Positions 1-64,000 of a DNA stretch of 64,000 nucleotides are shown here, piece by piece. The translations under genes were made by a program, and so were the position numbers. The notes under the pieces were generated by a model. The model saw only the letters and a program-made list of their open reading frames with translations, did no database searches and was not told the DNA's origin. The stretch comes from Henckelia pumila (taxonomy: Eukaryota; Streptophyta; Magnoliopsida; Lamiales; Gesneriaceae), in NCBI RefSeq assembly GCF_033568475.1, contig NC_133122.1, positions 138,639,402-138,703,401 on the forward strand, in the 5' to 3' direction. The number at the start of each line of letters is the position of its first letter. Within the stretch, counting starts at the first letter, position 1.

Positions 1-396
1 CTATTATATAAAAATTGAATCTATTATAGTAACTAACTTTGAGGACACCAAAATTTTTTATTTCATAATTACCCTTTCTTATCCTTTATCTCAATAAACC
101 TCCCTCTCAATCTATTATTTAATTTTAAAAAATTACATAAAAAATCATTTATTTTGCACATGCAAAGCATGTGCATTTTGCACTAATATTAAATAAAAGT
201 ACAACTGCTATTATTTATCTAGCATCATTCAACGATTATACGCATTGTGTGCTTATACAATATATTTTTAGTTACGCGTTTTACTTCTGTAAGGGAATAG
301 GGGTAGGTAAAGATTTAAGGAATAAATATTCCTTTCAACTTCAATTCTGTTTTTTTAAAAAAATTAATTAATACACTCCTCTTCAAGACTCCCAAC
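1..396. other. AT-rich intergenic flank
   Basis: No gene recognised. The only structure noted is a 21-base perfect hairpin at 155-175, with arms TGCACATGC and GCATGTGCA around a three-base AAA loop. A related short string recurs near 51880. Open frames here are short and have no recognisable similarity. Confidence 0.6.
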
Positions 397-726
397 TAGA
401 GGTATCAAAATAGGCTAGGTCTGTCGGGTTGGCTGTTCCATCATATAAAATTGGTGGGTTGGGCTGGCAGTTTTCCAAACTGCTAAAGGTGGGCTGGCCC
501 GCACCGACCCGCCTAATGGTAGGTTGTGGTGGTTGCGGGTTGGCCCGCAAAAACCCGCCAATTTACACGTGAGCCCGAAGGGTTGGCCTGTCCCGCCACC
601 TAAAATAGATGGGTTGGATTGTTGTTTTTCCGCTTCGCCTAAAAGGTGGGTCGACCCAGCCCGCCTAATGGTGAGTTACGACGGTTGTGGACCGGCCCAA
701 CCCGTTGACCAGTTTTGACACATCTA
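397..726. mobile_element. hAT-type MITE (non-autonomous), 330 bp, with 8-bp TSD
   Basis: The ends are imperfect terminal inverted repeats, TAGAGGTATCAAAA on the left and the reverse complement of TAGATGTGTCAAAA on the right (12 of 14 match). The element is flanked by a perfect 8-bp duplication, CTCCCAAC, at 389-396 and 727-734, as expected for hAT transposition. The interior is a GC-rich run of GGGTTGG/CCCGCC-like words and has no coding capacity. A truncated, inverted relative lies at 22146-22324. Confidence 0.85.
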
Positions 727-820
727 CTCCCAACTCTGCAAACCTAGCGTTCACTCATTCTGCTCAAATTCTCCTTGATCGCCGCCCGCCGTTACCGTGG
801 TTCAGGAAATATTTTATATT

Positions 821-1319
821 TGATGGGTATAAGTATATTTTTTTAATATACTTTTTATATATAAATTAATAGAGTGGGTCAATCTGCGAGAATAATATTT
901 TTAAAGGACTAATTCTTAATTTGGTAGTCCTGGATGATTAAATTGCATTTTTTGAGCCTAGGAGGGTTATTGTGCAATTTAGCTCAATTTTGCCTATAAA
1001 TAGGAGTGAATCTCTTCATTTCAAGGTAAGTGACTCTTTAGCCTACAAAAGCTCTCTGCTCTCCTGTTTTGTGTGGAGGTGATCGCTGACTTGAGCGTCG
1101 GAGGGTTTCCGCCGGGTGACCACCCGGCGCCTCTAACGTGTGTTCGTGAATCAGGTGACCACCCAAAAGGAAGACGTGCAACTTCTTCAGGTGACCGACG
1201 GAGTAGGAGATCAGGAGATCGTTCCCATCTATAGGTGACCGAAGAAGCAGGAGACCAGGAGGACGTACGACTTCCTATTTTATTTGCTGAATAGGGACAT
1301 AATCATTTCGCCCGCATCA
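821..1319 (+). repeat. 5' LTR of the Tat element
   Basis: Bounded by TGATG...CATCA. A TATA box (TATAAATAGG) at about 994-1003 sets U3 to the left and R/U5 to the right. U5 contains a palindrome with arms GCCGGGTG and CACCCGGC around AC (1111-1128). The heptamer GGTGACC occurs four times, near 1115, 1154, 1190 and 1234. Confidence 0.95.
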
Positions 1320-1322
1320 GAT

Positions 1323-1340
1323 TGGCGCCGTCTGTGGGAA
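1323..1340 (+). other. Primer binding site of the Tat element (tRNA-Asp-like)
   Basis: Three bases after the LTR, TGGCGCCGTCTGTGGGAA matches the start of the tRNA-Asp complement (TGGCGCCGTTGCCGGGGA) in its first nine bases and is imperfect afterwards. Asp is the best candidate primer, and the position is as expected. Confidence 0.75.
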
Positions 1341-1359
1341 AGCCACCTATCCACTAGAG

Positions 1360-2421
1360 ATGCAAACGCGATCACATGCCACCCGTAACACTGAAGGTGG
1401 ATGGGAGCTCCCGCCTCCTAACCACCCGCCTCCTAACCATCCGCCGCAAGAGGAGTTTCTGATCACCCCAAATGCCTTGAAATCCATGTTGGAGGAAGCT
1501 GCCTCGCGTGCGGTCGCGGAAGCCATGACACATTTTTTGGCAGCGCAACAGCATAACTTGGAGGACAATCCAAATGTAAATGGTGAATTGCCTCCTCCTC
1601 AACACCAAGAAAGGAGACGCACACTAGAAGAAGAAGTTGGAACGAACAGGGTACCAAACCCCAGTGCAAGAAGGGAAACAGTGCTCCATGAGGAGGAGGT
1701 AAATAGCCACGGGCCCGTGCGCCCCGGAATTCGGACTGAGGAGAGAGGAGAAAGTGCTCTAGCAATCTTACCGGCCCGGCGAAGCCCATTCACTACTGCT
1801 ATTTTAGCCGAGGTACTGACAGCTGGAGTGAAGATAGCAAGTCTGCCAGAGTATGATGGATCAGGAGATCCTCAGGATCATCTCGACAGGTTTTATGCAA
1901 AAGCCGATCTATATGACTTCAGTGATGCCGCATACTGCAAAATCTTTCGGACTACGCTGACTAATCGCGCACTGGCATGGTTCAATAAACTCCCAGCAGG
2001 AAGCATTGCAAGCCTGGAACAACTTACTCAGCGTTTCCTTCATCAGTTCTCCATTAATCGAAAATACCCTAAGACTGCATCATACCTATTCTCGGTTGTG
2101 CAAAAAGAAGGAGAGAGCTTAAGAGAGTATGTGCAGCGTTTCACTCAGGCTGTTCACGAAGTCCCACATGTCAATCATGATCTCTTGGCAGGAATTATGC
2201 AACAAAACCTCCGTCATCGAAAGTTTAAAGAATCCATAGCAGGAAAACCCCCAAGCACCTTGGAAGAATTACTGGAAAGAGCCGAGAAGTATATACGCAT
2301 TGAGGAGACTATTGAACCACGATATTTAGGAAAAAGAAAAAGGAAGAAGAAAAACCAAGAGAAGGCCGAAAAGAAGAGAAACGAGGATTCCAAGGCCCTC
2401 GTCTTCAGCAGGTACCCCTAA
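1360..2421 (+). CDS. gag: Tat gag (capsid part)
   Basis: A 353-residue frame starting at the first ATG after the PBS. Residues about 145-320 form a Retrotrans_gag domain (LPEYDGSGDPQDHLDRF..., ...ALAWFNKLP...SLEQLTQRFLHQF..., ...KEGESLREYVQRFTQAVHEV). The N-terminus is proline-rich and the C-terminus is a lysine/glutamate-rich tract. The product would form the cytoplasmic virus-like particle that packages element RNA. The frame stops at 2419-2421 in the middle of a stretch that relatives read through into the zinc-knuckle part of Gag, which here lies in another frame at the start of the next ORF. The break falls at a run of C residues (2415-2418) and looks like a one-base indel, though a -1 frameshift signal cannot be excluded. 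Confidence 0.92.
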   Translation: MQTRSHATRNTEGGWELPPPNHPPPNHPPQEEFLITPNALKSMLEEAASRAVAEAMTHFLAAQQHNLEDNPNVNGELPPPQHQERRRTLEEEVGTNRVPNPSARRETVLHEEEVNSHGPVRPGIRTEERGESALAILPARRSPFTTAILAEVLTAGVKIASLPEYDGSGDPQDHLDRFYAKADLYDFSDAAYCKIFRTTLTNRALAWFNKLPAGSIASLEQLTQRFLHQFSINRKYPKTASYLFSVVQKEGESLREYVQRFTQAVHEVPHVNHDLLAGIMQQNLRHRKFKESIAGKPPSTLEELLERAEKYIRIEETIEPRYLGKRKRKKKNQEKAEKKRNEDSKALVFSRYP

Positions 2422-2429
2422 ATGCACGT

Positions 2430-5400
2430 TTGACTGATATATTGGTGGTTGCGGAAAAACAAGGCTTGCTGCAACCTCCGAGGCCAATGAAAGACAACCC
2501 AAAGCGACTGAAATCTGACAAGTATTGCCACTTTCACAAAGACAAAGGACATTCTACCGAAGACTGTTACAGCTTGAGAACAGAAATAGAGAAGCTAATC
2601 AAACGTGGCTATTTAAAAGACTTCGTGAGTAAGTCTCACCACCAACAACGAGACAACAAGTCTTATGAAGATCGTCGAAACAGAGAACCCCCAAAGAATC
2701 ATGAGAAGCAAGGAAAGCATAATGGAGATTTCCATGAGAACATGCCGACCGGAGGGGTTATCGCTGTTATAACCGGGGGACCAGCTTGCGGAGATTCAAA
2801 TAGAGCGAGGAAGACTCTTCTGCGTAATGCTTCTAGGGGGAATCACTATCCTCACCCTAACCAAGCCCAAGTCGTGTGTGAAATATCGAAAATATCAAAA
2901 GAAATGACATTCACTGAGTCAGATAGGGAATACCCTTTAGTTGAGCACAATGACGCATTGGTCGTCTCTGCTACAATATCCAACTTCTGGGTGAAAAAGA
3001 TGCTGGTTGACTCAGGCAGTTCAGCAGATATCATTTTTCTTAATGCATTTGTTAAAATGGGGATAGACAATGCACAGCTAACGCCCATCAGCACCCCTTT
3101 AGTTGGATTTTCTGGAGAAGTAGTGGAAGCACTAGGAGAGATCACACTTCCGCTCTCGCTAGGTTCGTATCCGAGAAGAGTTACAAAAATGGTAAAGTTC
3201 TTGGTAGTAAATGCATCATCTGCATATAACGTGATACTGGGGCGCCCGAGTCTAAATGTTTTCCAAGCCATAGGATCAACCTATCATATGAAGTTGAAGT
3301 TCCCAACGTCAGAAGGAGTTGGAGAGGCTGTTGGTGATAGCAGGTTGGCTCGGGAGTGTCATGCTAACATCCTGCGAGACCCTGCCAATTGTAAGAAAAG
3401 GTCAAGGGTGGACGAGATATCAACTCAGAAGAAGAGACATCCACAGACAGATGAGCCCAAAAATGATAGAATACATACTATCGATAATGAAGTCGAGAAA
3501 GTAAAACACTTAGAGGCAACCGAAGCGCTAAAAAGAATAGAGGTAACTCCAGGAAGTCCCGGTAGAATTCTTAAGATTGGAACGGAGATGCCTGCTGAAG
3601 TAGAACAGATGATAACAACATTCCTCAGGGAAAATGCAGATGTATTCGCCTGGGAAGGTGAACCCTTACCAGGAATACCTCATGAGTATGCCCTCCATCA
3701 ACTTAATGTGGACCCCAGGATGAAGCCAGTAAAGCAAAAGAAACGATCTTTTGGAGCAGAAAAGAACAAACATATTACGGTCGAAGTAGAAAAACTGGTG
3801 AAGACCAAGTATATCAGGCCAGTCTCCTATCCCGAATGGCTAGCAAATGTGGTGCTTGTTCCCAAACCCGGAGGTAAGTGGCGTCTATGCATAGACTTCA
3901 CCGATTTAAACAAGGCTTGCCCCAAAGATCTCTTTCCATTGCCGCGAATCGACTTGTTGGTTGATTCCACCGCCGGATGTGAGTTGCTCAGTTTTTTGGA
4001 TGCTTACCAAGGGTATAATCAGATAGGTTTAGCTCCTGAAGATCAAGAAAAAGCAAGCTTCATTACTGATCAAGGTATCTATTGCTATGAAGTAATGCCT
4101 TTTGGATTGAAAAATGCTGGGGCCACGTATCAAAGATTGGTAAACAAGATGTTCGAGAAATTGATCGGGCGGAGTATGGAGGTCTATATCGATGATATGT
4201 TGATAAAAAGCGTTATAGCTCTCAAGCATGTGGAAGATATCAAAGAATGTTTTGAGATATTGAGGAAATACAAAATGAAGTTAAACCCCGAAAAATGTGC
4301 TTTTGGGGTTCGAGGAGGAAAATTCTTAGGATACATGGTTTCCCAGCGAGGAATAGAGGCGAACCCTGAGAAAATTAAAGCAATCCTAAGCATGGCACCC
4401 CCCAAGAGCATAAAAGGGATGCAGGAGTTAGCAGGAAGGATGGCCGCCTTGAACCGTTTTATTTCCAGATCGGCTGACAGAGGGTTACCATTCTTCAAAG
4501 TCCTAAGGCAGGGAAAAGGTTTTCGTTGGACCGAAGAGTGTCAACATGCTTTCGAAGATTTAAAAAAGTACTTAGCAACATCACCATTGCTCATGAAACC
4601 AAAAGACGGAGATACCCTTTTACTCTACTTGGCGATATCGACTGAATCAATCAGCGCAGTTCTGACAGTGGACAGGGAACGGGAACATAAACCCGTGTAC
4701 TACATAAGCAAAGTATTGCAGGGCGCCGAGCTCCGATACACTAACATCGAGAAGTTGGCCTTAGCATTAGTAGTGGCAGGAAGAAAGCTGCGTCCCTACT
4801 TTTTATCCCACCAGGTGGTTGCACTAACAAATCACCCTTTGAAGAGAATATTGTCCAGCCCAGAGACATCTGGAAGGATGACCAAATGGGCCGTCGAGCT
4901 AAGTGAGTATGGGATTGAATATCAGCCGCGCCCCGCCATTAAAGCGCAAGTTCTAGCAGACTTCATAGTAGAAATGGAAACCAATGGCGCAGGAGTTTCA
5001 GCTCCCACTTGGGCAATCCACGTAGATGGATCCTCCACGTCTGGAGGAAGTGGAGCAGGGGTGTTAGTAGAGAGTCCACAGGGAGATCAGTTCCAGTACG
5101 CCATCAAATTTCAGTTTCCAACATCAAACAATGAAGCAGAATACGAAGCACTTATCATGGGAATAGAACTGGCTTTAGCGGCAGGGGCTGGAAAGCTGAT
5201 CGCCTATAGCGATTCACAACTCATAGTCAATCAAGTTCAAGGGAACTATGAAGCCAAAGAAGATAGTATGAAGGAGTACTTATCAAAAGTGAAAGACCTT
5301 CTTGTTCGTTTAGAGAATTTTGAAATCAAGCAAATTCCTCGAGCTGAAAATGAAATAGCAGATCAACTGGCCAAATTCGGCAGCTCCGCGACAGGAATTA

Positions 5401-6719
5401 GTAGCAGGAAAATTACGTTCATCACGTGTGATAAAAAGGGAATAGGAACTGGAAGTCTTAACATCCTGTGTGCGAATCAGGGTAAGCCAAGTTGGAAGGA
5501 TGAAATCATCAAGTACCTGTCAGAAGGAGAACGCCCCCCAGAGCAGGACAAAGCAAGAAAGCTTAGGGTAAGAGCCGCTCGATTCACTTTAATAGACGGA
5601 GAACTGTACAAGAGGGGGTACTCTCAGCCGTACTTGAAATGTCTTGCACTTGCTCAGGCAAACTACGTACTCAGGGAAATCCACGAAGGAATTTGTGGAA
5701 ACCATTTGGGAGGCAAAGCATTGGCTGGAAAAGCACTCCGACAAGGATACTTTTGGCCTACGATGAGGCAAGATGCGCTCGAGCTAGTAAAACGATGTAG
5801 GTCGTGTCAAGAACATGCTAATATTCAGCATCTACCAGCTACACCGCTTCAACCACTCGAAAGCCCATTGCCTTTTGCTCAATGGGGAGTGGACCTAGTA
5901 GGGCCTTTTCCTCTTGCTGCAGGGCAAAGAAAGTTTCTTATCGTAGCTGTCGACTACTTTACTAAATGGGTCGAAGCAGAGCCACTTGCAAAAATTTCTG
6001 AGAAAGAGGTGATTAATTTCCTATGGAAAAATATAGTTTGCCGATTCGGAATTCCGCGAGCACTAGTGTCTGACAACGGCACTCAGTTTTCCGGTGCCAA
6101 GTTGAGGGAATGGTGCCTAGGACTGTCCATCCAACAATTCTTCACTTCTGTCGGGCATCCACAAGCCAACGGACAGACCGAAGTAACCAATCGAACTATC
6201 CTGCAACATATCAAGACTCGAATTGGGGAGGCCAAGGGAAAATGGGTTGACGAACTACCCAGTGTCCTGTGGGCATACAGAACCACTCCGCGAAGCTCGA
6301 CAGGAGAATCTCCGTTCAGCCTGGCCTATGGGGCCGAAGCCATTGCCCCTGCAGAAATCGGAGAAGAATCACTAAGGATAAAACATTACAATGCAGAGGG
6401 AAACGAGCAGGATTTACGGGCATCTCTAGACCTTATTGAGGAGCTTAGAGAAGGGGCAGCAGTACGAGCCGCAAGGCACAGAGCACGGATGTCAAGGGCA
6501 TATGACCACCGAGTAAAACAACGAACTTTCCAGGTGGGAGACCTGGTAATGAGAAGAGCAGATGTCCTACACCCCGTAGGAAAGCTGGATCCAAAGTGGG
6601 AAGGACCATATAAAGTAATCAAAATAGCCCGAGAAGGAGCTTATCGCCTTCAGCATTCGAACGGGAAGGTGCTGCCTAGAACGTGGAATGTGGCAAACTT
6701 AAAGAAATATTTTCAGTAA
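2430..6719 (+). CDS. pol: Tat pol polyprotein (protease, RT, two RNases H, integrase)
   Basis: The frame is 1429 residues long and opens at TTG 2430 only because of the upstream frame break; it is open further upstream. In order: a CCHC-like knuckle of the form C-X2-H-X4-H-X4-C (C33, H36, H41, C46); aspartic protease with VDSGSSAD (D194); reverse transcriptase with YIDD (588-589); a first RNase H at about 725-840; an archaeal-type RNase H with D866, E904, D928 and D978; an integrase zinc region near 1095-1140; and an integrase core with D1155, D1215 and E1251 (D-X35-E). All catalytic residues are present and there is no internal stop. A second RNase H is the signature of the Tat clade. The product copies element RNA and integrates the cDNA. 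Catalytically the copy looks competent; only the gag junction is broken. Confidence 0.96.
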   Translation: MTDILVVAEKQGLLQPPRPMKDNPKRLKSDKYCHFHKDKGHSTEDCYSLRTEIEKLIKRGYLKDFVSKSHHQQRDNKSYEDRRNREPPKNHEKQGKHNGDFHENMPTGGVIAVITGGPACGDSNRARKTLLRNASRGNHYPHPNQAQVVCEISKISKEMTFTESDREYPLVEHNDALVVSATISNFWVKKMLVDSGSSADIIFLNAFVKMGIDNAQLTPISTPLVGFSGEVVEALGEITLPLSLGSYPRRVTKMVKFLVVNASSAYNVILGRPSLNVFQAIGSTYHMKLKFPTSEGVGEAVGDSRLARECHANILRDPANCKKRSRVDEISTQKKRHPQTDEPKNDRIHTIDNEVEKVKHLEATEALKRIEVTPGSPGRILKIGTEMPAEVEQMITTFLRENADVFAWEGEPLPGIPHEYALHQLNVDPRMKPVKQKKRSFGAEKNKHITVEVEKLVKTKYIRPVSYPEWLANVVLVPKPGGKWRLCIDFTDLNKACPKDLFPLPRIDLLVDSTAGCELLSFLDAYQGYNQIGLAPEDQEKASFITDQGIYCYEVMPFGLKNAGATYQRLVNKMFEKLIGRSMEVYIDDMLIKSVIALKHVEDIKECFEILRKYKMKLNPEKCAFGVRGGKFLGYMVSQRGIEANPEKIKAILSMAPPKSIKGMQELAGRMAALNRFISRSADRGLPFFKVLRQGKGFRWTEECQHAFEDLKKYLATSPLLMKPKDGDTLLLYLAISTESISAVLTVDREREHKPVYYISKVLQGAELRYTNIEKLALALVVAGRKLRPYFLSHQVVALTNHPLKRILSSPETSGRMTKWAVELSEYGIEYQPRPAIKAQVLADFIVEMETNGAGVSAPTWAIHVDGSSTSGGSGAGVLVESPQGDQFQYAIKFQFPTSNNEAEYEALIMGIELALAAGAGKLIAYSDSQLIVNQVQGNYEAKEDSMKEYLSKVKDLLVRLENFEIKQIPRAENEIADQLAKFGSSATGISSRKITFITCDKKGIGTGSLNILCANQGKPSWKDEIIKYLSEGERPPEQDKARKLRVRAARFTLIDGELYKRGYSQPYLKCLALAQANYVLREIHEGICGNHLGGKALAGKALRQGYFWPTMRQDALELVKRCRSCQEHANIQHLPATPLQPLESPLPFAQWGVDLVGPFPLAAGQRKFLIVAVDYFTKWVEAEPLAKISEKEVINFLWKNIVCRFGIPRALVSDNGTQFSGAKLREWCLGLSIQQFFTSVGHPQANGQTEVTNRTILQHIKTRIGEAKGKWVDELPSVLWAYRTTPRSSTGESPFSLAYGAEAIAPAEIGEESLRIKHYNAEGNEQDLRASLDLIEELREGAAVRAARHRARMSRAYDHRVKQRTFQVGDLVMRRADVLHPVGKLDPKWEGPYKVIKIAREGAYRLQHSNGKVLPRTWNVANLKKYFQ

Positions 6720-7287
6720 CTCATAGCTGCTTTTCCTTTTTAGCTAAGCAACAAGAGTAATAGTTCCGTAGTTGTAATACGTTTTCATATAAATAAAAGT
6801 TTTTGTAAAAGCATCGCATCATGCTTTCTCCCTTCACAAAACTGCATGAGTAAATCACGCATGTTTACTCACTTAAAAGCATTTATAATCGTCACTAAAC
6901 CCTGGTCGTCAAAAAACAGGTCACCTAAAGCATAAGAGGCCTGGCCAGCCCAGCTAAGGTACTTTGACACTGTAAGAGGTCAAGACGAATAGGAAGCCCC
7001 CACCACCCATGAGGTAGGTGTACGATTTTCCAAGAGACACGACAAACCTTGGAAATCTGATCAATTTCCAAGTACTAACGAGAGTATAACAATAAGGAAA
7101 TATTTCGAAGCAAGCATAAAATAAACCAAGATATATAGCAGAGTATAACAAAAACCAGCTCCAAAAAACAGACAGAGTATAAAAACATCGGAATATCGCT
7201 CTCGCAGGAGCTGGAAAGAGACTATAATAGAAATTCCAAAAAACGCAAAATCGTTTAAAGGACAACTCTCTACACATGAAATAAATA

Positions 7288-9448
7288 TCATGGAACACCA
7301 GGAGCATCATCTCCCTGGAGGGAGTTCAAAGCCTCTATAATCTCGAAGTCACCAAAATCATCAAGGGGCGCAGCTACCCTCGGCATATCAGTCGGTCCCA
7401 TGTCCGGATCCGGAAAACCAGCGCCAATCATCTTGACCACATTCTCCGAAACATGCTGCTCGCGAAGAATTCGGCGGCTCTCAAGTATCAACTCATCATG
7501 AATCGCATAAGCACGCCGAAAAACTTCCTCCTCAAAAGCAGCGGAGGCGCAAAATGATTCAACAGCCCTCTCCTCCAAACTCCTCTGCAACTGCAACCCC
7601 GGAGGGGAGGACAAAAACCCAGCTCCAGTCTGTACCTCAGTATAGTGCCTCTCATAAAGAGCACTAAGCTCAGAACGAAGAGTCTCCCCCTCCTTTTCCT
7701 TCACACCAAGCTTCTCCGGCCACTGACGGAGTTCTTCCTTAATGCTAGAATTCTCCCCTCCCAAACGGAGAATCTCTTCCTTCGCCCTAACCTCCGAAGC
7801 TTCAAGGCAAACAACATCTTCCTTCAGTTTGGCCAACTCCTTCAGAATCTTAGCCTCGTCAGCTTGAGCCTTGTCTTCTTGAGCCTCCAGAGCTCGTACA
7901 GCCGACAAAATCTCAAGCCAATAAGAGAAAAATAAATAAGAACCTTATTGATAATATCAAGATAAGAAAAATAAACTCTTCAAGAATACCTGACAAGAAC
8001 CAAGGGCAATAGAGTGGCGTAGGATCGAAGAGGATCGAGGGATCAAATGGTTCAAATCATGATCCCCTACTACCTTGGCCCCCCGCCTAAGGCCAATCTC
8101 AAAATCACTGGAGTCCCAGAAGGACTCTGCACCATCCCTATTCACCCCGTCAAGAAGCAAGGGGTGTGGTCTCGCTTTCCTCACCGAAGAGGATGAAGCC
8201 TCCCGAAGTTTCTTCGCAGGATCAGCAGGAAGGACTTCACCCCCTTTTTTACCCTCCTCCATCGGCCTCTTGCTCGCCCCCCTCCGGTGATCAATAGCAC
8301 CGGAACCCGAAGATCTCTCATCAGGCAAGGAAGGGATACTATGGCCCTGGCGTCCTCGTGGTACCACGCCTCGGCTCACTCCAGCACGGGGAACTGACTC
8401 AGAAACACGATCAGATGCATCTCTCCCATTTCCCTTGTGCTTCGGCCCACTCCAAGGAAGAGGGCGACCGGACGTATTCTCCCGATGACGGAGCTTACTC
8501 AGGTCAATCTGGTTACCTGTAAGGAAGATTGCATAAAATATAAAAAAAAATGTTCAGAGCCAAACAAATATAAGTAGTAAATACAAGAAGTAAATGATTA
8601 CACAAGCAAAAGACCTAAATAGTACCAGCACTAACTAAACACCGAGGGTCAAAATTTTCGTTAAAGAGCCCCAGAGACCGACATTGTGATTGAAGCTCAA
8701 GAATAGATCCTTTATTCTTTATTATAGTAAGCCCAGAGCTCCAATCCACGGGCACCCCCCACCCGCAATCTTTAGCATAAAAGAAGTCTGACTTCCAAGC
8801 ACCTCGGTGAGATCGAAGTTTACGTAAGAACCTACACTTCGGACGGGGCTGGAAATATATATCAGAATCCGGTTTCGTGGGACGAGCTGAAAAAAGTGCA
8901 TGAAATAAATCCAGGCTTGGATCCAATTCAAAAGCACCCACTTGATGTCGAAATCCGAAAAAATACAGAAGGGCATTAGGAGTCAACTGACTGAGACTAA
9001 CGCCTAAACTTTTTATTAACCCTATCAAGACAGGGCATGGAGGAATTGAGAAACCGCTGTTTAAGTGTTCAACATAAACTGTGAAAAAACCAGCAGGCGG
9101 AGAGTGACGAGAGTCACCGGGGCACGGAACTATAATGTCGCAAGATCTGGGTATTCCTTTGCAGCGGCACACATAAGAAACGCTTTCACGAGACAAAGGA
9201 TGGGACACCGTCTCACCAGGAATCCCATCACTGTCTGACTCGCTAGAAGAACCAAGGTCGGGCTCAAGATTAAAATCGACAGGCTTTAGGCTCTGTAATG
9301 ATGCCGACGCAACGTCAAGTGTGACAGAATTACTCAAATTGACGATACCTACACCTGAGCTGGGACTGTAAACCGGCAATTCAATTTCAGTGTATCGCTC
9401 AGAATCAGGGCTATGATTGGACTCAGTCTGAGATTCACGCAAAGACAT
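7288..9448 (-). CDS. Antisense three-exon gene of the Tat element (Transposase_28-like, coiled coil)
   Basis: Three minus-strand frames join through two GT-AG introns with matching phase: exon 1 9448-8626, intron 8625-8517 (GTACTA...TTACAG), exon 2 8516-7990, intron 7989-7912 (GTATTC...TTGAG), exon 3 7911-7288. The total of 1974 nt encodes 657 residues with no internal stop. The start is the first ATG in the frame, at 9448. Residues about 110-215 (PPAGFF...LTPNALLYFFGF...) resemble the Pfam Transposase_28 'putative gypsy type transposon' family. Exon 3 begins with a long heptad-rich coiled coil rich in E, K, L and A. The middle is basic and serine-rich. It lies between integrase and the 3' LTR, on the opposite strand to gag-pol. 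Antisense extra ORFs are known in Tat/Retand-type elements, but their function is not established. The intact joined frame argues that it is expressed or was selected until recently. The splice sites are inferred by eye. Confidence 0.8.
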
Positions 9449-9658
9449 CAATAAGGAATATTCTTTCCCTCTGCCGCATCCTACGTAATTTTGCGGGGAT
9501 CTCACAAATTAAATTTTGTATATTTGAGATACTTCTTTGAAGATATTCCTCGAAAATAATTAATGCATAAACATGAAACATATATACATAAACAAATATA
9601 CAGTCAATAAACTAAAAATTAATTGCATAATACATAAGTACAGTAACAACAACCAAGA

Positions 9659-10202
9659 GAGCGACACCCGCTCTTTTTTTTCTCCCATCTCCGTCAAAAT
9701 AGTAAATAAGCGACACCCGCTTTCCAGTCAAAACTCCGTCATGAGCGACTCCCGCTCCCCTTCGCAAAATCCGATGCACCAAAATGAGCGACACCCGCTC
9801 AAACACTTCCTGTCAAACACCGTGAGCGACGCCCGCTCCCCTTCAAAGAGTCCGAACGGCACCTCGCCGCGCCCATTACTCCGCCCAGCAACACACCGCG
9901 GCCACCACTCCTCCACTACGCCGATACAAGCAACACACCATCGCACTACTTCCAAAAATCAACAAAGAGCGACGCCCGCTCATCTTCTCCCCCTAGCAAT
10001 GCATCGCTGCCCTTATCACCATCCATCACCCTAAGGCACGCAAGCAGAACTCCACCTCAACTCAAAAATACACCAGCTCTCCGCAGAAGCAGCACCATCA
10101 CCCACCTCCTGCAACAAACCAACATCGCATATCTCTCATTGATGCAATCGCAACACCTTCTCCGCACTACCTCCGCCACCAACTAGAGAGCGACGCCCGC
10201 TC
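9659..10202. promoter_or_regulatory. Array of seven 15-bp palindromic motifs upstream of the antisense gene
   Basis: The motif GAGCGACNCCCGCTC (arms GAGCG and CGCTC, five-base spacer) occurs at 9659-9673, 9743-9757, 9786-9800, 9824-9838, 9967-9981 and 10188-10202. A seventh copy at 9708-9722 reads AAGCGACACCCGCTT: both outer arm bases have changed together, so the self-complementarity is kept. The array lies about 210-750 bp upstream of the antisense start codon, inside the element, where a promoter for that gene should be. A role as protein-binding sites is inference. Confidence 0.75.
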
Positions 10203-10508
10203 AGATTAGCAACACGCCGTTGCTCATGCCCATACCAACAACCCCATCGCCATCATGCCTCCACCAGCCACCATCCCAATCTTCACACGGCCCCAGCCGA
10301 TGCACAAGAACATCATTCCCAATCGCGAGCCGTCACTATCCCCACCACTTCATGAGCTTAACCCCACGACCCATCGCCATCGTCGCGCTAGCATCACCAT
10401 CACGCACCAATCACCACCCATGGCCCCAGCCATCCCTCTGCCTCCTTCGAAATCTCGAACAAAAAAAAAGAAAAACAGAGAAAAAAGGAGAAGCAGAGAT
10501 GAGTAACA

Positions 10509-10780
10509 ACAAGAATAGTGGAGAGACCACCAAGAAACACAAATGATATCTTCGCGTGAGCACATCCACCTGAAATTTATTAGCTCCTCGCGTCTAATCG
10601 GTTATAATCGACGCCATGGAAGAAAAAAAAAAAAAAACAAACAGGGAAGAAGAAAAGTGCCGAAGAAAAATAGTGGAGAAACCACCAAGAAATGCAAATA
10701 AAAACTTCGCGCAAACACATCCACCTGAAATCGATTGGCAACTCACCTTTGATAGGTTGTGATCGACGTAGTGGAAAAAG
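10509..10780. repeat. Imperfect direct repeat in the Tat 3' region
   Basis: Two diverged copies about 152 bp apart. Each contains GGAGA(G/A)ACCACCAAGAAA followed by CTTCGCG and then ACATCCACCTGAAAT, starting near 10509 and 10661. The surrounding A-rich tracts give lysine- or phenylalanine-rich spurious frames. Confidence 0.65.
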
Positions 10781-11163
10781 AAAAGAGCAAACAAGAGGAG
10801 CAGAGCGTGAAACGAAAAACAAAAAAAAAAGAAGAGAAAAGAAGGAGACAAAGAAACACAAATATTGTATCGAGCAAAATGAATATAAAATATAAAAAAT
10901 GCGTAAATGGAGGAAGAAAACAAGAATGCTACCTGTCATTTTGGGGAAGAACAATATAATAAAGAATTGAGGTACACTATCTTTTTATAGTGGCCGCGTG
11001 AAACCCTAAGAGTAAGGTGTTTTAAGGTATGAGTGAGTGTAAAGTGAAAATATTGCACTCTCAGTACAAAATAAAAAATAAAAAAAAAAAAAAAAAAAAG
11101 AGGGAGAGAGTAAATAATAGTAATAGCATACTCTCGACCATCTTCAATAAAATTGTAGCTACT

Positions 11164-11180
11164 CAAGAGTAGGGGGCCTA
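11164..11180 (+). other. Polypurine tract of the Tat element
   Basis: A purine-rich stretch (AAGAGTAGGGGG) ends just before the 3' LTR at 11181, the expected position for priming plus-strand DNA. Confidence 0.7.
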
Positions 11181-11679
11181 TGATGGGTATAAGTATATTT
11201 TTTTAATATACTTTTTATATATAAATTAATAGAGTGGGTCAATCTGCGAGAATAATATTTTTAAAGAACTAATTCTTAATTTGGTAGTCCTGGATGATTA
11301 AATTGCATTTTTTGAGCCTAGGAGGGTTATTGTGCAATTTAGCTCAATTTTGCCTATAAATAGGAGTGAATCTCTTCATTTCAAGGTAAGTGACTCTTTA
11401 GCCTACAAAAGCTCTCTGCTCTCCTGTTTTGTGTGGAGGTGATCGCTGACTTGAGCGTCGGAGGGTTTCCGCCGGGTGACCACCCGGCGCCTCTAACGTG
11501 TGTTCGTGAATCAGGTGACCACCCAAAAGGAAGACGTGCAACTTCTTCAGGTGACCGACGGAGTAGGAGATCAGGAGATCGTTCCCATCTATAGGTGACC
11601 GAAGAAGCAGGAGACCAGGAGGACGTACGACTTCCTATTTTATTTGCTGAATAGGGACATAATCATTTCGCCCGCATCA
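11181..11679 (+). repeat. 3' LTR of the Tat element
   Basis: The same 499-bp sequence as 821-1319 with a single visible difference. It is followed by the ATATT target duplication at 11680-11684. Confidence 0.95.
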
Positions 11680-11684
11680 ATATT

Positions 11685-12685
11685 TAAAAAAGAATTAAAT
11701 TTGTATATAATCTCCTCAAAATTTTCCCCTAACTTTAGTTTGGCCAATTCCTGAATTTTTCTCCTTGAACGTCGTGGCGCCGCTCGCCTCTGATCGCCAT
11801 CCGCCGCTTACCATCACCGTTTCCCTGGTTCACGTAATAGCCCAAGTTACATACAATCGGTCCTCCTATTGAAACCATCAATTCTGGTATCGTATGGATT
11901 TTGGTTAATTTCTTGGAAAATAATAAGTTTTCAAATTTAATTAATCTGACCATAATTTGGATTGGTTAATATGATCATTACAATTCCAAGGATTTACATT
12001 CATGTTTGCTTCGTTATTATTTCTGTAAAATAACATGTTCTTTAAATCATTTGGTCGTGGAGTTATTCATAAACTGGCAAATCGTGGATTGGTTATCCAG
12101 TTGGTTTATAAAAATATCTTGTCTTTGAAACTAAAAAGTGATTTAGGCATGGAAGTGAAAAATGGATAATGTATGTGAAATTTTTTTATTGATTGAAATA
12201 CTTTTGTGATGCAAAAATTCATTGCAAATCATGAAGAATTATTAGTAACTTTCTCATTTTTATTTGTTGTACCTATTTTTTTTTTTTGTAAACAGTACTT
12301 GTATATAATTGTATTTCGTAAAATGACTGAGAAGTTCTTATTTATCACGAATTATTCTTTTGTGGTTCCTTTTCATGTTTTCTTTTATATCAATTTTAAT
12401 AACTTGAATCAACTCACGTTATAATAATCTTTTCATAATATGAGTCGCATAAATTTCTATATCCATGAGTTAATAATCATTTTTTCATAATATGAGTTGC
12501 TTAAACTTCTGCATCGATGAGTTAACAAATTTATAGTGAGGAAAGCTTCTTTTATCCTTTTTATGATTCAGACGATGTGATTCACGTTTATTTGTTTTTG
12601 TTAAGTTTGTGATTAACAAAATTTTCCTTTTTTTTTGCAAAAAATTAGTGACAGAACACTAAACAAAAAAATATTCATTCATCTC
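11685..12685. other. Intergenic sequence, no gene seen
   Basis: AT-rich. The stretch near 11755-11850 resembles the left flank of the Tat element near 765-815 (shared words TTCTCCTTGA, TGATCGCC, CCGCCG, TGGTTCA), so a diverged repeat of roughly 80 bp seems to flank the element at a distance. Two similar 'ATATGAGT(C/T)GC ... GAGTTAA' stretches sit near 12440-12530. Nothing else recognised. Confidence 0.4.
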
Positions 12686-13730
12686 GGCTAACTATTGCAA
12701 TGCTCAAGGAACAAACTGGACCTAAATGGGTTGTCAATAACTTCATTGAAAGTCATAATCATCCATTCTCGACTCCTTCAAATTTTTCGACTCCTTCAAA
12801 TGTACATTTGCTACAGTCACATCTTAAGGTTTCGGCAAAGAAAGCATTGACTCAACAGTTTTCAGAAGCCAATGTACCAACTTTTCAACAAAGACGGTTA
12901 CTAGAGATAGAGTATGGAGGGCCTGAGCGTGTAGGTTGCACAGAAAGAGAAATTAGAAACTTTGAAGAAAAACTAAGGGATGAACAAAAGGGTATCGATG
13001 CTGAAACACTGATTGAGTTCTTTACGTCAAAAAAAATAGAAGAATTCTAATTTTTTCTTTGATTTTGAGACCGATTCAGATAACATATTTCGTAGGTGTT
13101 TTGGGTGGATTCTACATCGAGGAGGGCATACAGTGTATTTGGTGATGTAGTTGCATTTGATACGACGTATAACACCAACAAATATGAGATGATCTTTGCA
13201 CCATTTGTAGGAGCTAATCATCATCATCAGACAATATTTTTTGGTTGTGGCTTTCTAAGTGACGAGAAAACCAAGTCTTTTGTTTGGTTGCTCAAAAGTT
13301 CATAAAAGTCATGCCTAGAGGTGCACCAAATGTGATCATTACTGACCAAGACCCTGCTATGACGAAAGCCATTGCACAGGTTTTCTCTCAAACAGTGCAT
13401 CGATATTGTTTGTGGCATATACTGAACAAATTCTCAGATAAAATAGACCCTGTGATTTTTCATAACCACTATCAAAGCATAAAGAATGTCATTGCAAATT
13501 CTACATCTAATGAATTTGAGAAGTCCTGGGAAGAGATAATCAAGTGTGCAAAGTTAGAGCAAAATGATTAGTTGTCATTGATGTATGGCATGAGACACAA
13601 GTGGGTGCCAGTATATTTTAACCATGTATTTTCAGCTGGAATGTCAAGTAGTAAGAGATCTGAAAGCTCACAAAAGAAGCCAAGAAGATTATATCAGTCA
13701 GTATATACAACGCATCTCTTTTTACCACCT
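12686..13730 (+). pseudogene. FAR1-related sequence pseudogene (MULE-derived)
   Basis: Translation in several frames gives the C-terminal part of a FAR1 DNA-binding domain (GPKWVVNNFIESHNHPF...), then the linker (ERVGCTEREIRNFEEKLRDEQKGIDAETLIEFF). The MULE-transposase-like core follows, with DSTSRRAYSVFGDVVAFDTTYNTNKY, the MPRGAPNVIITDQDPAMTKAIAQVF motif and VHRYCLWHILNKFSDKI. Frameshifts occur near 13045, 13105 and 13300. A tryptophan codon has become TAG at 13569-13571. Similarity stops after SAGMSSSKRSESS, so the N-terminal part and the SWIM zinc finger are missing. FAR1 relatives are transcription factors domesticated from Mutator transposases. This copy cannot encode one. Confidence 0.88.
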
Positions 13731-13785
13731 TGGAGTCAAAACAACAAAATTTAGAAAGCACAACACAGCAAGTTGAATCTGCAAG

Positions 13786-16700
13786 TTACTCAAGTATGTT
13801 GTTACTTCCGGAGGAAACAAGTCTGCCATTTTGGAGTAGACTGGCAGGGAAAGGTGCTTTACAAGAACTAATATGCGATTTCAGACGTGGTATGTTTGGA
13901 TGGGCACTTCTACACCGATGGCACCTCAATTCCATGCCTAAAAACTCATCATCTTTCACTGTAATCTTCCCATGCTCCTCGACTTCCTTTATCACGTCCA
14001 CTGAATCTCGGAAGAATGGTGTAGTGAATGAGTTCCAATGCTTCTTGTGTTTTAGACAATGGGAGTCGAAATCCTGGCTGATCACATGAAGGTGCAATTG
14101 TCGCATGGAAGGCTCCTGGAGGAAGGAGTGGTAAAGTGTCATCTATTAGCATGTAACTGTTCGTGGAAAGAAACAAACCAGGTACACGATTTAAATATCA
14201 TGTAAAACATACGGTTAACTTTGAAGGTTTGGATTTCTTATTGACGTTTATTCTTGAAGCATTAACCGCTACAGTAAAACTATGACAACATGATCAGAAA
14301 CTTACGGAATGATATCCAAGACGAAATGACAATGATTCATTATCATCCAGGAACTTTTCTGCCCATTTCAAACCAACAGTATGCATTGTTTTCAACAATG
14401 AGATGTGTTCTCTACCGACAATTGCGGGGCAATCGAGACCATCAGCCCGTGCTAACACCAATAAATGATGCTGTGCCTGTAAGAACAGAAAGAAAAATGT
14501 TTCAGCCATGTTATTACTTTCAAGTATGTGGGTGTGGGTGTGGGTGTGGGTGTGGGTGTGGGTGTGGGTGTGGGTGGGTGAGAGAGAGAGAGAACCTTGG
14601 GATATGCATCATTCATCACTATAATGTCATCCGATACTTCCAGTAGAGCATTCTCATGCTCCTCCGGATGCATAGCGACTTTGTAAAGAGCTTGAGCCCA
14701 TGAGCCCCAAGCATTGATCTTGCCATCTGTAACCCTTTTATCCTCAGAGGTTTTTTCATCCGAGTAACTGTTTCCACCAGTCTTAAGGACCTGTTGAAAT
14801 CCCTTGTACTTTTTATTCTTGTCCGATTCATAAGTAGCTTCCCTTTTTCCCTTCTGATGATCACTCGAATGACTTAGCTCTTTGGAATCTCCAGATTCTG
14901 ACGAGGAGTGTGACTTTAGTATAGACACAAACCCTTCAAAAAGGGACGAGTAGGCCTCCCGAAGTATCTTGCAGCCTTGAACATAGTCATCTTTGAGACA
15001 GTCTGGTCTCATGGGATTCATATTTGGTCCAAGTACATGTATGACATGGGTAATGCCTTCCCTAACAAACAATGGGGAAAATGAAGGAAGAGGCACAACC
15101 ACAGAATTTCCCGGTCTCAGGCATGCTGCCTTTTCCTTGGTAGCTATTTCCAAAGCCGATCCCGCAGCATTGAAGATGGCAGCATTCACGCCTCCACCTC
15201 CTGGTTTTAGACGCCTGCACTGAGTTAAATTTCAAATGACAAACCATGCAAAGTAGAGCATAACTAATAAGAGAAACACTGTATGTTGCATGATGATAAA
15301 AACAAAGATAGATGTTTGACATTACCACCATCTTCATCATTATGTTCGAAAGATGGAACTGAAAATGCCAGCATCATATAAAGATACACTCCGCTTAAGA
15401 GATGGCAATTTATACATAGAAATATTTTGGTAAATAAAGATACACATACTGCAGAATCTCTCCTAAGACCTACTTGAGACAGAAAATGCTTATCATCCAC
15501 AAATATTGGCAAGTTCTTGTAGCTTCAATCAGATTTAAAGTTATGTTTGTTTATGTATTTACATTTTCACGAAGAACCATTAATTATTTGTTTAATGATC
15601 TGGAATAAAGCATAATTTCAACTAATCCACTTACAATAACATGTTGCTAGGAATCTGCACCACATTGATGTTCACAAACCCAACTCAAACAGTTTGATGT
15701 GATGAACTAAAAATCGCATCACCAATTCTTTGAAAGTGAAACTTTTTCACGAGGACACACCTTACAACCAGGAAAGGAACAATCATGAGCAAGAAAAGAT
15801 CTCCATTTGATGACACATAAATAATTCTATCAGTCAGCTACATGCAGCCAAGACAGATTAGTTGCTTGTCATTGCTGTATTAAAGTTATGATTTTTACAA
15901 GCTTACCAGTTAGCAGCATTTGCAATTACATTGTAGTGTAAGCCTTTATCAGAACGGAGTCGAGTTATATCTCCAACCATTGTAAAGAACTTTTTCGAGT
16001 CAATGTTTTTTTGTGCAGCTTTAGCCTTCACCAGAGACAATATTTTGGATCCATGTGACAAATCTACCAAAACAACAGCAGCATCCCCTATCCTACTTAC
16101 AAACTCCCTAACTTTTTCAACAATAATATCAGATGCCTTTTCCAGATTGAATTGAAAGTCTGCGGTAGAAATAGATGGAAATGCCAAAGTGGGAGCATTG
16201 CTTGAAATAATATTATCAGTGGAACAGGCTGTATCATGTCCTTTTGAATTCTCATGAGCCGCACTCGTAAGATCAGAACCCTTATTTACTCCCTGAAAAT
16301 CAGAATCCTTTTCTGGGGGCGTCTCATTAGGAATGGGTTTCTGAAAGCTGGTTGGTTCAGATCCAGTTTTACTTGAGGGATCCAATTTTTTAAGAAATTT
16401 CATAATACCTACTTGAGTCATTGTATCCTTATTCTTCTGGCCAAAATAGCCCGAAGGCAGAGAATCTAATGGGCCAAAGGAACCATACATACTGATGGTT
16501 TGGCTGACATCTTTTTCATCCTGACAGATCGTAATTCTAGTGAACCCCTCACTTAGTTTAGGTAATTCTTTCTTTGAAGCCATTCGGTTCACAACAGCAG
16601 CAGCTTTCCCGCCTTCTAAATTTCCTTCATGTCCAGTACGCTTTACAGAACGAGAAATACAAACCTTGGTTGGAAGATCAAGCACCACAGCATGTTTCTC

Positions 16701-19700
16701 CACTTGTTCGCCACCGAGGTTTAGAAAATCTGCACGCTGCTCTTTGTCAATGTTACATCTGTCAATAAATATACTTTCACCATTCTTTAATGCAGCAGCA
16801 GCATTTGACAGACACTGATATTTTGTACCAGCTTTACCATTATTTATAGAATCCTGCATTTCAAGATAAAATACTAAATTAATCAACAACAAAAGAACGC
16901 GATCATCAATAAAGAGGACAAGACATCCTTCACATAGCACATCAAAAATCAAATGTTCGCCAACTTCCAAAAAGCGGATGCATAATCAATGATATAACAA
17001 TGCTCATTAGATAGACCTCCGAATCCAAGTATCTGGTTTTGAAGATGCATCAATGATCAAACATTAGATCATCTAGTTCCTTCTAGCCTAAAAACTTAAT
17101 AAAACTCTCAATGGAGCTTTCATTAACTTCTTTAGCAGCTTTATTTAAAAAAAAAAAAAAACTTATTTAGCAGCTTCTAAATGAATAAAGGTCATAAAAA
17201 ACAGAACAAGATTAATCATCCAAGCATTTTCAGTTTTGCATTAACAAAAATCAAAATCCATTGAACAAGATTAATCATGATGTTCTTTATATATATGTCT
17301 TATAAAATAAGTGGGTACAATCGAACCTCTCAACACTTAAATATAAGTTGTCAGGTTAATAAAACAGATATTGTTAGTTTCAATATGTGAGTTATCCAAA
17401 AATTTTAGCCATGGGTAGCCATAATTAGCTACATTGTTCTGAATGGATGTTTTTATTTTGTCTAAATAGTTTGATGCAATGATTGGATGTTTTTATTTTG
17501 TTTAGATAGTTTGATGTAATACTTTCCTTACTCCTTTTGCATAGGCTCTGGATCACCCAATCTATTTATTGAAAATTGCACCCTTGAAAGCTACGACGGA
17601 CATATGAATCATATGAGCATCTTGTCCGGAGATATGAGCAATGAACAAGTTTAATTCATCAAAAATACCACCTTCATGCCTTCAATCCCTCCATTGCTTT
17701 TCCAACAGCAACAACCAACTTTTGTGTTCTAAAATTCGACCCATTAATCTTTGAATCACATTGGCAGTAGCCGTCGGTTTCAGAGTCTCCTCCTTGTTAG
17801 CCCAAGCTCTCACAACAATCCTTCTCAGTCACCATATCGAAAGCACGGGCCAGACCTGACATATGCACTCCCATTGGTCATTGACTCATTGCTATCCTTT
17901 ATATGCACGAATTCCACCAATGATGGCTCAAGCATATATTAGTCATCTATGCACAAATTCCACCCATGACGACTCAAGTATCTACAAGAGTGCCAAGATA
18001 TGTGGTTGTGGTTCTCAATCTCTCACCACCATTCCCACCCCTTCCGCCCATGCTCTGGTTAGCCTCATGCCAGCTCCATCTAAGATATTCTCTTAATCGC
18101 ATGTTCTCAATACCTAAATGAACTTTTCTTTGCTTTGTTCTAATCTTGTAGCTAGTTCGTTATATGACTTCGTCCCAAATGATAGTAATCAATCAATGCA
18201 TAAACATTAAACACTAGCTTGTGTATTTTTTATCTTTACTTTTGAAAAACTGTTCTATCGAGGTTGCAGATGTCAATTGGAGTTCAATTTGTTGGCAGGA
18301 TTGATACATTTTTCTTATTTATTCTACTGACGAATTAAACTTTCTATGTCAAATCAAACGATGAAGACCGATGCCAATGAAACACAACACGTCATATGCA
18401 TACATTATGATACCGGACATGAAGCAATTTTGATCATCGTAGTCTCCAATTATGTGTTTCAAGTTAACATTGTACATAATATTTGAGTAGCAGAAAATTT
18501 GGAAACTAAGATTAACGATCAAACAAACTAATCATTATCCATATACTTGATCGATGCAAGAATTAGAAACGAAATTGAGTTGTTCCCTGTTGTAGAGGAC
18601 TATGGAAGGTTGCATTGTAAGAACAACCTAGATCTCTTCCATCTCTGTCTGAATCCCCATTAACTTTTTGTTTTTAGCAAAAAATTGCATTGAACTGAAA
18701 TGTGGAAGACGAAGAGAAGTCGCGAGATTCATTTTCTTTGATAGATGGAGGTTTGGCAGGTCAATGCAAATTTCTGCTAAACCAAGACATAATTGGCATC
18801 CAGACAGAGATTGAAGAAATTAAGGTTGTATTTCTGTGCAACCTTCCATAGTGCTCTACAAGACTACAACATGGAACAGCACAATTTCGTTGCTAATCTC
18901 CATCAATACGGCTTCGAAAGCAGTTTTTGGGCACCAATCATGACTAAAGATCAAATCCAGGCCGTGATCCAAGCTAAAGCTTACCAGTAGTGAAGGTAAA
19001 TCTCCGTGAAGAATATCTTGTATTGATCAAGTATATGAATAATGATTAGTTTGTTTGATCGTTAATTCTTAGTTTCCAAATTTTGTGTCAGTCAAATATT
19101 ATGTACGATGATAACCTTGAAACACATAATTGGTGATTACGCTGATTAAAATTGTTTCATACCTGATATCTTAATACAATACTTGCATATGATGCGTTGT
19201 GTTGTGTTTCATTGATATCTGTCTTCATCGTTATGATTACTCCCCCTATCACGAAAACCCATTATATTATTTGATCTTTCAACCCTACTTTTCTTTCTTT
19301 ATCGATTAAAATACTTTTTGATTTATGAGATTATTTCATGTTATTGCCCATGGGCAGAGAAAGACCCCAAGTATGGTAGGCCATCAGCTCTCTTAAGAAG
19401 GCAGAGAAAGAGCCCAAGTATGGTATTGGCATAGAATAGCCCACAATTATGATAATACCCATTTCGCATTTTCAAGATAAAGATAATAACTTTGATCAAC
19501 AACGAAAGAATACGGTCATCAATAAAGAGGGTAAGACATCCTTCACAAAGCACATCAAAAATAAAAATGTTACGTAACTTTCAACCAGCAAATACGTGAT
19601 CAATGATAGAATGCCAACTCTAAGGCAAAAGACAGACCCCCGAATCAAAGATGAATCAATTATCAAACATTAGATCATGAATCATCTATTTCCTTCTAAC

Positions 19701-20080
19701 CCAAAAGCTTAATAAAATTCTCAATGTCTCATACATGACATGAGAGATCCATTAACTTATTTATCAGCTTATAAATCAATAGATAGAATTAAAAAATTAA
19801 AAATAAACAGAACAAGATTAATCATTCAAGCAATTTCAGTGATGCGTTAACCAAAAAAAATACATGGAAGCAAAAATCACCCATCTAGCAAATAATTTCA
19901 TGCTGTAAAACCTGAATGCAGCAAATAGATGATGCCCAAATGTAAGCAAACCTGGCAAATCCGTGCCCAGGGTCGTCGAGAAATTCGCATTACTTCGTCA
20001 CAGAAGGTGGATTTTCCACTTCCGGGCAAGCCCACCAGTATTGCCACAACTGGCTTCGACTTTTCTTGGCTTTCTTCCAT
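13786..20080 (-). CDS. APTX: Aprataxin-like protein (bHLH140 family): P-loop kinase, macro, HIT and zinc-finger domains
   Basis: Five exons with GT-AG junctions in consistent phase: 20080-19952, 16853-15907, 15214-14596, 14476-14306, 14115-13786. They give 2196 nt and 731 residues. The start is the only early ATG in exon 1. Residues 17-25 (GLPGSGKST) are a P-loop of a polynucleotide-kinase-like domain extending to about 180. About 265-470 is a macro (ADP-ribose-binding) domain, ending with the exon 3 motif [10 protein letters not shown] and [15 protein letters not shown]. Exons 4-5 form a HIT domain with [11 protein letters not shown] near 628; the first histidine of the HIT triad is Q. The C-terminus (LRCHRC...SHISSC) is a zinc finger. 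Aprataxins reverse abortive DNA-ligase adenylation in the nucleus. The overall architecture matches Arabidopsis bHLH140/APTX. No break is seen. The 3.1-kb first intron holds repeats described separately. Confidence 0.93.
14525..14594. repeat. Compound microsatellite in the third intron of the aprataxin-like gene
   Basis: About eight GTGTGG-type hexamers followed by a GA run on the plus strand. Read along the gene, the intron begins GTTCTCTCTC, so the microsatellite abuts the splice donor of exon 3. Length changes could affect splicing. Confidence 0.85.
16861..17245. repeat. Intronic segmental duplication, copy A (partner 19473-19860)
   Basis: The sequence just upstream of exon 2 (in gene sense) recurs in direct orientation about 2.6 kb away at 19473-19860. 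Shared stretches include TCATCAATAAAGAGG, AGACATCCTTCACA, AAACATTAGATCAT and AACAGAACAAGATTAATCAT. Both copies lie inside the first intron of the aprataxin-like gene. The copies have many substitutions and small indels. Confidence 0.85.
18352..19238. repeat. Large foldback (inverted duplication) in the first intron of the aprataxin-like gene
   Basis: The left arm 18352-18655 is an imperfect reverse complement of the right arm 18796-19238, with a loop of about 140 bp. Matching stretches include TTTGTTTGATCGTTAA, GCAACCTTCCATAG and TGAAACACATAATTGG. The right arm carries about 110 extra bases. It contains a short open frame (about 18838-18990, ending ...[10 protein letters not shown] then TAG) that looks like the 3' end of a protein-coding gene I do not recognise. 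Part of this frame is mirrored in the left arm, so a gene fragment was duplicated in inverted orientation. Confidence 0.75.
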
Positions 20081-21089
20081 TTCTCCCCAGGAAACAAAAA
20101 TAAAAAGAGGCAACTAAAATACAGCTTCAAACGAACAAATCTAATATATTTTTAACATCATCGATTAATGAAAACAGCAATCGGCCATTTTCACAGGGAT
20201 TTTCTTCAACAATTTTCATAGCCTTTCGACTCTCTCTGTCTTCCTAGGCTGAGAAGAACCCTGACTCGGAGCCGCTGATGGACCGAGTGAACCCATTTCC
20301 TCAAAACAGCCCAATCCTTGTACACGTATCGTTCGTTTGAAGCCCAACATAGGATAAATGATAATAGTTGTGGAATGATAATTATAATTTAACAAGATTC
20401 AATGTGTAAAATAAATAAATATATAAATAATTATGCTTTTTGTTTTGATTCTAAGATTATAATGTTCATCAATATAAAATTTCCTAAACCACTTTCACAT
20501 TAAAAAAAAAATCTTCTTGCCCTTTTTTTTAGTCGTCTTCATCGTTCACTGAAGGAAAATTGATCATAATAAATCACGTAAATTCACTTTTCCATTTGCA
20601 TTAAAATGCAGCAAAATACACCAACAAAAATTTTTTGGATTTATAAAAAAAATGGGAATGAGAATTTGAATTAGAATTGAAATTGGATTTGGATTTGAAT
20701 TTTGGATTTGTATTTCATAGAATTGAAATTTCGTTTTGATGTTTAGTAAGAATTTAAAATATAGTATTGTAAATTCATAATATATCAGATAAATGATATT
20801 TTGTAAAATTTTCAAATAAAATTTGAAATCTACAATTAAATTATATAAATATAATTTTTAAAAATTTTATTATAATTTTTAAAACTCAAATTCTATAAAA
20901 TCCCACAAAATCCGATTTTCATTACATATAATTACAAATGATAAGAGTAGAAGTTAGAATAATTAATTCATATGGATATGTTGGCTTAAGACATCACCGC
21001 CAACTAAGGTGAGAGAATGAAATATTGAAATGCATATCCGTTATAGATTAAAGGACATAAATATATATATAAGGTTTCGTTTGAACATA
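20081..21089. other. Upstream region of the aprataxin-like gene, then AT-rich intergenic
   Basis: 20081-20340 is the likely 5' UTR and promoter of the minus-strand gene. I see no clear TATA box. Beyond it lies AT-rich sequence with GAATTTG-like repeats near 20640-20740 and no recognisable gene. Confidence 0.4.
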
Positions 21090-21622
21090 TGGTGTCAATT
21101 CGGATGGGTTTGGATCGGGTTGACAAAAATCATTCTTAAAAGTTTGTCAACCCGACCCGAACCAACCCAAAAATGCCAAACAGAAACCCGAACTCGTTTA
21201 ACCCAATCAACCCGAACCAACTTAGATTTTATTTTTTTTATTTTTTTAACAAAATAATTAAATAAAAATTCGAAAAATACAATAATAATATTAATATTTA
21301 ATTTAATCACGTAATAACAAAATCTAAATAAACATTAAATTACAAAAATATATTATATCAATATACAATAATATTTTTTCAAAGATACAACTTATAAAAA
21401 ATGTAGTTAATCTATCTTAATTTTATATAAGAATTATAATAATTAAAGTTTCGGGTCATTTTGGGTCAACCTGAACCCAACTCGAACCCGATTAATTTTT
21501 TCGGGTTAGCTTTCGGGTCAACCCGATTCAACCCAAATCCAAAAACCCCCAACCCTAACCTGATATTTTTCGAATGAACTCATGTCGGGTTGGCGGATTT
21601 GATTGAGTTTTGACACCCCTAT
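21090..21622. mobile_element. hAT-like MITE, 533 bp
   Basis: The left end TGGTGTCAA and the right end TTGACACCCCTAT are inverted. GC-rich words (CCCGAACC, CGGGTCAACC) lie inside each end and the middle is AT-rich. Flanks TGAACATA (21082-21089) and TGGACATA (21623-21630) form an 8-bp target duplication with one mismatch. No coding capacity. Confidence 0.7.
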
Positions 21623-22145
21623 TGGACATATATTTATAAAAAGTTTTTATGAAATGTTTTAAAAGTTTTTTTAAAAAATAAATATGTATTTGAACAAATA
21701 TTCTATAAATTATTTTAACATTTTAAAATTAATTTTGTTCATATTTTCCTTCTATAGTTTTATTTTAAAAATATTTAAAAAAATATCTCTCAATTATTCC
21801 TTGAAACTATACTTAGAGAAAAAATTTTAAAAATATTTTACAAAAATTTTATCTAAACATATACTTTAAGTTTTTTTTCCACTTATAAAACATTAAATTT
21901 TGTTAAAGTATATGTCCAAATAAAACATAAATATTCAAATAATTCTGAATAGCGGAAAGAAAATTGCCTTTCAGATTCAAAGGTAGCTGAATTCTTCTCT
22001 TACCAAAAATTTGGATGTGGAGGGAAGCTGAAAATTTTTGACAAGATTTTTATTAGCTCAAACAATTTTTTAATTTTTTTTTTTAAAAATGGAAAGCAAG
22101 GACACACATGTAAATATCCTTCACAAATGTGAACGTCCTTGGATT

Positions 22146-22324
22146 TAGAGGTGTCAAAACTAGTCAGCGGGGCGGGCCGACCCATAACCCGTAATAACTC
22201 ATAATTAGGCGGGGCGAGACGGGCCGGCCCATATTTTAGACGGGTTGAAAAAACACCAACCCAACTCACCTATTTTAGGTGGCGGGGCGGAGCGGTCCAA
22301 CCCGACGGGCTCACGTGTAAATTT
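22146..22324. mobile_element. Truncated hAT MITE, inverted relative of 397-726
   Basis: Starts TAGAGGTGTCAAAACT and runs through TAGGCGGG, ATTTTAGGTGGCGGG and CGGGCTCACGTGTAAATT in the same order as the reverse complement of 397-726. It stops at about half of that element's length. No second terminus is seen. Confidence 0.7.
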
Positions 22325-23033
22325 AGGAACGGATCTAGAAATTAGAGTTGTGGTGGACTTAAAATTAATGTAATAAATCAAATTTAAAATATTAGCACGA
22401 AGATCGTTAGAAAAATAATATTAGTAAATTTTATTTTATTTTTAAAAAAAACTAGCCTCCCAAATGTTTAAGAAAAATTTTAAAAAGAAGTTTCACTAAG
22501 ATTAATTTTCAAAACGTTCATATCAATTAAATTAACATGTAACTTTCGCAATCTATCAACAAGTTTCATTTAGATTTAAAATTTACATTTTTAGTATATT
22601 TTAATATATTTTCAAAATTAACTTCTATTAAATAAAATTTTTTGATAAAATAGATCAATATTAAATTAGTGTTTTTCTATTAATTTACTATGTTCTATTC
22701 ATGAAAGCTATACTAATTACTATGTTCAAAACACTTGACGCACTAGTAAAAAAATCCAATAATTTATTTTGGTAATATACATTAGAGAGACACGAGAGTC
22801 AACCGCTTTGAAGTTTGAGGCACAGAATTCGAGGTTAAGCGTGGGGGATTTAAAGCATGTTAAAAAGCCCAAATTAATTATAAATTACGACTTACCAAAA
22901 AGTCAAATAAATTATTCTCTGAACATGCACAGTGGCCAGTGCGAACCCAATAATATGTTTTTCCTTAAAATTTGTGGCATCTTTACCAAAATAAATATAT
23001 TGAACTGGGCTTAAATCTAACTGCACCCTTGTA

Positions 23034-23561
23034 TAGCTGTCAAATGGACCAACACATGATGGGATGGGCCTGCCCACCAAAAACCCAGCATTTGACGGGT
23101 CGATGGCAGGCCGACCCACCATTCTCGAGGGCTGGAAATACTCAACTCAATCCAACTCAAAGTGGGTTGCGGGTTAGGCGGGCTGGCCAGTGGGTTGGCT
23201 CACGACAAATAAAAATAAATAAACAATATTATAATTAATTATAAATATCATTTTATAAATAAATATTAATAGAAACATATTAATAAAAATTTTAATTATT
23301 GATTTAATTTGTGTAAATATTATATAAAGTAATTAATACAAAAAAAATCACAACTTTTATTAAAAAAATACATATATCACAATAAAAATAAAAATAAATT
23401 ATTAATTCTCCAGGCCCGCGGGCCAACCCAGACCCGCGGCGGGTCTAGGCGGGTTAGCCCATCTAGGCCCACCTTTTGTTGGGTTGAAAAAATTTCAACC
23501 CAACCCACTTAAAATGTGTGGCGGGCCAGGCTGACACGGCGGGCCTAACCCAAAATGACGG
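23034..23561. mobile_element. hAT-like MITE, 528 bp
   Basis: Terminal inverted repeats TAGCTGTCAAATGG and the reverse complement of CCAAAATGACGG. The flanks CCCTTGTA (23026-23033) and CTCTTGTA (23562-23569) match at 7 of 8 bases. GC-rich, repeated GGGCC/GGCGGG words lie at both ends and the core is AT-rich. The right duplication abuts a TGTAACGCCCCGATT string resembling a gypsy LTR start, so the element may have landed in an old LTR edge (23567 to about 24000, uncertain). Confidence 0.65.
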
Positions 23562-24029
23562 CTCTTGTAACGCCCCGATTTTATCTTAATTGAGCTTAAT
23601 TGAGTTAATCGGAGATTACAGAGTTCAAGAGCCGACTTGATTTTGATCAGTGTATATTTTACAAATTTTGGAAATTTCAGGGACTAAAATGCAAATTGGA
23701 AGTTTAATATATTATCTACACTTGGGAGAAGGTTGACTAGTCCCCATTCTTTCTTCTCTTTCCCTTCCATTGCCTCCTCCACCATTGCTACTTGCATTGA
23801 AAGGTACAAGCAGTCATCGTTAGCGGGATAGTATACTCGAGACATTTGGTTCTTGAGTTTTCCCTTAAAATCACATACTTGCATCAATACTTGTTCTAGC
23901 GTGTGAAACTTGTATTTTGTGTTGTTTTAGCTTTTGTTATGTGGCTTAATATTTATATTTTCTTATGCATTCATCTTGAGCCAAACCTTTGATTTCAGCA
24001 GACAGAATGGCCCTTTTTGTTTAAGACGT

Positions 24030-26061
24030 TTTGGGGGATATACTCGCAAGGGTGTGGATTTCGAGTGGTCCTCCGAGTGCGAGGAGAACTTTTGTGAGCT
24101 TCGACGACGGTTGACTTCTGCGCCGATGTTGGCATTACCGTCAGGATCTGGAGGGTATGTGGTTTTCACAGATGCTTCTCTTCAGGGGTTGGGTTGTGTC
24201 CTGACTCAGAATGGGCATGTGAACGCGTACGCTTCTAGACAGTTGAAATTGCACGAAGACAATTATCCAGTCCACGATTTGGAGTTGGCAGCCATTGTGT
24301 TCGCTTTGAAGATCTGGCGTCATTATCTGTATGGCGAGAAATTTGAGATCTTCATCGACCACAAGAGTCTCAAGTATTTGTTCACTCAGGCGGAGTTGAA
24401 CATGAGGCAAAGACGTTGGATGGACTTGCTTAAGGACTATGATTGCGAGATTAAGTACCATCCGGGAGCTGCTAATCTCACTGCTGATGCTTTGAGTCGC
24501 AAGGTGCGACTATCCGCACTTCAGACTTGTTTGATGTCTAGTGCGATCAGTGACTGTTGTTCTTCAGGGTTTACCTTCAAGCATAAGAAAGGTATGCAGA
24601 GTATCCAGATGTTTGCGATACTATCTGAGCCAGCTTTGTATTCGCGGATTCGAGATGCTCAGATGTCTGACCCGAAGACCCAGCGTTTAGCTCGCCTAGC
24701 TAACGAGGGTAGCTCGTCTGGATTTCACTATCAGTCAGATGGTTTTCCGTATTTGTCTGGTATGCTTGTGATTCCGCAGGATGAAGAGTTGCGAGATGAG
24801 ATCTTGTCTCAGGCACATCGCACTAAGTTGAGTGTTCATCCGGGAAGCAACAAGATGTACAAGGATCTACGTACTCGATTTTGGTGGAAGGGAATGAAAC
24901 GCAGTGTTTATCAGTATGTTTCGAGATGTTTGGTGTGTCAGCAGAGCAAGGCAGAACACCGACGACCTGGAGGTTTGCTTCACAGTCTGCCTATTCCTGA
25001 GTGGAAATGGGAGTTTATCACGATGGATTTTGTGACCCATTTGTCGATGTCCTCAAGGAATTGTGATGCTATTTGGGTTGTTGTAGACCGACTCATCAAG
25101 GCAGCGCATTTCATTGCCTATAGCCGAGAGTACACTGTAGATCGCATGGCTCGTTTGTATATTCAGGAGATCGTTCGACTTCATGGAGTGCCTGTGAGCA
25201 TTGTCAGCGATCGAGACCCCAGGTTCACTTCTAGATTCTGGGGGAGTGTTCAGCGTGCGATGGGCACTACTGACAGTTTGAGTACTGCCTATCACCCGAA
25301 GACAGATGGTCAGTCAGAGCGCACTATCCGTACTTTGGAGGATATGCTTCGAGCTTCCACTATGGACTTTGGTACAGCCTAGCAGGATCATTTGCCGTTG
25401 ATCGAGTTCGCGTATAACAACAGCTATTATACTAGTATTGGGATGACACCTTTTGAGGTGTTGTACGGGCGACGTTGTCGTACTCCACTCTTCTGGGAAG
25501 AAGTGGGGGAGAGACAGGCTGAGGGACCGGATTTTATCCAGCAGGCAGTAGACAATGTTAATCAGATCAAGAAACGGATTAAGACTGCACAGGATCGTCA
25601 GACCAGCTATGCTAACACTAAGCGTAGGCATCTACAGTTTGATGTTGGGGAGAAAGTGTTTCTGAGAGTGTCACCTTTCCGCAAGATTCTCAGATTTGGA
25701 CTCAAGGGCAAGTTGTCTCCCAGGTTTATCGGTCCGTTTAAAATCTTAGAGAGCATTGACAATTTTGGCTTATCGTTTGGCTTTGCCACCGTATTTGTCC
25801 AGTATTCACGACGTGTTCCACGTATCTCTGTTGCGACGGTATGTGGCGGATGAGTCTCATATTCTGCTGCGGTCTGAGGTTCAGGTGGATAAGAATTTGA
25901 CTTATGTGGAGAAACCTATTCGTATCCTGGATCATAAGGATAAGGTCTTGCGAAACAAAGTCATTCCTCTGGTTTTAGTTCAGTGGCAGCGTAGAGGCGC
26001 TGAGGAAGCTACGTGGGAGCTCGAAAGCAGGATGCGTAAAGAACATCCTGAGTTGTTTTGA
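24030..26061 (+). pseudogene. pol: Tekay-type chromovirus pol remnant (RNase H, integrase, chromodomain)
   Basis: The first frame (to 25382) begins in the RT-RNase H connection ([17 protein letters not shown]). It continues through RNase H ([19 protein letters not shown], ...HKSLKYLF, ...TADALSRK) and an integrase with D365, D426 and E462, numbered from 23934. A tryptophan codon has become TAG at 25380-25382. Integrase resumes at 25392, and a second break occurs near 25760-25790. The last frame ends in a C-terminal chromodomain (KVIPLVLVQWQRRGAEEATWE). Gag, protease and nearly all of RT are missing, so this is the 3' half of a decayed element followed by its LTR. The chromodomain places it among chromoviruses, most like Tekay/Del. 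Confidence 0.9.
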
Positions 26062-26195
26062 TTTCATTTTTTTGAGTTGTATTCAGTTGTAAACTCTGTA
26101 ATCATTCAGTTGAATAAAGAATGTTTCTGCTTGTTGTGTTACATTCAGTACTTAAGATCTGTTTTCGAGGACGAAATATCTTAAGTGGGGGAGAA

Positions 26196-27539
26196 TGTAG
26201 TAACCCGTAACCAAATGAGGTAATTAAGGGATTAAGCAACACTAATCAAGCGTTTTGAACTGATTAAGATCGAAAGCTCCGAAGGTAGAATCGGAAGCTC
26301 CGAAGGAGATCAGAAGCTCCGAAGGAGATCGGAAGCTCCGATGTGCGATCGAAAGCTCCGATCGATTTACGTCAGCCATGACGTGTGGTTGATCGGAAGC
26401 TCCAAACAGGATCGGACGTTCCGATCACCCCTATCCGATGTCAACAAGTGAGATTTTGACACGTGGCAGATAAGGATGTTCGAAAGCTCCGATGGCAGGA
26501 TCGGAGGTTCCGATCGAGGATCGGAGGTTCCGATCGTTGTCTATAAATAGAAGGCCGAGGGTTCATTTCCAATTGCCAATTCCTAGTTTTCCCTCTCCTT
26601 TTAGTCTTATTTGAGTTGTTCTAGCCTTCCTAGGCTTGACCCGGAGGTCGGCGAGACATTCGGGAGTCGCAGCGCAGTTGTGCCCAAGTTCTGGAGGCAT
26701 CGACATCAAAGGGCTAACGACGGACGAAAGTATAGCTTTTGCTTCCTAAAAATATTTAGGAGTATGCAATAGCTTAGTTAAAGCTTTTAGAGCACTTTAA
26801 TGATATTAGTATCATTTGGCAGTGCAGTGCGGATTATAGGCGTGGACCTAGAGATGATAGCTTTTGCCTAGTATTTGAGGTACGAAAGTACTGTTCGAGA
26901 TATCCTGACTGAGTATGCATGTATTATGTGACTGCATGATTTATATGCCATGATTTTATGCTGCATACATTTTGCATCTTGCCACTATCTCCTTCGAGAT
27001 GTCTGTTAGTAGGGTTGTACCCTATCCTGTTAGTGGATGGACTTCCATCGATTTGGGTCCGGCGTATCCACGATTATCTCGGTATGTGAGCCACCTCCTG
27101 AAGCGACGGCACAACGTGCTACATACCAGGGCCCGGTCTGTCTCTGTTATCTGATCCTTGACTTCGAGTCTGTAGGGAGTTCACTTTGCATGCATGTATA
27201 CTCATACTCTCATGCTGAGCGTTTATGCTCACGTCTCGTACTCTGTGTTTCTGGACATCCTATTCCATGGGGCAGGTTTGCGTTTGGACGATGCGGGTGG
27301 ATCCAAGAGAGGCTAGTCAGTGGTTGGTCAGCTGGAGTTCCGCCTAGGTTTTTATTCTGTTGTTATTGGGTTGATATATCTATTCGATCTGGTTGTATTT
27401 TATTTGGATATTTACAGATTTCTTTCCTTGGAATTGTATAATGTTTATGGTTTCTGCAGTTGATTCTGATTTTTGTTTAATTAAGTTAATTGCATGCCTA
27501 AATGTCTGTTAGTAGGTGATTCCGGTGAGGGTCACTACA
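26196..27539 (+). repeat. 3' LTR of the Tekay-type element, 1344 bp
   Basis: Starts TGTAGT and ends ACTACA, a perfect 6-bp terminal inversion, directly after a polypurine tract (AAGTGGGGGAGAA, 26183-26195). A TATA box (TATAAATAG) lies near 26542-26550. The matching 5' LTR is not in the window, so no target duplication can be checked. Confidence 0.88.
26269..26540. repeat. Array of about ten palindromic 17-bp motifs in U3 of the Tekay LTR
   Basis: Copies of GATCGRANGYTCCGATC occur about ten times. The best are GATCGGACGTTCCGATC and two copies of GATCGGAGGTTCCGATC, whose arms GATCGGA and TCCGATC surround three bases. The array ends immediately before the TATA box, as an enhancer would. Confidence 0.8.
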
Positions 27540-28293
27540 TTGGATCTCTGACTCGATCTACAAGCAAATCCCTTGAAAAAATCCCACGAACTATCTTTAG
27601 TTACTTTTGCGGTCGTCACGAGCACACTTTAAACCCTTAGAGATTTCTGGCGATGCCCCAAGAATTACCAGAGAGAATATTTAATTGTGTATTGTGTGTT
27701 GTGAATTCATTCAACTTCGTCTATCTACCAACTGGAGGCTACCTATATTTATAGAACACTTAGTATGGTCTGACTAGAATTCTACTTTACCTCAAACTAT
27801 TGATGCACTTTGATATATCAAATATTCTATATCAAATAATATATTATGGGATAATAATATTGATATATCTAATCTTTTGAATATAGTATATCTAAAATAC
27901 CAAATATATAAAAAATCACAATAATATCCAAAGTAAGTTATGAATATGAAACTCGTAATAATTAAGAGGGGATATTTGGAAAAATAGACTCGTAAGAAGA
28001 AAGAGTAACTTTTACTCTTGAGTAATCGCACAATTATGACTGCCAATATTCATTTATAGTTCGTTGAATTGGGCCAAAGACTGCAAATCATACGTCTCAT
28101 TGATTCATAATCCAAATCATATTGGAGCCTTTTTGTAAGTTAAAAATCGCACATTCTCTCTGTATTTCTTACCCAAAAGTGTGCAACTTTTGGCTTGGAT
28201 CCGACAAGGCATGAACTGTGAAGTTGACAGATTATAATTCTACCACCTTTTCACTTGATAGGCTGATCAAGGGCGTTTCTTGAACTCTGTCTC
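27540..28293. other. Possible minus-strand copia LTR fragment and promoter of the RLP pseudogene
   Basis: Read on the minus strand, 27541-27790 has a TATA box (CTATAAATATAGG) followed by a transcribed-looking stretch ending GATCCAA, in the style of a copia LTR. No partner LTR or PBS was found. The remainder up to 28293 is AT-rich and holds nothing recognised. Confidence 0.3.
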
Positions 28294-30909
28294 ATGAGAA
28301 TTCTAGTTAGTCCATGGATTCTTTTGATGTTTTTGTTCGGAATTCTGTCGGTCTCTCGGGTTTTTGGTCATTGTTTGAACGATCAAAGATCATTGCTGTT
28401 GCAGCTGAATAGCAGCCTTGTTTACAGCTCCGGATTTTCAAGTGGGCTGGTGAAGTACTGGAACCAGAATGTAGACTGCTGCAAATGGGACGGGGTAGCT
28501 TGTGATAGCATAGGACACGTTGTGAGTTTAGATCTGCATAACCAGTCGATTTCAGGTGGGATCGAGGAGGATTCGAGTCTTTTCAGATTTAACTATCTTG
28601 AAAAGCTGAACTTGGCATTCAACAGGTTCAGCAACAGTGACATTCCAAAGGGGCTTCAGAATCTTACCAATTTGGCATTCCTCAATCTGTCAAATGCTGG
28701 TTTTGGTGGGCAGATTCCCATCGGACTATCCACATTAAGGAGCTTGGTCAGTCTTGATCTCTCCACCCTTTTCCCAGACCTTTCCAATCCCCTGACGCTC
28801 GAGAATCCAAATTTCATGATGCTTGTCCAAAACCTCACTTCTCTCGTGGAACTAACTCAATCTCGATGGTGTTAAAATTTCAGATTCTCCTAGAGATTGG
28901 CCCCAAACTATATCTTCTTCGTCTTTACCCAATTTAAGAAATTTAAGCTTGCGGAATTGTGGTCTATCAGGTCCATTGGATTCTCTTTCACAGCTTCGTT
29001 CTCTTTCAGTTCTACGCCTAGACAGAAATAACCTGTCATCAATAGTTCCAGCTTCTTTCACAAATTTCTCAAATTTGACTACCTTGATTCTCAGCTCTTG
29101 CTCTTTACGTGGTTTCTTTCCAGAGACGATCTTCCAGTTCTCCACACTGCAGAATCTTGATCTATCAAACAATATGGTTCTGCAAGGTACCATACCCCAG
29201 TTTCATCGTGTTGGATCTTTCAGGACTATAATGCTCAGCTACACTGGTTTCTCGGGTTTATTACCAGATTCCATTGGCAATCTTAGAATGTTGTCCATGT
29301 TAATCTTGTCTAATTGCAGTTTCACTGGACCAATTCCATCCACAATAACCAACTTAACAGAGTTGGTTGATGTGGATTTCTCAGTCAATGCATTCACCGG
29401 TTCAATCCCAACATTCCAAATGTCCAAGAAACTTAATTACATAGACCTCAGTTATAACAAACTCATGGGATCGATTTCTTCCGAGCATTTTGAAGGTCTC
29501 ACTAATCTCACATTTATAAATCTGGGTTTTAATTCACTCAGTGGGAGCATTCCCTCGTCTCTCTTCAGTCTTCCTTCACTGCAGAAACTTCAGCTCTCTA
29601 ACAACTTTTGCATTTGTTTTAATACCTAGTTGGATTTGGAAACTTGGAAGTGGACAGCTTTTGCATTTGAATCTTTCTTGCAATTTTCTGGTTGGATTAC
29701 AACGGCCATACATTAAGCCTAGTTCACTTTCCATGCTAGACTTGCACTTAAACCAACTCCACGGTGACTTTCCAAAATTCCCAGAATCAGCAGTGTATGT
29801 CGATTATTCCAGTAATAGCTTTCAAGAACCCATTCCACATGATACTGGGAATTTCATTCCCTATCTTTTTGTTTTTATCTCTGGCAAATAGCAGCCATAC
29901 CGGAACAATTCCTGCATCCCTTTGTGATGCAAATTACCTTGAAGTTCTTGACCTTTCTGGCAACTCATTGAGTGGTAGTATACCACACTGTCTATTAAGA
30001 AATAAAGAGAGACTTGGGGTATTGAATCTCAGTAAAAACAACATCAGCGGTGACATTCCGGACAATTTTTCCATTAGTTGCGGCCTACAAACTTAGTAGG
30101 AACAATTTGGAAGGGAAAATCCCTATATCCTTGGCCTATTGCAAATCTTTAGAAGTCATGAATGTCGAAAGTAACAAGATTTATGATGGTTTCCCATGCA
30201 TGCTACAAACTTTATCCAGGTTGCGCGTTCTTGTCTTGCGCTCCAACAGATTTCACGGAGGCATCACATGTCCTGAGGCCAATCAAAGCTGGCTAAATCT
30301 TCAAATCATCGATATAGCCTCAAACAACTTCGTCGGGTATCTGAATTCGTCCTGCTTCTCAAGTTGGAGAAGAATGATGCAGGAATTTATACTACCAGGA
30401 CACAGTGACAGTAACCATCAAAGGACTAGAGTTGGAGCTCGTCAAGATATTGACCATCTTCACATCGATTGAATTTTGACCCAAAGATTTAGGACAGCTC
30501 AGATCACTTTACGTTCTGAATTTATCGCACAATAGTCTCATAGGAACAATTCCAAAATCTATGGGGAACTTTAAAGGTCCTTGGATCACTTGACCTTTCA
30601 AGTAACCAGCTAACAGGGATGATACCAGAGGATCTAGCAAGTCTCACATTCCTGAATTTGTCCTACAATAAACTATTTGGAAGAATCCCTTCAGATCGTC
30701 AATTGCAAACATTTACTGAAGCAAGCTACGAAGGAAACGCAAGCCTATGTGGGTTCCCTTTGAACATAACCTGTGAGGTTTCCCCAACAGTAGCAGAGGA
30801 GGTATTAAGCAGTTCAGTTATAACAGAAATTCTTGCATTCTGCATACAATGGAGGAGCAGATGGAACAAAGGAGTGGAACGTTTTCTAAAGCTGATGTTT
30901 CCAAAATAG
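28294..30909 (+). pseudogene. LRR receptor-like protein pseudogene (Ve/Cf-type RLP)
   Basis: Begins with a signal peptide (MRILVSPWILLMFLFGIL...) and an N-terminal LRR cap with paired cysteines (DCCKWDGVAC). About twenty plant extracellular LRRs (L..L.LS.N.L.G.IP) follow. The C-terminal cap region (PSDRQLQTF, ASLCGFPL) precedes a short basic tail. Reading moves between frames near 28860, 29610, 29885 and 30085, and about 130 bases around 30475-30600 are rearranged. The transmembrane helix expected before the basic tail is absent. Intact relatives are single-exon plasma-membrane immune receptors that pair with SOBIR1-type kinases. Several independent frame changes in an intronless family make loss of function the simplest reading. 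Confidence 0.88.
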
Positions 30910-31119
30910 TGAATCTGTTTTTCAAGTCATCGGTTGCTAATGTATGTGCAAATTTTATGTTTTTAGAGAGAATTCATGTACGCCTGAATATTGATTTTTG
31001 TTGATATGGTACAAACATAAAATAATTATCCATGGAGCAAACATAAAGGTTTCTTTTCCAAAATCAAAATATAAAATTGGAGGTGTAAGTCCATCAGATC
31101 CAACAGGTAATTAATTTGT

Positions 31120-31289
31120 GGGTGATGCTACGTGTACACGGAGGGTTACACGTTGCACTTAAAATTACATAAATATTTTTAATGTATTTTGGAAAGATTT
31201 TTTTCGAATCAAGTGGAGGGATAATTTTGTAATTTAATGTGTAGTGTGTAACCCAATGTGTAAATCAATATATACATCTAGCATTTCCC
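31120..31289. mobile_element. MITE of 170 bp with 9-bp TSD (Mutator-like)
   Basis: The inverted ends GGGTGATGCTACGTGTA and, reversed, GGGAAATGCTAGATGTA match at 13 of 17 bases. The flanks TTAATTTGT (31111-31119) and TTAATTTGG (31290-31298) match at 8 of 9. Nine-base duplications are typical of Mutator-type insertion. No coding capacity. Confidence 0.72.
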
Positions 31290-32150
31290 TTAATTTGGTT
31301 CAGTTCATTGGAGGGAAGTGGTTCTCTCTTGTTTTTTTTTTTTTTTTTTGTCCATAAAATAAATTTCATATACCAAAAATATAAATACAGATACATCAAG
31401 CAACCATAAAATGATCTAGGTTAATTCAAAAAAAATAAAATAAAATGATCTAGGTGAGTGTCCCACTCACGCAGAATCTCACTGATGATAAAGACTCCAG
31501 GCGGGGCGAGGCGACATGTTCATTTCGGTCATCTAAAAGGACGTATTATTTTATTTGTTCTTCCTTCGTTTAGAAATGATCATCCAAATCACGGAGTGAT
31601 GTGATCGATGGAGTGATATAAGAAATAGGGTCTCGTCTCCCAAATTAATAGTTATTTTTTTTAACATGATTTCTCTTTGAATCATTTTAAATTAAGAATG
31701 TCTTAATATTTTTATCATTTTTTTTGGGAATTATGTGACTAGATAGATATTTAGAGCCGAAAGCTTGAAATACTTTCTCAACTCATATTTCATGTTAAAT
31801 ATCTTCAATAATATTAAAATTATTTTCTTTATTCACTTTGTTCATGTTGGAAAAATGAGTTGTGTACTCATTTAGAGTCGATAAATAATTCAAACAAATT
31901 GTGTAACGAAAAAACTCTATATCGCGAGTAGAATTCGTAAGAAATTATTTCTTGATTACTAAATAGGATGAATGAGAAATTAATTTATTAGTTGGAATTT
32001 TATCGGTTGAAAATATTAATGAAAAGTGAAATACGTATATATAATGTGATATATTATAATATGATATTATATATATATATATATAAAATTTTGCTATGTT
32101 GCCTACTTCCCGTGCCCACCTCCATACCCACCTATGAGGTGGCAATCATC

Positions 32151-32152
<2 letters not shown>

Positions 32153-32207
<55 letters not shown>
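32153..32207. repeat. AT dinucleotide microsatellite
   Basis: An uninterrupted run of about 27 AT units. A shorter run lies at about 32067-32085. Confidence 0.95.
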
Positions 32208-32210
<3 letters not shown>

Positions 32211-32214
32211 ATGT

Positions 32215-32377
32215 AATCACTCGGCCACAATTTGATATATGCCACACGGCCATTCCGTGTGGTTTAGTTGAAATGGTGCACCACTTCATGTGAAGTGGTG
32301 TGTGCTCTATTAGTGAAAGGTTGTGTTTTTTCATCAAGGCTTTTCAACATTTATAAATAGGTTCCTTCATTTGCATT
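32215..32377 (+). repeat. Left part of a Tork-like copia LTR interrupted by the SIRE insertion
   Basis: This stretch ends with a TATA box (TTTATAAATAGG, about 32350-32361) and CTTCATTTGCATT. It appears to continue at 43969 beyond the SIRE element, where a pyrimidine-rich leader (CTTCTCTTCTCC) and a U5-like region precede copia gag at 44491. The GCATT duplication at 32373-32377 and 43964-43968 marks the SIRE insertion site. Confidence 0.6.
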
Positions 32378-33216
32378 TGAAAGATATATTAATTCCTTGA
32401 AATATCTCACCTAATCGTGAAAAGATTTGAACTAAATATTTTTGCCTTCTAGACAAAGATATGCTAGGTTTAAATATTCTATGTTATTATCGAAAATACA
32501 TGAAAAGATATTTACCTAGATTAATTATTATCTTGATAAGGAATTATTGTGTATTATTGTTATCAAATATTATCAAGATATTATTAATTATATTTAAAAG
32601 AGTCTTATTTCTAACAAAGTCTTATTTCCTTATTTGTAGGACTCTAAAAGAAAATCCTTTCAATGCTTGGACTCTCATCTATAAATAAAGGATTCTGCGC
32701 ACAAACAATACGTGCACTTCAGATGAGAATTCAGAGAGCTTGCAAACAAAATCACATTGAAGAATTCGAAGATTATGAAGAAACTTTGTAGCCATCGTTG
32801 TTGTTGTCTTCGTGCTGCCGTTTGTGTTGAAGACATCGGAGACAACACTGTGGGAACAGTGTTGATCGAAGATATTTTTTGTTTCTTCAAATTTAGGCTA
32901 CGAAAGTTGCATCTGATTTGTTTTATACTCTGATTATTTAGTATGCAAGTTTGATTTCTCAACTTGTTGAGAAATTTAGGATTTATTGATTTTTCGTAAA
33001 ATCACTAGTATTGCTTTGTAAGACTGATTTTACTTTTTTTAGTGATATTTAGCCCTAAGGCACCCGCACTAGTTTTTATACTCGTGCAAAATTAATTTCT
33101 TGTGTTATTTATTTTTGTTTATTTTACGTATTTATTTTTTGCTGCACTGTATTGTCTTTGGTGTTGTAATACTGCGGACAACACTGACTCTTACAATTAC
33201 AATACGTTTTCTGTCA
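32378..33216 (+). repeat. 5' LTR of the SIRE-type element, 839 bp
   Basis: Contains a TATA box (TATAAATAAAGG, about 32690) and two copies of the GTGTTG...GACAACAC motif (32824-32848, 33161-33184). The first is followed by a hairpin with arms AACACTG and CAGTGTT. Confidence 0.92.
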
Positions 33217-33285
33217 AGTGGCATCAGAGCCAACTCTTGACTTTACTAAAAGAGATTCTAGTTATTTTTGTTTTGTAGGTTTATT

Positions 33286-34536
33286 ATGGACGTGCCGGTT
33301 GTTGACGTCAGATTTCGACCACCGGAAGTCAATAATTTAGATTTATGTGAAGATTCAATTTCCTTGATCCCCCAGAAGTTTGAAGAGTATTTGAAGAGAA
33401 AAAACAAACAAAAATTTGGACAACAATTTAAGCACCCTAGTTTTCCTGCTCTTGAAAATCTTTTGAGGGTGTCACCTACTCGAGAACCATCTCGACCAAG
33501 GTATGTTGTTAATTATGAATCTAATACCAAGAATTTTGATTATGTATAATGCAGGGAATGAAATGGATATGGATACTATGAAATTGAATGTGCAAATCGA
33601 TTCCACAAAGGTATGACTATGTTCTTAAGTGATGATCACTCTGACAAAGATCAAGAACAGACTGATAAAGAAAATCATACCTCCCTGGCTGCATTGTTGA
33701 AAGATAAGAAATTTTTTAAGTCAACCAACTGGGTGTTGCCTCCGGTGTTGCAACACCAGGCCGCAACACCAGTGAAAAATCAGTTTGCTTGAATACATCT
33801 ACTCTTGGTAATTTTAGTGATCAGGAAGCTGTCAATAATAATATAACTTTAGAATGTGTACATGAACTTTATGAGGAGTGTATATTGATCGGATCAAACT
33901 GACAAGTTGAATTCAACTTTTTCTAAAGAAAATTCTGATTTGAAGTCTGTCATGACCAAGCTTGAAGTGATTCTATGCAAGAAAGATTTTGAGTTGTGCA
34001 AGGTTAAGGGGGAGCTTGAAAAAGAAACTCTAACACTTGTTAAATTTAATTCTTGTGCATCCAAGCTTGATTCTATACTTATGATGTGTAAAAATGGTAA
34101 GACTGGTCCTGAGTTAGAAAACAGAGTGTTTGAAGTTGGAGAATCATAAAAACCCACTATCGCCCTGCCACTCAAGAATTCTACATCAAAAGAGCGTGTT
34201 CCTCCTCAAAAGCCAAAGCAATGGAAGCGCCATTTTATGTGTCAGTACTGTTTCAAACCAGATCACATCAGGTCTTTTTGTTTCAAGAATAGGAATGACG
34301 GCATGTATTGGAAGTCAAAGCTGATGTTGCCCCCCATGTTGCACAACACCAGGCGCAACACCACCAAAAACAATCCCACAACAAAGAAAATTTGGGTACC
34401 AAAGTTTGATTTTCAGTGTTTTGTTGTTTATATTTCCTTGAAAACTAACTTTTCAGGTTACTGGTACTGTTATAGAGGAAGCTCACGCCACATTGCAGGT
34501 TCGAAAGAACATCTTATGGAATGTATTGAATAAAAA
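33286..34536 (+). pseudogene. gag: SIRE gag and protease remnant
   Basis: Starts at ATG 33286 after the PBS and is split over several frames (stops or shifts near 33550, 33790, 33900, 34147 and 34530). Recognisable parts are a CRECNGYGYYEIECANRF knuckle at about 33552, an acidic region, a coiled stretch (ENSDLKSVMTKLEVILCKKDFEL) and a second knuckle CQYCFKPDHIRSFC at about 34240. A protease-like segment WYCYRGSSRHIAGSKEHL follows near 34460. In the last, the catalytic aspartate of the usual D-S-G is replaced, so protease is dead. Confidence 0.85.
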
Positions 34537-34649
34537 TGTGGTAAAGTGACTTATGGAGATGGTACAAAAGGAATGTTTGTTGGCAAAGGAACACTGAACA
34601 TGGAAGGACTTCCAAAGCTTCACAACGTGCTACATGTCGAGGGAATAAA

Positions 34650-35815
34650 CTGAAACTTGATATCTATTAGTAAATTGAGTGATGATGATTTTCATGTCAA
34701 GTTTGATAAGAATACTTGTAAAGTTTTTGATAATGCTAACATAAGTGTTTTAATAGGTACAAGATCAGCAGAGTACTACCAATTTGGAGAGGAACTTGCC
34801 TACAACAACATGAAAGTGGATGATCTTGATTTATGGCACCAAAAGATGTGTCATGTAAATGTAAAAACATTGAAAATTATGTGTAAGTATGAAGCTCTCC
34901 AAGGTATGTCTATTTTGAATTCTGAAGTTCCATATATTTGTGGTGCATGCCAAGTAGGTAAGAAAACTCACGTGTTGCATCCCGTGTTACAAGACTTTGG
35001 TACAACACGGTGCCTTGAACTTTTGCATTTGGATTTAATGGGTCCATACAAAGTATTCTTTTGTGTGTGTTGATGACTTCTAATGTTTTACATGCATAAG
35101 ATTCATCAGAGAGAAGTCGGATACTTTTGATGTTTTTAAAAATTTACTCGCAAATATTACTAACCTGCATAACTTGAAGGTTGGAAGGATCAGGACCGAT
35201 CACGGTAAGGATTTTGAGAACTCTTTATTTTCATATTTTTGTGATAATAAAGGCATATCACATGAGTTTTCTATCCCAAAGACTCCTCAACAAAATGGCA
35301 TGGCCAAAAGAAAGAATCAAACGTTTCAGGAAATGGCTAGGGTGATGTTGAGCTCAAAGAATATCTCAAAAAGAATTTGGGCAGATGTCGTGGATACATC
35401 TTGTCATGTATTGAATCGAGTATACTTAATGAATGGTTCTACTATGACTTTATATGAGACTCTCATGGGAAAGAGGCCAAACCTTAAATACTCTCATGTT
35501 TTTTGTTGTATTTGTAATATTTTGAATGAAAGAGATCACCTAGCCAAATTTGATTCCAAAATTGACAAATGTTTGGTTTTTGAATATGCTTCGAATAGTC
35601 GTCCATATAGAATGTTTAATTTGAGAACTATAAGAATTATGGAATCTATTAATGTAGTTTTTGATGATTTTGCAGATCTCAAAGGAAAAACTGTTGAGGA
35701 TGATGTATATGATCTGCTGGAAATTTTTAGTCCATTGAAAGATCCAGGTATTGCCTCTGATGTTGCAACATCAAGTACAACACTGGGACTAATAGTGACT
35801 GAACCTGAGGATAGT
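34650..35815 (+). pseudogene. int: SIRE integrase remnant
   Basis: The pre-integrase zinc region is present (LWHQKMCHVNVKTLKIM, ICGACQVGKKT). It is followed by HLDLMGPYK with the first catalytic Asp, a break near 35072-35170, and RTDHGKDF with the second Asp. In QQNGMAKRKNQT the usual catalytic Glu is Lys. The frame ends abruptly at 35815, where the Athila LTR begins. The coding frame resumes in phase on the far side at 37260. Confidence 0.88.
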
Positions 35816-37190
35816 TGATAACTGTGTTTCATATGCATATTTTCGATGTTTGTTTTTCCTGCATTCATATGTTATTGTTATTGTTTTATTTAGTTTTAGC
35901 ATGTTTAATTCATTTGTCTGCATAATACTCTTCCTGGTCCATTTTGTAGGGAAATGTGGAAAAATCCAAAATTCGAACAAAATATACTCGCTCGAGCGAG
36001 AGGCTATGCTCCCTCGAGCGAGGCCGTGAGAGCAAAAATTTTCCAGAAGTATTCTCGCTCGAGCGAGACCTGTGCTCGTTCGAGCGAGCAAAGGAGTGAA
36101 CATCGAGACAGACACTTGCTTGCTCGAGTGATAGTCATGCTCGCTCGAGCGAGCGAGGCAAGAAAATTAATTCCCGGATCAGAAAGTGTCTCGCTAAAGC
36201 GAGACTTGTGCTCGCTCGAGCGAGCGGAGCACACATACTTTTTAAAAATAGAAACTCTTGCCCGGGAAGGATACCATATTTTGAAGATCCTTGGGCATAT
36301 AAATATGAATTTATTCATCAGAATAAGGGTTACACAACTTTGTTGAAGGCAAGAGGCGGCCAACATCATCTCTGATTCTACTTTTCTTTTTCTTTTTGAT
36401 TTTTAGTTTATGTTTTGGATTAAAAACTCTTGTTCTTGAATTATGTTAAACTTTGAGTAGTTTTTTTTTTCGATCAAGGCCACGTGATTGGGCCAGACAA
36501 TTTATGTAAAAAACTTGGATGTTTATTTGAGAATTTTCAGATTTGATTTGATTTTATTGATTGTCGAATTTATATTTGTCTTGTGAATTACCTGGCCAGT
36601 TATTTGCTTGCATGTTAATCGATTCCAAGTCGACAGAGGAGGTTTTGATTTCGATCACTTTGATAATCAACATATTCTATAATCGACTAGAAATAGAATT
36701 CGGTTTCAATGTGCGGTTTAGGTGTTTACTGAATTTTTACAGTTATTCATTCATTCAAATTTGATTAGAATTACGAAAGATTAAACCGTCAATATTTGAA
36801 TAGGTTTGATTGTTCTAGAAATAGTCCTTTGAACAAATTAGGAAAATTCCCGTGAATTAAGATTAAATCTGAGTCTTGAATCAACTACTTGTTACATAAA
36901 TTTTTTGGTACCTACGTGAATCCTTGATCGAGATTTTCCCAAATTTAATTTTAATTCAAAATCTCTGCCGCGTTTTTACTGAGTTGAATTTCATTTGCAA
37001 TTAAATTTCTTAGTTTAAAATCTGAAATCGCTCTTATTGATTAGTCTAGATTAAGTAGGAATAATCATATTCTGGTGTTCATATTGATACAGTCTTTGTG
37101 GGTTCGACATCTGTACCTTTGTCCACTTTACTATAATTTGATCTGGTACGCTTGCCAGTAGATATTTAATCACACCGATTTAAGCAGTTA
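35816..37190 (+). repeat. Athila-type LTR inserted in the SIRE element, 1375 bp
   Basis: Starts TGATAACTG and ends at ...AGCAGTTA, just before a tRNA-Asp-type PBS. It is the same family as the minus-strand LTR 59010-60455: from about 36350 onward the two align closely (shared words CACGTGATTGGGCCAGACA, GGCCAGTTATTTGCTTGC). There is no partner LTR, no internal Athila sequence and no target duplication. The SIRE frame continues in phase if the insert is skipped. Confidence 0.88.
35987..36224. repeat. Paired 14-bp palindromes CTCGCTCGAGCGAG in the Athila LTR
   Basis: Eight exact or near copies start at 35987, 36009, 36054, 36075, 36117, 36140, 36190 and 36211. They come as four pairs with members 21-23 bp apart, and the pairs repeat every 63-73 bp. 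The reversed family member has copies at 60003, 60054 and 60104. Confidence 0.85.
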
Positions 37191-37196
37191 AGTTTT

Positions 37197-37260
37197 TGGC
37201 GCCGTTGCCGGGGATCGAACCCGGGTCACCCGCATGACAGGCGGGGATCGAACCCGGGTC
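37197..37260 (-). other. tRNA-Asp(GTC) 3'-portion copy joined to the Athila LTR
   Basis: 37197-37245 (49 bases) is the reverse complement of the 3' part of plant tRNA-Asp including CCA. It covers acceptor, T-arm, variable loop and the whole anticodon arm, with one mismatch at 37233, which corresponds to tRNA position 38. The first 18 bases are the normal PBS. The other family copy leaves tRNA identity right after the 18-base PBS (near 58988), whereas this one continues 31 bases into the tRNA body. A 19-base piece (GGGGATCGAACCCGGGTCA) at 37210-37228 is repeated at 37243-37261. This is not a tRNA gene: the 5' half is missing. Confidence 0.88.
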
Positions 37261-37261
37261 A

Positions 37262-38420
37262 ACCAAGCGATGATGATGTTGTTTTGATAAATGCTGGTAA
37301 AGACATTTCAAGCAAAATACAGAAGAACCATCCATCATCACATATTATTGAAGATGTTTTTGGAACAATGCAAACTTGAATGAAGGACAAAGTGAACTAA
37401 TTCGAGGTAATTGGGTCAGTATGCATGAGTTTATGTACTCAAATGAGGTAAGGTTGATTGAATATCATCTTAAAATTGGCTTGAAACGAGGTAAGGTTGA
37501 AAAAACCATTTTTTATTCAAAATTCCAAAGGTGAAATACCTGTTTGCCAAATTTTTGTGGATAAAATCATTTTTTGTGCTTCTTCTGATCAAAAGCATGT
37601 TGATGATTTTGTTGAATGCATGTCTTCCATCTTTGAATTGAGCATGGTAGTTGAGTTGAGTTATTTTCTTAGTTTTCAAATTAAGAAAATGCATCACGAT
37701 ATTTTCTGTCCCAAAGCAAGTATGTCAAAATTTTGATGAAAAAGTTCTGTAATGAGAACACTAAATGCATGAAAACACCAATGGAATCGATTGAAAAGCT
37801 GGGTAAGAATTGTGTTGTGGCCGGTGTTGCAAACACCATGTACCACATCATGATTGAAAATTTTTCTACTTAACTGCAATTCATGTTGATATCATGTTTA
37901 GTGTGTGTTTATGTTCTAGGTATCAATCTAATCCTAAGGTCAAGAATTTAAAAAAAAGTAAAACGTATCTTAAGATACACCTTCGACACCTTGGATTTGA
38001 GATTGTGGTACACTAGGGAGACAAATACCATTCTTGTTGGTTTGACTGTGTTTTTATGTGCTAGGGTTTTGAATGATAGAAAATGCACTATTGGAGGGTG
38101 TTTTTATCTTGGAAATAGAAGTTTTTGTTCAAAACTCTTTTGGATGAACCAAATGGTAGAGGATAATGGATTTGAAAGTGAACCCCCCATTTTTTATTGT
38201 GATAATTTGAGTGCGATTGACATTTCAGAAAACCCAGTTCAACACTTTCACACAAAACCCATTGACATTCGACGTCACTTTATTCGAGATTTGGTATAAA
38301 AAGGTGTGATCCGAATGGATTTTGTTGGAACTAGTAACTAACTGGCAGTTATATTCACAAAAAATTTAAATTTTGAGAGATTCTTCAATCATGAGAAGTC
38401 TCTCAGCATGTGTGCATGAT
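37262..38420 (+). pseudogene. SIRE RT and RNase H remnant
   Basis: Resumes SIRE coding with VLINAGKDISSKIQKNHPSSHIIED. Most of RT is deleted between about 37390 and 37490. The C-terminal part of RT follows (GEIPVCQIFVDKIIFCASS); the usual Y-V-D-D box reads F-V-D-K and would be inactive. RNase H is represented by ILVGLTVF..., FYCDNLSAIDISENPVQHFHTKPIDIRRHFIRDLV and a final NLNFERFFNHEKSLSMC. Several frameshifts occur. Confidence 0.85.
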
Positions 38421-39028
38421 AAACATTTACTGATGTTTTTCTTGGTGTTACAAGACCATAGACAACACCGTTGTTTTTCTTTTCATGCATATTTAGGACT
38501 TTAAGGCATTCTGCATTCATTTCGTGATGTGTAGTGTTTTAATCTCTGTTACAGTGATTCGACTAATGCCAAGTTTTTCAGCAAAATTTTTATTGAAAAA
38601 CACTGGCCCTTGCAAATCAAACTCTGACTAAACCACTAAGTACTTGAGGGATGTACGTGTATTCCATGTTCTTTTCCCATGTGAAAGGTGGTTTCGCAAA
38701 TTCAGTGTTCAACTTTTTAATAAGTTTGATGACCAATGTCATATATACAAACTTTATCAATAATCGGAAGAAAATGGAAAAAACTGCCTAATTGAGTCCA
38801 ATGAAGACTGTTCTTTTAGTGTGTAGGCTACCACTTCTGAAAATTTTCTGAAATCAAGGGTAATCAAGTGTGTAAGTTTCAAATAATTTTTGAAAAACTA
38901 TGGTGTTTTTGATGATGTTGTCAACACTAGAGACAACACTACACTTGTGAACATATCATGTGCATGTGGTTGCATTTTATTTTTATGTTACATTCTGTTT
39001 TAGACATAAATAAGATATGCATATGCAT
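38421..39028. other. SIRE 3' spacer
   Basis: No coding similarity seen. Carries two copies of the GTGTTG/GACAACAC motif (38445-38469, 38915-38940). Confidence 0.5.
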
Positions 39029-39876
39029 TAGGGGTGGAATAGGGTTGGGACCCGTCCCGTAAACCCCCTACCCAACTTCCGTCCCGAAAAAAATCGAGAA
39101 ACTTTTTTTTCTCCCGATCCCATACCCGAAACATTTCGGGACCCGACTATTCGGGATCCCGAATGTTTGGGATCCCGTCGGGTAGGGAGAAAAAATCCCA
39201 AATTTTTTTTTCATATTCAGATTTCGTTCAAAAAATTAAAAAATGTGATTATTTTATTAAATATACTATTTAAAAACTTATATTTATAAATAAAAATAAA
39301 TATTCAACTTAAAACATATATTATTAAAATACTTCGGATAATGTTTCAAGTTTTTGTTAAGAGAAAAAATGTATCGGATAATTATTAATAAAATGTTCGG
39401 ATAAGATTATTAAATAAATTTTGTTAAATAGATTGTCAAATTAATCTCTTGAGTCTTGTTCTACATATTTGTTCTAATGAGATAATTATAAATATTAATT
39501 AATTAAATTATCAATTTAATTTTAAAAAAAATACACAAAAATAAAATGTCATTTCGTGATTTTACAATTTGATCGTTCCACAATAAAAATTATGCGAATT
39601 AAGTTCACAATTAAGTGTTATATGAGTTGAAACCTAATAATATTTAGCTTATTATATTAATAAAGTTATTAATAAAATATATTATTATATTATTTCGGGA
39701 CGGGTCGGGGATCCCGTCGGGATAAGGTTTTATTCCCGATCCCTCTTCCGATATTAATCGGGATGGAAAAATCCCAAAAGTTTGGGTCGGAAAAATTTCG
39801 GGTTGGAATTTTTTCGGGAGGGGAATGAGATGGGATTCAGGAAGGGTCGAGATTTCGGGAATTTTTGCCACCCCTA
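39029..39876. mobile_element. hAT-like non-autonomous element, 848 bp, with perfect 8-bp TSD
   Basis: Inverted ends TAGGGGTGG and CCACCCCTA. The perfect 8-bp duplication ATATGCAT lies at 39021-39028 and 39877-39884. Subterminal words rich in CGGGA/TCCCG face each other around an AT-rich core. No coding capacity. Nested in the SIRE 3' spacer. Confidence 0.88.
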
Positions 39877-40299
39877 ATATGCATACATAATTGTGAATAT
39901 TTTCTGTTCAGGGTTTGACGTTCTAAATGAACAAAATTTGGTGAAATACTCTATTTACTAAAAATTGGATTTTTGTGATTGACAATGATTTAGTGGAGTT
40001 AAGATGATGTGGAGTTATTTATGTGAATTTTTTTATTTCTTTCAATCTCGGACTATTATCATAATTGAATTGGATTTTATCCCTTGATTCGAAAAGTTTT
40101 ACCCATAGGAATTTTCATTGGTAAGTGTTTCTGGATGAGTTTGTTAGAAGGTGAATGTTTGAATACTAAATTTATTTTTACTGTTCAATGGATTTCTTTT
40201 AAGCATATATTACTAATTGATTTGATCATTCTTATGCTTAATTCGTCTTTGCAGTCATCAAATTGTCTTTCTACATTCTCTCGCTTTTATTATATTTAA

Positions 40300-42846
40300 G
40301 CTTATCTGCATTATGTGCTAATCATATTGTCTTTTTGTTTTGGTTTTTTTTAGAAATGTGCGTACTTCTGCTATCATTGAGGAAGAACCTGATGCAGATA
40401 TGCAACAAAAACTTGCAGATAACGGGCCTAATATTTATGGTAGTTCATCTTCCATCTCTGAGGATTATGAATTTGTGGAAGCGAATACTTAAGATTCTGT
40501 CGGTGATGATGTTGTGAATGATGTTTCCAACACTGGAGGCAACATGGATTATGTAGATTTTAATATGACACATTTTTGTTTTGACAAGTTATATTCAGAA
40601 GATTCTACTGTTGATTGACATCTGTATGTCAACCATGAGTTCATTGAAGAGAAGAAGATTGATCTAATGCTTGCAAGAGGCAGAATTTGTTTGAATTTGT
40701 TAAAGACTCGAGGTCTCTTTGCTTTTGTGTTTGCTTTTTCTCCTTACAGTCGAAAGTCTGTTTTGAAACTCTTTGCAAACTTCGCTGCTAGTGTAGATGC
40801 TGAGCAATCTGCCAAGTTTGACAGAGTGTCTGTGCATGAGAAAATATATGTTTTGATTCAGTTTCTATCACTGCTCTATATCGTACTTTTGATGAAGAGA
40901 AAGAAGTTCTGCTGGAAATCAATTAGTGTTGTGAAGAACGAGACTCCTCCAACCAACTGTACTGTGGTAACCAAGTATAAGCTCTAGTACTTTTTGCAGT
41001 TGGAACATCAAGTCCCTTCAAGTTTGGTGAACCTGATATTTCAGTTCATATTCCAATTTGATAATGGAGGTTTATAAAAGTCCACAAATTTGTTTTTTTC
41101 ATTCCTCATCTTTGGGATTCTGAAATTATATGGCTTTATCCGAGACATTGATGAGTATTTGTCTCTGGTTGGTTAAGAATTGAAGGTTGCTCATATTTTT
41201 CTGAAAGGAAAAAAAGACCTAACTTGGTCTGAATCTGATGTTGTGCCTCGTGTTGCCAACACTGCGCGCAACACTGTTCACACAACTGATTTTATGCAGA
41301 TCACTCATGCTGCTATACAATCTTTGATGGATCATGTAGTGAGAGAAATAAGCCAGGAGAAGGAATGCAGTGTATACTATGAAGCCTTATTGGCTGAGTA
41401 TCGATTGATGATTGAATTGGATGTTTTTGTTCCTCCCATTACTACTGAGGAAATTGTCTTTTATGATGATAATGAAGCTTCCCTGACTCAAGTTCTGGAC
41501 ATTCTAAAGCAAGGGAAGACTGATATTTTTGTGGTTTTTTTTGCTCAACCTTTCGATGATGAGCTTGATAAAGAGATGCTGGAATAATTTGCTGCAATCA
41601 ATCCCAATGTATATGATAATTCATCCACATCTAAGATAAGTTGATGCTTAAGCTAGTAAGGAATCAAGTCTTCTGAAGAAGAAGATGATGATGATGATGA
41701 TGCTGGTGTTGCTGATGGTGTTGCCAACATCACAGACAACACGGATGCTGCTAAGTTTTATTTGACTACTGTCATTTTTCTTCAAGTTCTACTCTGGAGA
41801 AGATGTTGCTGTGTGAATCTTGTATGTGAATAGAGGGTTGATTGATGAGAAAAATATTGATGTGGACGCTTATGAAAGGTTCAATTTGGTTGAGTTTTTG
41901 AATAATCAAAAGCTATTTTATATTTTTATTGCAGTGGTGCCCTAGAGCAGGAAGCGAGTGCTGGAATTTTTGAGAGAAAAGCTCTTTTAGGTCAAATATG
42001 CCACAATCAATACTCTTTATGACACACTAGATGATGAAGAAGGGAACCACCCTGATATTCATGAAGTTACTGCTTACTCACCGGTGGTTTACTCAAAAGT
42101 TTCATGGCCAACTCTCTGTTGCACAGCTCATATCCTTTTACTCTATCTTACGCAATTGGATGCTTTCTACAAGCTTCACTGTGGTAACTCGACCACAAGT
42201 GTTTGTGTCATTTTCTATAGAGACTCAGAGCACTTTCATTTTTAGCAAGCTCGTATTCAAGACTATACTCCAGTTTGCAAATGGAAGATTTAAATCCGTC
42301 AAGCTGCCATTTCCATCTTTGATCTATGGAATTTTGGAATTTCAAGGTTTGCTTTGTCATATTGGTGAAGGTATCTATGAACTAACTGAAGATTTGCAGG
42401 TTGCAGCTGCTTTAATAAGAGGGAAGAGAAATCTTGACATTGACCTTCCTTGGTCTGAATCTACTGCTGCTGTTACTGATGTTGATGTTGTTCTCGGTGT
42501 TGCCAACACGGGAGACAACACCGAAGAACCTGAAGAAATTATGCCTCAACAATCCACTCTGGATTTCTCTCTCACTATCATTCAGGCTCTCATGGCTTAT
42601 GCTGAAAAGAAGATTGCCCAAGCCCAGGAGGACTTGGATTTTTATGGAGCCTTGTTAGCTGATTATCGTACAAGATTTTGCATTTCTGTCCAAAAAGGAG
42701 AGAGAATGCACAAGATGAGGCTGGTCCATCTGGGACTAAGGATGATGAGGATGAGGACACTGAAGAACAGGAGGGATCTGATACTGATCAATTTTATATT
42801 GATTGGTGTCACCCCATATTTTTTTCTTATCTCATCTTTGCTTTAA
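40300..42846 (+). pseudogene. SIRE env-like ORF remnant, tandemly duplicated
   Basis: Two diverged copies of the same extra ORF lie head to tail, about 40330-41640 and 41640-42846. Paired landmarks: YVNHEFIEEKKIDLMLARGRICLNLL (about 40630) and YVNRGLIDEKNIDVDAYERFNLVEFL (about 41820); VAHIFLKGKKDLTWSESD (41183) and VAAALIRGKRNLDIDLPWSES (42400); EISQEKECSVYYEALLAEYR and KIAQAQEDLDFYGALLADYR. Sequences of this kind are commonly annotated 'envelope-like' in plant SIRE elements; the function is not proven and I see no convincing fusion peptide. Many frameshifts and stops occur in both copies. Confidence 0.7.
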
Positions 42847-43122
42847 TTTTTTGATTTTTTTGATTTTGATCTAGTTGTGTGCCTTAATTGTTAAATATGC
42901 TCTAACGAGACTGCTCCTTCTACCCCACTTATGCTCTATAATACAGGAATAATAAAATCCCCACGTGTTACTGTCCATGGTATCCGTCGTGTTGTCAACA
43001 CGAGGGACAACACTTCAGGGGTAGACTTACTAATTCAGGGGGAGAAGTGTTTTAAACTCAGGGGGAGTTTATGTTTGAAATTTTTTGTGCTGGTTTTGTC
43101 CAGAAAGGCAAAAAGGGGATAT

Positions 43123-43963
43123 TGAAAGGAATTTTAATTCATTGAAATATCTCACCTAATCGTGAAAAGATTTGAACTAAATATTTTTGCCTTCTAGACA
43201 AAGATATGCTAGGTTTAAATATTCTATGTTATTATCAAAAATATATGAAAAGATATTTACCTATATTAATTATTATCTTGATAAGGAATTATTGTTATCA
43301 AATATTATCAAGATATTATTAATTATATTTAAACGACTCTTATTCCTAACAAAGTCTTATTTTCTTATTTGTAGGACTCTACAACAAAATATTTTTCATG
43401 CTTGGACTCTCATCTATAGGTAAAGGATTCTGGGCACAAACAAGACGTGCACTTCAGAGCATAATTCAGAGACCTTTCAAAGAAAATCACACAGAAGAAT
43501 TTGAAGATTCTGAAAAATTTTTGCAGCCATCGTTGTTGTTGTCCCCGTGCTGCCGTTAGTATTGAAGACATCGGAGACAACACTGTGGGAACAGTGTTAA
43601 TCGAAGATATTTTTTGTTTCTGCAAATTTAGGCTACGGGAGTTGCATCTGATTTGTTTTATACTCTGATTATTTAGGATGCAAGTTTGATTTCTCAACTT
43701 GTTGAGAAATTTAGGATTTATTGATTTTTTTTGTAAAATCACTAATATTGCTTTGTAAGAATGATCTTAATTTTCTAGTGATATTTAGTCCTAAGGCACC
43801 CGCATGAGTTTTTATACTCGTGCAAAATTAATTTCTTGTGTTATTTATTTTTGTTTATTTTACGTATTTATTTTTCGTTGCACTGTGTTGTCTTTGGTGT
43901 TGTAACACTGCAGACAATACTGACTCTTGATTTTATCCTACAATTACAATACGTTTCTTGTCA
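43123..43963 (+). repeat. 3' LTR of the SIRE-type element, 841 bp
   Basis: Aligned with 32378-33216 throughout, with numerous differences. The TATA box is degraded here (TATAGGTA). A purine tract (GGCAAAAAGGGGA) precedes it. Confidence 0.92.
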
Positions 43964-43968
43964 GCATT

Positions 43969-44490
43969 TAAAACACACCAATCTTCTCTTCTCCTATTCT
44001 TCTATTTTCTTTAATTTTTCTGCGAATTTTTAAGCTTTCAGCGCTTAAAATCTAAATTACAAGACATAAAATCTTGGTTTGAATTTTCTACATTTTTTGC
44101 GCTTAATTCAATCTTTAGAATTAAATTCTAAATTTGTTTTGAATTTTAAGAAAAACACTTAGATCCAAACTTTACAAGACATAAAATTTTTGGTTTGGAT
44201 TTTTTAGTTGAACGATTAAAATTCGAGTTCATAGTGTTCTAAACATTTCAAAGTTTGCGTGACTTTAAAATTTTTAGTGCTACTATTTCAAAGTTGATAG
44301 TCGTTGTATCTTGGGAAACGTATTGTCAATAGCCGTAAGCACTGGGGCGGGGCAATAACTTTTTAAGAAAAAAGAGTCAAACTCTTACCTCGACTATTTT
44401 TTCATAGTCATTTTTGTTCACCCGCATATACTCAATATATCTCAATACTATAATTTTACCCAACAATTTTAAAACATTATTTGAACCAAA
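43969..44490 (+). repeat. Right part of the Tork-like copia LTR and leader
   Basis: Continues the LTR broken at 32377 and reaches to just before copia gag at 44491. Contains two related segments around ACAAGACATAAAAT (44060, 44175) and a CGGGGCAATAACTTTTTAAG block typical of the end of such leaders. No clear PBS identified. Confidence 0.5.
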
Positions 44491-45920
44491 ATGATCTCTA
44501 CAATTACAACGACCCTTACTGTTCATTATGTAGAAAAACACGAAAAATTCAATGGGTTTGATTTCAAGTCGTGGCAACAAAAATTGCTTTTCTACTTGAC
44601 TGCCATCAGTCTGGAAAGATTTCTTAAAGAAGATCCACCTGCTACTGACGAAGGAGAACAAGATCCTCGAAAGAGGGCTGCCCTTAATGCATGGAATCAT
44701 AGTGACTTTCTATGAAAAAACTATCTTTTGAATGGACTTGACAATACATTATACAACGTTTATAGTCAAGTGAAAACTGCAAAAGAGTTATGGGAGTCAC
44801 TTGAGAAAAAATATAAATCCGAGGATGCCGGCTTGAAGAAATTCATAGTTTGAAGATTCTTTGATTTCAAAATGACTGACTCCAAACCATTTATGGCCCA
44901 AGAGCAAGAATTACGAGTGATCTTGCAAGAAATTCATGCGGAGGGAATGACTCTTAGTGACTCATTCCAAGTGGCGACCATGATCGAAAAGTTGCCTCCT
45001 ATGTGGAAAGAATTTAAGAATTATCTCAAGCATAAACGCAAAGAGATGAGTCTTGAAGACTTGATCGTGCATCTGCGAATAGAGAAGGACAACAGGGCAT
45101 CCTATAGGAAGGCCGGAACAAAGATTGAGGCAAGGGCAAATTTGGTTGAACAAAATACCAGCAAAAATAAGAAGCACCAAGAAAATGGTCCAAAGAAAGG
45201 AAAAGCCAAAAAGTTCAAGGAAAATTGTTACAATTGTGGCAAACCCAACCATTTGGCATGAGATTGCCGAGAAAAGAAAGGTAATCGAAAGAAATCAAGG
45301 GACCAATTGAACATCACCGAAGACGATAAATTTTCAACTGACATGTCTGATCTCATGCTGTCTGCGGTTGTGTTTGAAGCCAATCTAGTGGATAATCCAA
45401 AAGAGTGGTTTATTGATACTGAAGCAACAAGACCTGTATGTGTAGAAAAAGACATGTTCTCTACTTACACCCCGATTAGTGAACGTGAACTCTTTATGAG
45501 TAACTGCACTGCGTCAAACATCATGGGTCTAAGTAAAGTGGTGCTAAAGCTGACATCTGGCGAAGAACTAACCCTTATTGATGTGCTACATGTTCAAAAA
45601 ATTCGAAAGAACCTTGTATCTGGATCAGCACTTGTCAAAGCTGGATTTAGACTAGTGTTTTATTCTAACAAGTTTGTGCAGTCTAAGAATGGTATGTTTG
45701 TAGGAAAAGGCTACATGGGAAAAAGCCTTTTCAAATTAGATGCGATGAATGTACTTCGTAATATTGAAAGCAATAAAAGATATGCTTCTATTTACTTGGT
45801 TGAATCGTGTGATTTTTGGCATGATCATTTCGGTCATGTAAATTATAATTCATTACGTAAACTAGTAAAATTATAGTTAACAAGAAACACAAATGTGAGA
45901 TTTGTGTGGTCTTAAAAAAT
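44491..45920 (+). pseudogene. gag: Tork-like Ty1/copia gag-protease remnant
   Basis: Gag begins MISTITTTLTVHYVEKHEKFNGFDFKSW, with the UBN2-type domain through EAGLKK-like and MIEKLPPMWKEFKNYLKHKRKEMSLEDLI motifs. A zinc knuckle CYNCGKPNHLA-stop-DC follows. Protease reads WFIDTEATRPVC, so the conserved D-T-G is D-T-E. The pre-integrase region (FWHDHFGHVNYNSLRKL) ends in a frameshift near 45876. In-frame stops occur at about 44714, 44853 and 45260. Everything downstream (integrase core onward) is replaced by other sequence at about 45920. A matching copia RT of similar style is at 63190, possibly the lost 3' part. Confidence 0.87.
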
Positions 45921-46105
45921 TATAAATCAATTTCTACGAAGTATTATTTCGAGTGTCTTCCGCTTGGTTTGAAAACCAAACTCAATTTAATTCATCGGTG
46001 CTCAATATTTCAAGAACCGAGATATTGTAGCTCAAAATATTTTAAAAATGTGTATTCATCCCCCTCTACACACTGTGCCCGATCCTATCAGTTGGTATCA
46101 GATCA
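45921..46105 (+). repeat. Truncated copia-type LTR end with tRNA-Met PBS
   Basis: A U5-like stretch ending near 46090 (...TCATCCCCCTCTACACACTG...) is followed by TGGTATCAGATC at about 46094. This differs from the Met-type PBS TGGTATCAGAGC by one base. Its 5' part and partner LTR are missing. 46106-46600 holds nothing recognisable. Confidence 0.5.
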
Positions 46106-46599
46106 AGTTGTTCTTAAAATAGCATTTGAAACTGATTTTTATCTTTCAAATTCGTTTTTCATGATTTTTCTAACATATATATGCGTAGTTGAGTTTTCTG
46201 ACAGCTTTCAGCGACTTTAGAAAAATGGCATAAGTCCTTGCTCAAGTGTCCAAATGACAAACCGCTTTCTGCATTGCAAACTAGACTCGTAGAGAATCGC
46301 ATCAGTATAAAATTTGTAGCCTGGTCTTGCATGAGCAAAATCAGTTTATTGGTCAAACTCGGACCATGTGTGATGTGGCAGAAAACAGGGAATGGACATG
46401 AGTTGGTGTTTTTGTCAAGAAGCTCAAGGATGTTGCGCTCATCAATAAAAATGAATTATTATCTCAAATAACAGCCATACATCATCCTCGAAATTTAAGT
46501 CTGAGAAAACTCGATACACTCGTTTTTAAATTAGCTTTGAGAAGAGAACTTGAGTTGATCACTGCCAATATGATGTCCTACTAGTGTTGTGTCTTTGAA

Positions 46600-47415
46600 T
46601 TTAAGCATGTCTTGTCATTTACCTTACGTCAGTGGTTGTGCTATTAAAAAAGGACGCTGAAATGATTTATGAAAATTTTATTTGACATGGGAGAAATCCT
46701 GACTTTCCTTACCAAGTATGAGTTTGGACGAGTTGGGAGAAATCCTGGCTTCCCTTACCAAGTATGGGCAAGAAGAGTTGGTGGTTATCCTGACTTTCTT
46801 GCGGCATAGTGCACTGCAGCCATGATCATGATCGAATTCACATAGTCACAATTCAAGGATCTAAGTTCAAATATTTATGACTATGTTTCAGTACAGTTTA
46901 TTCAGTTACAGTGATTATATTCGTCTTATCCATGCATATGTTTCATTTATGTTCACTTCTTTCCTTTAGAAATCATTTATTTAAATTAAGGGGCACAAAC
47001 AAAAGTATTTTTAGTATAATCTATTTTTAATCTGCGTGTGCTTGTATTTATGTAGTACTCGTTATTTCTCTCATGTTCTTGTTGGGCTCCTAGGCTCACT
47101 ACATCTACTTGGTGCAGGTTTAGGTTATCATTAAGCTTGCGGGGCAGAACTATCGAGTGGACTGTGATGCGGGCACGACACATCCCTCTGACCATGTCAG
47201 TCTTCCGCAAAAGTTTATTTTAGCACTTTAAAGTCCTTCATCTTGTTAATTTAGTAAATGTAAATGTAAAGATAATATTCTTTGGTATTGTTTGTGGGCA
47301 CTTATGTACCAAATTGTTTAACTTTTGGATAGTTTGGAGTGACAATCTCTTTCTTAGGTTTTCGTTATTTTCTTTTCTCGGTCTAGTTTATTTAGTATTG
47401 TTGTTTGCATTTGTT
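46600..47415 (+). repeat. Gypsy-type LTR fragment (relative of 60456-60868)
   Basis: Shares long stretches with 60456-60868 and 63031-63130, including GTGCTTGTATTTAT, TGGTGCAGGTTTA, ACTATCGAG(T/C)GGACTG, ACATCCCTC and TTTCTCGGTCTAGTTTAT. It also contains an internal imperfect triplet of GAAATCCTG(A/G)CTT..CCTTACCAAGTATG near 46690-46800. No termini resolved. Confidence 0.6.
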
Positions 47416-47775
47416 ATGAAATAAAATTATTAAATATTTATAAAATAAACTATTTATATAAATTGAGATGTCGTTCATACGACGGAGTGAAAAACACGAA
47501 AAAAACTCTCCCGAGCTTTTTACTATTATGGATGCCCTTAAATAAGTGGATTCCCTTAAATAAGTGAATGACACATATTCTCAATGTTAGAAACCAAAAC
47601 CAAAACCAGGATAACTTCAAAATGGTGCATTAAAGCTGATCTGTCCCATCAACTTATTACCTCAAGCTGCATGCATACCTTTGTAACTTTCCGTTTGCCC
47701 TCGTAACAATGCAGAAACAATTCCAAATATTCAACATCTTATAAATAATTAAATAACGTATAGATATCTTATGAG

Positions 47776-49259
47776 CTACATAATGATTAGATTAGTCGAG
47801 ACCGGTGTAATTTGCTTGAGATACTCTCGTGCAAGAGCCGCAGCCCTCTGTCGGATTTCCGGAGTTTGTTGACAAGGTTCGACAATGAGTGTTTCTAGTG
47901 CAACGGCTTGCTTGATGATAATAAATAATAAGCTTAAATCAACTGGAGACCCTATGCATCCTGAGAGAGTCACCTCTTTGAGATGGCTACGTGGTTTAAT
48001 CGTCGACATTCCCGTTTCATGTAAATCTTTTAAAAGTGCATGATATCCATCATCATAAACTTCAAAACTCATCCACAGAAGCTGCAAATTAAAAGACATA
48101 CATCAAGATTTTGCAAGTCATCTACATATATATAAAACCAAACTTACCTTTATCTCAAGTTTCTGCAAGCTAGGACATCGCCAATACCGAGGAAAATCAT
48201 GAAGAAAAGCCCTGCTACCATCCATACAATTAACTTGAAGCTTGAGATGCTTTAGATTATTTAATACCGGTAGGGGTGGCAATATACAATGATTCTGCCA
48301 ATGGAAGAAACATCATCAATAAAAATAAAAAGTAACACTGATACTATATTGATTATAGTACCACTTACAGAGATTTCTGTTGAGACAACATTAATGTGCA
48401 GCAGTTGATCAAGAACGGGAGACGCAATTCCGGGTAAGATGTGGCCAAGTACGTGACGTTGATCGGAAGCATTGAACTCAACAAGCTTTGGGACATTTTG
48501 GAGGAAAATTGAATACTCGGGGTGTGAATACCTATGTTGTATTTTATAGCATGTCAAAGAAACAAGGTTGATCATGTCATGAACCTCAATCGACACCAAA
48601 TTCCTAGAAGAAGAAATCTCCAAGCACTTCAACTTGGAATGTCCAACCAACGACACCTTTTCTAACCTGTAAGAACCCACAATGGACAAGTGTTCCAGAA
48701 CAGCACAATTCGAAACGAAAAGCTCGACATCTCGATCATCTACATGAAGAGAGCGTAGGGACAATTTTCTGAGTGACTTGAGGCCTGGAAACAACCCTAA
48801 GTCGCCACCTTTTCTATTAATCAAAGTCTTACGGGGAAAAGTGTAATAGCCAGGCATAGCTTTGTTGTGATAAATTATGCGTATGTCGATGCTTTCTACT
48901 TCTTTTTCCAGCACTAATGGAAGCAACCTCTTAATATTTCCTCCCTTCAGACAGGGTATATGCAACTTGAATTCTTCCAAAAACAGAGGGTCTTTATTTG
49001 AAGCAAAGAAATCATAAGTCTCATTCATGTGCTTGGAAAATTCCTTTTCCTGTAATTGTTGAAAATATTTGTCTTTTGATCGTTCGGAGGGATGTAGAGT
49101 GGAGTAGGAGAGCCGAGTGATGTAAGTATAGAGGTGGCGCCAACGAGTCGATAGGATGCTGGTGGCGATAGCTTCTCGCCATGTTAATCGAGAGATTATG
49201 GCCACAAGAGCATCGTCTGGCAACTGGCTGATCTTGTCCACCTCCCCGTTCTCACTCAT
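47776..49259 (-). CDS. F-box/FBD/LRR-repeat protein
   Basis: Three exons with canonical, phase-0 junctions: 49259-48369 (ends before GTAAGT), 48294-48148, 48081-47776. They give 1344 nt and 447 residues. The start is ATG 49259 (MSENGEVDKISQLPDDALVAIISRL), giving an F-box at about residues 8-50 (...ISQLPDDALVAIISRLTWREAIATSILSTRWRHLY). Leucine-rich repeats follow (LKSLRKLSLRSLHVDDRDVELFVSNCAVLEHLSIVGSYRLEKVSLVGHSKLKCLEI). The C-terminus (LKEVTLSGCIGSPVDLSLLFIIIKQAVALETLIVEP) is FBD-like. Members act as substrate adaptors of SCF ubiquitin ligases; targets of this large family are mostly unknown. No break is seen. It is flanked by retroelement fragments on both sides. Confidence 0.9.
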
Positions 49260-49269
49260 TCTGAACAAC

Positions 49270-50430
49270 CAAAGGAAACGAAAGGAACTGAAAAAATCCC
49301 TTTACAAAATAGAATATATTTGGACTCTACAAACAAATAAAAAGAAAAGAAATATCACCAAAAAAACTCCTTTGAAAAAATAGTCTTTTTAACAACTTTT
49401 TTTTTTTCTCATAAATCAGTAATCATACAGAGAACAAAACTTAATTATTAAACATACTACACCCATGTCCCATGCATATAGATGATGTAAAGATTTGTAT
49501 CTTGTTATAAATATATTGTTATTATAGATGATTATCTTTATCTAGATAGATTTGAAAGATTTGTTATCAAGATAAATATGTCAAGATAATATTTGTAAAT
49601 ATTTGTATCTTGTAATCTTTTCATATAAATAGGAAGATTTAGTTCAATAATTTACTCATATGAATTCTCTCTCATCTCATAAATTGTCTCTTACTCATCT
49701 GTCTTATTTTTCTCGTGATTTATAACAATATATTTATTTATATGAATATGTCACGCACCCATGTTCGTGAAACGGGCCACCCAACCCAATTAAATTACCC
49801 ATTTGGTTATAATTTGGATCTCAGCCAAATCACCGATATTCTTCAATTCTCACTTTCCTCCAGTTTCTCTACGCGAACAAATCGTGAATCTTCTTTGATT
49901 TTACTTTAATTCTCATCGAATCCTATTCAATTTGGGCGAGACAACGTATTCTTCTTTAATTCTGGTGGAATCACAATCCAATTGGGCTGCAGTTTGATCG
50001 TCGATGTTTCCTCTCGCCGCCGCCTTCGTCCTCACACTCCTATAGTCGGTTCTCGCCTCCAAGTATGATCTCAAGGTACACCTATGGATTCATTCGCTGA
50101 AACCATAATTTTCTATGAGCTCCAAACTGCCACACTTAGAATTTTCTGAGCATTATTTCCACTTAACTCTACCGTTCCACCTGTCACTGCCGATAGACTC
50201 GCTATTAATAGCTAACTCACTTGAACTGCAAAAATTCGAGCCCTAACATGCATGTCTCGTATTAAACATATAGGCATTGTTTGGTTTGATGTATTATTAA
50301 TCTATGCATAACTTATCACAATCAATTTCGCCTTATTTTCGTCATATTATTTATTTATTTATTAATTAATAATTTTACATCAATTAAATCAAATAAATTA
50401 TAATCTATCCATCAAATCAAATAATGTATT
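49270..50430. other. Intergenic, with a repeat shared with 55120-55310
   Basis: 49480-49700 (ATATTGTTATTA, TTTGAAAGATTT, AAGATTTGTATCTTGTAAT, then a TATAAATAGG-like box) resembles 55120-55280 in the same order, suggesting two copies of a small LTR-like element (TRIM or solo LTR). 25 bases at about 49453-49477 recur inverted near 53939-53963. No gene recognised. Confidence 0.4.
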
Positions 50431-50568
50431 AACTACCACGGTTTTCCAACAAAAATTGGAGAACAACGGTTTTCAATAAAACCGTTGTTAAATGAAAAAA
50501 AGACAATGGTTTTTCGAAAAATCGTTGTCCATTGGGTGTTATTGAATCCCAAATTTCTTGTAGTGACT
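50431..50568. mobile_element. CACTA-like terminal fragment or MITE
   Basis: Read on the minus strand it begins CACTACAAGAAATT at about 50568, the known CACTA terminus. Subterminal palindromes follow: arms AACAACGGTTTT and AAAACCGTTGTT, and the variant GACAATGGTTTTTC with GAAAAATCGTTGTC. The other end (ACTACCACGG near 50432) matches only partly. The target duplication is not clear. Confidence 0.65.
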
Positions 50569-50969
50569 TGGTTTATTTCTGTCAACACTCTTTTCACATT
50601 AAAAAAATTATACTTCAATGATCTAGTATGAATACTACCACTCATATAGTAATATAAAAATGAATATCCAATATCATACACAGAGATGCCAACGTATGAA
50701 TCAGATAGAACTAAAATATCATCTAAAAGATGCTATATTAACTCACTTTAACAGAGAGCGAAATCGAAAATACTACGGCTCCTCACAAACCAGCCCACAC
50801 AAGAATAATAGCTTCCTTCCAGTCAAGACCATACCAAAATATTGCATAAATGGAAACACTACTCTAACTAAAACAACCCGGGATACTTGAACAACCACAT
50901 ACAGAAGGAATAGATAACCCCAAGAATGTTCTGTGAAAAGAAAAACTATTTTAGCAGGAAAATAAAAAA

Positions 50970-51361
50970 CAAAACAAAAAATACAGCATTCCACATATAT
51001 AAATAAACGCAGAATGAACGCATAATCCTAACAGCATAAATAAACTTTTAGAGCTCCTACTAACTCCCATTTCATCAACCTTATCAACACATTTCCTTAA
51101 AACTTCCAGTTTATGTAAAAGAAATCTCGGAAAAAAGTAGATATGATCATCAATCTGCTTCATTGGAATACCATAGCTCTCCAAGAATTTGACAATGGGA
51201 ACCAGAGTCTTTTCCAAATTCATTATGTGTGATAAATGTAACGAAAACAAATTAAATCGAAGTGGTTCAAAATCCATTTTCGGGAAGCCTGTTGTGCGCC
51301 TGTACCTCAAGAAAACCCACATGAAACTCGAATTAAAGGCTTGAATGGATCTTAAAATCAT
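50970..51361 (-). pseudogene. mTERF-domain gene fragment
   Basis: The minus-strand translation (GFPKMDFEPLRFNLFSLHLSHIMNLEKTLVPIVKFLESYGIPMKQIDDHIYFFPRFLLHKLEVLRKCVDKVDEMGVS) has the helical-repeat rhythm of plant organellar mTERF proteins: ...P...L....LVPIVKFLES.GI....I......FPRFLL. The frame then shifts after SRSSK. No N-terminal targeting region or further repeats were found, so it is a fragment. Identification rests on the repeat pattern only. Confidence 0.5.
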
Positions 51362-52077
51362 CCCAACTCAAAGCCAAAAGTAAGATGGAAACCGAACAAC
51401 AGCTTCTCCCCATAAAATCTCGGCTAAAAGTTACTGGAAAGAGCTAGAGGAATAGGGGCTGGTTCAACTTTGTATTGAGATTTGAATACAGCCTTTAAGT
51501 ATCCGAAAATGACAGAAATCGATGAAGAAATGCTACAGAAACAGCGCTCAAACAACAGCTCGCTTTTAAAAGAATCGCTTGTTTCTACTCTAAGCTAAGA
51601 GAATCACCTGAAAGATGATAGTTCAGTGCACGAAGACATTGGAATGCAACAATCTATTTTTTAAGCTTAAATAAATCACTTATATTATCTTATTCCATTG
51701 CACGAAGAGATTGGAACAGAACATATATCTGCCAACATTAACACCGGTAACATTTAATAGAACCAACATCTTAAATGTTAATTTTTTGGTAAGAACACAC
51801 TTGACCCTTTAGTCACAAACTGATATCAAGCATATTTGTAGAGAAGATGATCCATACTCTTAATCTTAATTCACCTGTCATATGCAAAGCATGCGCGGTA
51901 AAGCACATTTGAACCTTTCAGTGATTCAAATATGTGTTCTTGAAAAAACCTCCATACGTTAATTTTAACTCAAGCATCAGATGCAATAACATGCAAAGCT
52001 ACACAAGCAGCAAGAAAATGAAGTTGAAAGCAAAAGGTTGACACAGGTATATATATAACAAGGGAGAGGAATAGTAC
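51362..52077. other. Intergenic or intron-like sequence
   Basis: No gene recognised. If the SelT exon were part of a working gene its last exon should lie here; none was found. Confidence 0.35.
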
Positions 52078-52396
52078 CAGTTCACCATTACAATACACTT
52101 CAAAAGCCCCTGAACTCTGCAGGAAGGATTAAAGGAAGTTTCCAAGTAGCCAAATGCTTGCCATACTTCCAAATCTATTTGCTCGCATGGAGTAGTACCA
52201 TTGAGGGGGTGCAGCAAATCCAAGACGAGGGAATATATGCTCTCCAGCCACTATAATTCCAATTGCACCAAATTGAACGACTGGTACAACTTTTCTCAAC
52301 AACCGTTTCGGTAGAGGAGGCGGGTGATTGGCAAGAACAACGTCCATTCCAGGAAACTGACTTTCCAACATGTTCTTCATTGTCACTGCTGTCCCT
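52078..52396 (-). pseudogene. Single exon of a selenoprotein-T-like (SelT) gene
   Basis: A 319-base minus-strand exon with an AG acceptor at 52398-52397 and a GT donor just after 52078. It encodes GTAVTMKNMLESQFPGMDVVLANHPPPLP...GIIVAGEHIFPRLGF...WYYSMRANRFGSMASIWLLGNFLQSFLQSSGAFEVYCNGEL. This is the conserved core of plant SelT-like thioredoxin-fold proteins, normally ER-membrane redox proteins. The frame is intact, but the preceding exon with the C-X-X-C redox site and the final exon are not found within several kb. It is probably a captured or truncated copy. A real gene with very long introns and a diverged first exon remains possible. Confidence 0.75.
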
Positions 52397-53154
52397 CTGA
52401 GAAAACAGAAGTACCATAAATGTAACTCTATACTACCATAAAAGCATGTAACATTTACCTTTTGAACTAATAAAAAAAAAGAGCACTTTCTTTTTCTCAT
52501 AATCAATCAAAAGTTAAAAAAGCATTTTGAATTCACATTCCAAATAATAAACTCAGGCACAATATAGAATGCAAAAAGTGAGAAAAAGCATACTTCTAAT
52601 CTGCATGCTTGTTTAGGTAGTGTTTGCAACCTCTAAAAATAATTTTTTTTCTTAACAAATTGTTAAGAAGAAGTAAAGAAGCAATTACTTTAGTCATTAG
52701 GTGTGCAGGATTGTTCTAAATGTGATACAATCACATTACAGGTAGTAGAATGATTCTGGATTTCTCTCCCTTCTTTTCTCTATGTTCTTCCACAGTTCCC
52801 TTCTAATTTTCAATTCCCCTTCTTCAATTCGAAGGAGCAAGCAGAGTGAGTTATCAATCAATGCGGTATTTGACTGAGAAGGAGCATACAATCTATCAAA
52901 CATTGACTCAATACATTAAAGATGGACAAAACATATTTATTTATTAAAAAAAAAATTAAAAAATTTCAAAAAATCTCCTTGCTGAGGCTCTGTCCAGCCC
53001 CCCTATTTACTTTTATAAGAAGCAGTTAATCGTCTTTAACATAACTGCACAAAACTGAGTGTCACCATAAAAATCCTTAACAAATGCACAAAAGCCTCTA
53101 TTTTCAAAGAAAACATCCCTCACAACAACAAAAGAATCAACAAATTTACAAAAA
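52397..53154. other. AT-rich sequence, no gene seen
   Basis: Upstream of the SelT exon. No exon carrying the C-X-X-C site could be recognised. Confidence 0.4.
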
Positions 53155-55105
53155 GCCGAAACTACCCCCTCACCTTCATCGACTGACCATATCCGGCCAC
53201 CTTCCTACACCCTAACCCTAACTTTCGAATCTGCTGACGACGAAAAATCGATACTTGTCTGAGGTAGTTCACTGTTTTCGTGTCTTTCAGTAATTATTTT
53301 AGGTGGATTTACACTTCTAAAAGGCTTAATTGCTTGGACCATTCAAATTTTCCAAGATATGTTATCATTGTGATTTCTCCTCCTGTAAGCTCTAGGCATG
53401 CGATCGAGGGAAGCATTTAATGTTTAATTTAATTAAGTTTTGTTCTCTGCTGCTAGATGCCTTGGATGTAAATACATGAAACCAAACCATTTAAATCTTG
53501 TGGATTTTCACCACCTTATTCACTACTGCTTGAATATATTTCCACCGTGTGTGTGACCGATTATACATAAACCAAACTTCAATGAATAAATTAATTGAGT
53601 GACAAATTCTATTTATAAGGAACTTCATCATTCTTGAGTTGCAACTGGTGTTCTATTTCACAACAATTTTCGTTAGCAAACAATGACAAGCAAAGTTCGT
53701 GACGTCTGGAATCAGATATACCTGTTCAGCAACATTAGTACTGAGTTGTGCGAGATTTGCCTGATTCAAACATAAATGGAAAACTTAATAACAGTAGAAT
53801 TATGGCCAAGCGCTTTTAATCATTAAGCTCTATATCAAGAATAAAAGATGAAAATTTAATTCAAATTCAATAAAGCAATTGAAAAACCAAGAGAAAAATC
53901 AAATTAAGACACCCTCGGAGAACTTAGGTGTCCAGTACCATGCATGGGACATGGGTGTAGTATGTGTTGGACACAGCTCTGACGCAGTCAAAATTTGAAA
54001 GGAAATTAAAATTGAAAAGCACATTACACACGGAAAGATGCGTGTTCCCACAAACAAATCAATAAAGTTCATATTGATCAAGTAATAAAACAAATACATA
54101 GTGACATATTTACAAATGGGAATCGATATCAATATTCTTGAGAAAACAGTAATTAAAAGCCTGCTGTTGATTGGATGTTCTGTCAGAATAATTCGTAGCA
54201 AAGCAGTGCAACTAACTTTAGTTTTAAGACAATTTCGATATTCTACATTTCAGTTAGAAAATATTAAAACAAACTGACTAAGTTCTTTTCCAGTTTAACC
54301 GAGTCAATAAGTGAGAACAGATGAACTTTCAAGTTTGTACAGTGAAGCCAATCAAGTTTGAATAGTGAAGCCAATCACATCAAATAATTCTCCAAAAAAT
54401 ATGACAGCCTCTTAGAAGATCCAGCCCTTTCAGGGTCAAAGAAACAATCAATTTGAAATCATGAGCGAACTAGTAAAAGGAACACTATATAAAGTTGGCA
54501 AATCAGATTTCACAATAAGAAGAATGAAAAATTAACTCAAACACATATTGAATGCATCCCAATAAGCCCCTGTTTCAGTCAAAAGTTGTTCCTATTTTAT
54601 GCACCCTAATTTTGAATGAGTTCCCTGTTTTAATGCACTAATTTACAAAGAAATACCAGATGATTTGCAGGAATAAAAAGAAGGTGATTTGCAGGAATAA
54701 AAAAGAACATTAGGGATACATAGCACAAACCAATTTAAAAATCTGGAACCAAAATAGCTTTCTATTTCTGTTCAAAACTAGAACCAGAACTTGTGGTGAT
54801 TTAAACTACAAAACAAATAACAAGTTTCGTGACTTAAACTCATCAATGCCTGCAAAATTGTGGTGGACGTGAATCACTCAAATTGGAGGATCACATTGTA
54901 AGTAAGATATAGATTGATGCTACACAACTTTACTTTTTTTTTTTTTTGAACAAACCTAAAATCATTACTGGAAGACACGAAAACCGTAAATTACCTCAGA
55001 CAAGTATCGATTTTTCGTCGTTAGCAGATTCGAAAGTTAGGGTTACGGTGTAGGAAGGTGGGCGGATGGTCGGTCGATGAAAGTGAAAGGGGTAGTTTCG
55101 GCGTA
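53155..55105. repeat. Inverted repeats of about 150 bp around a 1.65-kb core
   Basis: 53155-53310 and 54950-55105 are reverse complements with about ten differences. Shared words are GCCGAAACTACCCC, CACCTTCCTACACC, AACCCTAACTTTCGAATCTG and CGACGAAAAATCGATACTTG, then CTGAG followed by GTA. The core 53311-54949 has no recognisable coding sequence. It holds two short tandem duplications (GTGAAGCCAATCA near 54340-54375; GATTTGCAGGAATAAAAA near 54662-54705). It could be a non-autonomous TIR element or an inverted duplication of a 5' UTR. No target duplication was found. Confidence 0.7.
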
Positions 55106-56289
55106 AGCCCACTATGTAAATAAATTCAATAATAAATATATTGTTATTACATATAATTATTTTTATTTAGATATATTTGAAAGATTTCTTATCAAAATAA
55201 ATATATATTTGTAAAGATTTGTATCTTGTAATTTTTTCCTATAAATATAGTATTGAGTTCAATAATAATTTCAAAATATATATTCAAGACAAACTTGATC
55301 AAAAGATGATATGCATATCAATTATATGATTATAAATGCGTTGATGTAGTTGATTAATTTTGCCTCCAATCAACTATTAAACCATGGAAATAAATGTGTC
55401 ATAGTTAGGGACATCTGAAATAGATATTATGTCAAATGATTATGTATTGAAAGTTAATGTTTGTGCGAGAAAAATGCACTACATAAATCTCTTGAAGAGA
55501 TTGAAAATATGTTGAAAATAAATTAGATCTTATGATCAATTATTTTGAACAATGAAATTTTATGACGCGAAATTCTCATTTGTTATTCTTGTAAAACAAT
55601 GTTTTCAACATTGAGGAGGAGGAATTAGAAGCTACAAGAATATTTTTGATATCGATCCCAATGAAATATAAAGTGAACATGATGTTCAAAGTTTAAATCT
55701 CAAAATACATTATTTGCTCTTGCGTATAAGATCATTTATACTATTTAGCTTCATTATGTTCAATCTGAACAAAGTATATAAGTCGTTTTTAGTGACGAAG
55801 AACTTCTTTAAAGAAAATGAGTGAATATCTCAATGTGACAGGAATATTCCTTACTCGTAACCCGGTTGAAGTTAACTTATTTTTTTCAAATAGTTTTTTC
55901 AAAAAAATTTCTAGGTGCGCCCAAGATCATACATGCAATGTCATAAAATCAACAAGAATCCAAAGACACTATCATGATCAACAAACATCTATTGTCGTGC
56001 AATGGTCAAGCAAACACGAACTTTATCAATTACTTCGCTACACTACACCGGTCTAACTTGCATGCTTAATATGATTCACGATTCAACCAACAGTTTCTCA
56101 TGTTCAATCAAAAGCAACATTTTCCAAAAACAATTTTTTTTTCACAACTCTATCATCATCGACCAACATTCATCATTCTACTTATTCACATAACAAAAAC
56201 ACAATGAGATGCATGAATACAAACTATATGCAATAAACTAAACCGAATGAATGCAAAACAACAAAACAAACAAAACTAATCTACCCCCC
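55106..56289. other. Intergenic or Athila 3' spacer, no gene seen
   Basis: 55120-55310 resembles 49480-49700 (see there). From about 55900 the sequence may belong to the spacer of the reversed Athila derivative, but no LTR could be identified at its lower end. Confidence 0.35.
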
Positions 56290-56661
56290 TATACTTATCA
56301 AAAGCATTGCCCTCAATGCTCTAGAAACACAAATAGTATGCACAAAAAAAGAACAATTGCAAGACGAACAACAAAAACAGAATGAAACAGAAAACTGAAA
56401 CTCCCTTGGTTAATTCACTGGCATCTCCATCGTTCTCTTCCTCTTCACACTCTAGCAGCGGCATCTTTTGAGGTGACAGTAGCAGACTGGGTGAATCGAC
56501 ATTCACGGCAAACTGGCATGGAAAAAAAAATAAAACAAAGAGAAAAATAAAACTAAACAAAAATAAACTAAAAAACAAGGTAAGAACACTGGGTTGCCTC
56601 CCAGTCAGCGCTAAATTTATAGTCTATAGCCCGACTATAATCCTCTCTTGAGTGGCGACAT

Positions 56662-58882
56662 TCAAGGTGGTTTATCCACCATCTTAGAAAATCTCAGATC
56701 AATCCTACAACTACATGCTTCACCTTTATAGAGATTTTGCAAGGGACAAATTCCTTCGGAGAGCTGAACCTGCTGCCATTCCCCAACATCATGAATCACA
56801 TCAATAAAATTGATTGCATAGCAATATTTTAAATTTGAGTTATCGCTAGCCAACTTAAACGTATGGAACACAACTTGCTCATCATTCAATCTCAACACTA
56901 ACTCTCCCTTTTCAACATCCACTAAGGCCCTACTAGCAGCAAGAAACGGGCGCCCTAGAATCAGAGGAACCTCACAATTTTCATCTATGTTAAGAATAGC
57001 AAAATCTACAGGATAAATAAATTTGTCTATCTTGACTAAAATATTTTTCACGACTCCTCTTGGGTATTTAATAGATCCATCAACAAATTTAAGAGAAATA
57101 TTTACTGGTTCAATGTTGCATATACCAAATTTCTTAACAAGTGCATGAGGCATCAAATTTATGCTCGATCCTAAGTCACACAAAACATTATCAACTGATA
57201 AAATTCCAATTTGGCAAGGTATAGAAAAACTCTCTGGATCTTGAGATTTGGTTGGAAGCTTATTTTTCAGCATCGCTGAGCATTCCTCATTAATTGTGAC
57301 TTGCGTTATATCATTCAAATTCTTCTTGTTTTTCAGCAAGTCCTTCAGAAATCTAGCATAATTTGGCATCTGGGCTAATGTATTTGCAAAAGGTATGTTA
57401 ATATATAGTTTCTTGAAAATTTCAAGAAATTTTTTAAATTGATGATCAAAAAATAACTGCTTAGCTCATTGAGGAAAAGGTAAAGTATAAATATCAACAT
57501 CATCATGAACCTCAAATTTTGAAGTCTTACATTTCTTACCTGCCGTGGAGGAATTTTTAGCACACGCATCCTTCTTGGAATCTGAATGTTTCGGCCCATC
57601 CTTAATATTTTCTTCGTCCCTCTGTTGCTCAAGTTTTTCAGATTGTGCTCGAGTCACGACCATGATAGCATTCACGCCTCTGGGATTTGGTTCAGTGTTA
57701 CTCGGCAAAGCTCCAGTAGGACGAGTAGATAGTTGGGTTGCTATTTGAGCCATCTGAGTCTCCAAATTCTGCAGCATAGTTTCTTGATTCTGTAGTCGAG
57801 CTTCTGTACCAGCCACGTATCATTATCTCCTCAAAGCTCGGCTTCTGCACCTCTTGCTTAGGTTGATTCTGCCAGTTCTGATTGTAGGTGTTGTTGTATG
57901 AGTTGTATGGTTGTCGTCCTTGATTTCCTGCAAAATTAGCCGCTTCAACTTCAAACAACTATTGTTCTTCTTGCAGATTCCCTTGTACTTGATTCACTGG
58001 CGTTGTTTTCATAAGTACCACTTGGTGTGTCAGAGTGTCAATCTTTGCATCCAGGTCCATTAAAGCATCGACCTCTAGAACCCCAGCCTTCTTCTCTGTC
58101 TTCACATCCAGCCACCCAATATTACTCTCTGCCATATTACCAATTATTTCCCAAGCCTCTGCTGGTGTCTTATTGAATATACTTCCACTGGCTGCAGCAT
58201 CCAACATAGAACGCACAGATGTATCGACTCCATTATAGAATGTCTGCGTCTGCTGGCTCTGAGTGAGATTATGTTGAGGATACATCCTCAAAATCTTCTT
58301 GAATCTAGTCCATGCTGCATGTAAGGACTCTCCCTCCTTTTTCTTGTAAGAAATAATGTCAGAAAATAACTTCGCCATCTTCGTAGGCGGAAAATACTTG
58401 TTCAAAAAAGTTAGAACAAGTTGGGTACATGTAGTGATGGAACCCGCATGCAGATCATCTAGTCACTCCATAGCATCTCCTTGTAGAGAGAATGAGAATA
58501 ACCGCAGTCGCACTACATCAGATGTTACCACATTAAACTTAAACGTGTTGCACATCGACAGAAAATGCTCCAGATGAGCGTAGGGGTCTTCCATAGATGT
58601 GCCCCCAAAACGTGCCTGAAGCTGGATCATCTGAATGATTGAAGGCTTCAGCTCAAAACTGTTCGCCTCTACAGCAGGACGAACTATGCTTGATCCATAA
58701 ACAGCCACAGGTGGGCGAATTATATCCAGAACCGTGCGATTGTCCGCCATCTCTTCTTCTGACTCTGAATCGAGTTCCAGATTAATAGCTCTTCTAGCTT
58801 TCCGAATTCTACTCAGTGTGCGCTCGATCTCCAAGTCAAGTGGTAGAAGATATTTTGAGCGTCTATTGCTATGCATGCACAA
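56662..58882 (-). pseudogene. gag: Athila gag-protease pseudogene
   Basis: 58882-58463 gives the gag N-terminus (FELKPSIIQMIQLQARFGGTSMEDPYAHLEHFL...), ending where a Trp codon reads TGA. 58405-57959 is the gag core (KMAKLFSDIISYKKKEGESLHAAWTRFKKILR, QTFYNGVDTSVRSMLDAAASGSIFNKTPAEAWEII), ending in TAG at 57958. After a frameshift near 57810 come QNLETQMAQIATQLSTRPTGALPSNTEPNPRG and a stop near 57466. 57369-56662 holds the protease (DNVLCDLGSSINLMPHALVKKFG..., ...PLILGRPFLAASRALVDVEKGEL) with the D-L-G typical of Athila. Only the protease segment is uninterrupted. Confidence 0.9.
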
Positions 58883-58985
58883 GCAGAAAATACCTGAAAA
58901 TCAAAGAAAAAGAAAAATTCAGAATTTAAAAATTAAAAAAAAAATTCTAGTTTCAAGTGAAATAAAAAAATCTGATATCAAACAG

Positions 58986-59005
58986 TCCCCGACAACTGCG
59001 CCAAA
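58986..59005 (-). other. Athila primer binding site (tRNA-Asp, degraded)
   Basis: Minus strand TGGCGCAGTTGTCGGGGA differs at two positions from the tRNA-Asp complement. The sequence after these 18 bases (CTGTTTGAT...) is not tRNA-like. Confidence 0.85.
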
Positions 59006-59009
59006 AACT

Positions 59010-60455
59010 TGACCGCTCAAATCGGTGTGAATAAATTCTACTGGCAAGTGTACCAGGTCAAGCTATAGATAATGAATAGAATCAGATGTCGAACCCACAG
59101 AGACTGTATAATTATGAGTACCAAAAATATATTTATTCATACTTGATCTAGACTAATTAACAAGAGTGATGGAAATTCAGATTTTTAAACTATAAAACTT
59201 AAATTAAAAATAAGATTCAACTTATTAAGAACGCAGCAGAGATTTTTGGATTAAATTCAATGGATAAAAATCTCGATCAAGGACTCACATAGGTACCAGA
59301 CAAATTATGTAACAAGTATTCGATTCAAGACTCAGATTTAATCTTAATTCACGGGAATTCTCCTAATTTGTTCAAAGGACTATTTCTAGAACAATCAAAC
59401 CTATTCAAATATTGACGGATTAATCTTTCGTAATTCTAATCAAATTTTAATGCATGACGAACGGTGAAAATTCAGTTTACACCCAAACCGCACATTGAAA
59501 TCGAATTCTATTTCTAGTCGGTTTTACAATATGTTGATTATCAAAGTGATCAAAATCAAAACCTCATCTGTCGACTTGAAATCGATTAACATGCAAGCAA
59601 ATAACTGGCCAGATCATTCCAAAACAAATATAAATTCGATATTCAATAAAATAAAATCAAGTCTGAAAATTCTCAAATAAACATCCAAGTTTCTACATAA
59701 ATTGTCTGGCCCAATCACGTGGCCTTGATCGAAAGAGATAAACTACTCAAAGTTTAACATAATTCATAACCAAGAGTTTTTAATCCAAAACATCAACTAG
59801 AAATCAAAAATAAAAAGAAAAGAAGAAAGGTAGAATCAGAGATGATGTTGAGCCGCCTCTTCGCCATCAAAAGTGTTGTGTAACCCTCAATCTGATGAAT
59901 GAGTTCGTATTTATATGCCCAAGGGTATTCAAAAGATAGCATCCAATCCGAGCAAGAGTTTCTATTTTTAAAAAGACTGCATTAAAAAGTTTGCACGCTC
60001 CGCTCGCTCGAGCGAGCATGACTCTGTTCCGGAGGATTTCTGGGCTCGCTTCTCTCGCTCGAGCGAGCATCTTTCTGTCTCAGAGGATTTTTCGCACGTC
60101 TCGCTTGCTCGAGCGAGTGGATTTTTCTGCTCTGCGCAATGTTTTTTAAAAATTCATATCCAGAGTTCTAGCCATCGGATCGAGCTGAAATTTGGATAGC
60201 AGCTTTAAAATATCTTGAACTTTATGCTGAACGGTGAAAATTAGATTTGGATCTCTATAAAATTAAAATTGAATTTTTGACCAAGGCTTCTCCGTAATTC
60301 ATTCTTCAAAAATCTATTTTCCTACAAAATTAACCCAGAGAGTGAAATATACACACATGCACTACAACACATGAAAACATATAAAAAACAATATGAATGC
60401 ACGCAAAATAGACATAAAAATATCACAAAATAATGCATACAAAATGCACTTATCA
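59010..60455 (-). repeat. Athila LTR, 1446 bp
   Basis: On the minus strand starts TGATAAGTGC and ends GCGGTCA before the PBS. Same family as 35816-37190. Contains CTCGCTCGAGCGAG palindromes at 60003-60016 and 60054-60067 and a variant at 60104-60117. Confidence 0.9.
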
Positions 60456-60868
60456 ATTATTCAGTTACATTGCTCATGTTCGACTTAGCCATGCATATGC
60501 TTCATTCATATTCACTTCATTATTTTATAAATCATTTGTTTAAGTTAAGAGCACAAAGTGTTTTTAGTACAAGTTATTTTTAATCTGCTTGTGCTTGTAT
60601 TTATTTAGTACTCGTTATCCCCCCCCTCTCATATTCTTGCTGGGCCCCTAGACTCACTACACTACTTGGTGCAGGTTTATGTTATCATTGAGATTGAGGG
60701 GCAGGACTATCGAGCGGACTGCGATGCGGGAACGGCACATCCCTCCGACCCATGCTAGTCTTCCGCAAAATTTCACTTTATAAAGTTTAAAGTCTTTCAT
60801 TTTGTTGTTTGGTTAAATGTTATTGTAATGACTTATAGAATTATTTTTGGGCATGTAAATATGTAATT
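60456..60868 (+). repeat. Gypsy-type LTR fragment, left of the solo LTR insertion
   Basis: Homologous to 46890-47300 and continues at 63031-63130 after the inserted solo LTR. Confidence 0.65.
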
Positions 60869-63025
60869 TGTGACGACCCGAGTTCTAATCTCTCATAATC
60901 AAATCATTAAACATAATAGACAACAATCAATGTCTAAATAAAAGAATACAAAAGAATAAAAAAAAAAAAATTTTAAAAGTTGAGCACCTCGCTCGATCGG
61001 TAAAAAGTTACCGATCGAGCGAGCACAAACGCTCAAACTCTCGGGTGAACCAAGTTTTGCTCTCGCTCGATCGGCTAAAATGCACCGATCGAGCGAGCCC
61101 TCCATGCTCACACCTCTGTTCCAACAAAATGATGCCTCGCTCGATCGGTCATGATCTACCGATCGAGCGAGCACAGGAACAGAAAACAAAACAGAGAAAG
61201 TTGCTGTCAAAACTCGAGATCTTTCATGCCATTTCTTCAAGCATCAACTCCTAATGTTTTCATACATGATCTAATTCATATCAACATCTATCATGCTATA
61301 CAATGGATACAAATAGATCAATACAAGGCCTTAAAACATAAACAAGGCTATCACAACAAGCAAGAAGCATTGTTATACCATTCAAGATCATGATACCCAA
61401 GTTGATTCAAAGGATTTACATAACATTTCAAATCCTATAAACATCAACCAAACCACAACTAGATCATCTATAAGTTGTGAATCAAGTAGCTATTACAAGA
61501 TCATGTTTAAGGCTCAATTCTACTACATGACAGCTCATTCAACTCATCTAACTCGGATCATCACGCTATATTCATCTCATCCCTTGTTCTTTAAGCACGC
61601 TTTTGCCCGGTTCCACTCCCTCCTATTGCAATGACACATACAACAAAACAATAGCCGGATAACTCCGGTGAGAAATAGATTTCCCAGTAAAAGCGACTAA
61701 ACATGCATAACAATCATATATCAAAATCATGATATAAAAGTACATACAATGCATGTTTTCAAAACAAGGCTCGTCTCATCATTCATCAGTTGGGATCCCG
61801 AGAAGTAGATATCATAACTAATCCACCGACTCTCCCGATCGAGGTGGGGTTACTTATCTTTCTTCTCTAAACTTCGAAGCAATCATATATGCAAATCAGA
61901 CGCTAGGCTAAAACAAACACCCAGGCCATACATATACAATTCCTCAAATCATCTATTCGAACGTTTTCGTTCATTTCAAAATCAAGGAATAAGTCTTCAA
62001 GATGAATGCAACATATATCATCATCAAGGCATTCCTAACATCAAAACTTATTCAACAACTCAAATGAAAACACATAAGAGCAAATAATCAAACAAATATG
62101 TGATTTAAGGAAACTCGATACAAACCATCTCGAGTTGTATTCCCAATCAAATAATAGTCCACTTTTACCTTTCAAATGGAATATGTAGGATGTCTTCTAA
62201 CTGTTCAAAGTTTGTTCCTTCTTCTATCGATTTCAAAGTTGACGTTCTCGAATTTATATGCCCTGTTTATGCACTGAGATGATAGCATAACAAGCAAGAA
62301 ATCATCAGCTAATAGTTCAGCAACTTCTTAATCCAAGAACAATAGCAAATCACTTCAAATCAAAAGTTTGACAGCATATCGGTATAAACTCGGCGATTCC
62401 GAACGATACTATAACAATCTCTAAGCATATCATCTCTATATCAATTCAAACCCAACATCTCAGCAGGTATAAAGATCAAATCAAAGCTGGAACATCACAA
62501 GAATATGATATATCAACCAATCCTCAACCCAACTTTGATAAAACAAGATATAAACGCTCTTCAACAACAATTCAAACATAATTCTGATATCTGTCATTTT
62601 TGAATGACCAAACTCTGATGAACAAAGAAGAAACTTACATCAAATCAAAGGTCATCTTACGAGGATTCCAGAACATCTTTCGGAATCGAAATCGGATAAC
62701 CGGAACTCAAGATATGTGAATTTGAAGGCAAAGATTGCAACTAGAAAACTTCTCTGTTTCTTCCTCTCGATTTCTTGGCTTGGATTTCTGAATAATCTGA
62801 GGGAATACACATGCATGCCTAATCACCCTTTTCATTTCTGATAAATTCATTAGAAATTGCACTTTAGTCCCTCAACTATTCAAAAATTTCAATTTAGTCC
62901 TCAGCTTCTCAATTTATTCAATTTCAATCCTAAATAATTTAAGAATATTAGAATTTAAATCAATACTCTAAATATTCCCAAATTAAATATTCTCGGATCA
63001 AAATTAAATAATTTTGGACGTTACA
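60869..63025 (-). repeat. Solo gypsy-type LTR, 2157 bp, with perfect 5-bp TSD
   Basis: The plus-strand ends are TGTGACG...CGTTACA. The flanks are TAATT at 60864-60868 and TAATT at 63026-63030. No internal element sequence is present, so it is a solo LTR left by recombination. Minus orientation is preferred because TGTAACGTCC at the 63025 end resembles Tekay-type LTR starts; this is uncertain. It interrupts the LTR fragment formed by 60456-60868 and 63031-63130. Confidence 0.85.
60988..61171. repeat. Three hairpins in a 74-bp tandem period inside the solo LTR
   Basis: Hairpins at 60988-61023 (16-bp perfect arms, CTCGCTCGATCGGTAA, 4-base loop), 61062-61097 (13-bp arms) and 61136-61171 (14-bp arms). 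Start-to-start spacing is exactly 74 bp both times. The loops differ while the arms are kept. Confidence 0.9.
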
Positions 63026-63030
63026 TAATT

Positions 63031-63190
63031 GCTTAATCTTTTGATGTTCGAAATATCGAATCTTTTTCTCTGGTTCTCGTTCCTTTCTCGGTCTAGTTTA
63101 TGTAGTATTTTTGGTCATTTTTTTTGTTGTTGTCTGTGACAGGTGGGTTTGAAAATAAATAGATAGATCATGACGAAAATTTTTAAAATC
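63031..63190 (+). repeat. Gypsy-type LTR fragment, right of the solo LTR insertion
   Basis: The first ~100 bases match 47330-47410 (TTTCTCGGTCTAGTTTAT, GTAGTATT). The rest is unassigned AT-rich sequence. Confidence 0.5.
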
Positions 63191-64000
63191 CGCATTTTTA
63201 TTATTAATTAATTTAAAATAGAGGTCAGGTTCGTTTCAGATAAGTTCTCGAAGAAAGACTTATGAAGCTACTAGTGGTCAAATCTTGGAAAAATCACAAG
63301 AACTAAGACATAGCAAGAGAGTTAAAACTGTTAAAAATTTTGGCCCTGATTTTCTAACATATGTATATATTGGAAAATGAACCGAGGACAATCAGTGAAG
63401 CATTGTCAAGTCCCGAAGCCTCTTTTTGGAAAGAGGCAATGAACAATGAGATTGAATACATTATGCAAAATCACACATGGGAATTGGTTGATCTTCCTCT
63501 GGAAAATAAATCATTGGGATTCAAATGGATTCTCAAAAGAAAATACAAGACTGATGGATCTATTGAAAAATATAAGGCTAGATTAGTAGCTAAAGGTTAT
63601 AAACAAATGGAAGGTCTTGATTATTTTGATACATACTCGCCAGTAACGAGAGGAACTTGAGTAAGAAATATACATGGAACAATTCGAATGGTACGTGGTT
63701 CCCGAGCAAGAGAAAAAAGTGTGTGGAATCGTTAACTCATTATATGGGCTTAAACAAGCACCAAAACAATGACATGAGAAATTTGACAAAACTATGATGT
63801 CAAATGGTTTCAAAATTAACGAGTGTGATAAATGTATTTACATTAAAATCAAACATGAAGCATATGTATTAGGATGACTATATGTAGATGATATGTTAAT
63901 AGTGGGAAGTAGTATTAACATCATTAAAACTACTATGAAAATGTTGACGAAGAATTTTGATATGAAATATATGAGAGAAGTAGATGTCATTTTGGGAATT
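63191..64000 (+). pseudogene. pol: Ty1/copia reverse transcriptase remnant (runs off the window)
   Basis: A pre-RT linker ([18 protein letters not shown]) leads into [67 protein letters not shown] and [11 protein letters not shown]. The frame stops at 63658, and about 45 residues are missing. It resumes with KKVCGIVNSLYGLKQAPKQ-stop and an intact LYVDDMLIVGSS after another stop. Style resembles Tork, like the gag remnant at 44491-45920, so the two may be parts of one element separated by later events. Confidence 0.85.

Follow-up and report, generated by a model that had tools for sequence, protein, structure and literature searches.

An insert in the genome of Henckelia pumila consists of a retrotransposon LTR that ends in a copy of a transfer RNA. 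It occupies 35814-37261 on the plus strand of the window (the whole stretch of 64,000 nucleotides of contig NC_133122.1 that was analysed) and comprises a single LTR, a primer binding site (PBS) and a complement of tRNA-Asp that continues far beyond the PBS. The insert is likely plus-strand strong-stop DNA that was made by a reverse transcriptase (RT) reading past A58 of the attached tRNA-Asp and that was joined into a break without integrase. The event in the window is one member of a recurrent class and not a solitary exception: a total of 22 LTR-tRNA junctions with tRNA copies of 30-75 nt were found, 14 with tRNA-Asp and 8 with initiator-Met tRNA (iMet).

Structure of the insert

The LTR (U3-R-U5) spans 35816..37190 on the plus strand, is 1375 bp long and begins TGATAACTG; its end at 37190 is a prediction, based on the ...CA with which the 3' LTRs of two related families terminate. 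The earlier note labelled it Athila, and it may belong to that lineage. The tRNA-Asp PBS agrees with this label, and a 300-aa internal piece of a related element, L016, gave no Pfam hit; in other tRNA-Asp families Pfam returned Retrotrans_gag in L017 and RT_RNaseH in L014, where RVT_1 fell below the cut-off. The best other match to the window LTR is 87% identical at full length and 88% identical as a partial match (40 scored among 5702 candidates). Repeated palindromes of the type CTCGCTCGAGCGAG lie at 35987-36225 in this LTR and at 59996-60117 in the LTR of the related copy at 58986-60455.

Downstream of the LTR, and likewise on the plus strand, lie a spacer, AGTTTT (37191..37196), which is identical in the ordinary family copies L003-L007 and reads TGTTTT in L002, and an 18-nt PBS (37197..37214) complementary to the 3' end of tRNA-Asp including CCA (n=1-18, where n counts tRNA bases from the CCA end). 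The tRNA-Asp complement continues through 37215..37245 (n=19-49) and spans A58 to position 27, that is, the T-arm, the variable loop and the entire anticodon arm; the tRNA positions (A58, 27 and 44) are those of the standard numbering. Of the 49 bases in PBS and read-through, 48 match the host tRNA-Asp genes with CCA added, the sole change being G>A at n=38, and the nine host tRNA-Asp genes found all share an identical 72-nt body. The 31-base core (n=2-32) had no match in 100 shuffles of the window. The earlier note had described the LTR, the spacer, the PBS and a tRNA-Asp complement to 37245, and the alignment to host tRNA-Asp genes that it proposed bears this description out.

What the earlier note overlooked is that 37246..37261 on the plus strand is not SIRE sequence but a second pass of tRNA-Asp through the T-arm (n=17-32, 96% over 23 nt). 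The first copy ends ...GGCGGG at position 27, and its terminal CGGG (37242..37245 on the plus strand, n=46-49) is identical to n=13-16 and forms the switch point into the tRNA/PBS. The sequence resumes from this second CGGG and goes on to n=32, and 37242-37261 is a repeat of CGGGGATCGAACCCGGGTCA on the T-arm side. Because the second pass runs through n=32, A58 is crossed twice (37215 and 37248, plus strand), and the base opposite it is T both times. The normal strong stop is m1A58, with a 3' end at tRNA position 59 (18 nt); here the copy reaches n=49 and then makes its second pass to n=32. The tRNA copy is followed by no internal sequence of the element. Its terminal TCA (37259..37261, plus strand) is a microhomology common to the tRNA copy and the target (ATCAACC).

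The target site and the left end of the insert

The insert interrupts an old, decayed element that is SIRE-like by the name used in the earlier note. The left flank (35000..35813, plus strand), by eye the integrase-RT interval, ends GAGGATA, and on the right (37262..38200, plus strand) the same element picks up again in frame (QPSDDDVVLIN...). Codons stay in register across the insert as TEPEDS/QPSDDD, where the paralogue L025 reads TEPEDNQPRNDD. The edges of the insert were set by SIRE-like paralogues: 40 right-flank matches were scored of 1195 candidates, one of them the window itself, and 29 others were fetched. The site is empty and the flanks are contiguous in all 29. The usual empty site is GAGGATA- or GAGAATA-ATCA-ACCAAG, with slight differences in L038, L039, L044 and L049, and the occupied site is GAGGATA-GT-TGATAAC ... 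GGGTCA-ACCAAG. Insertion cost 1 bp (one A), TCA is common to both sides on the right, and comparison with the empty-site paralogues reveals no target duplication. The earlier note had been correct in claiming that internal sequence and target duplication are absent and that the interrupted SIRE frame stays in phase. The empty-site paralogues for which it had asked hold no pre-existing tRNA piece (0/29) and move both of its edges: the left one from 35815/35816 to 35813/35814, GT not being target unless it is a mutated AT, and the right one from about 37260 to 37261/37262, with TCA shared with the target.

The GT at 35814..35815 (plus strand) is absent from the empty site GATA-ATCA and equals the last two bases of the family's polypurine tract (PPT, ...GGGGGAGT). 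The PPT was counted in the 100 bases upstream of eight LTR copies, excluding L077, which has none; before TGATAAC it ends ...GGGGGAGT or ...GGGAGAGT in six of the seven 3' LTRs and ...GGGGGAAT in the seventh. Among the seven LTRs that have a PBS downstream (L002-L008), none is preceded by GT. Since GT is the end of the family's PPT, it is what a PPT-primed plus strand carries before integrase trimming. The GT therefore suggests, but does not prove, an unprocessed plus-strand 5' end from before the action of integrase, as it is two bases long and may be an AT that has mutated. A change of A to G in the target was considered and is a weak explanation: the SIRE-like copy in the window is changed at 9 of 325 near-invariant columns, and A>G is seen at none of the 133 near-invariant A columns. 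The hallmarks of integrase, a 5-bp target duplication and an exact TG end, are both missing at the insert. A solo LTR produced by LTR-LTR recombination does not describe it either, as the tRNA tail is there and a duplication is not.

Ordinary copies of the family

The window contains an internal control in the LTR of a related copy (58986..60455, minus strand). Its tRNA identity stops after 18 bases, as the earlier note had observed, with 2 of the 18 PBS bases themselves changed, and it continues as the normal leader CTGTTTGATATCAG. All six ordinary family copies in which the leader was read go into a CTGTTTG-like leader right after base 18, and no other matching row (40 scored of 5702 candidates) extends beyond query base 1399, which is 37214, the 18th PBS base. 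Within the window's LTR family, the read-through lengths are 49 (window), 51 (L022), 52 (L019) and 57 (L016). Because the six ordinary copies have a different leader after base 18, L016, L019 and L022 look like further read-through products and not like a conserved leader. The earlier note had held against its own interpretation any full-length element in which the 49-base match is followed by normal internal sequence. Elements with read-through and internal sequence do exist, and L016, L019 and L022 are the three among them that belong to this LTR family, but none carries this 49-base piece.

Recurrence in the genome

The genome (884,658,702 bases in 133 contigs) was scanned for an LTR tail followed by the PBS and nine more tRNA-Asp bases, with 3 mismatches allowed. 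This pattern occurs at 14 places genome-wide, the window included. A 37-mer search returned the same 14 loci and the nine tRNA-Asp genes, and permitting any base at n=19 also gave the same 14. TGG (CCA) is present at all 14 loci and in none of the nine genes. For iMet a presumptive reference sequence was used and loci were chosen by TGG; 8 of 12 matches have TGG and were counted as junctions, and the four without it were taken as tRNA genes and left out. Six iMet rows with TTTAGATTTTGGG were dropped and taken as a repeated natural leader, and a near-match at C2:187871261 (L094) was dropped as not read-through. Reversed patterns, run as controls for the Asp pattern, the 37-mer and the iMet searches, had no match in the whole genome. 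A genome search for LTRs with a PBS extended into tRNA had been suggested in the earlier note, which treated the insert as a single feature; it adds 13 Asp and 8 iMet loci to the class.

Apart from the four lengths given above for the window's family (in which the window is L010), the Asp copies are 33 (L009), 47 (L020), 47-49 (L017), 63 (L011), 64 (L014), 65 (L015), 69 (L012), 71 (L013), 73 (L018) and 75 nt (L021) long; the iMet copies are 30, 30, 32, 34, 43, 66, about 71 and 75 nt. The endpoints seem crowded near stems (n=30-34, 47-52, 63-66 and 69-75). Judged by upstream sequence, the LTR tails are of at least six types, three with Asp and three with iMet. Exact LTR-tail-plus-PBS 21-mers number 3218 and are present in 7 of the 14 Asp loci, which gives a rough frequency of two per thousand where the 21-mers are places and not elements and the other seven Asp loci have a changed PBS.

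Short read-through (n=19-26) was sought with a 26-mer, which had 152 matches at one mismatch or fewer. Among the 100 of these that were listed, 6 were exact, all of them known loci, and 88 share the leader GGGGATTGAA. Copy lengths of 19-29 are therefore poorly sampled, and the list of endpoints is biased toward long copies. The leader itself matches tRNA-Asp at four of the five bases just past base 18; it could be a fixed short over-extension of the lentiviral kind, or chance.

Sequence downstream of the tRNA copies

After the tRNA, 12 of the 14 Asp loci go back to element sequence; within this set, a run into unrelated target DNA was seen only in the window. The resumed sequence differs from locus to locus, and the switches of the nascent strand (ACAA, GGCG, CAC, CGGG) were identified by eye. 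In L009 the tRNA is followed, through a CAC switch, by an LTR of the same type from its middle; the first LTR of this locus has a PPT before it and so occupies the 3' LTR position. L011 continues with an inverted U3 start, a PPT and 3' internal sequence. In L012 (C1:43436454-43439485, minus strand) the 69-nt tRNA leads to a short 3' internal piece, a PPT and a second LTR, and since its two LTRs are only about 70% alike the locus is read as a TRIM-like chimera of two elements. L013 enters an LTR end through ACAA and goes on to a full PBS and leader, L015 has some 40 bases of unplaced sequence, then roughly 200 bp of LTR tail, a PBS and leader, and L018 has internal coding sequence common to L013 and L014. 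Internal sequence is entered about 880 bp downstream of the PBS in L016, which first copies a 21-nt piece located about 250 bp further on, about 12-15 bp downstream in L019 and about 745 bp downstream in L022. L017 goes on with the leader from right behind the PBS, where a CGGG slip like that of the window fits if one G>A is allowed, and L020 switches through GGCG into 90 bp of inverted LTR tail before its leader. L014 is a patch inside coding sequence (oriented about 1469-1570) made of an LTR tail of ~36 nt and the 64-nt tRNA-Asp complement; its surroundings are by eye pol, in the interval from protease to RT, and the patch looks like the trace of a nascent strand that jumped to a U5-tRNA end and back. 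L088, like L020, shows an inverted LTR tail (a snap-back) after the read-through and then has an LTR tail and PBS again.

Partner LTRs were traced for three Asp loci, L013, L017 and L020. L017 has the 5-bp duplication CTCAG on both sides. L013 has GTTGC on both sides, and its LTRs are about 5 kb apart and 96-97% identical; this pairing rests on place and duplication, since some other copies score slightly higher. In L020 (L096) the element has a truncated 3' LTR and lies within a target repeat of about 37 bp whose copies differ at two places, which makes it a non-canonical insertion. The duplications at L013 and L017 indicate that an over-extended plus strand can complete replication and be integrated, as in two of the three traced elements.

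The template and the base opposite A58

None of the 22 junctions extends past tRNA nucleotide 1, and two of them, L021 (Asp) and L089 (iMet), end exactly there. The two bases after the end of L021 are AA, where the nine tRNA-Asp genes continue TT, TC or TG. Copying of genomic tRNA genes would be expected to overrun nucleotide 1 at times; these endpoints thus point to mature tRNA as the likeliest template.

Comparison of 1154 positions at the 22 loci gave 33 mismatches. Only three of the 207 positions with T are changed, each time at n=19, the base opposite A58, where L016 has C, L090 has G and L091 has A. At n=19 this is 3/22 against 0/185 at the other T positions (one-sided Fisher p=0.001, a post hoc test on three changes), and against all positions p=0.023, also post hoc. 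L090 and L091, which extend just about 11 bases past n=19, belong to a single LTR-tail type and are perhaps not independent. In the window the base opposite A58 is T in both passes, and hence no methyl signature is present. A base at which reverse transcriptases not only stop but also misincorporate is how m1A is described (PMC4787781), and an m1A58 methyltransferase exists in Arabidopsis (PMC7475180), tRNA-Asp not being named in the part of that source used here.

Proposed mechanism

The arrangement of the insert would follow from a single plus-strand synthesis. Starting at the PPT, an RT would pass through U3-R-U5 and the PBS and copy the tRNA-Asp to position 27, where the nascent 3' end ...CGGG would slip back to the identical CGGG on the T-arm side and the T-arm would be copied a second time, to position 44. 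The over-extended DNA would gain no internal sequence. Whether single-stranded or duplex, it would then be joined by end joining into a break in the old SIRE-like element, with the loss of 1 target base and no duplication, the left end keeping two extra PPT bases that integrase processing normally removes and the right end being joined through TCA. The sequence fits free strong-stop DNA as well as a linear cDNA that stalled, of which the insert would be the right end. The interpretation as read-through strong-stop DNA, put forward in the earlier note, is thereby upheld and extended by the GT, by the second pass over the T-arm and by the recurrence.

At most of the other Asp loci, the over-long end, unfit for annealing at the PBS, would have been salvaged by switching to other element sequence, several of the joins having a few bases in common. 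As a tentative joint reading, which we hold a little short of even confidence, the A58 stop is leaky in this lineage for at least two primer tRNAs, over-extended strands are rescued at short homologies in the PBS, leader, LTR, internal coding or opposite-sense sequence and integrate, and some of the changes opposite A58 are imprints of a methyl group, A58 having been methylated in those tRNAs. If this is true, genomes record past tRNA modification.

Alternative explanations

A complete element with read-through, of the kind seen in L016, L019 or L022, could have integrated normally at the site and later have lost its internal region and 3' LTR, and loci with read-through and internal sequence are indeed present in the same family; the 3-nt TCA microhomology would fit a deletion too. 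We nevertheless consider this unlikely. As the right flank begins at the very next target bases, the deletion would need an endpoint inside the 5-bp duplication itself, it would require the A>G change that is absent from the 133 near-invariant A columns to give GT, and the window's tRNA piece is found nowhere else in the assembly. Break repair in plants commonly adds copied filler, and with nine identical tRNA-Asp genes available as templates a broken LTR-PBS end might have invaded one of them through 15-18 bases and copied it with no RT involved. Such repair is a very improbable source given that no junction runs past tRNA nucleotide 1 and two end exactly there, that canonical 5-bp duplications flank two of the three traced elements, in which the junction most likely predates integration, and that 12 of the 14 Asp loci continue in other element sequence, including the inverted U3-PPT-internal sequence of L011.

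The tRNA caller ARAGORN reports a tRNA-Asp on the minus strand at 37201-37273, as a tRNA-derived SINE or tRNA pseudogene beside a solo LTR might produce. By its coordinates the call is a chimera of two T-arm copies and SIRE-like bases, and it was rejected. The match begins directly at the PBS with the CCA complement, which the nine genes do not encode, no part of the window scores up to the gathering threshold of any Rfam family, and there is neither a duplication nor a tRNA piece in any of the 29 fetched paralogues, which together make a SINE or pseudogene hardly credible. A natural extended PBS or leader of the family would resemble the primer over-extension sequences described in lentiviruses (PMC13191261). 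It would have to be reconciled with the different leader after base 18 in 6/6 ordinary copies, with all other matching rows stopping by base 18 (40 scored of 5702), and with four read-through family members that differ in length (49, 51, 52 and 57), and its probability is negligible.

Significance and comparison with known systems

From HIV work, the strong stop is held to secure the second strand transfer (PMC13191261). This one genome appears to contain about twenty junctions, the longest reaching the full tRNA and two or more lying in elements flanked by target duplications, so that a step studied chiefly in HIV experiments can be read in nature. Counted directly, they record how frequently the block is breached, at which points the polymerase stops on real tRNA and how over-long ends are rescued, and they show ways in which LTR elements can acquire leader deletions, inverted LTR pieces and tRNA insertions. 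They are also an annotation trap, as the ARAGORN call of a junction as a tRNA gene demonstrates.

Read-through itself is already known biochemically. A genomic record of integrated LTR-tRNA read-through has apparently not been reported in the open-licence literature, in the full text of which no such report was found among the matches listed. Mules, Uzun and Gabriel reportedly described Ty1 intermediates with untidy ends in 1998. In yeast, Ty1 cDNA is captured at double-strand breaks without duplications; the piece captured here would differ as a strong-stop DNA that kept PPT bases and has a tRNA copy at its end. The Helenus TRIM elements are likewise LTR retrotransposons with tRNA-like sequence, but according to the part of that source used here this is a tRNA-like promoter inside the LTR without PBS complementarity, whereas the sequence described here lies beyond the LTR as an extension of the PBS and is complementary to the primer itself (PMC10886601).

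The closest parallels come from HIV. Junctions of HIV 2-LTR circles with PPT or tRNA primer sequence have been described (PMC5618025); their extra bases are primer-derived, as here, but lie in unintegrated circles (PMC5618025). One study sought the same junction in integrated HIV-1 made with A58U tRNA and, in the portion used here, reports no additional tRNA after A58 and concludes that modification of nucleotide 58 is dispensable (PMC1785368). This counts against our preferred explanation, and is to be set beside the 22 junctions found here, two of them in elements with 5-bp duplications. The insert resembles the HIV-1 strong-stop product, in which U3-R-U5-PBS is made from the polypurine tract (PMC13191261). 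Among the HIV-1 products P1-P5, A58 is the normal stop, and unmodified tRNA is copied to its 5' end in vitro (PMC13191261). Over-extension is also seen in TRMT6-mutant cells, and only products that end at A58, 55 and 54 are said to be usable, long read-through being unusable (PMC13191261). The HIV-1 products were cDNA made in the test tube or in cells, whereas those of Henckelia pumila are genomic copies from two primer tRNAs, up to full length and in some cases integrated.
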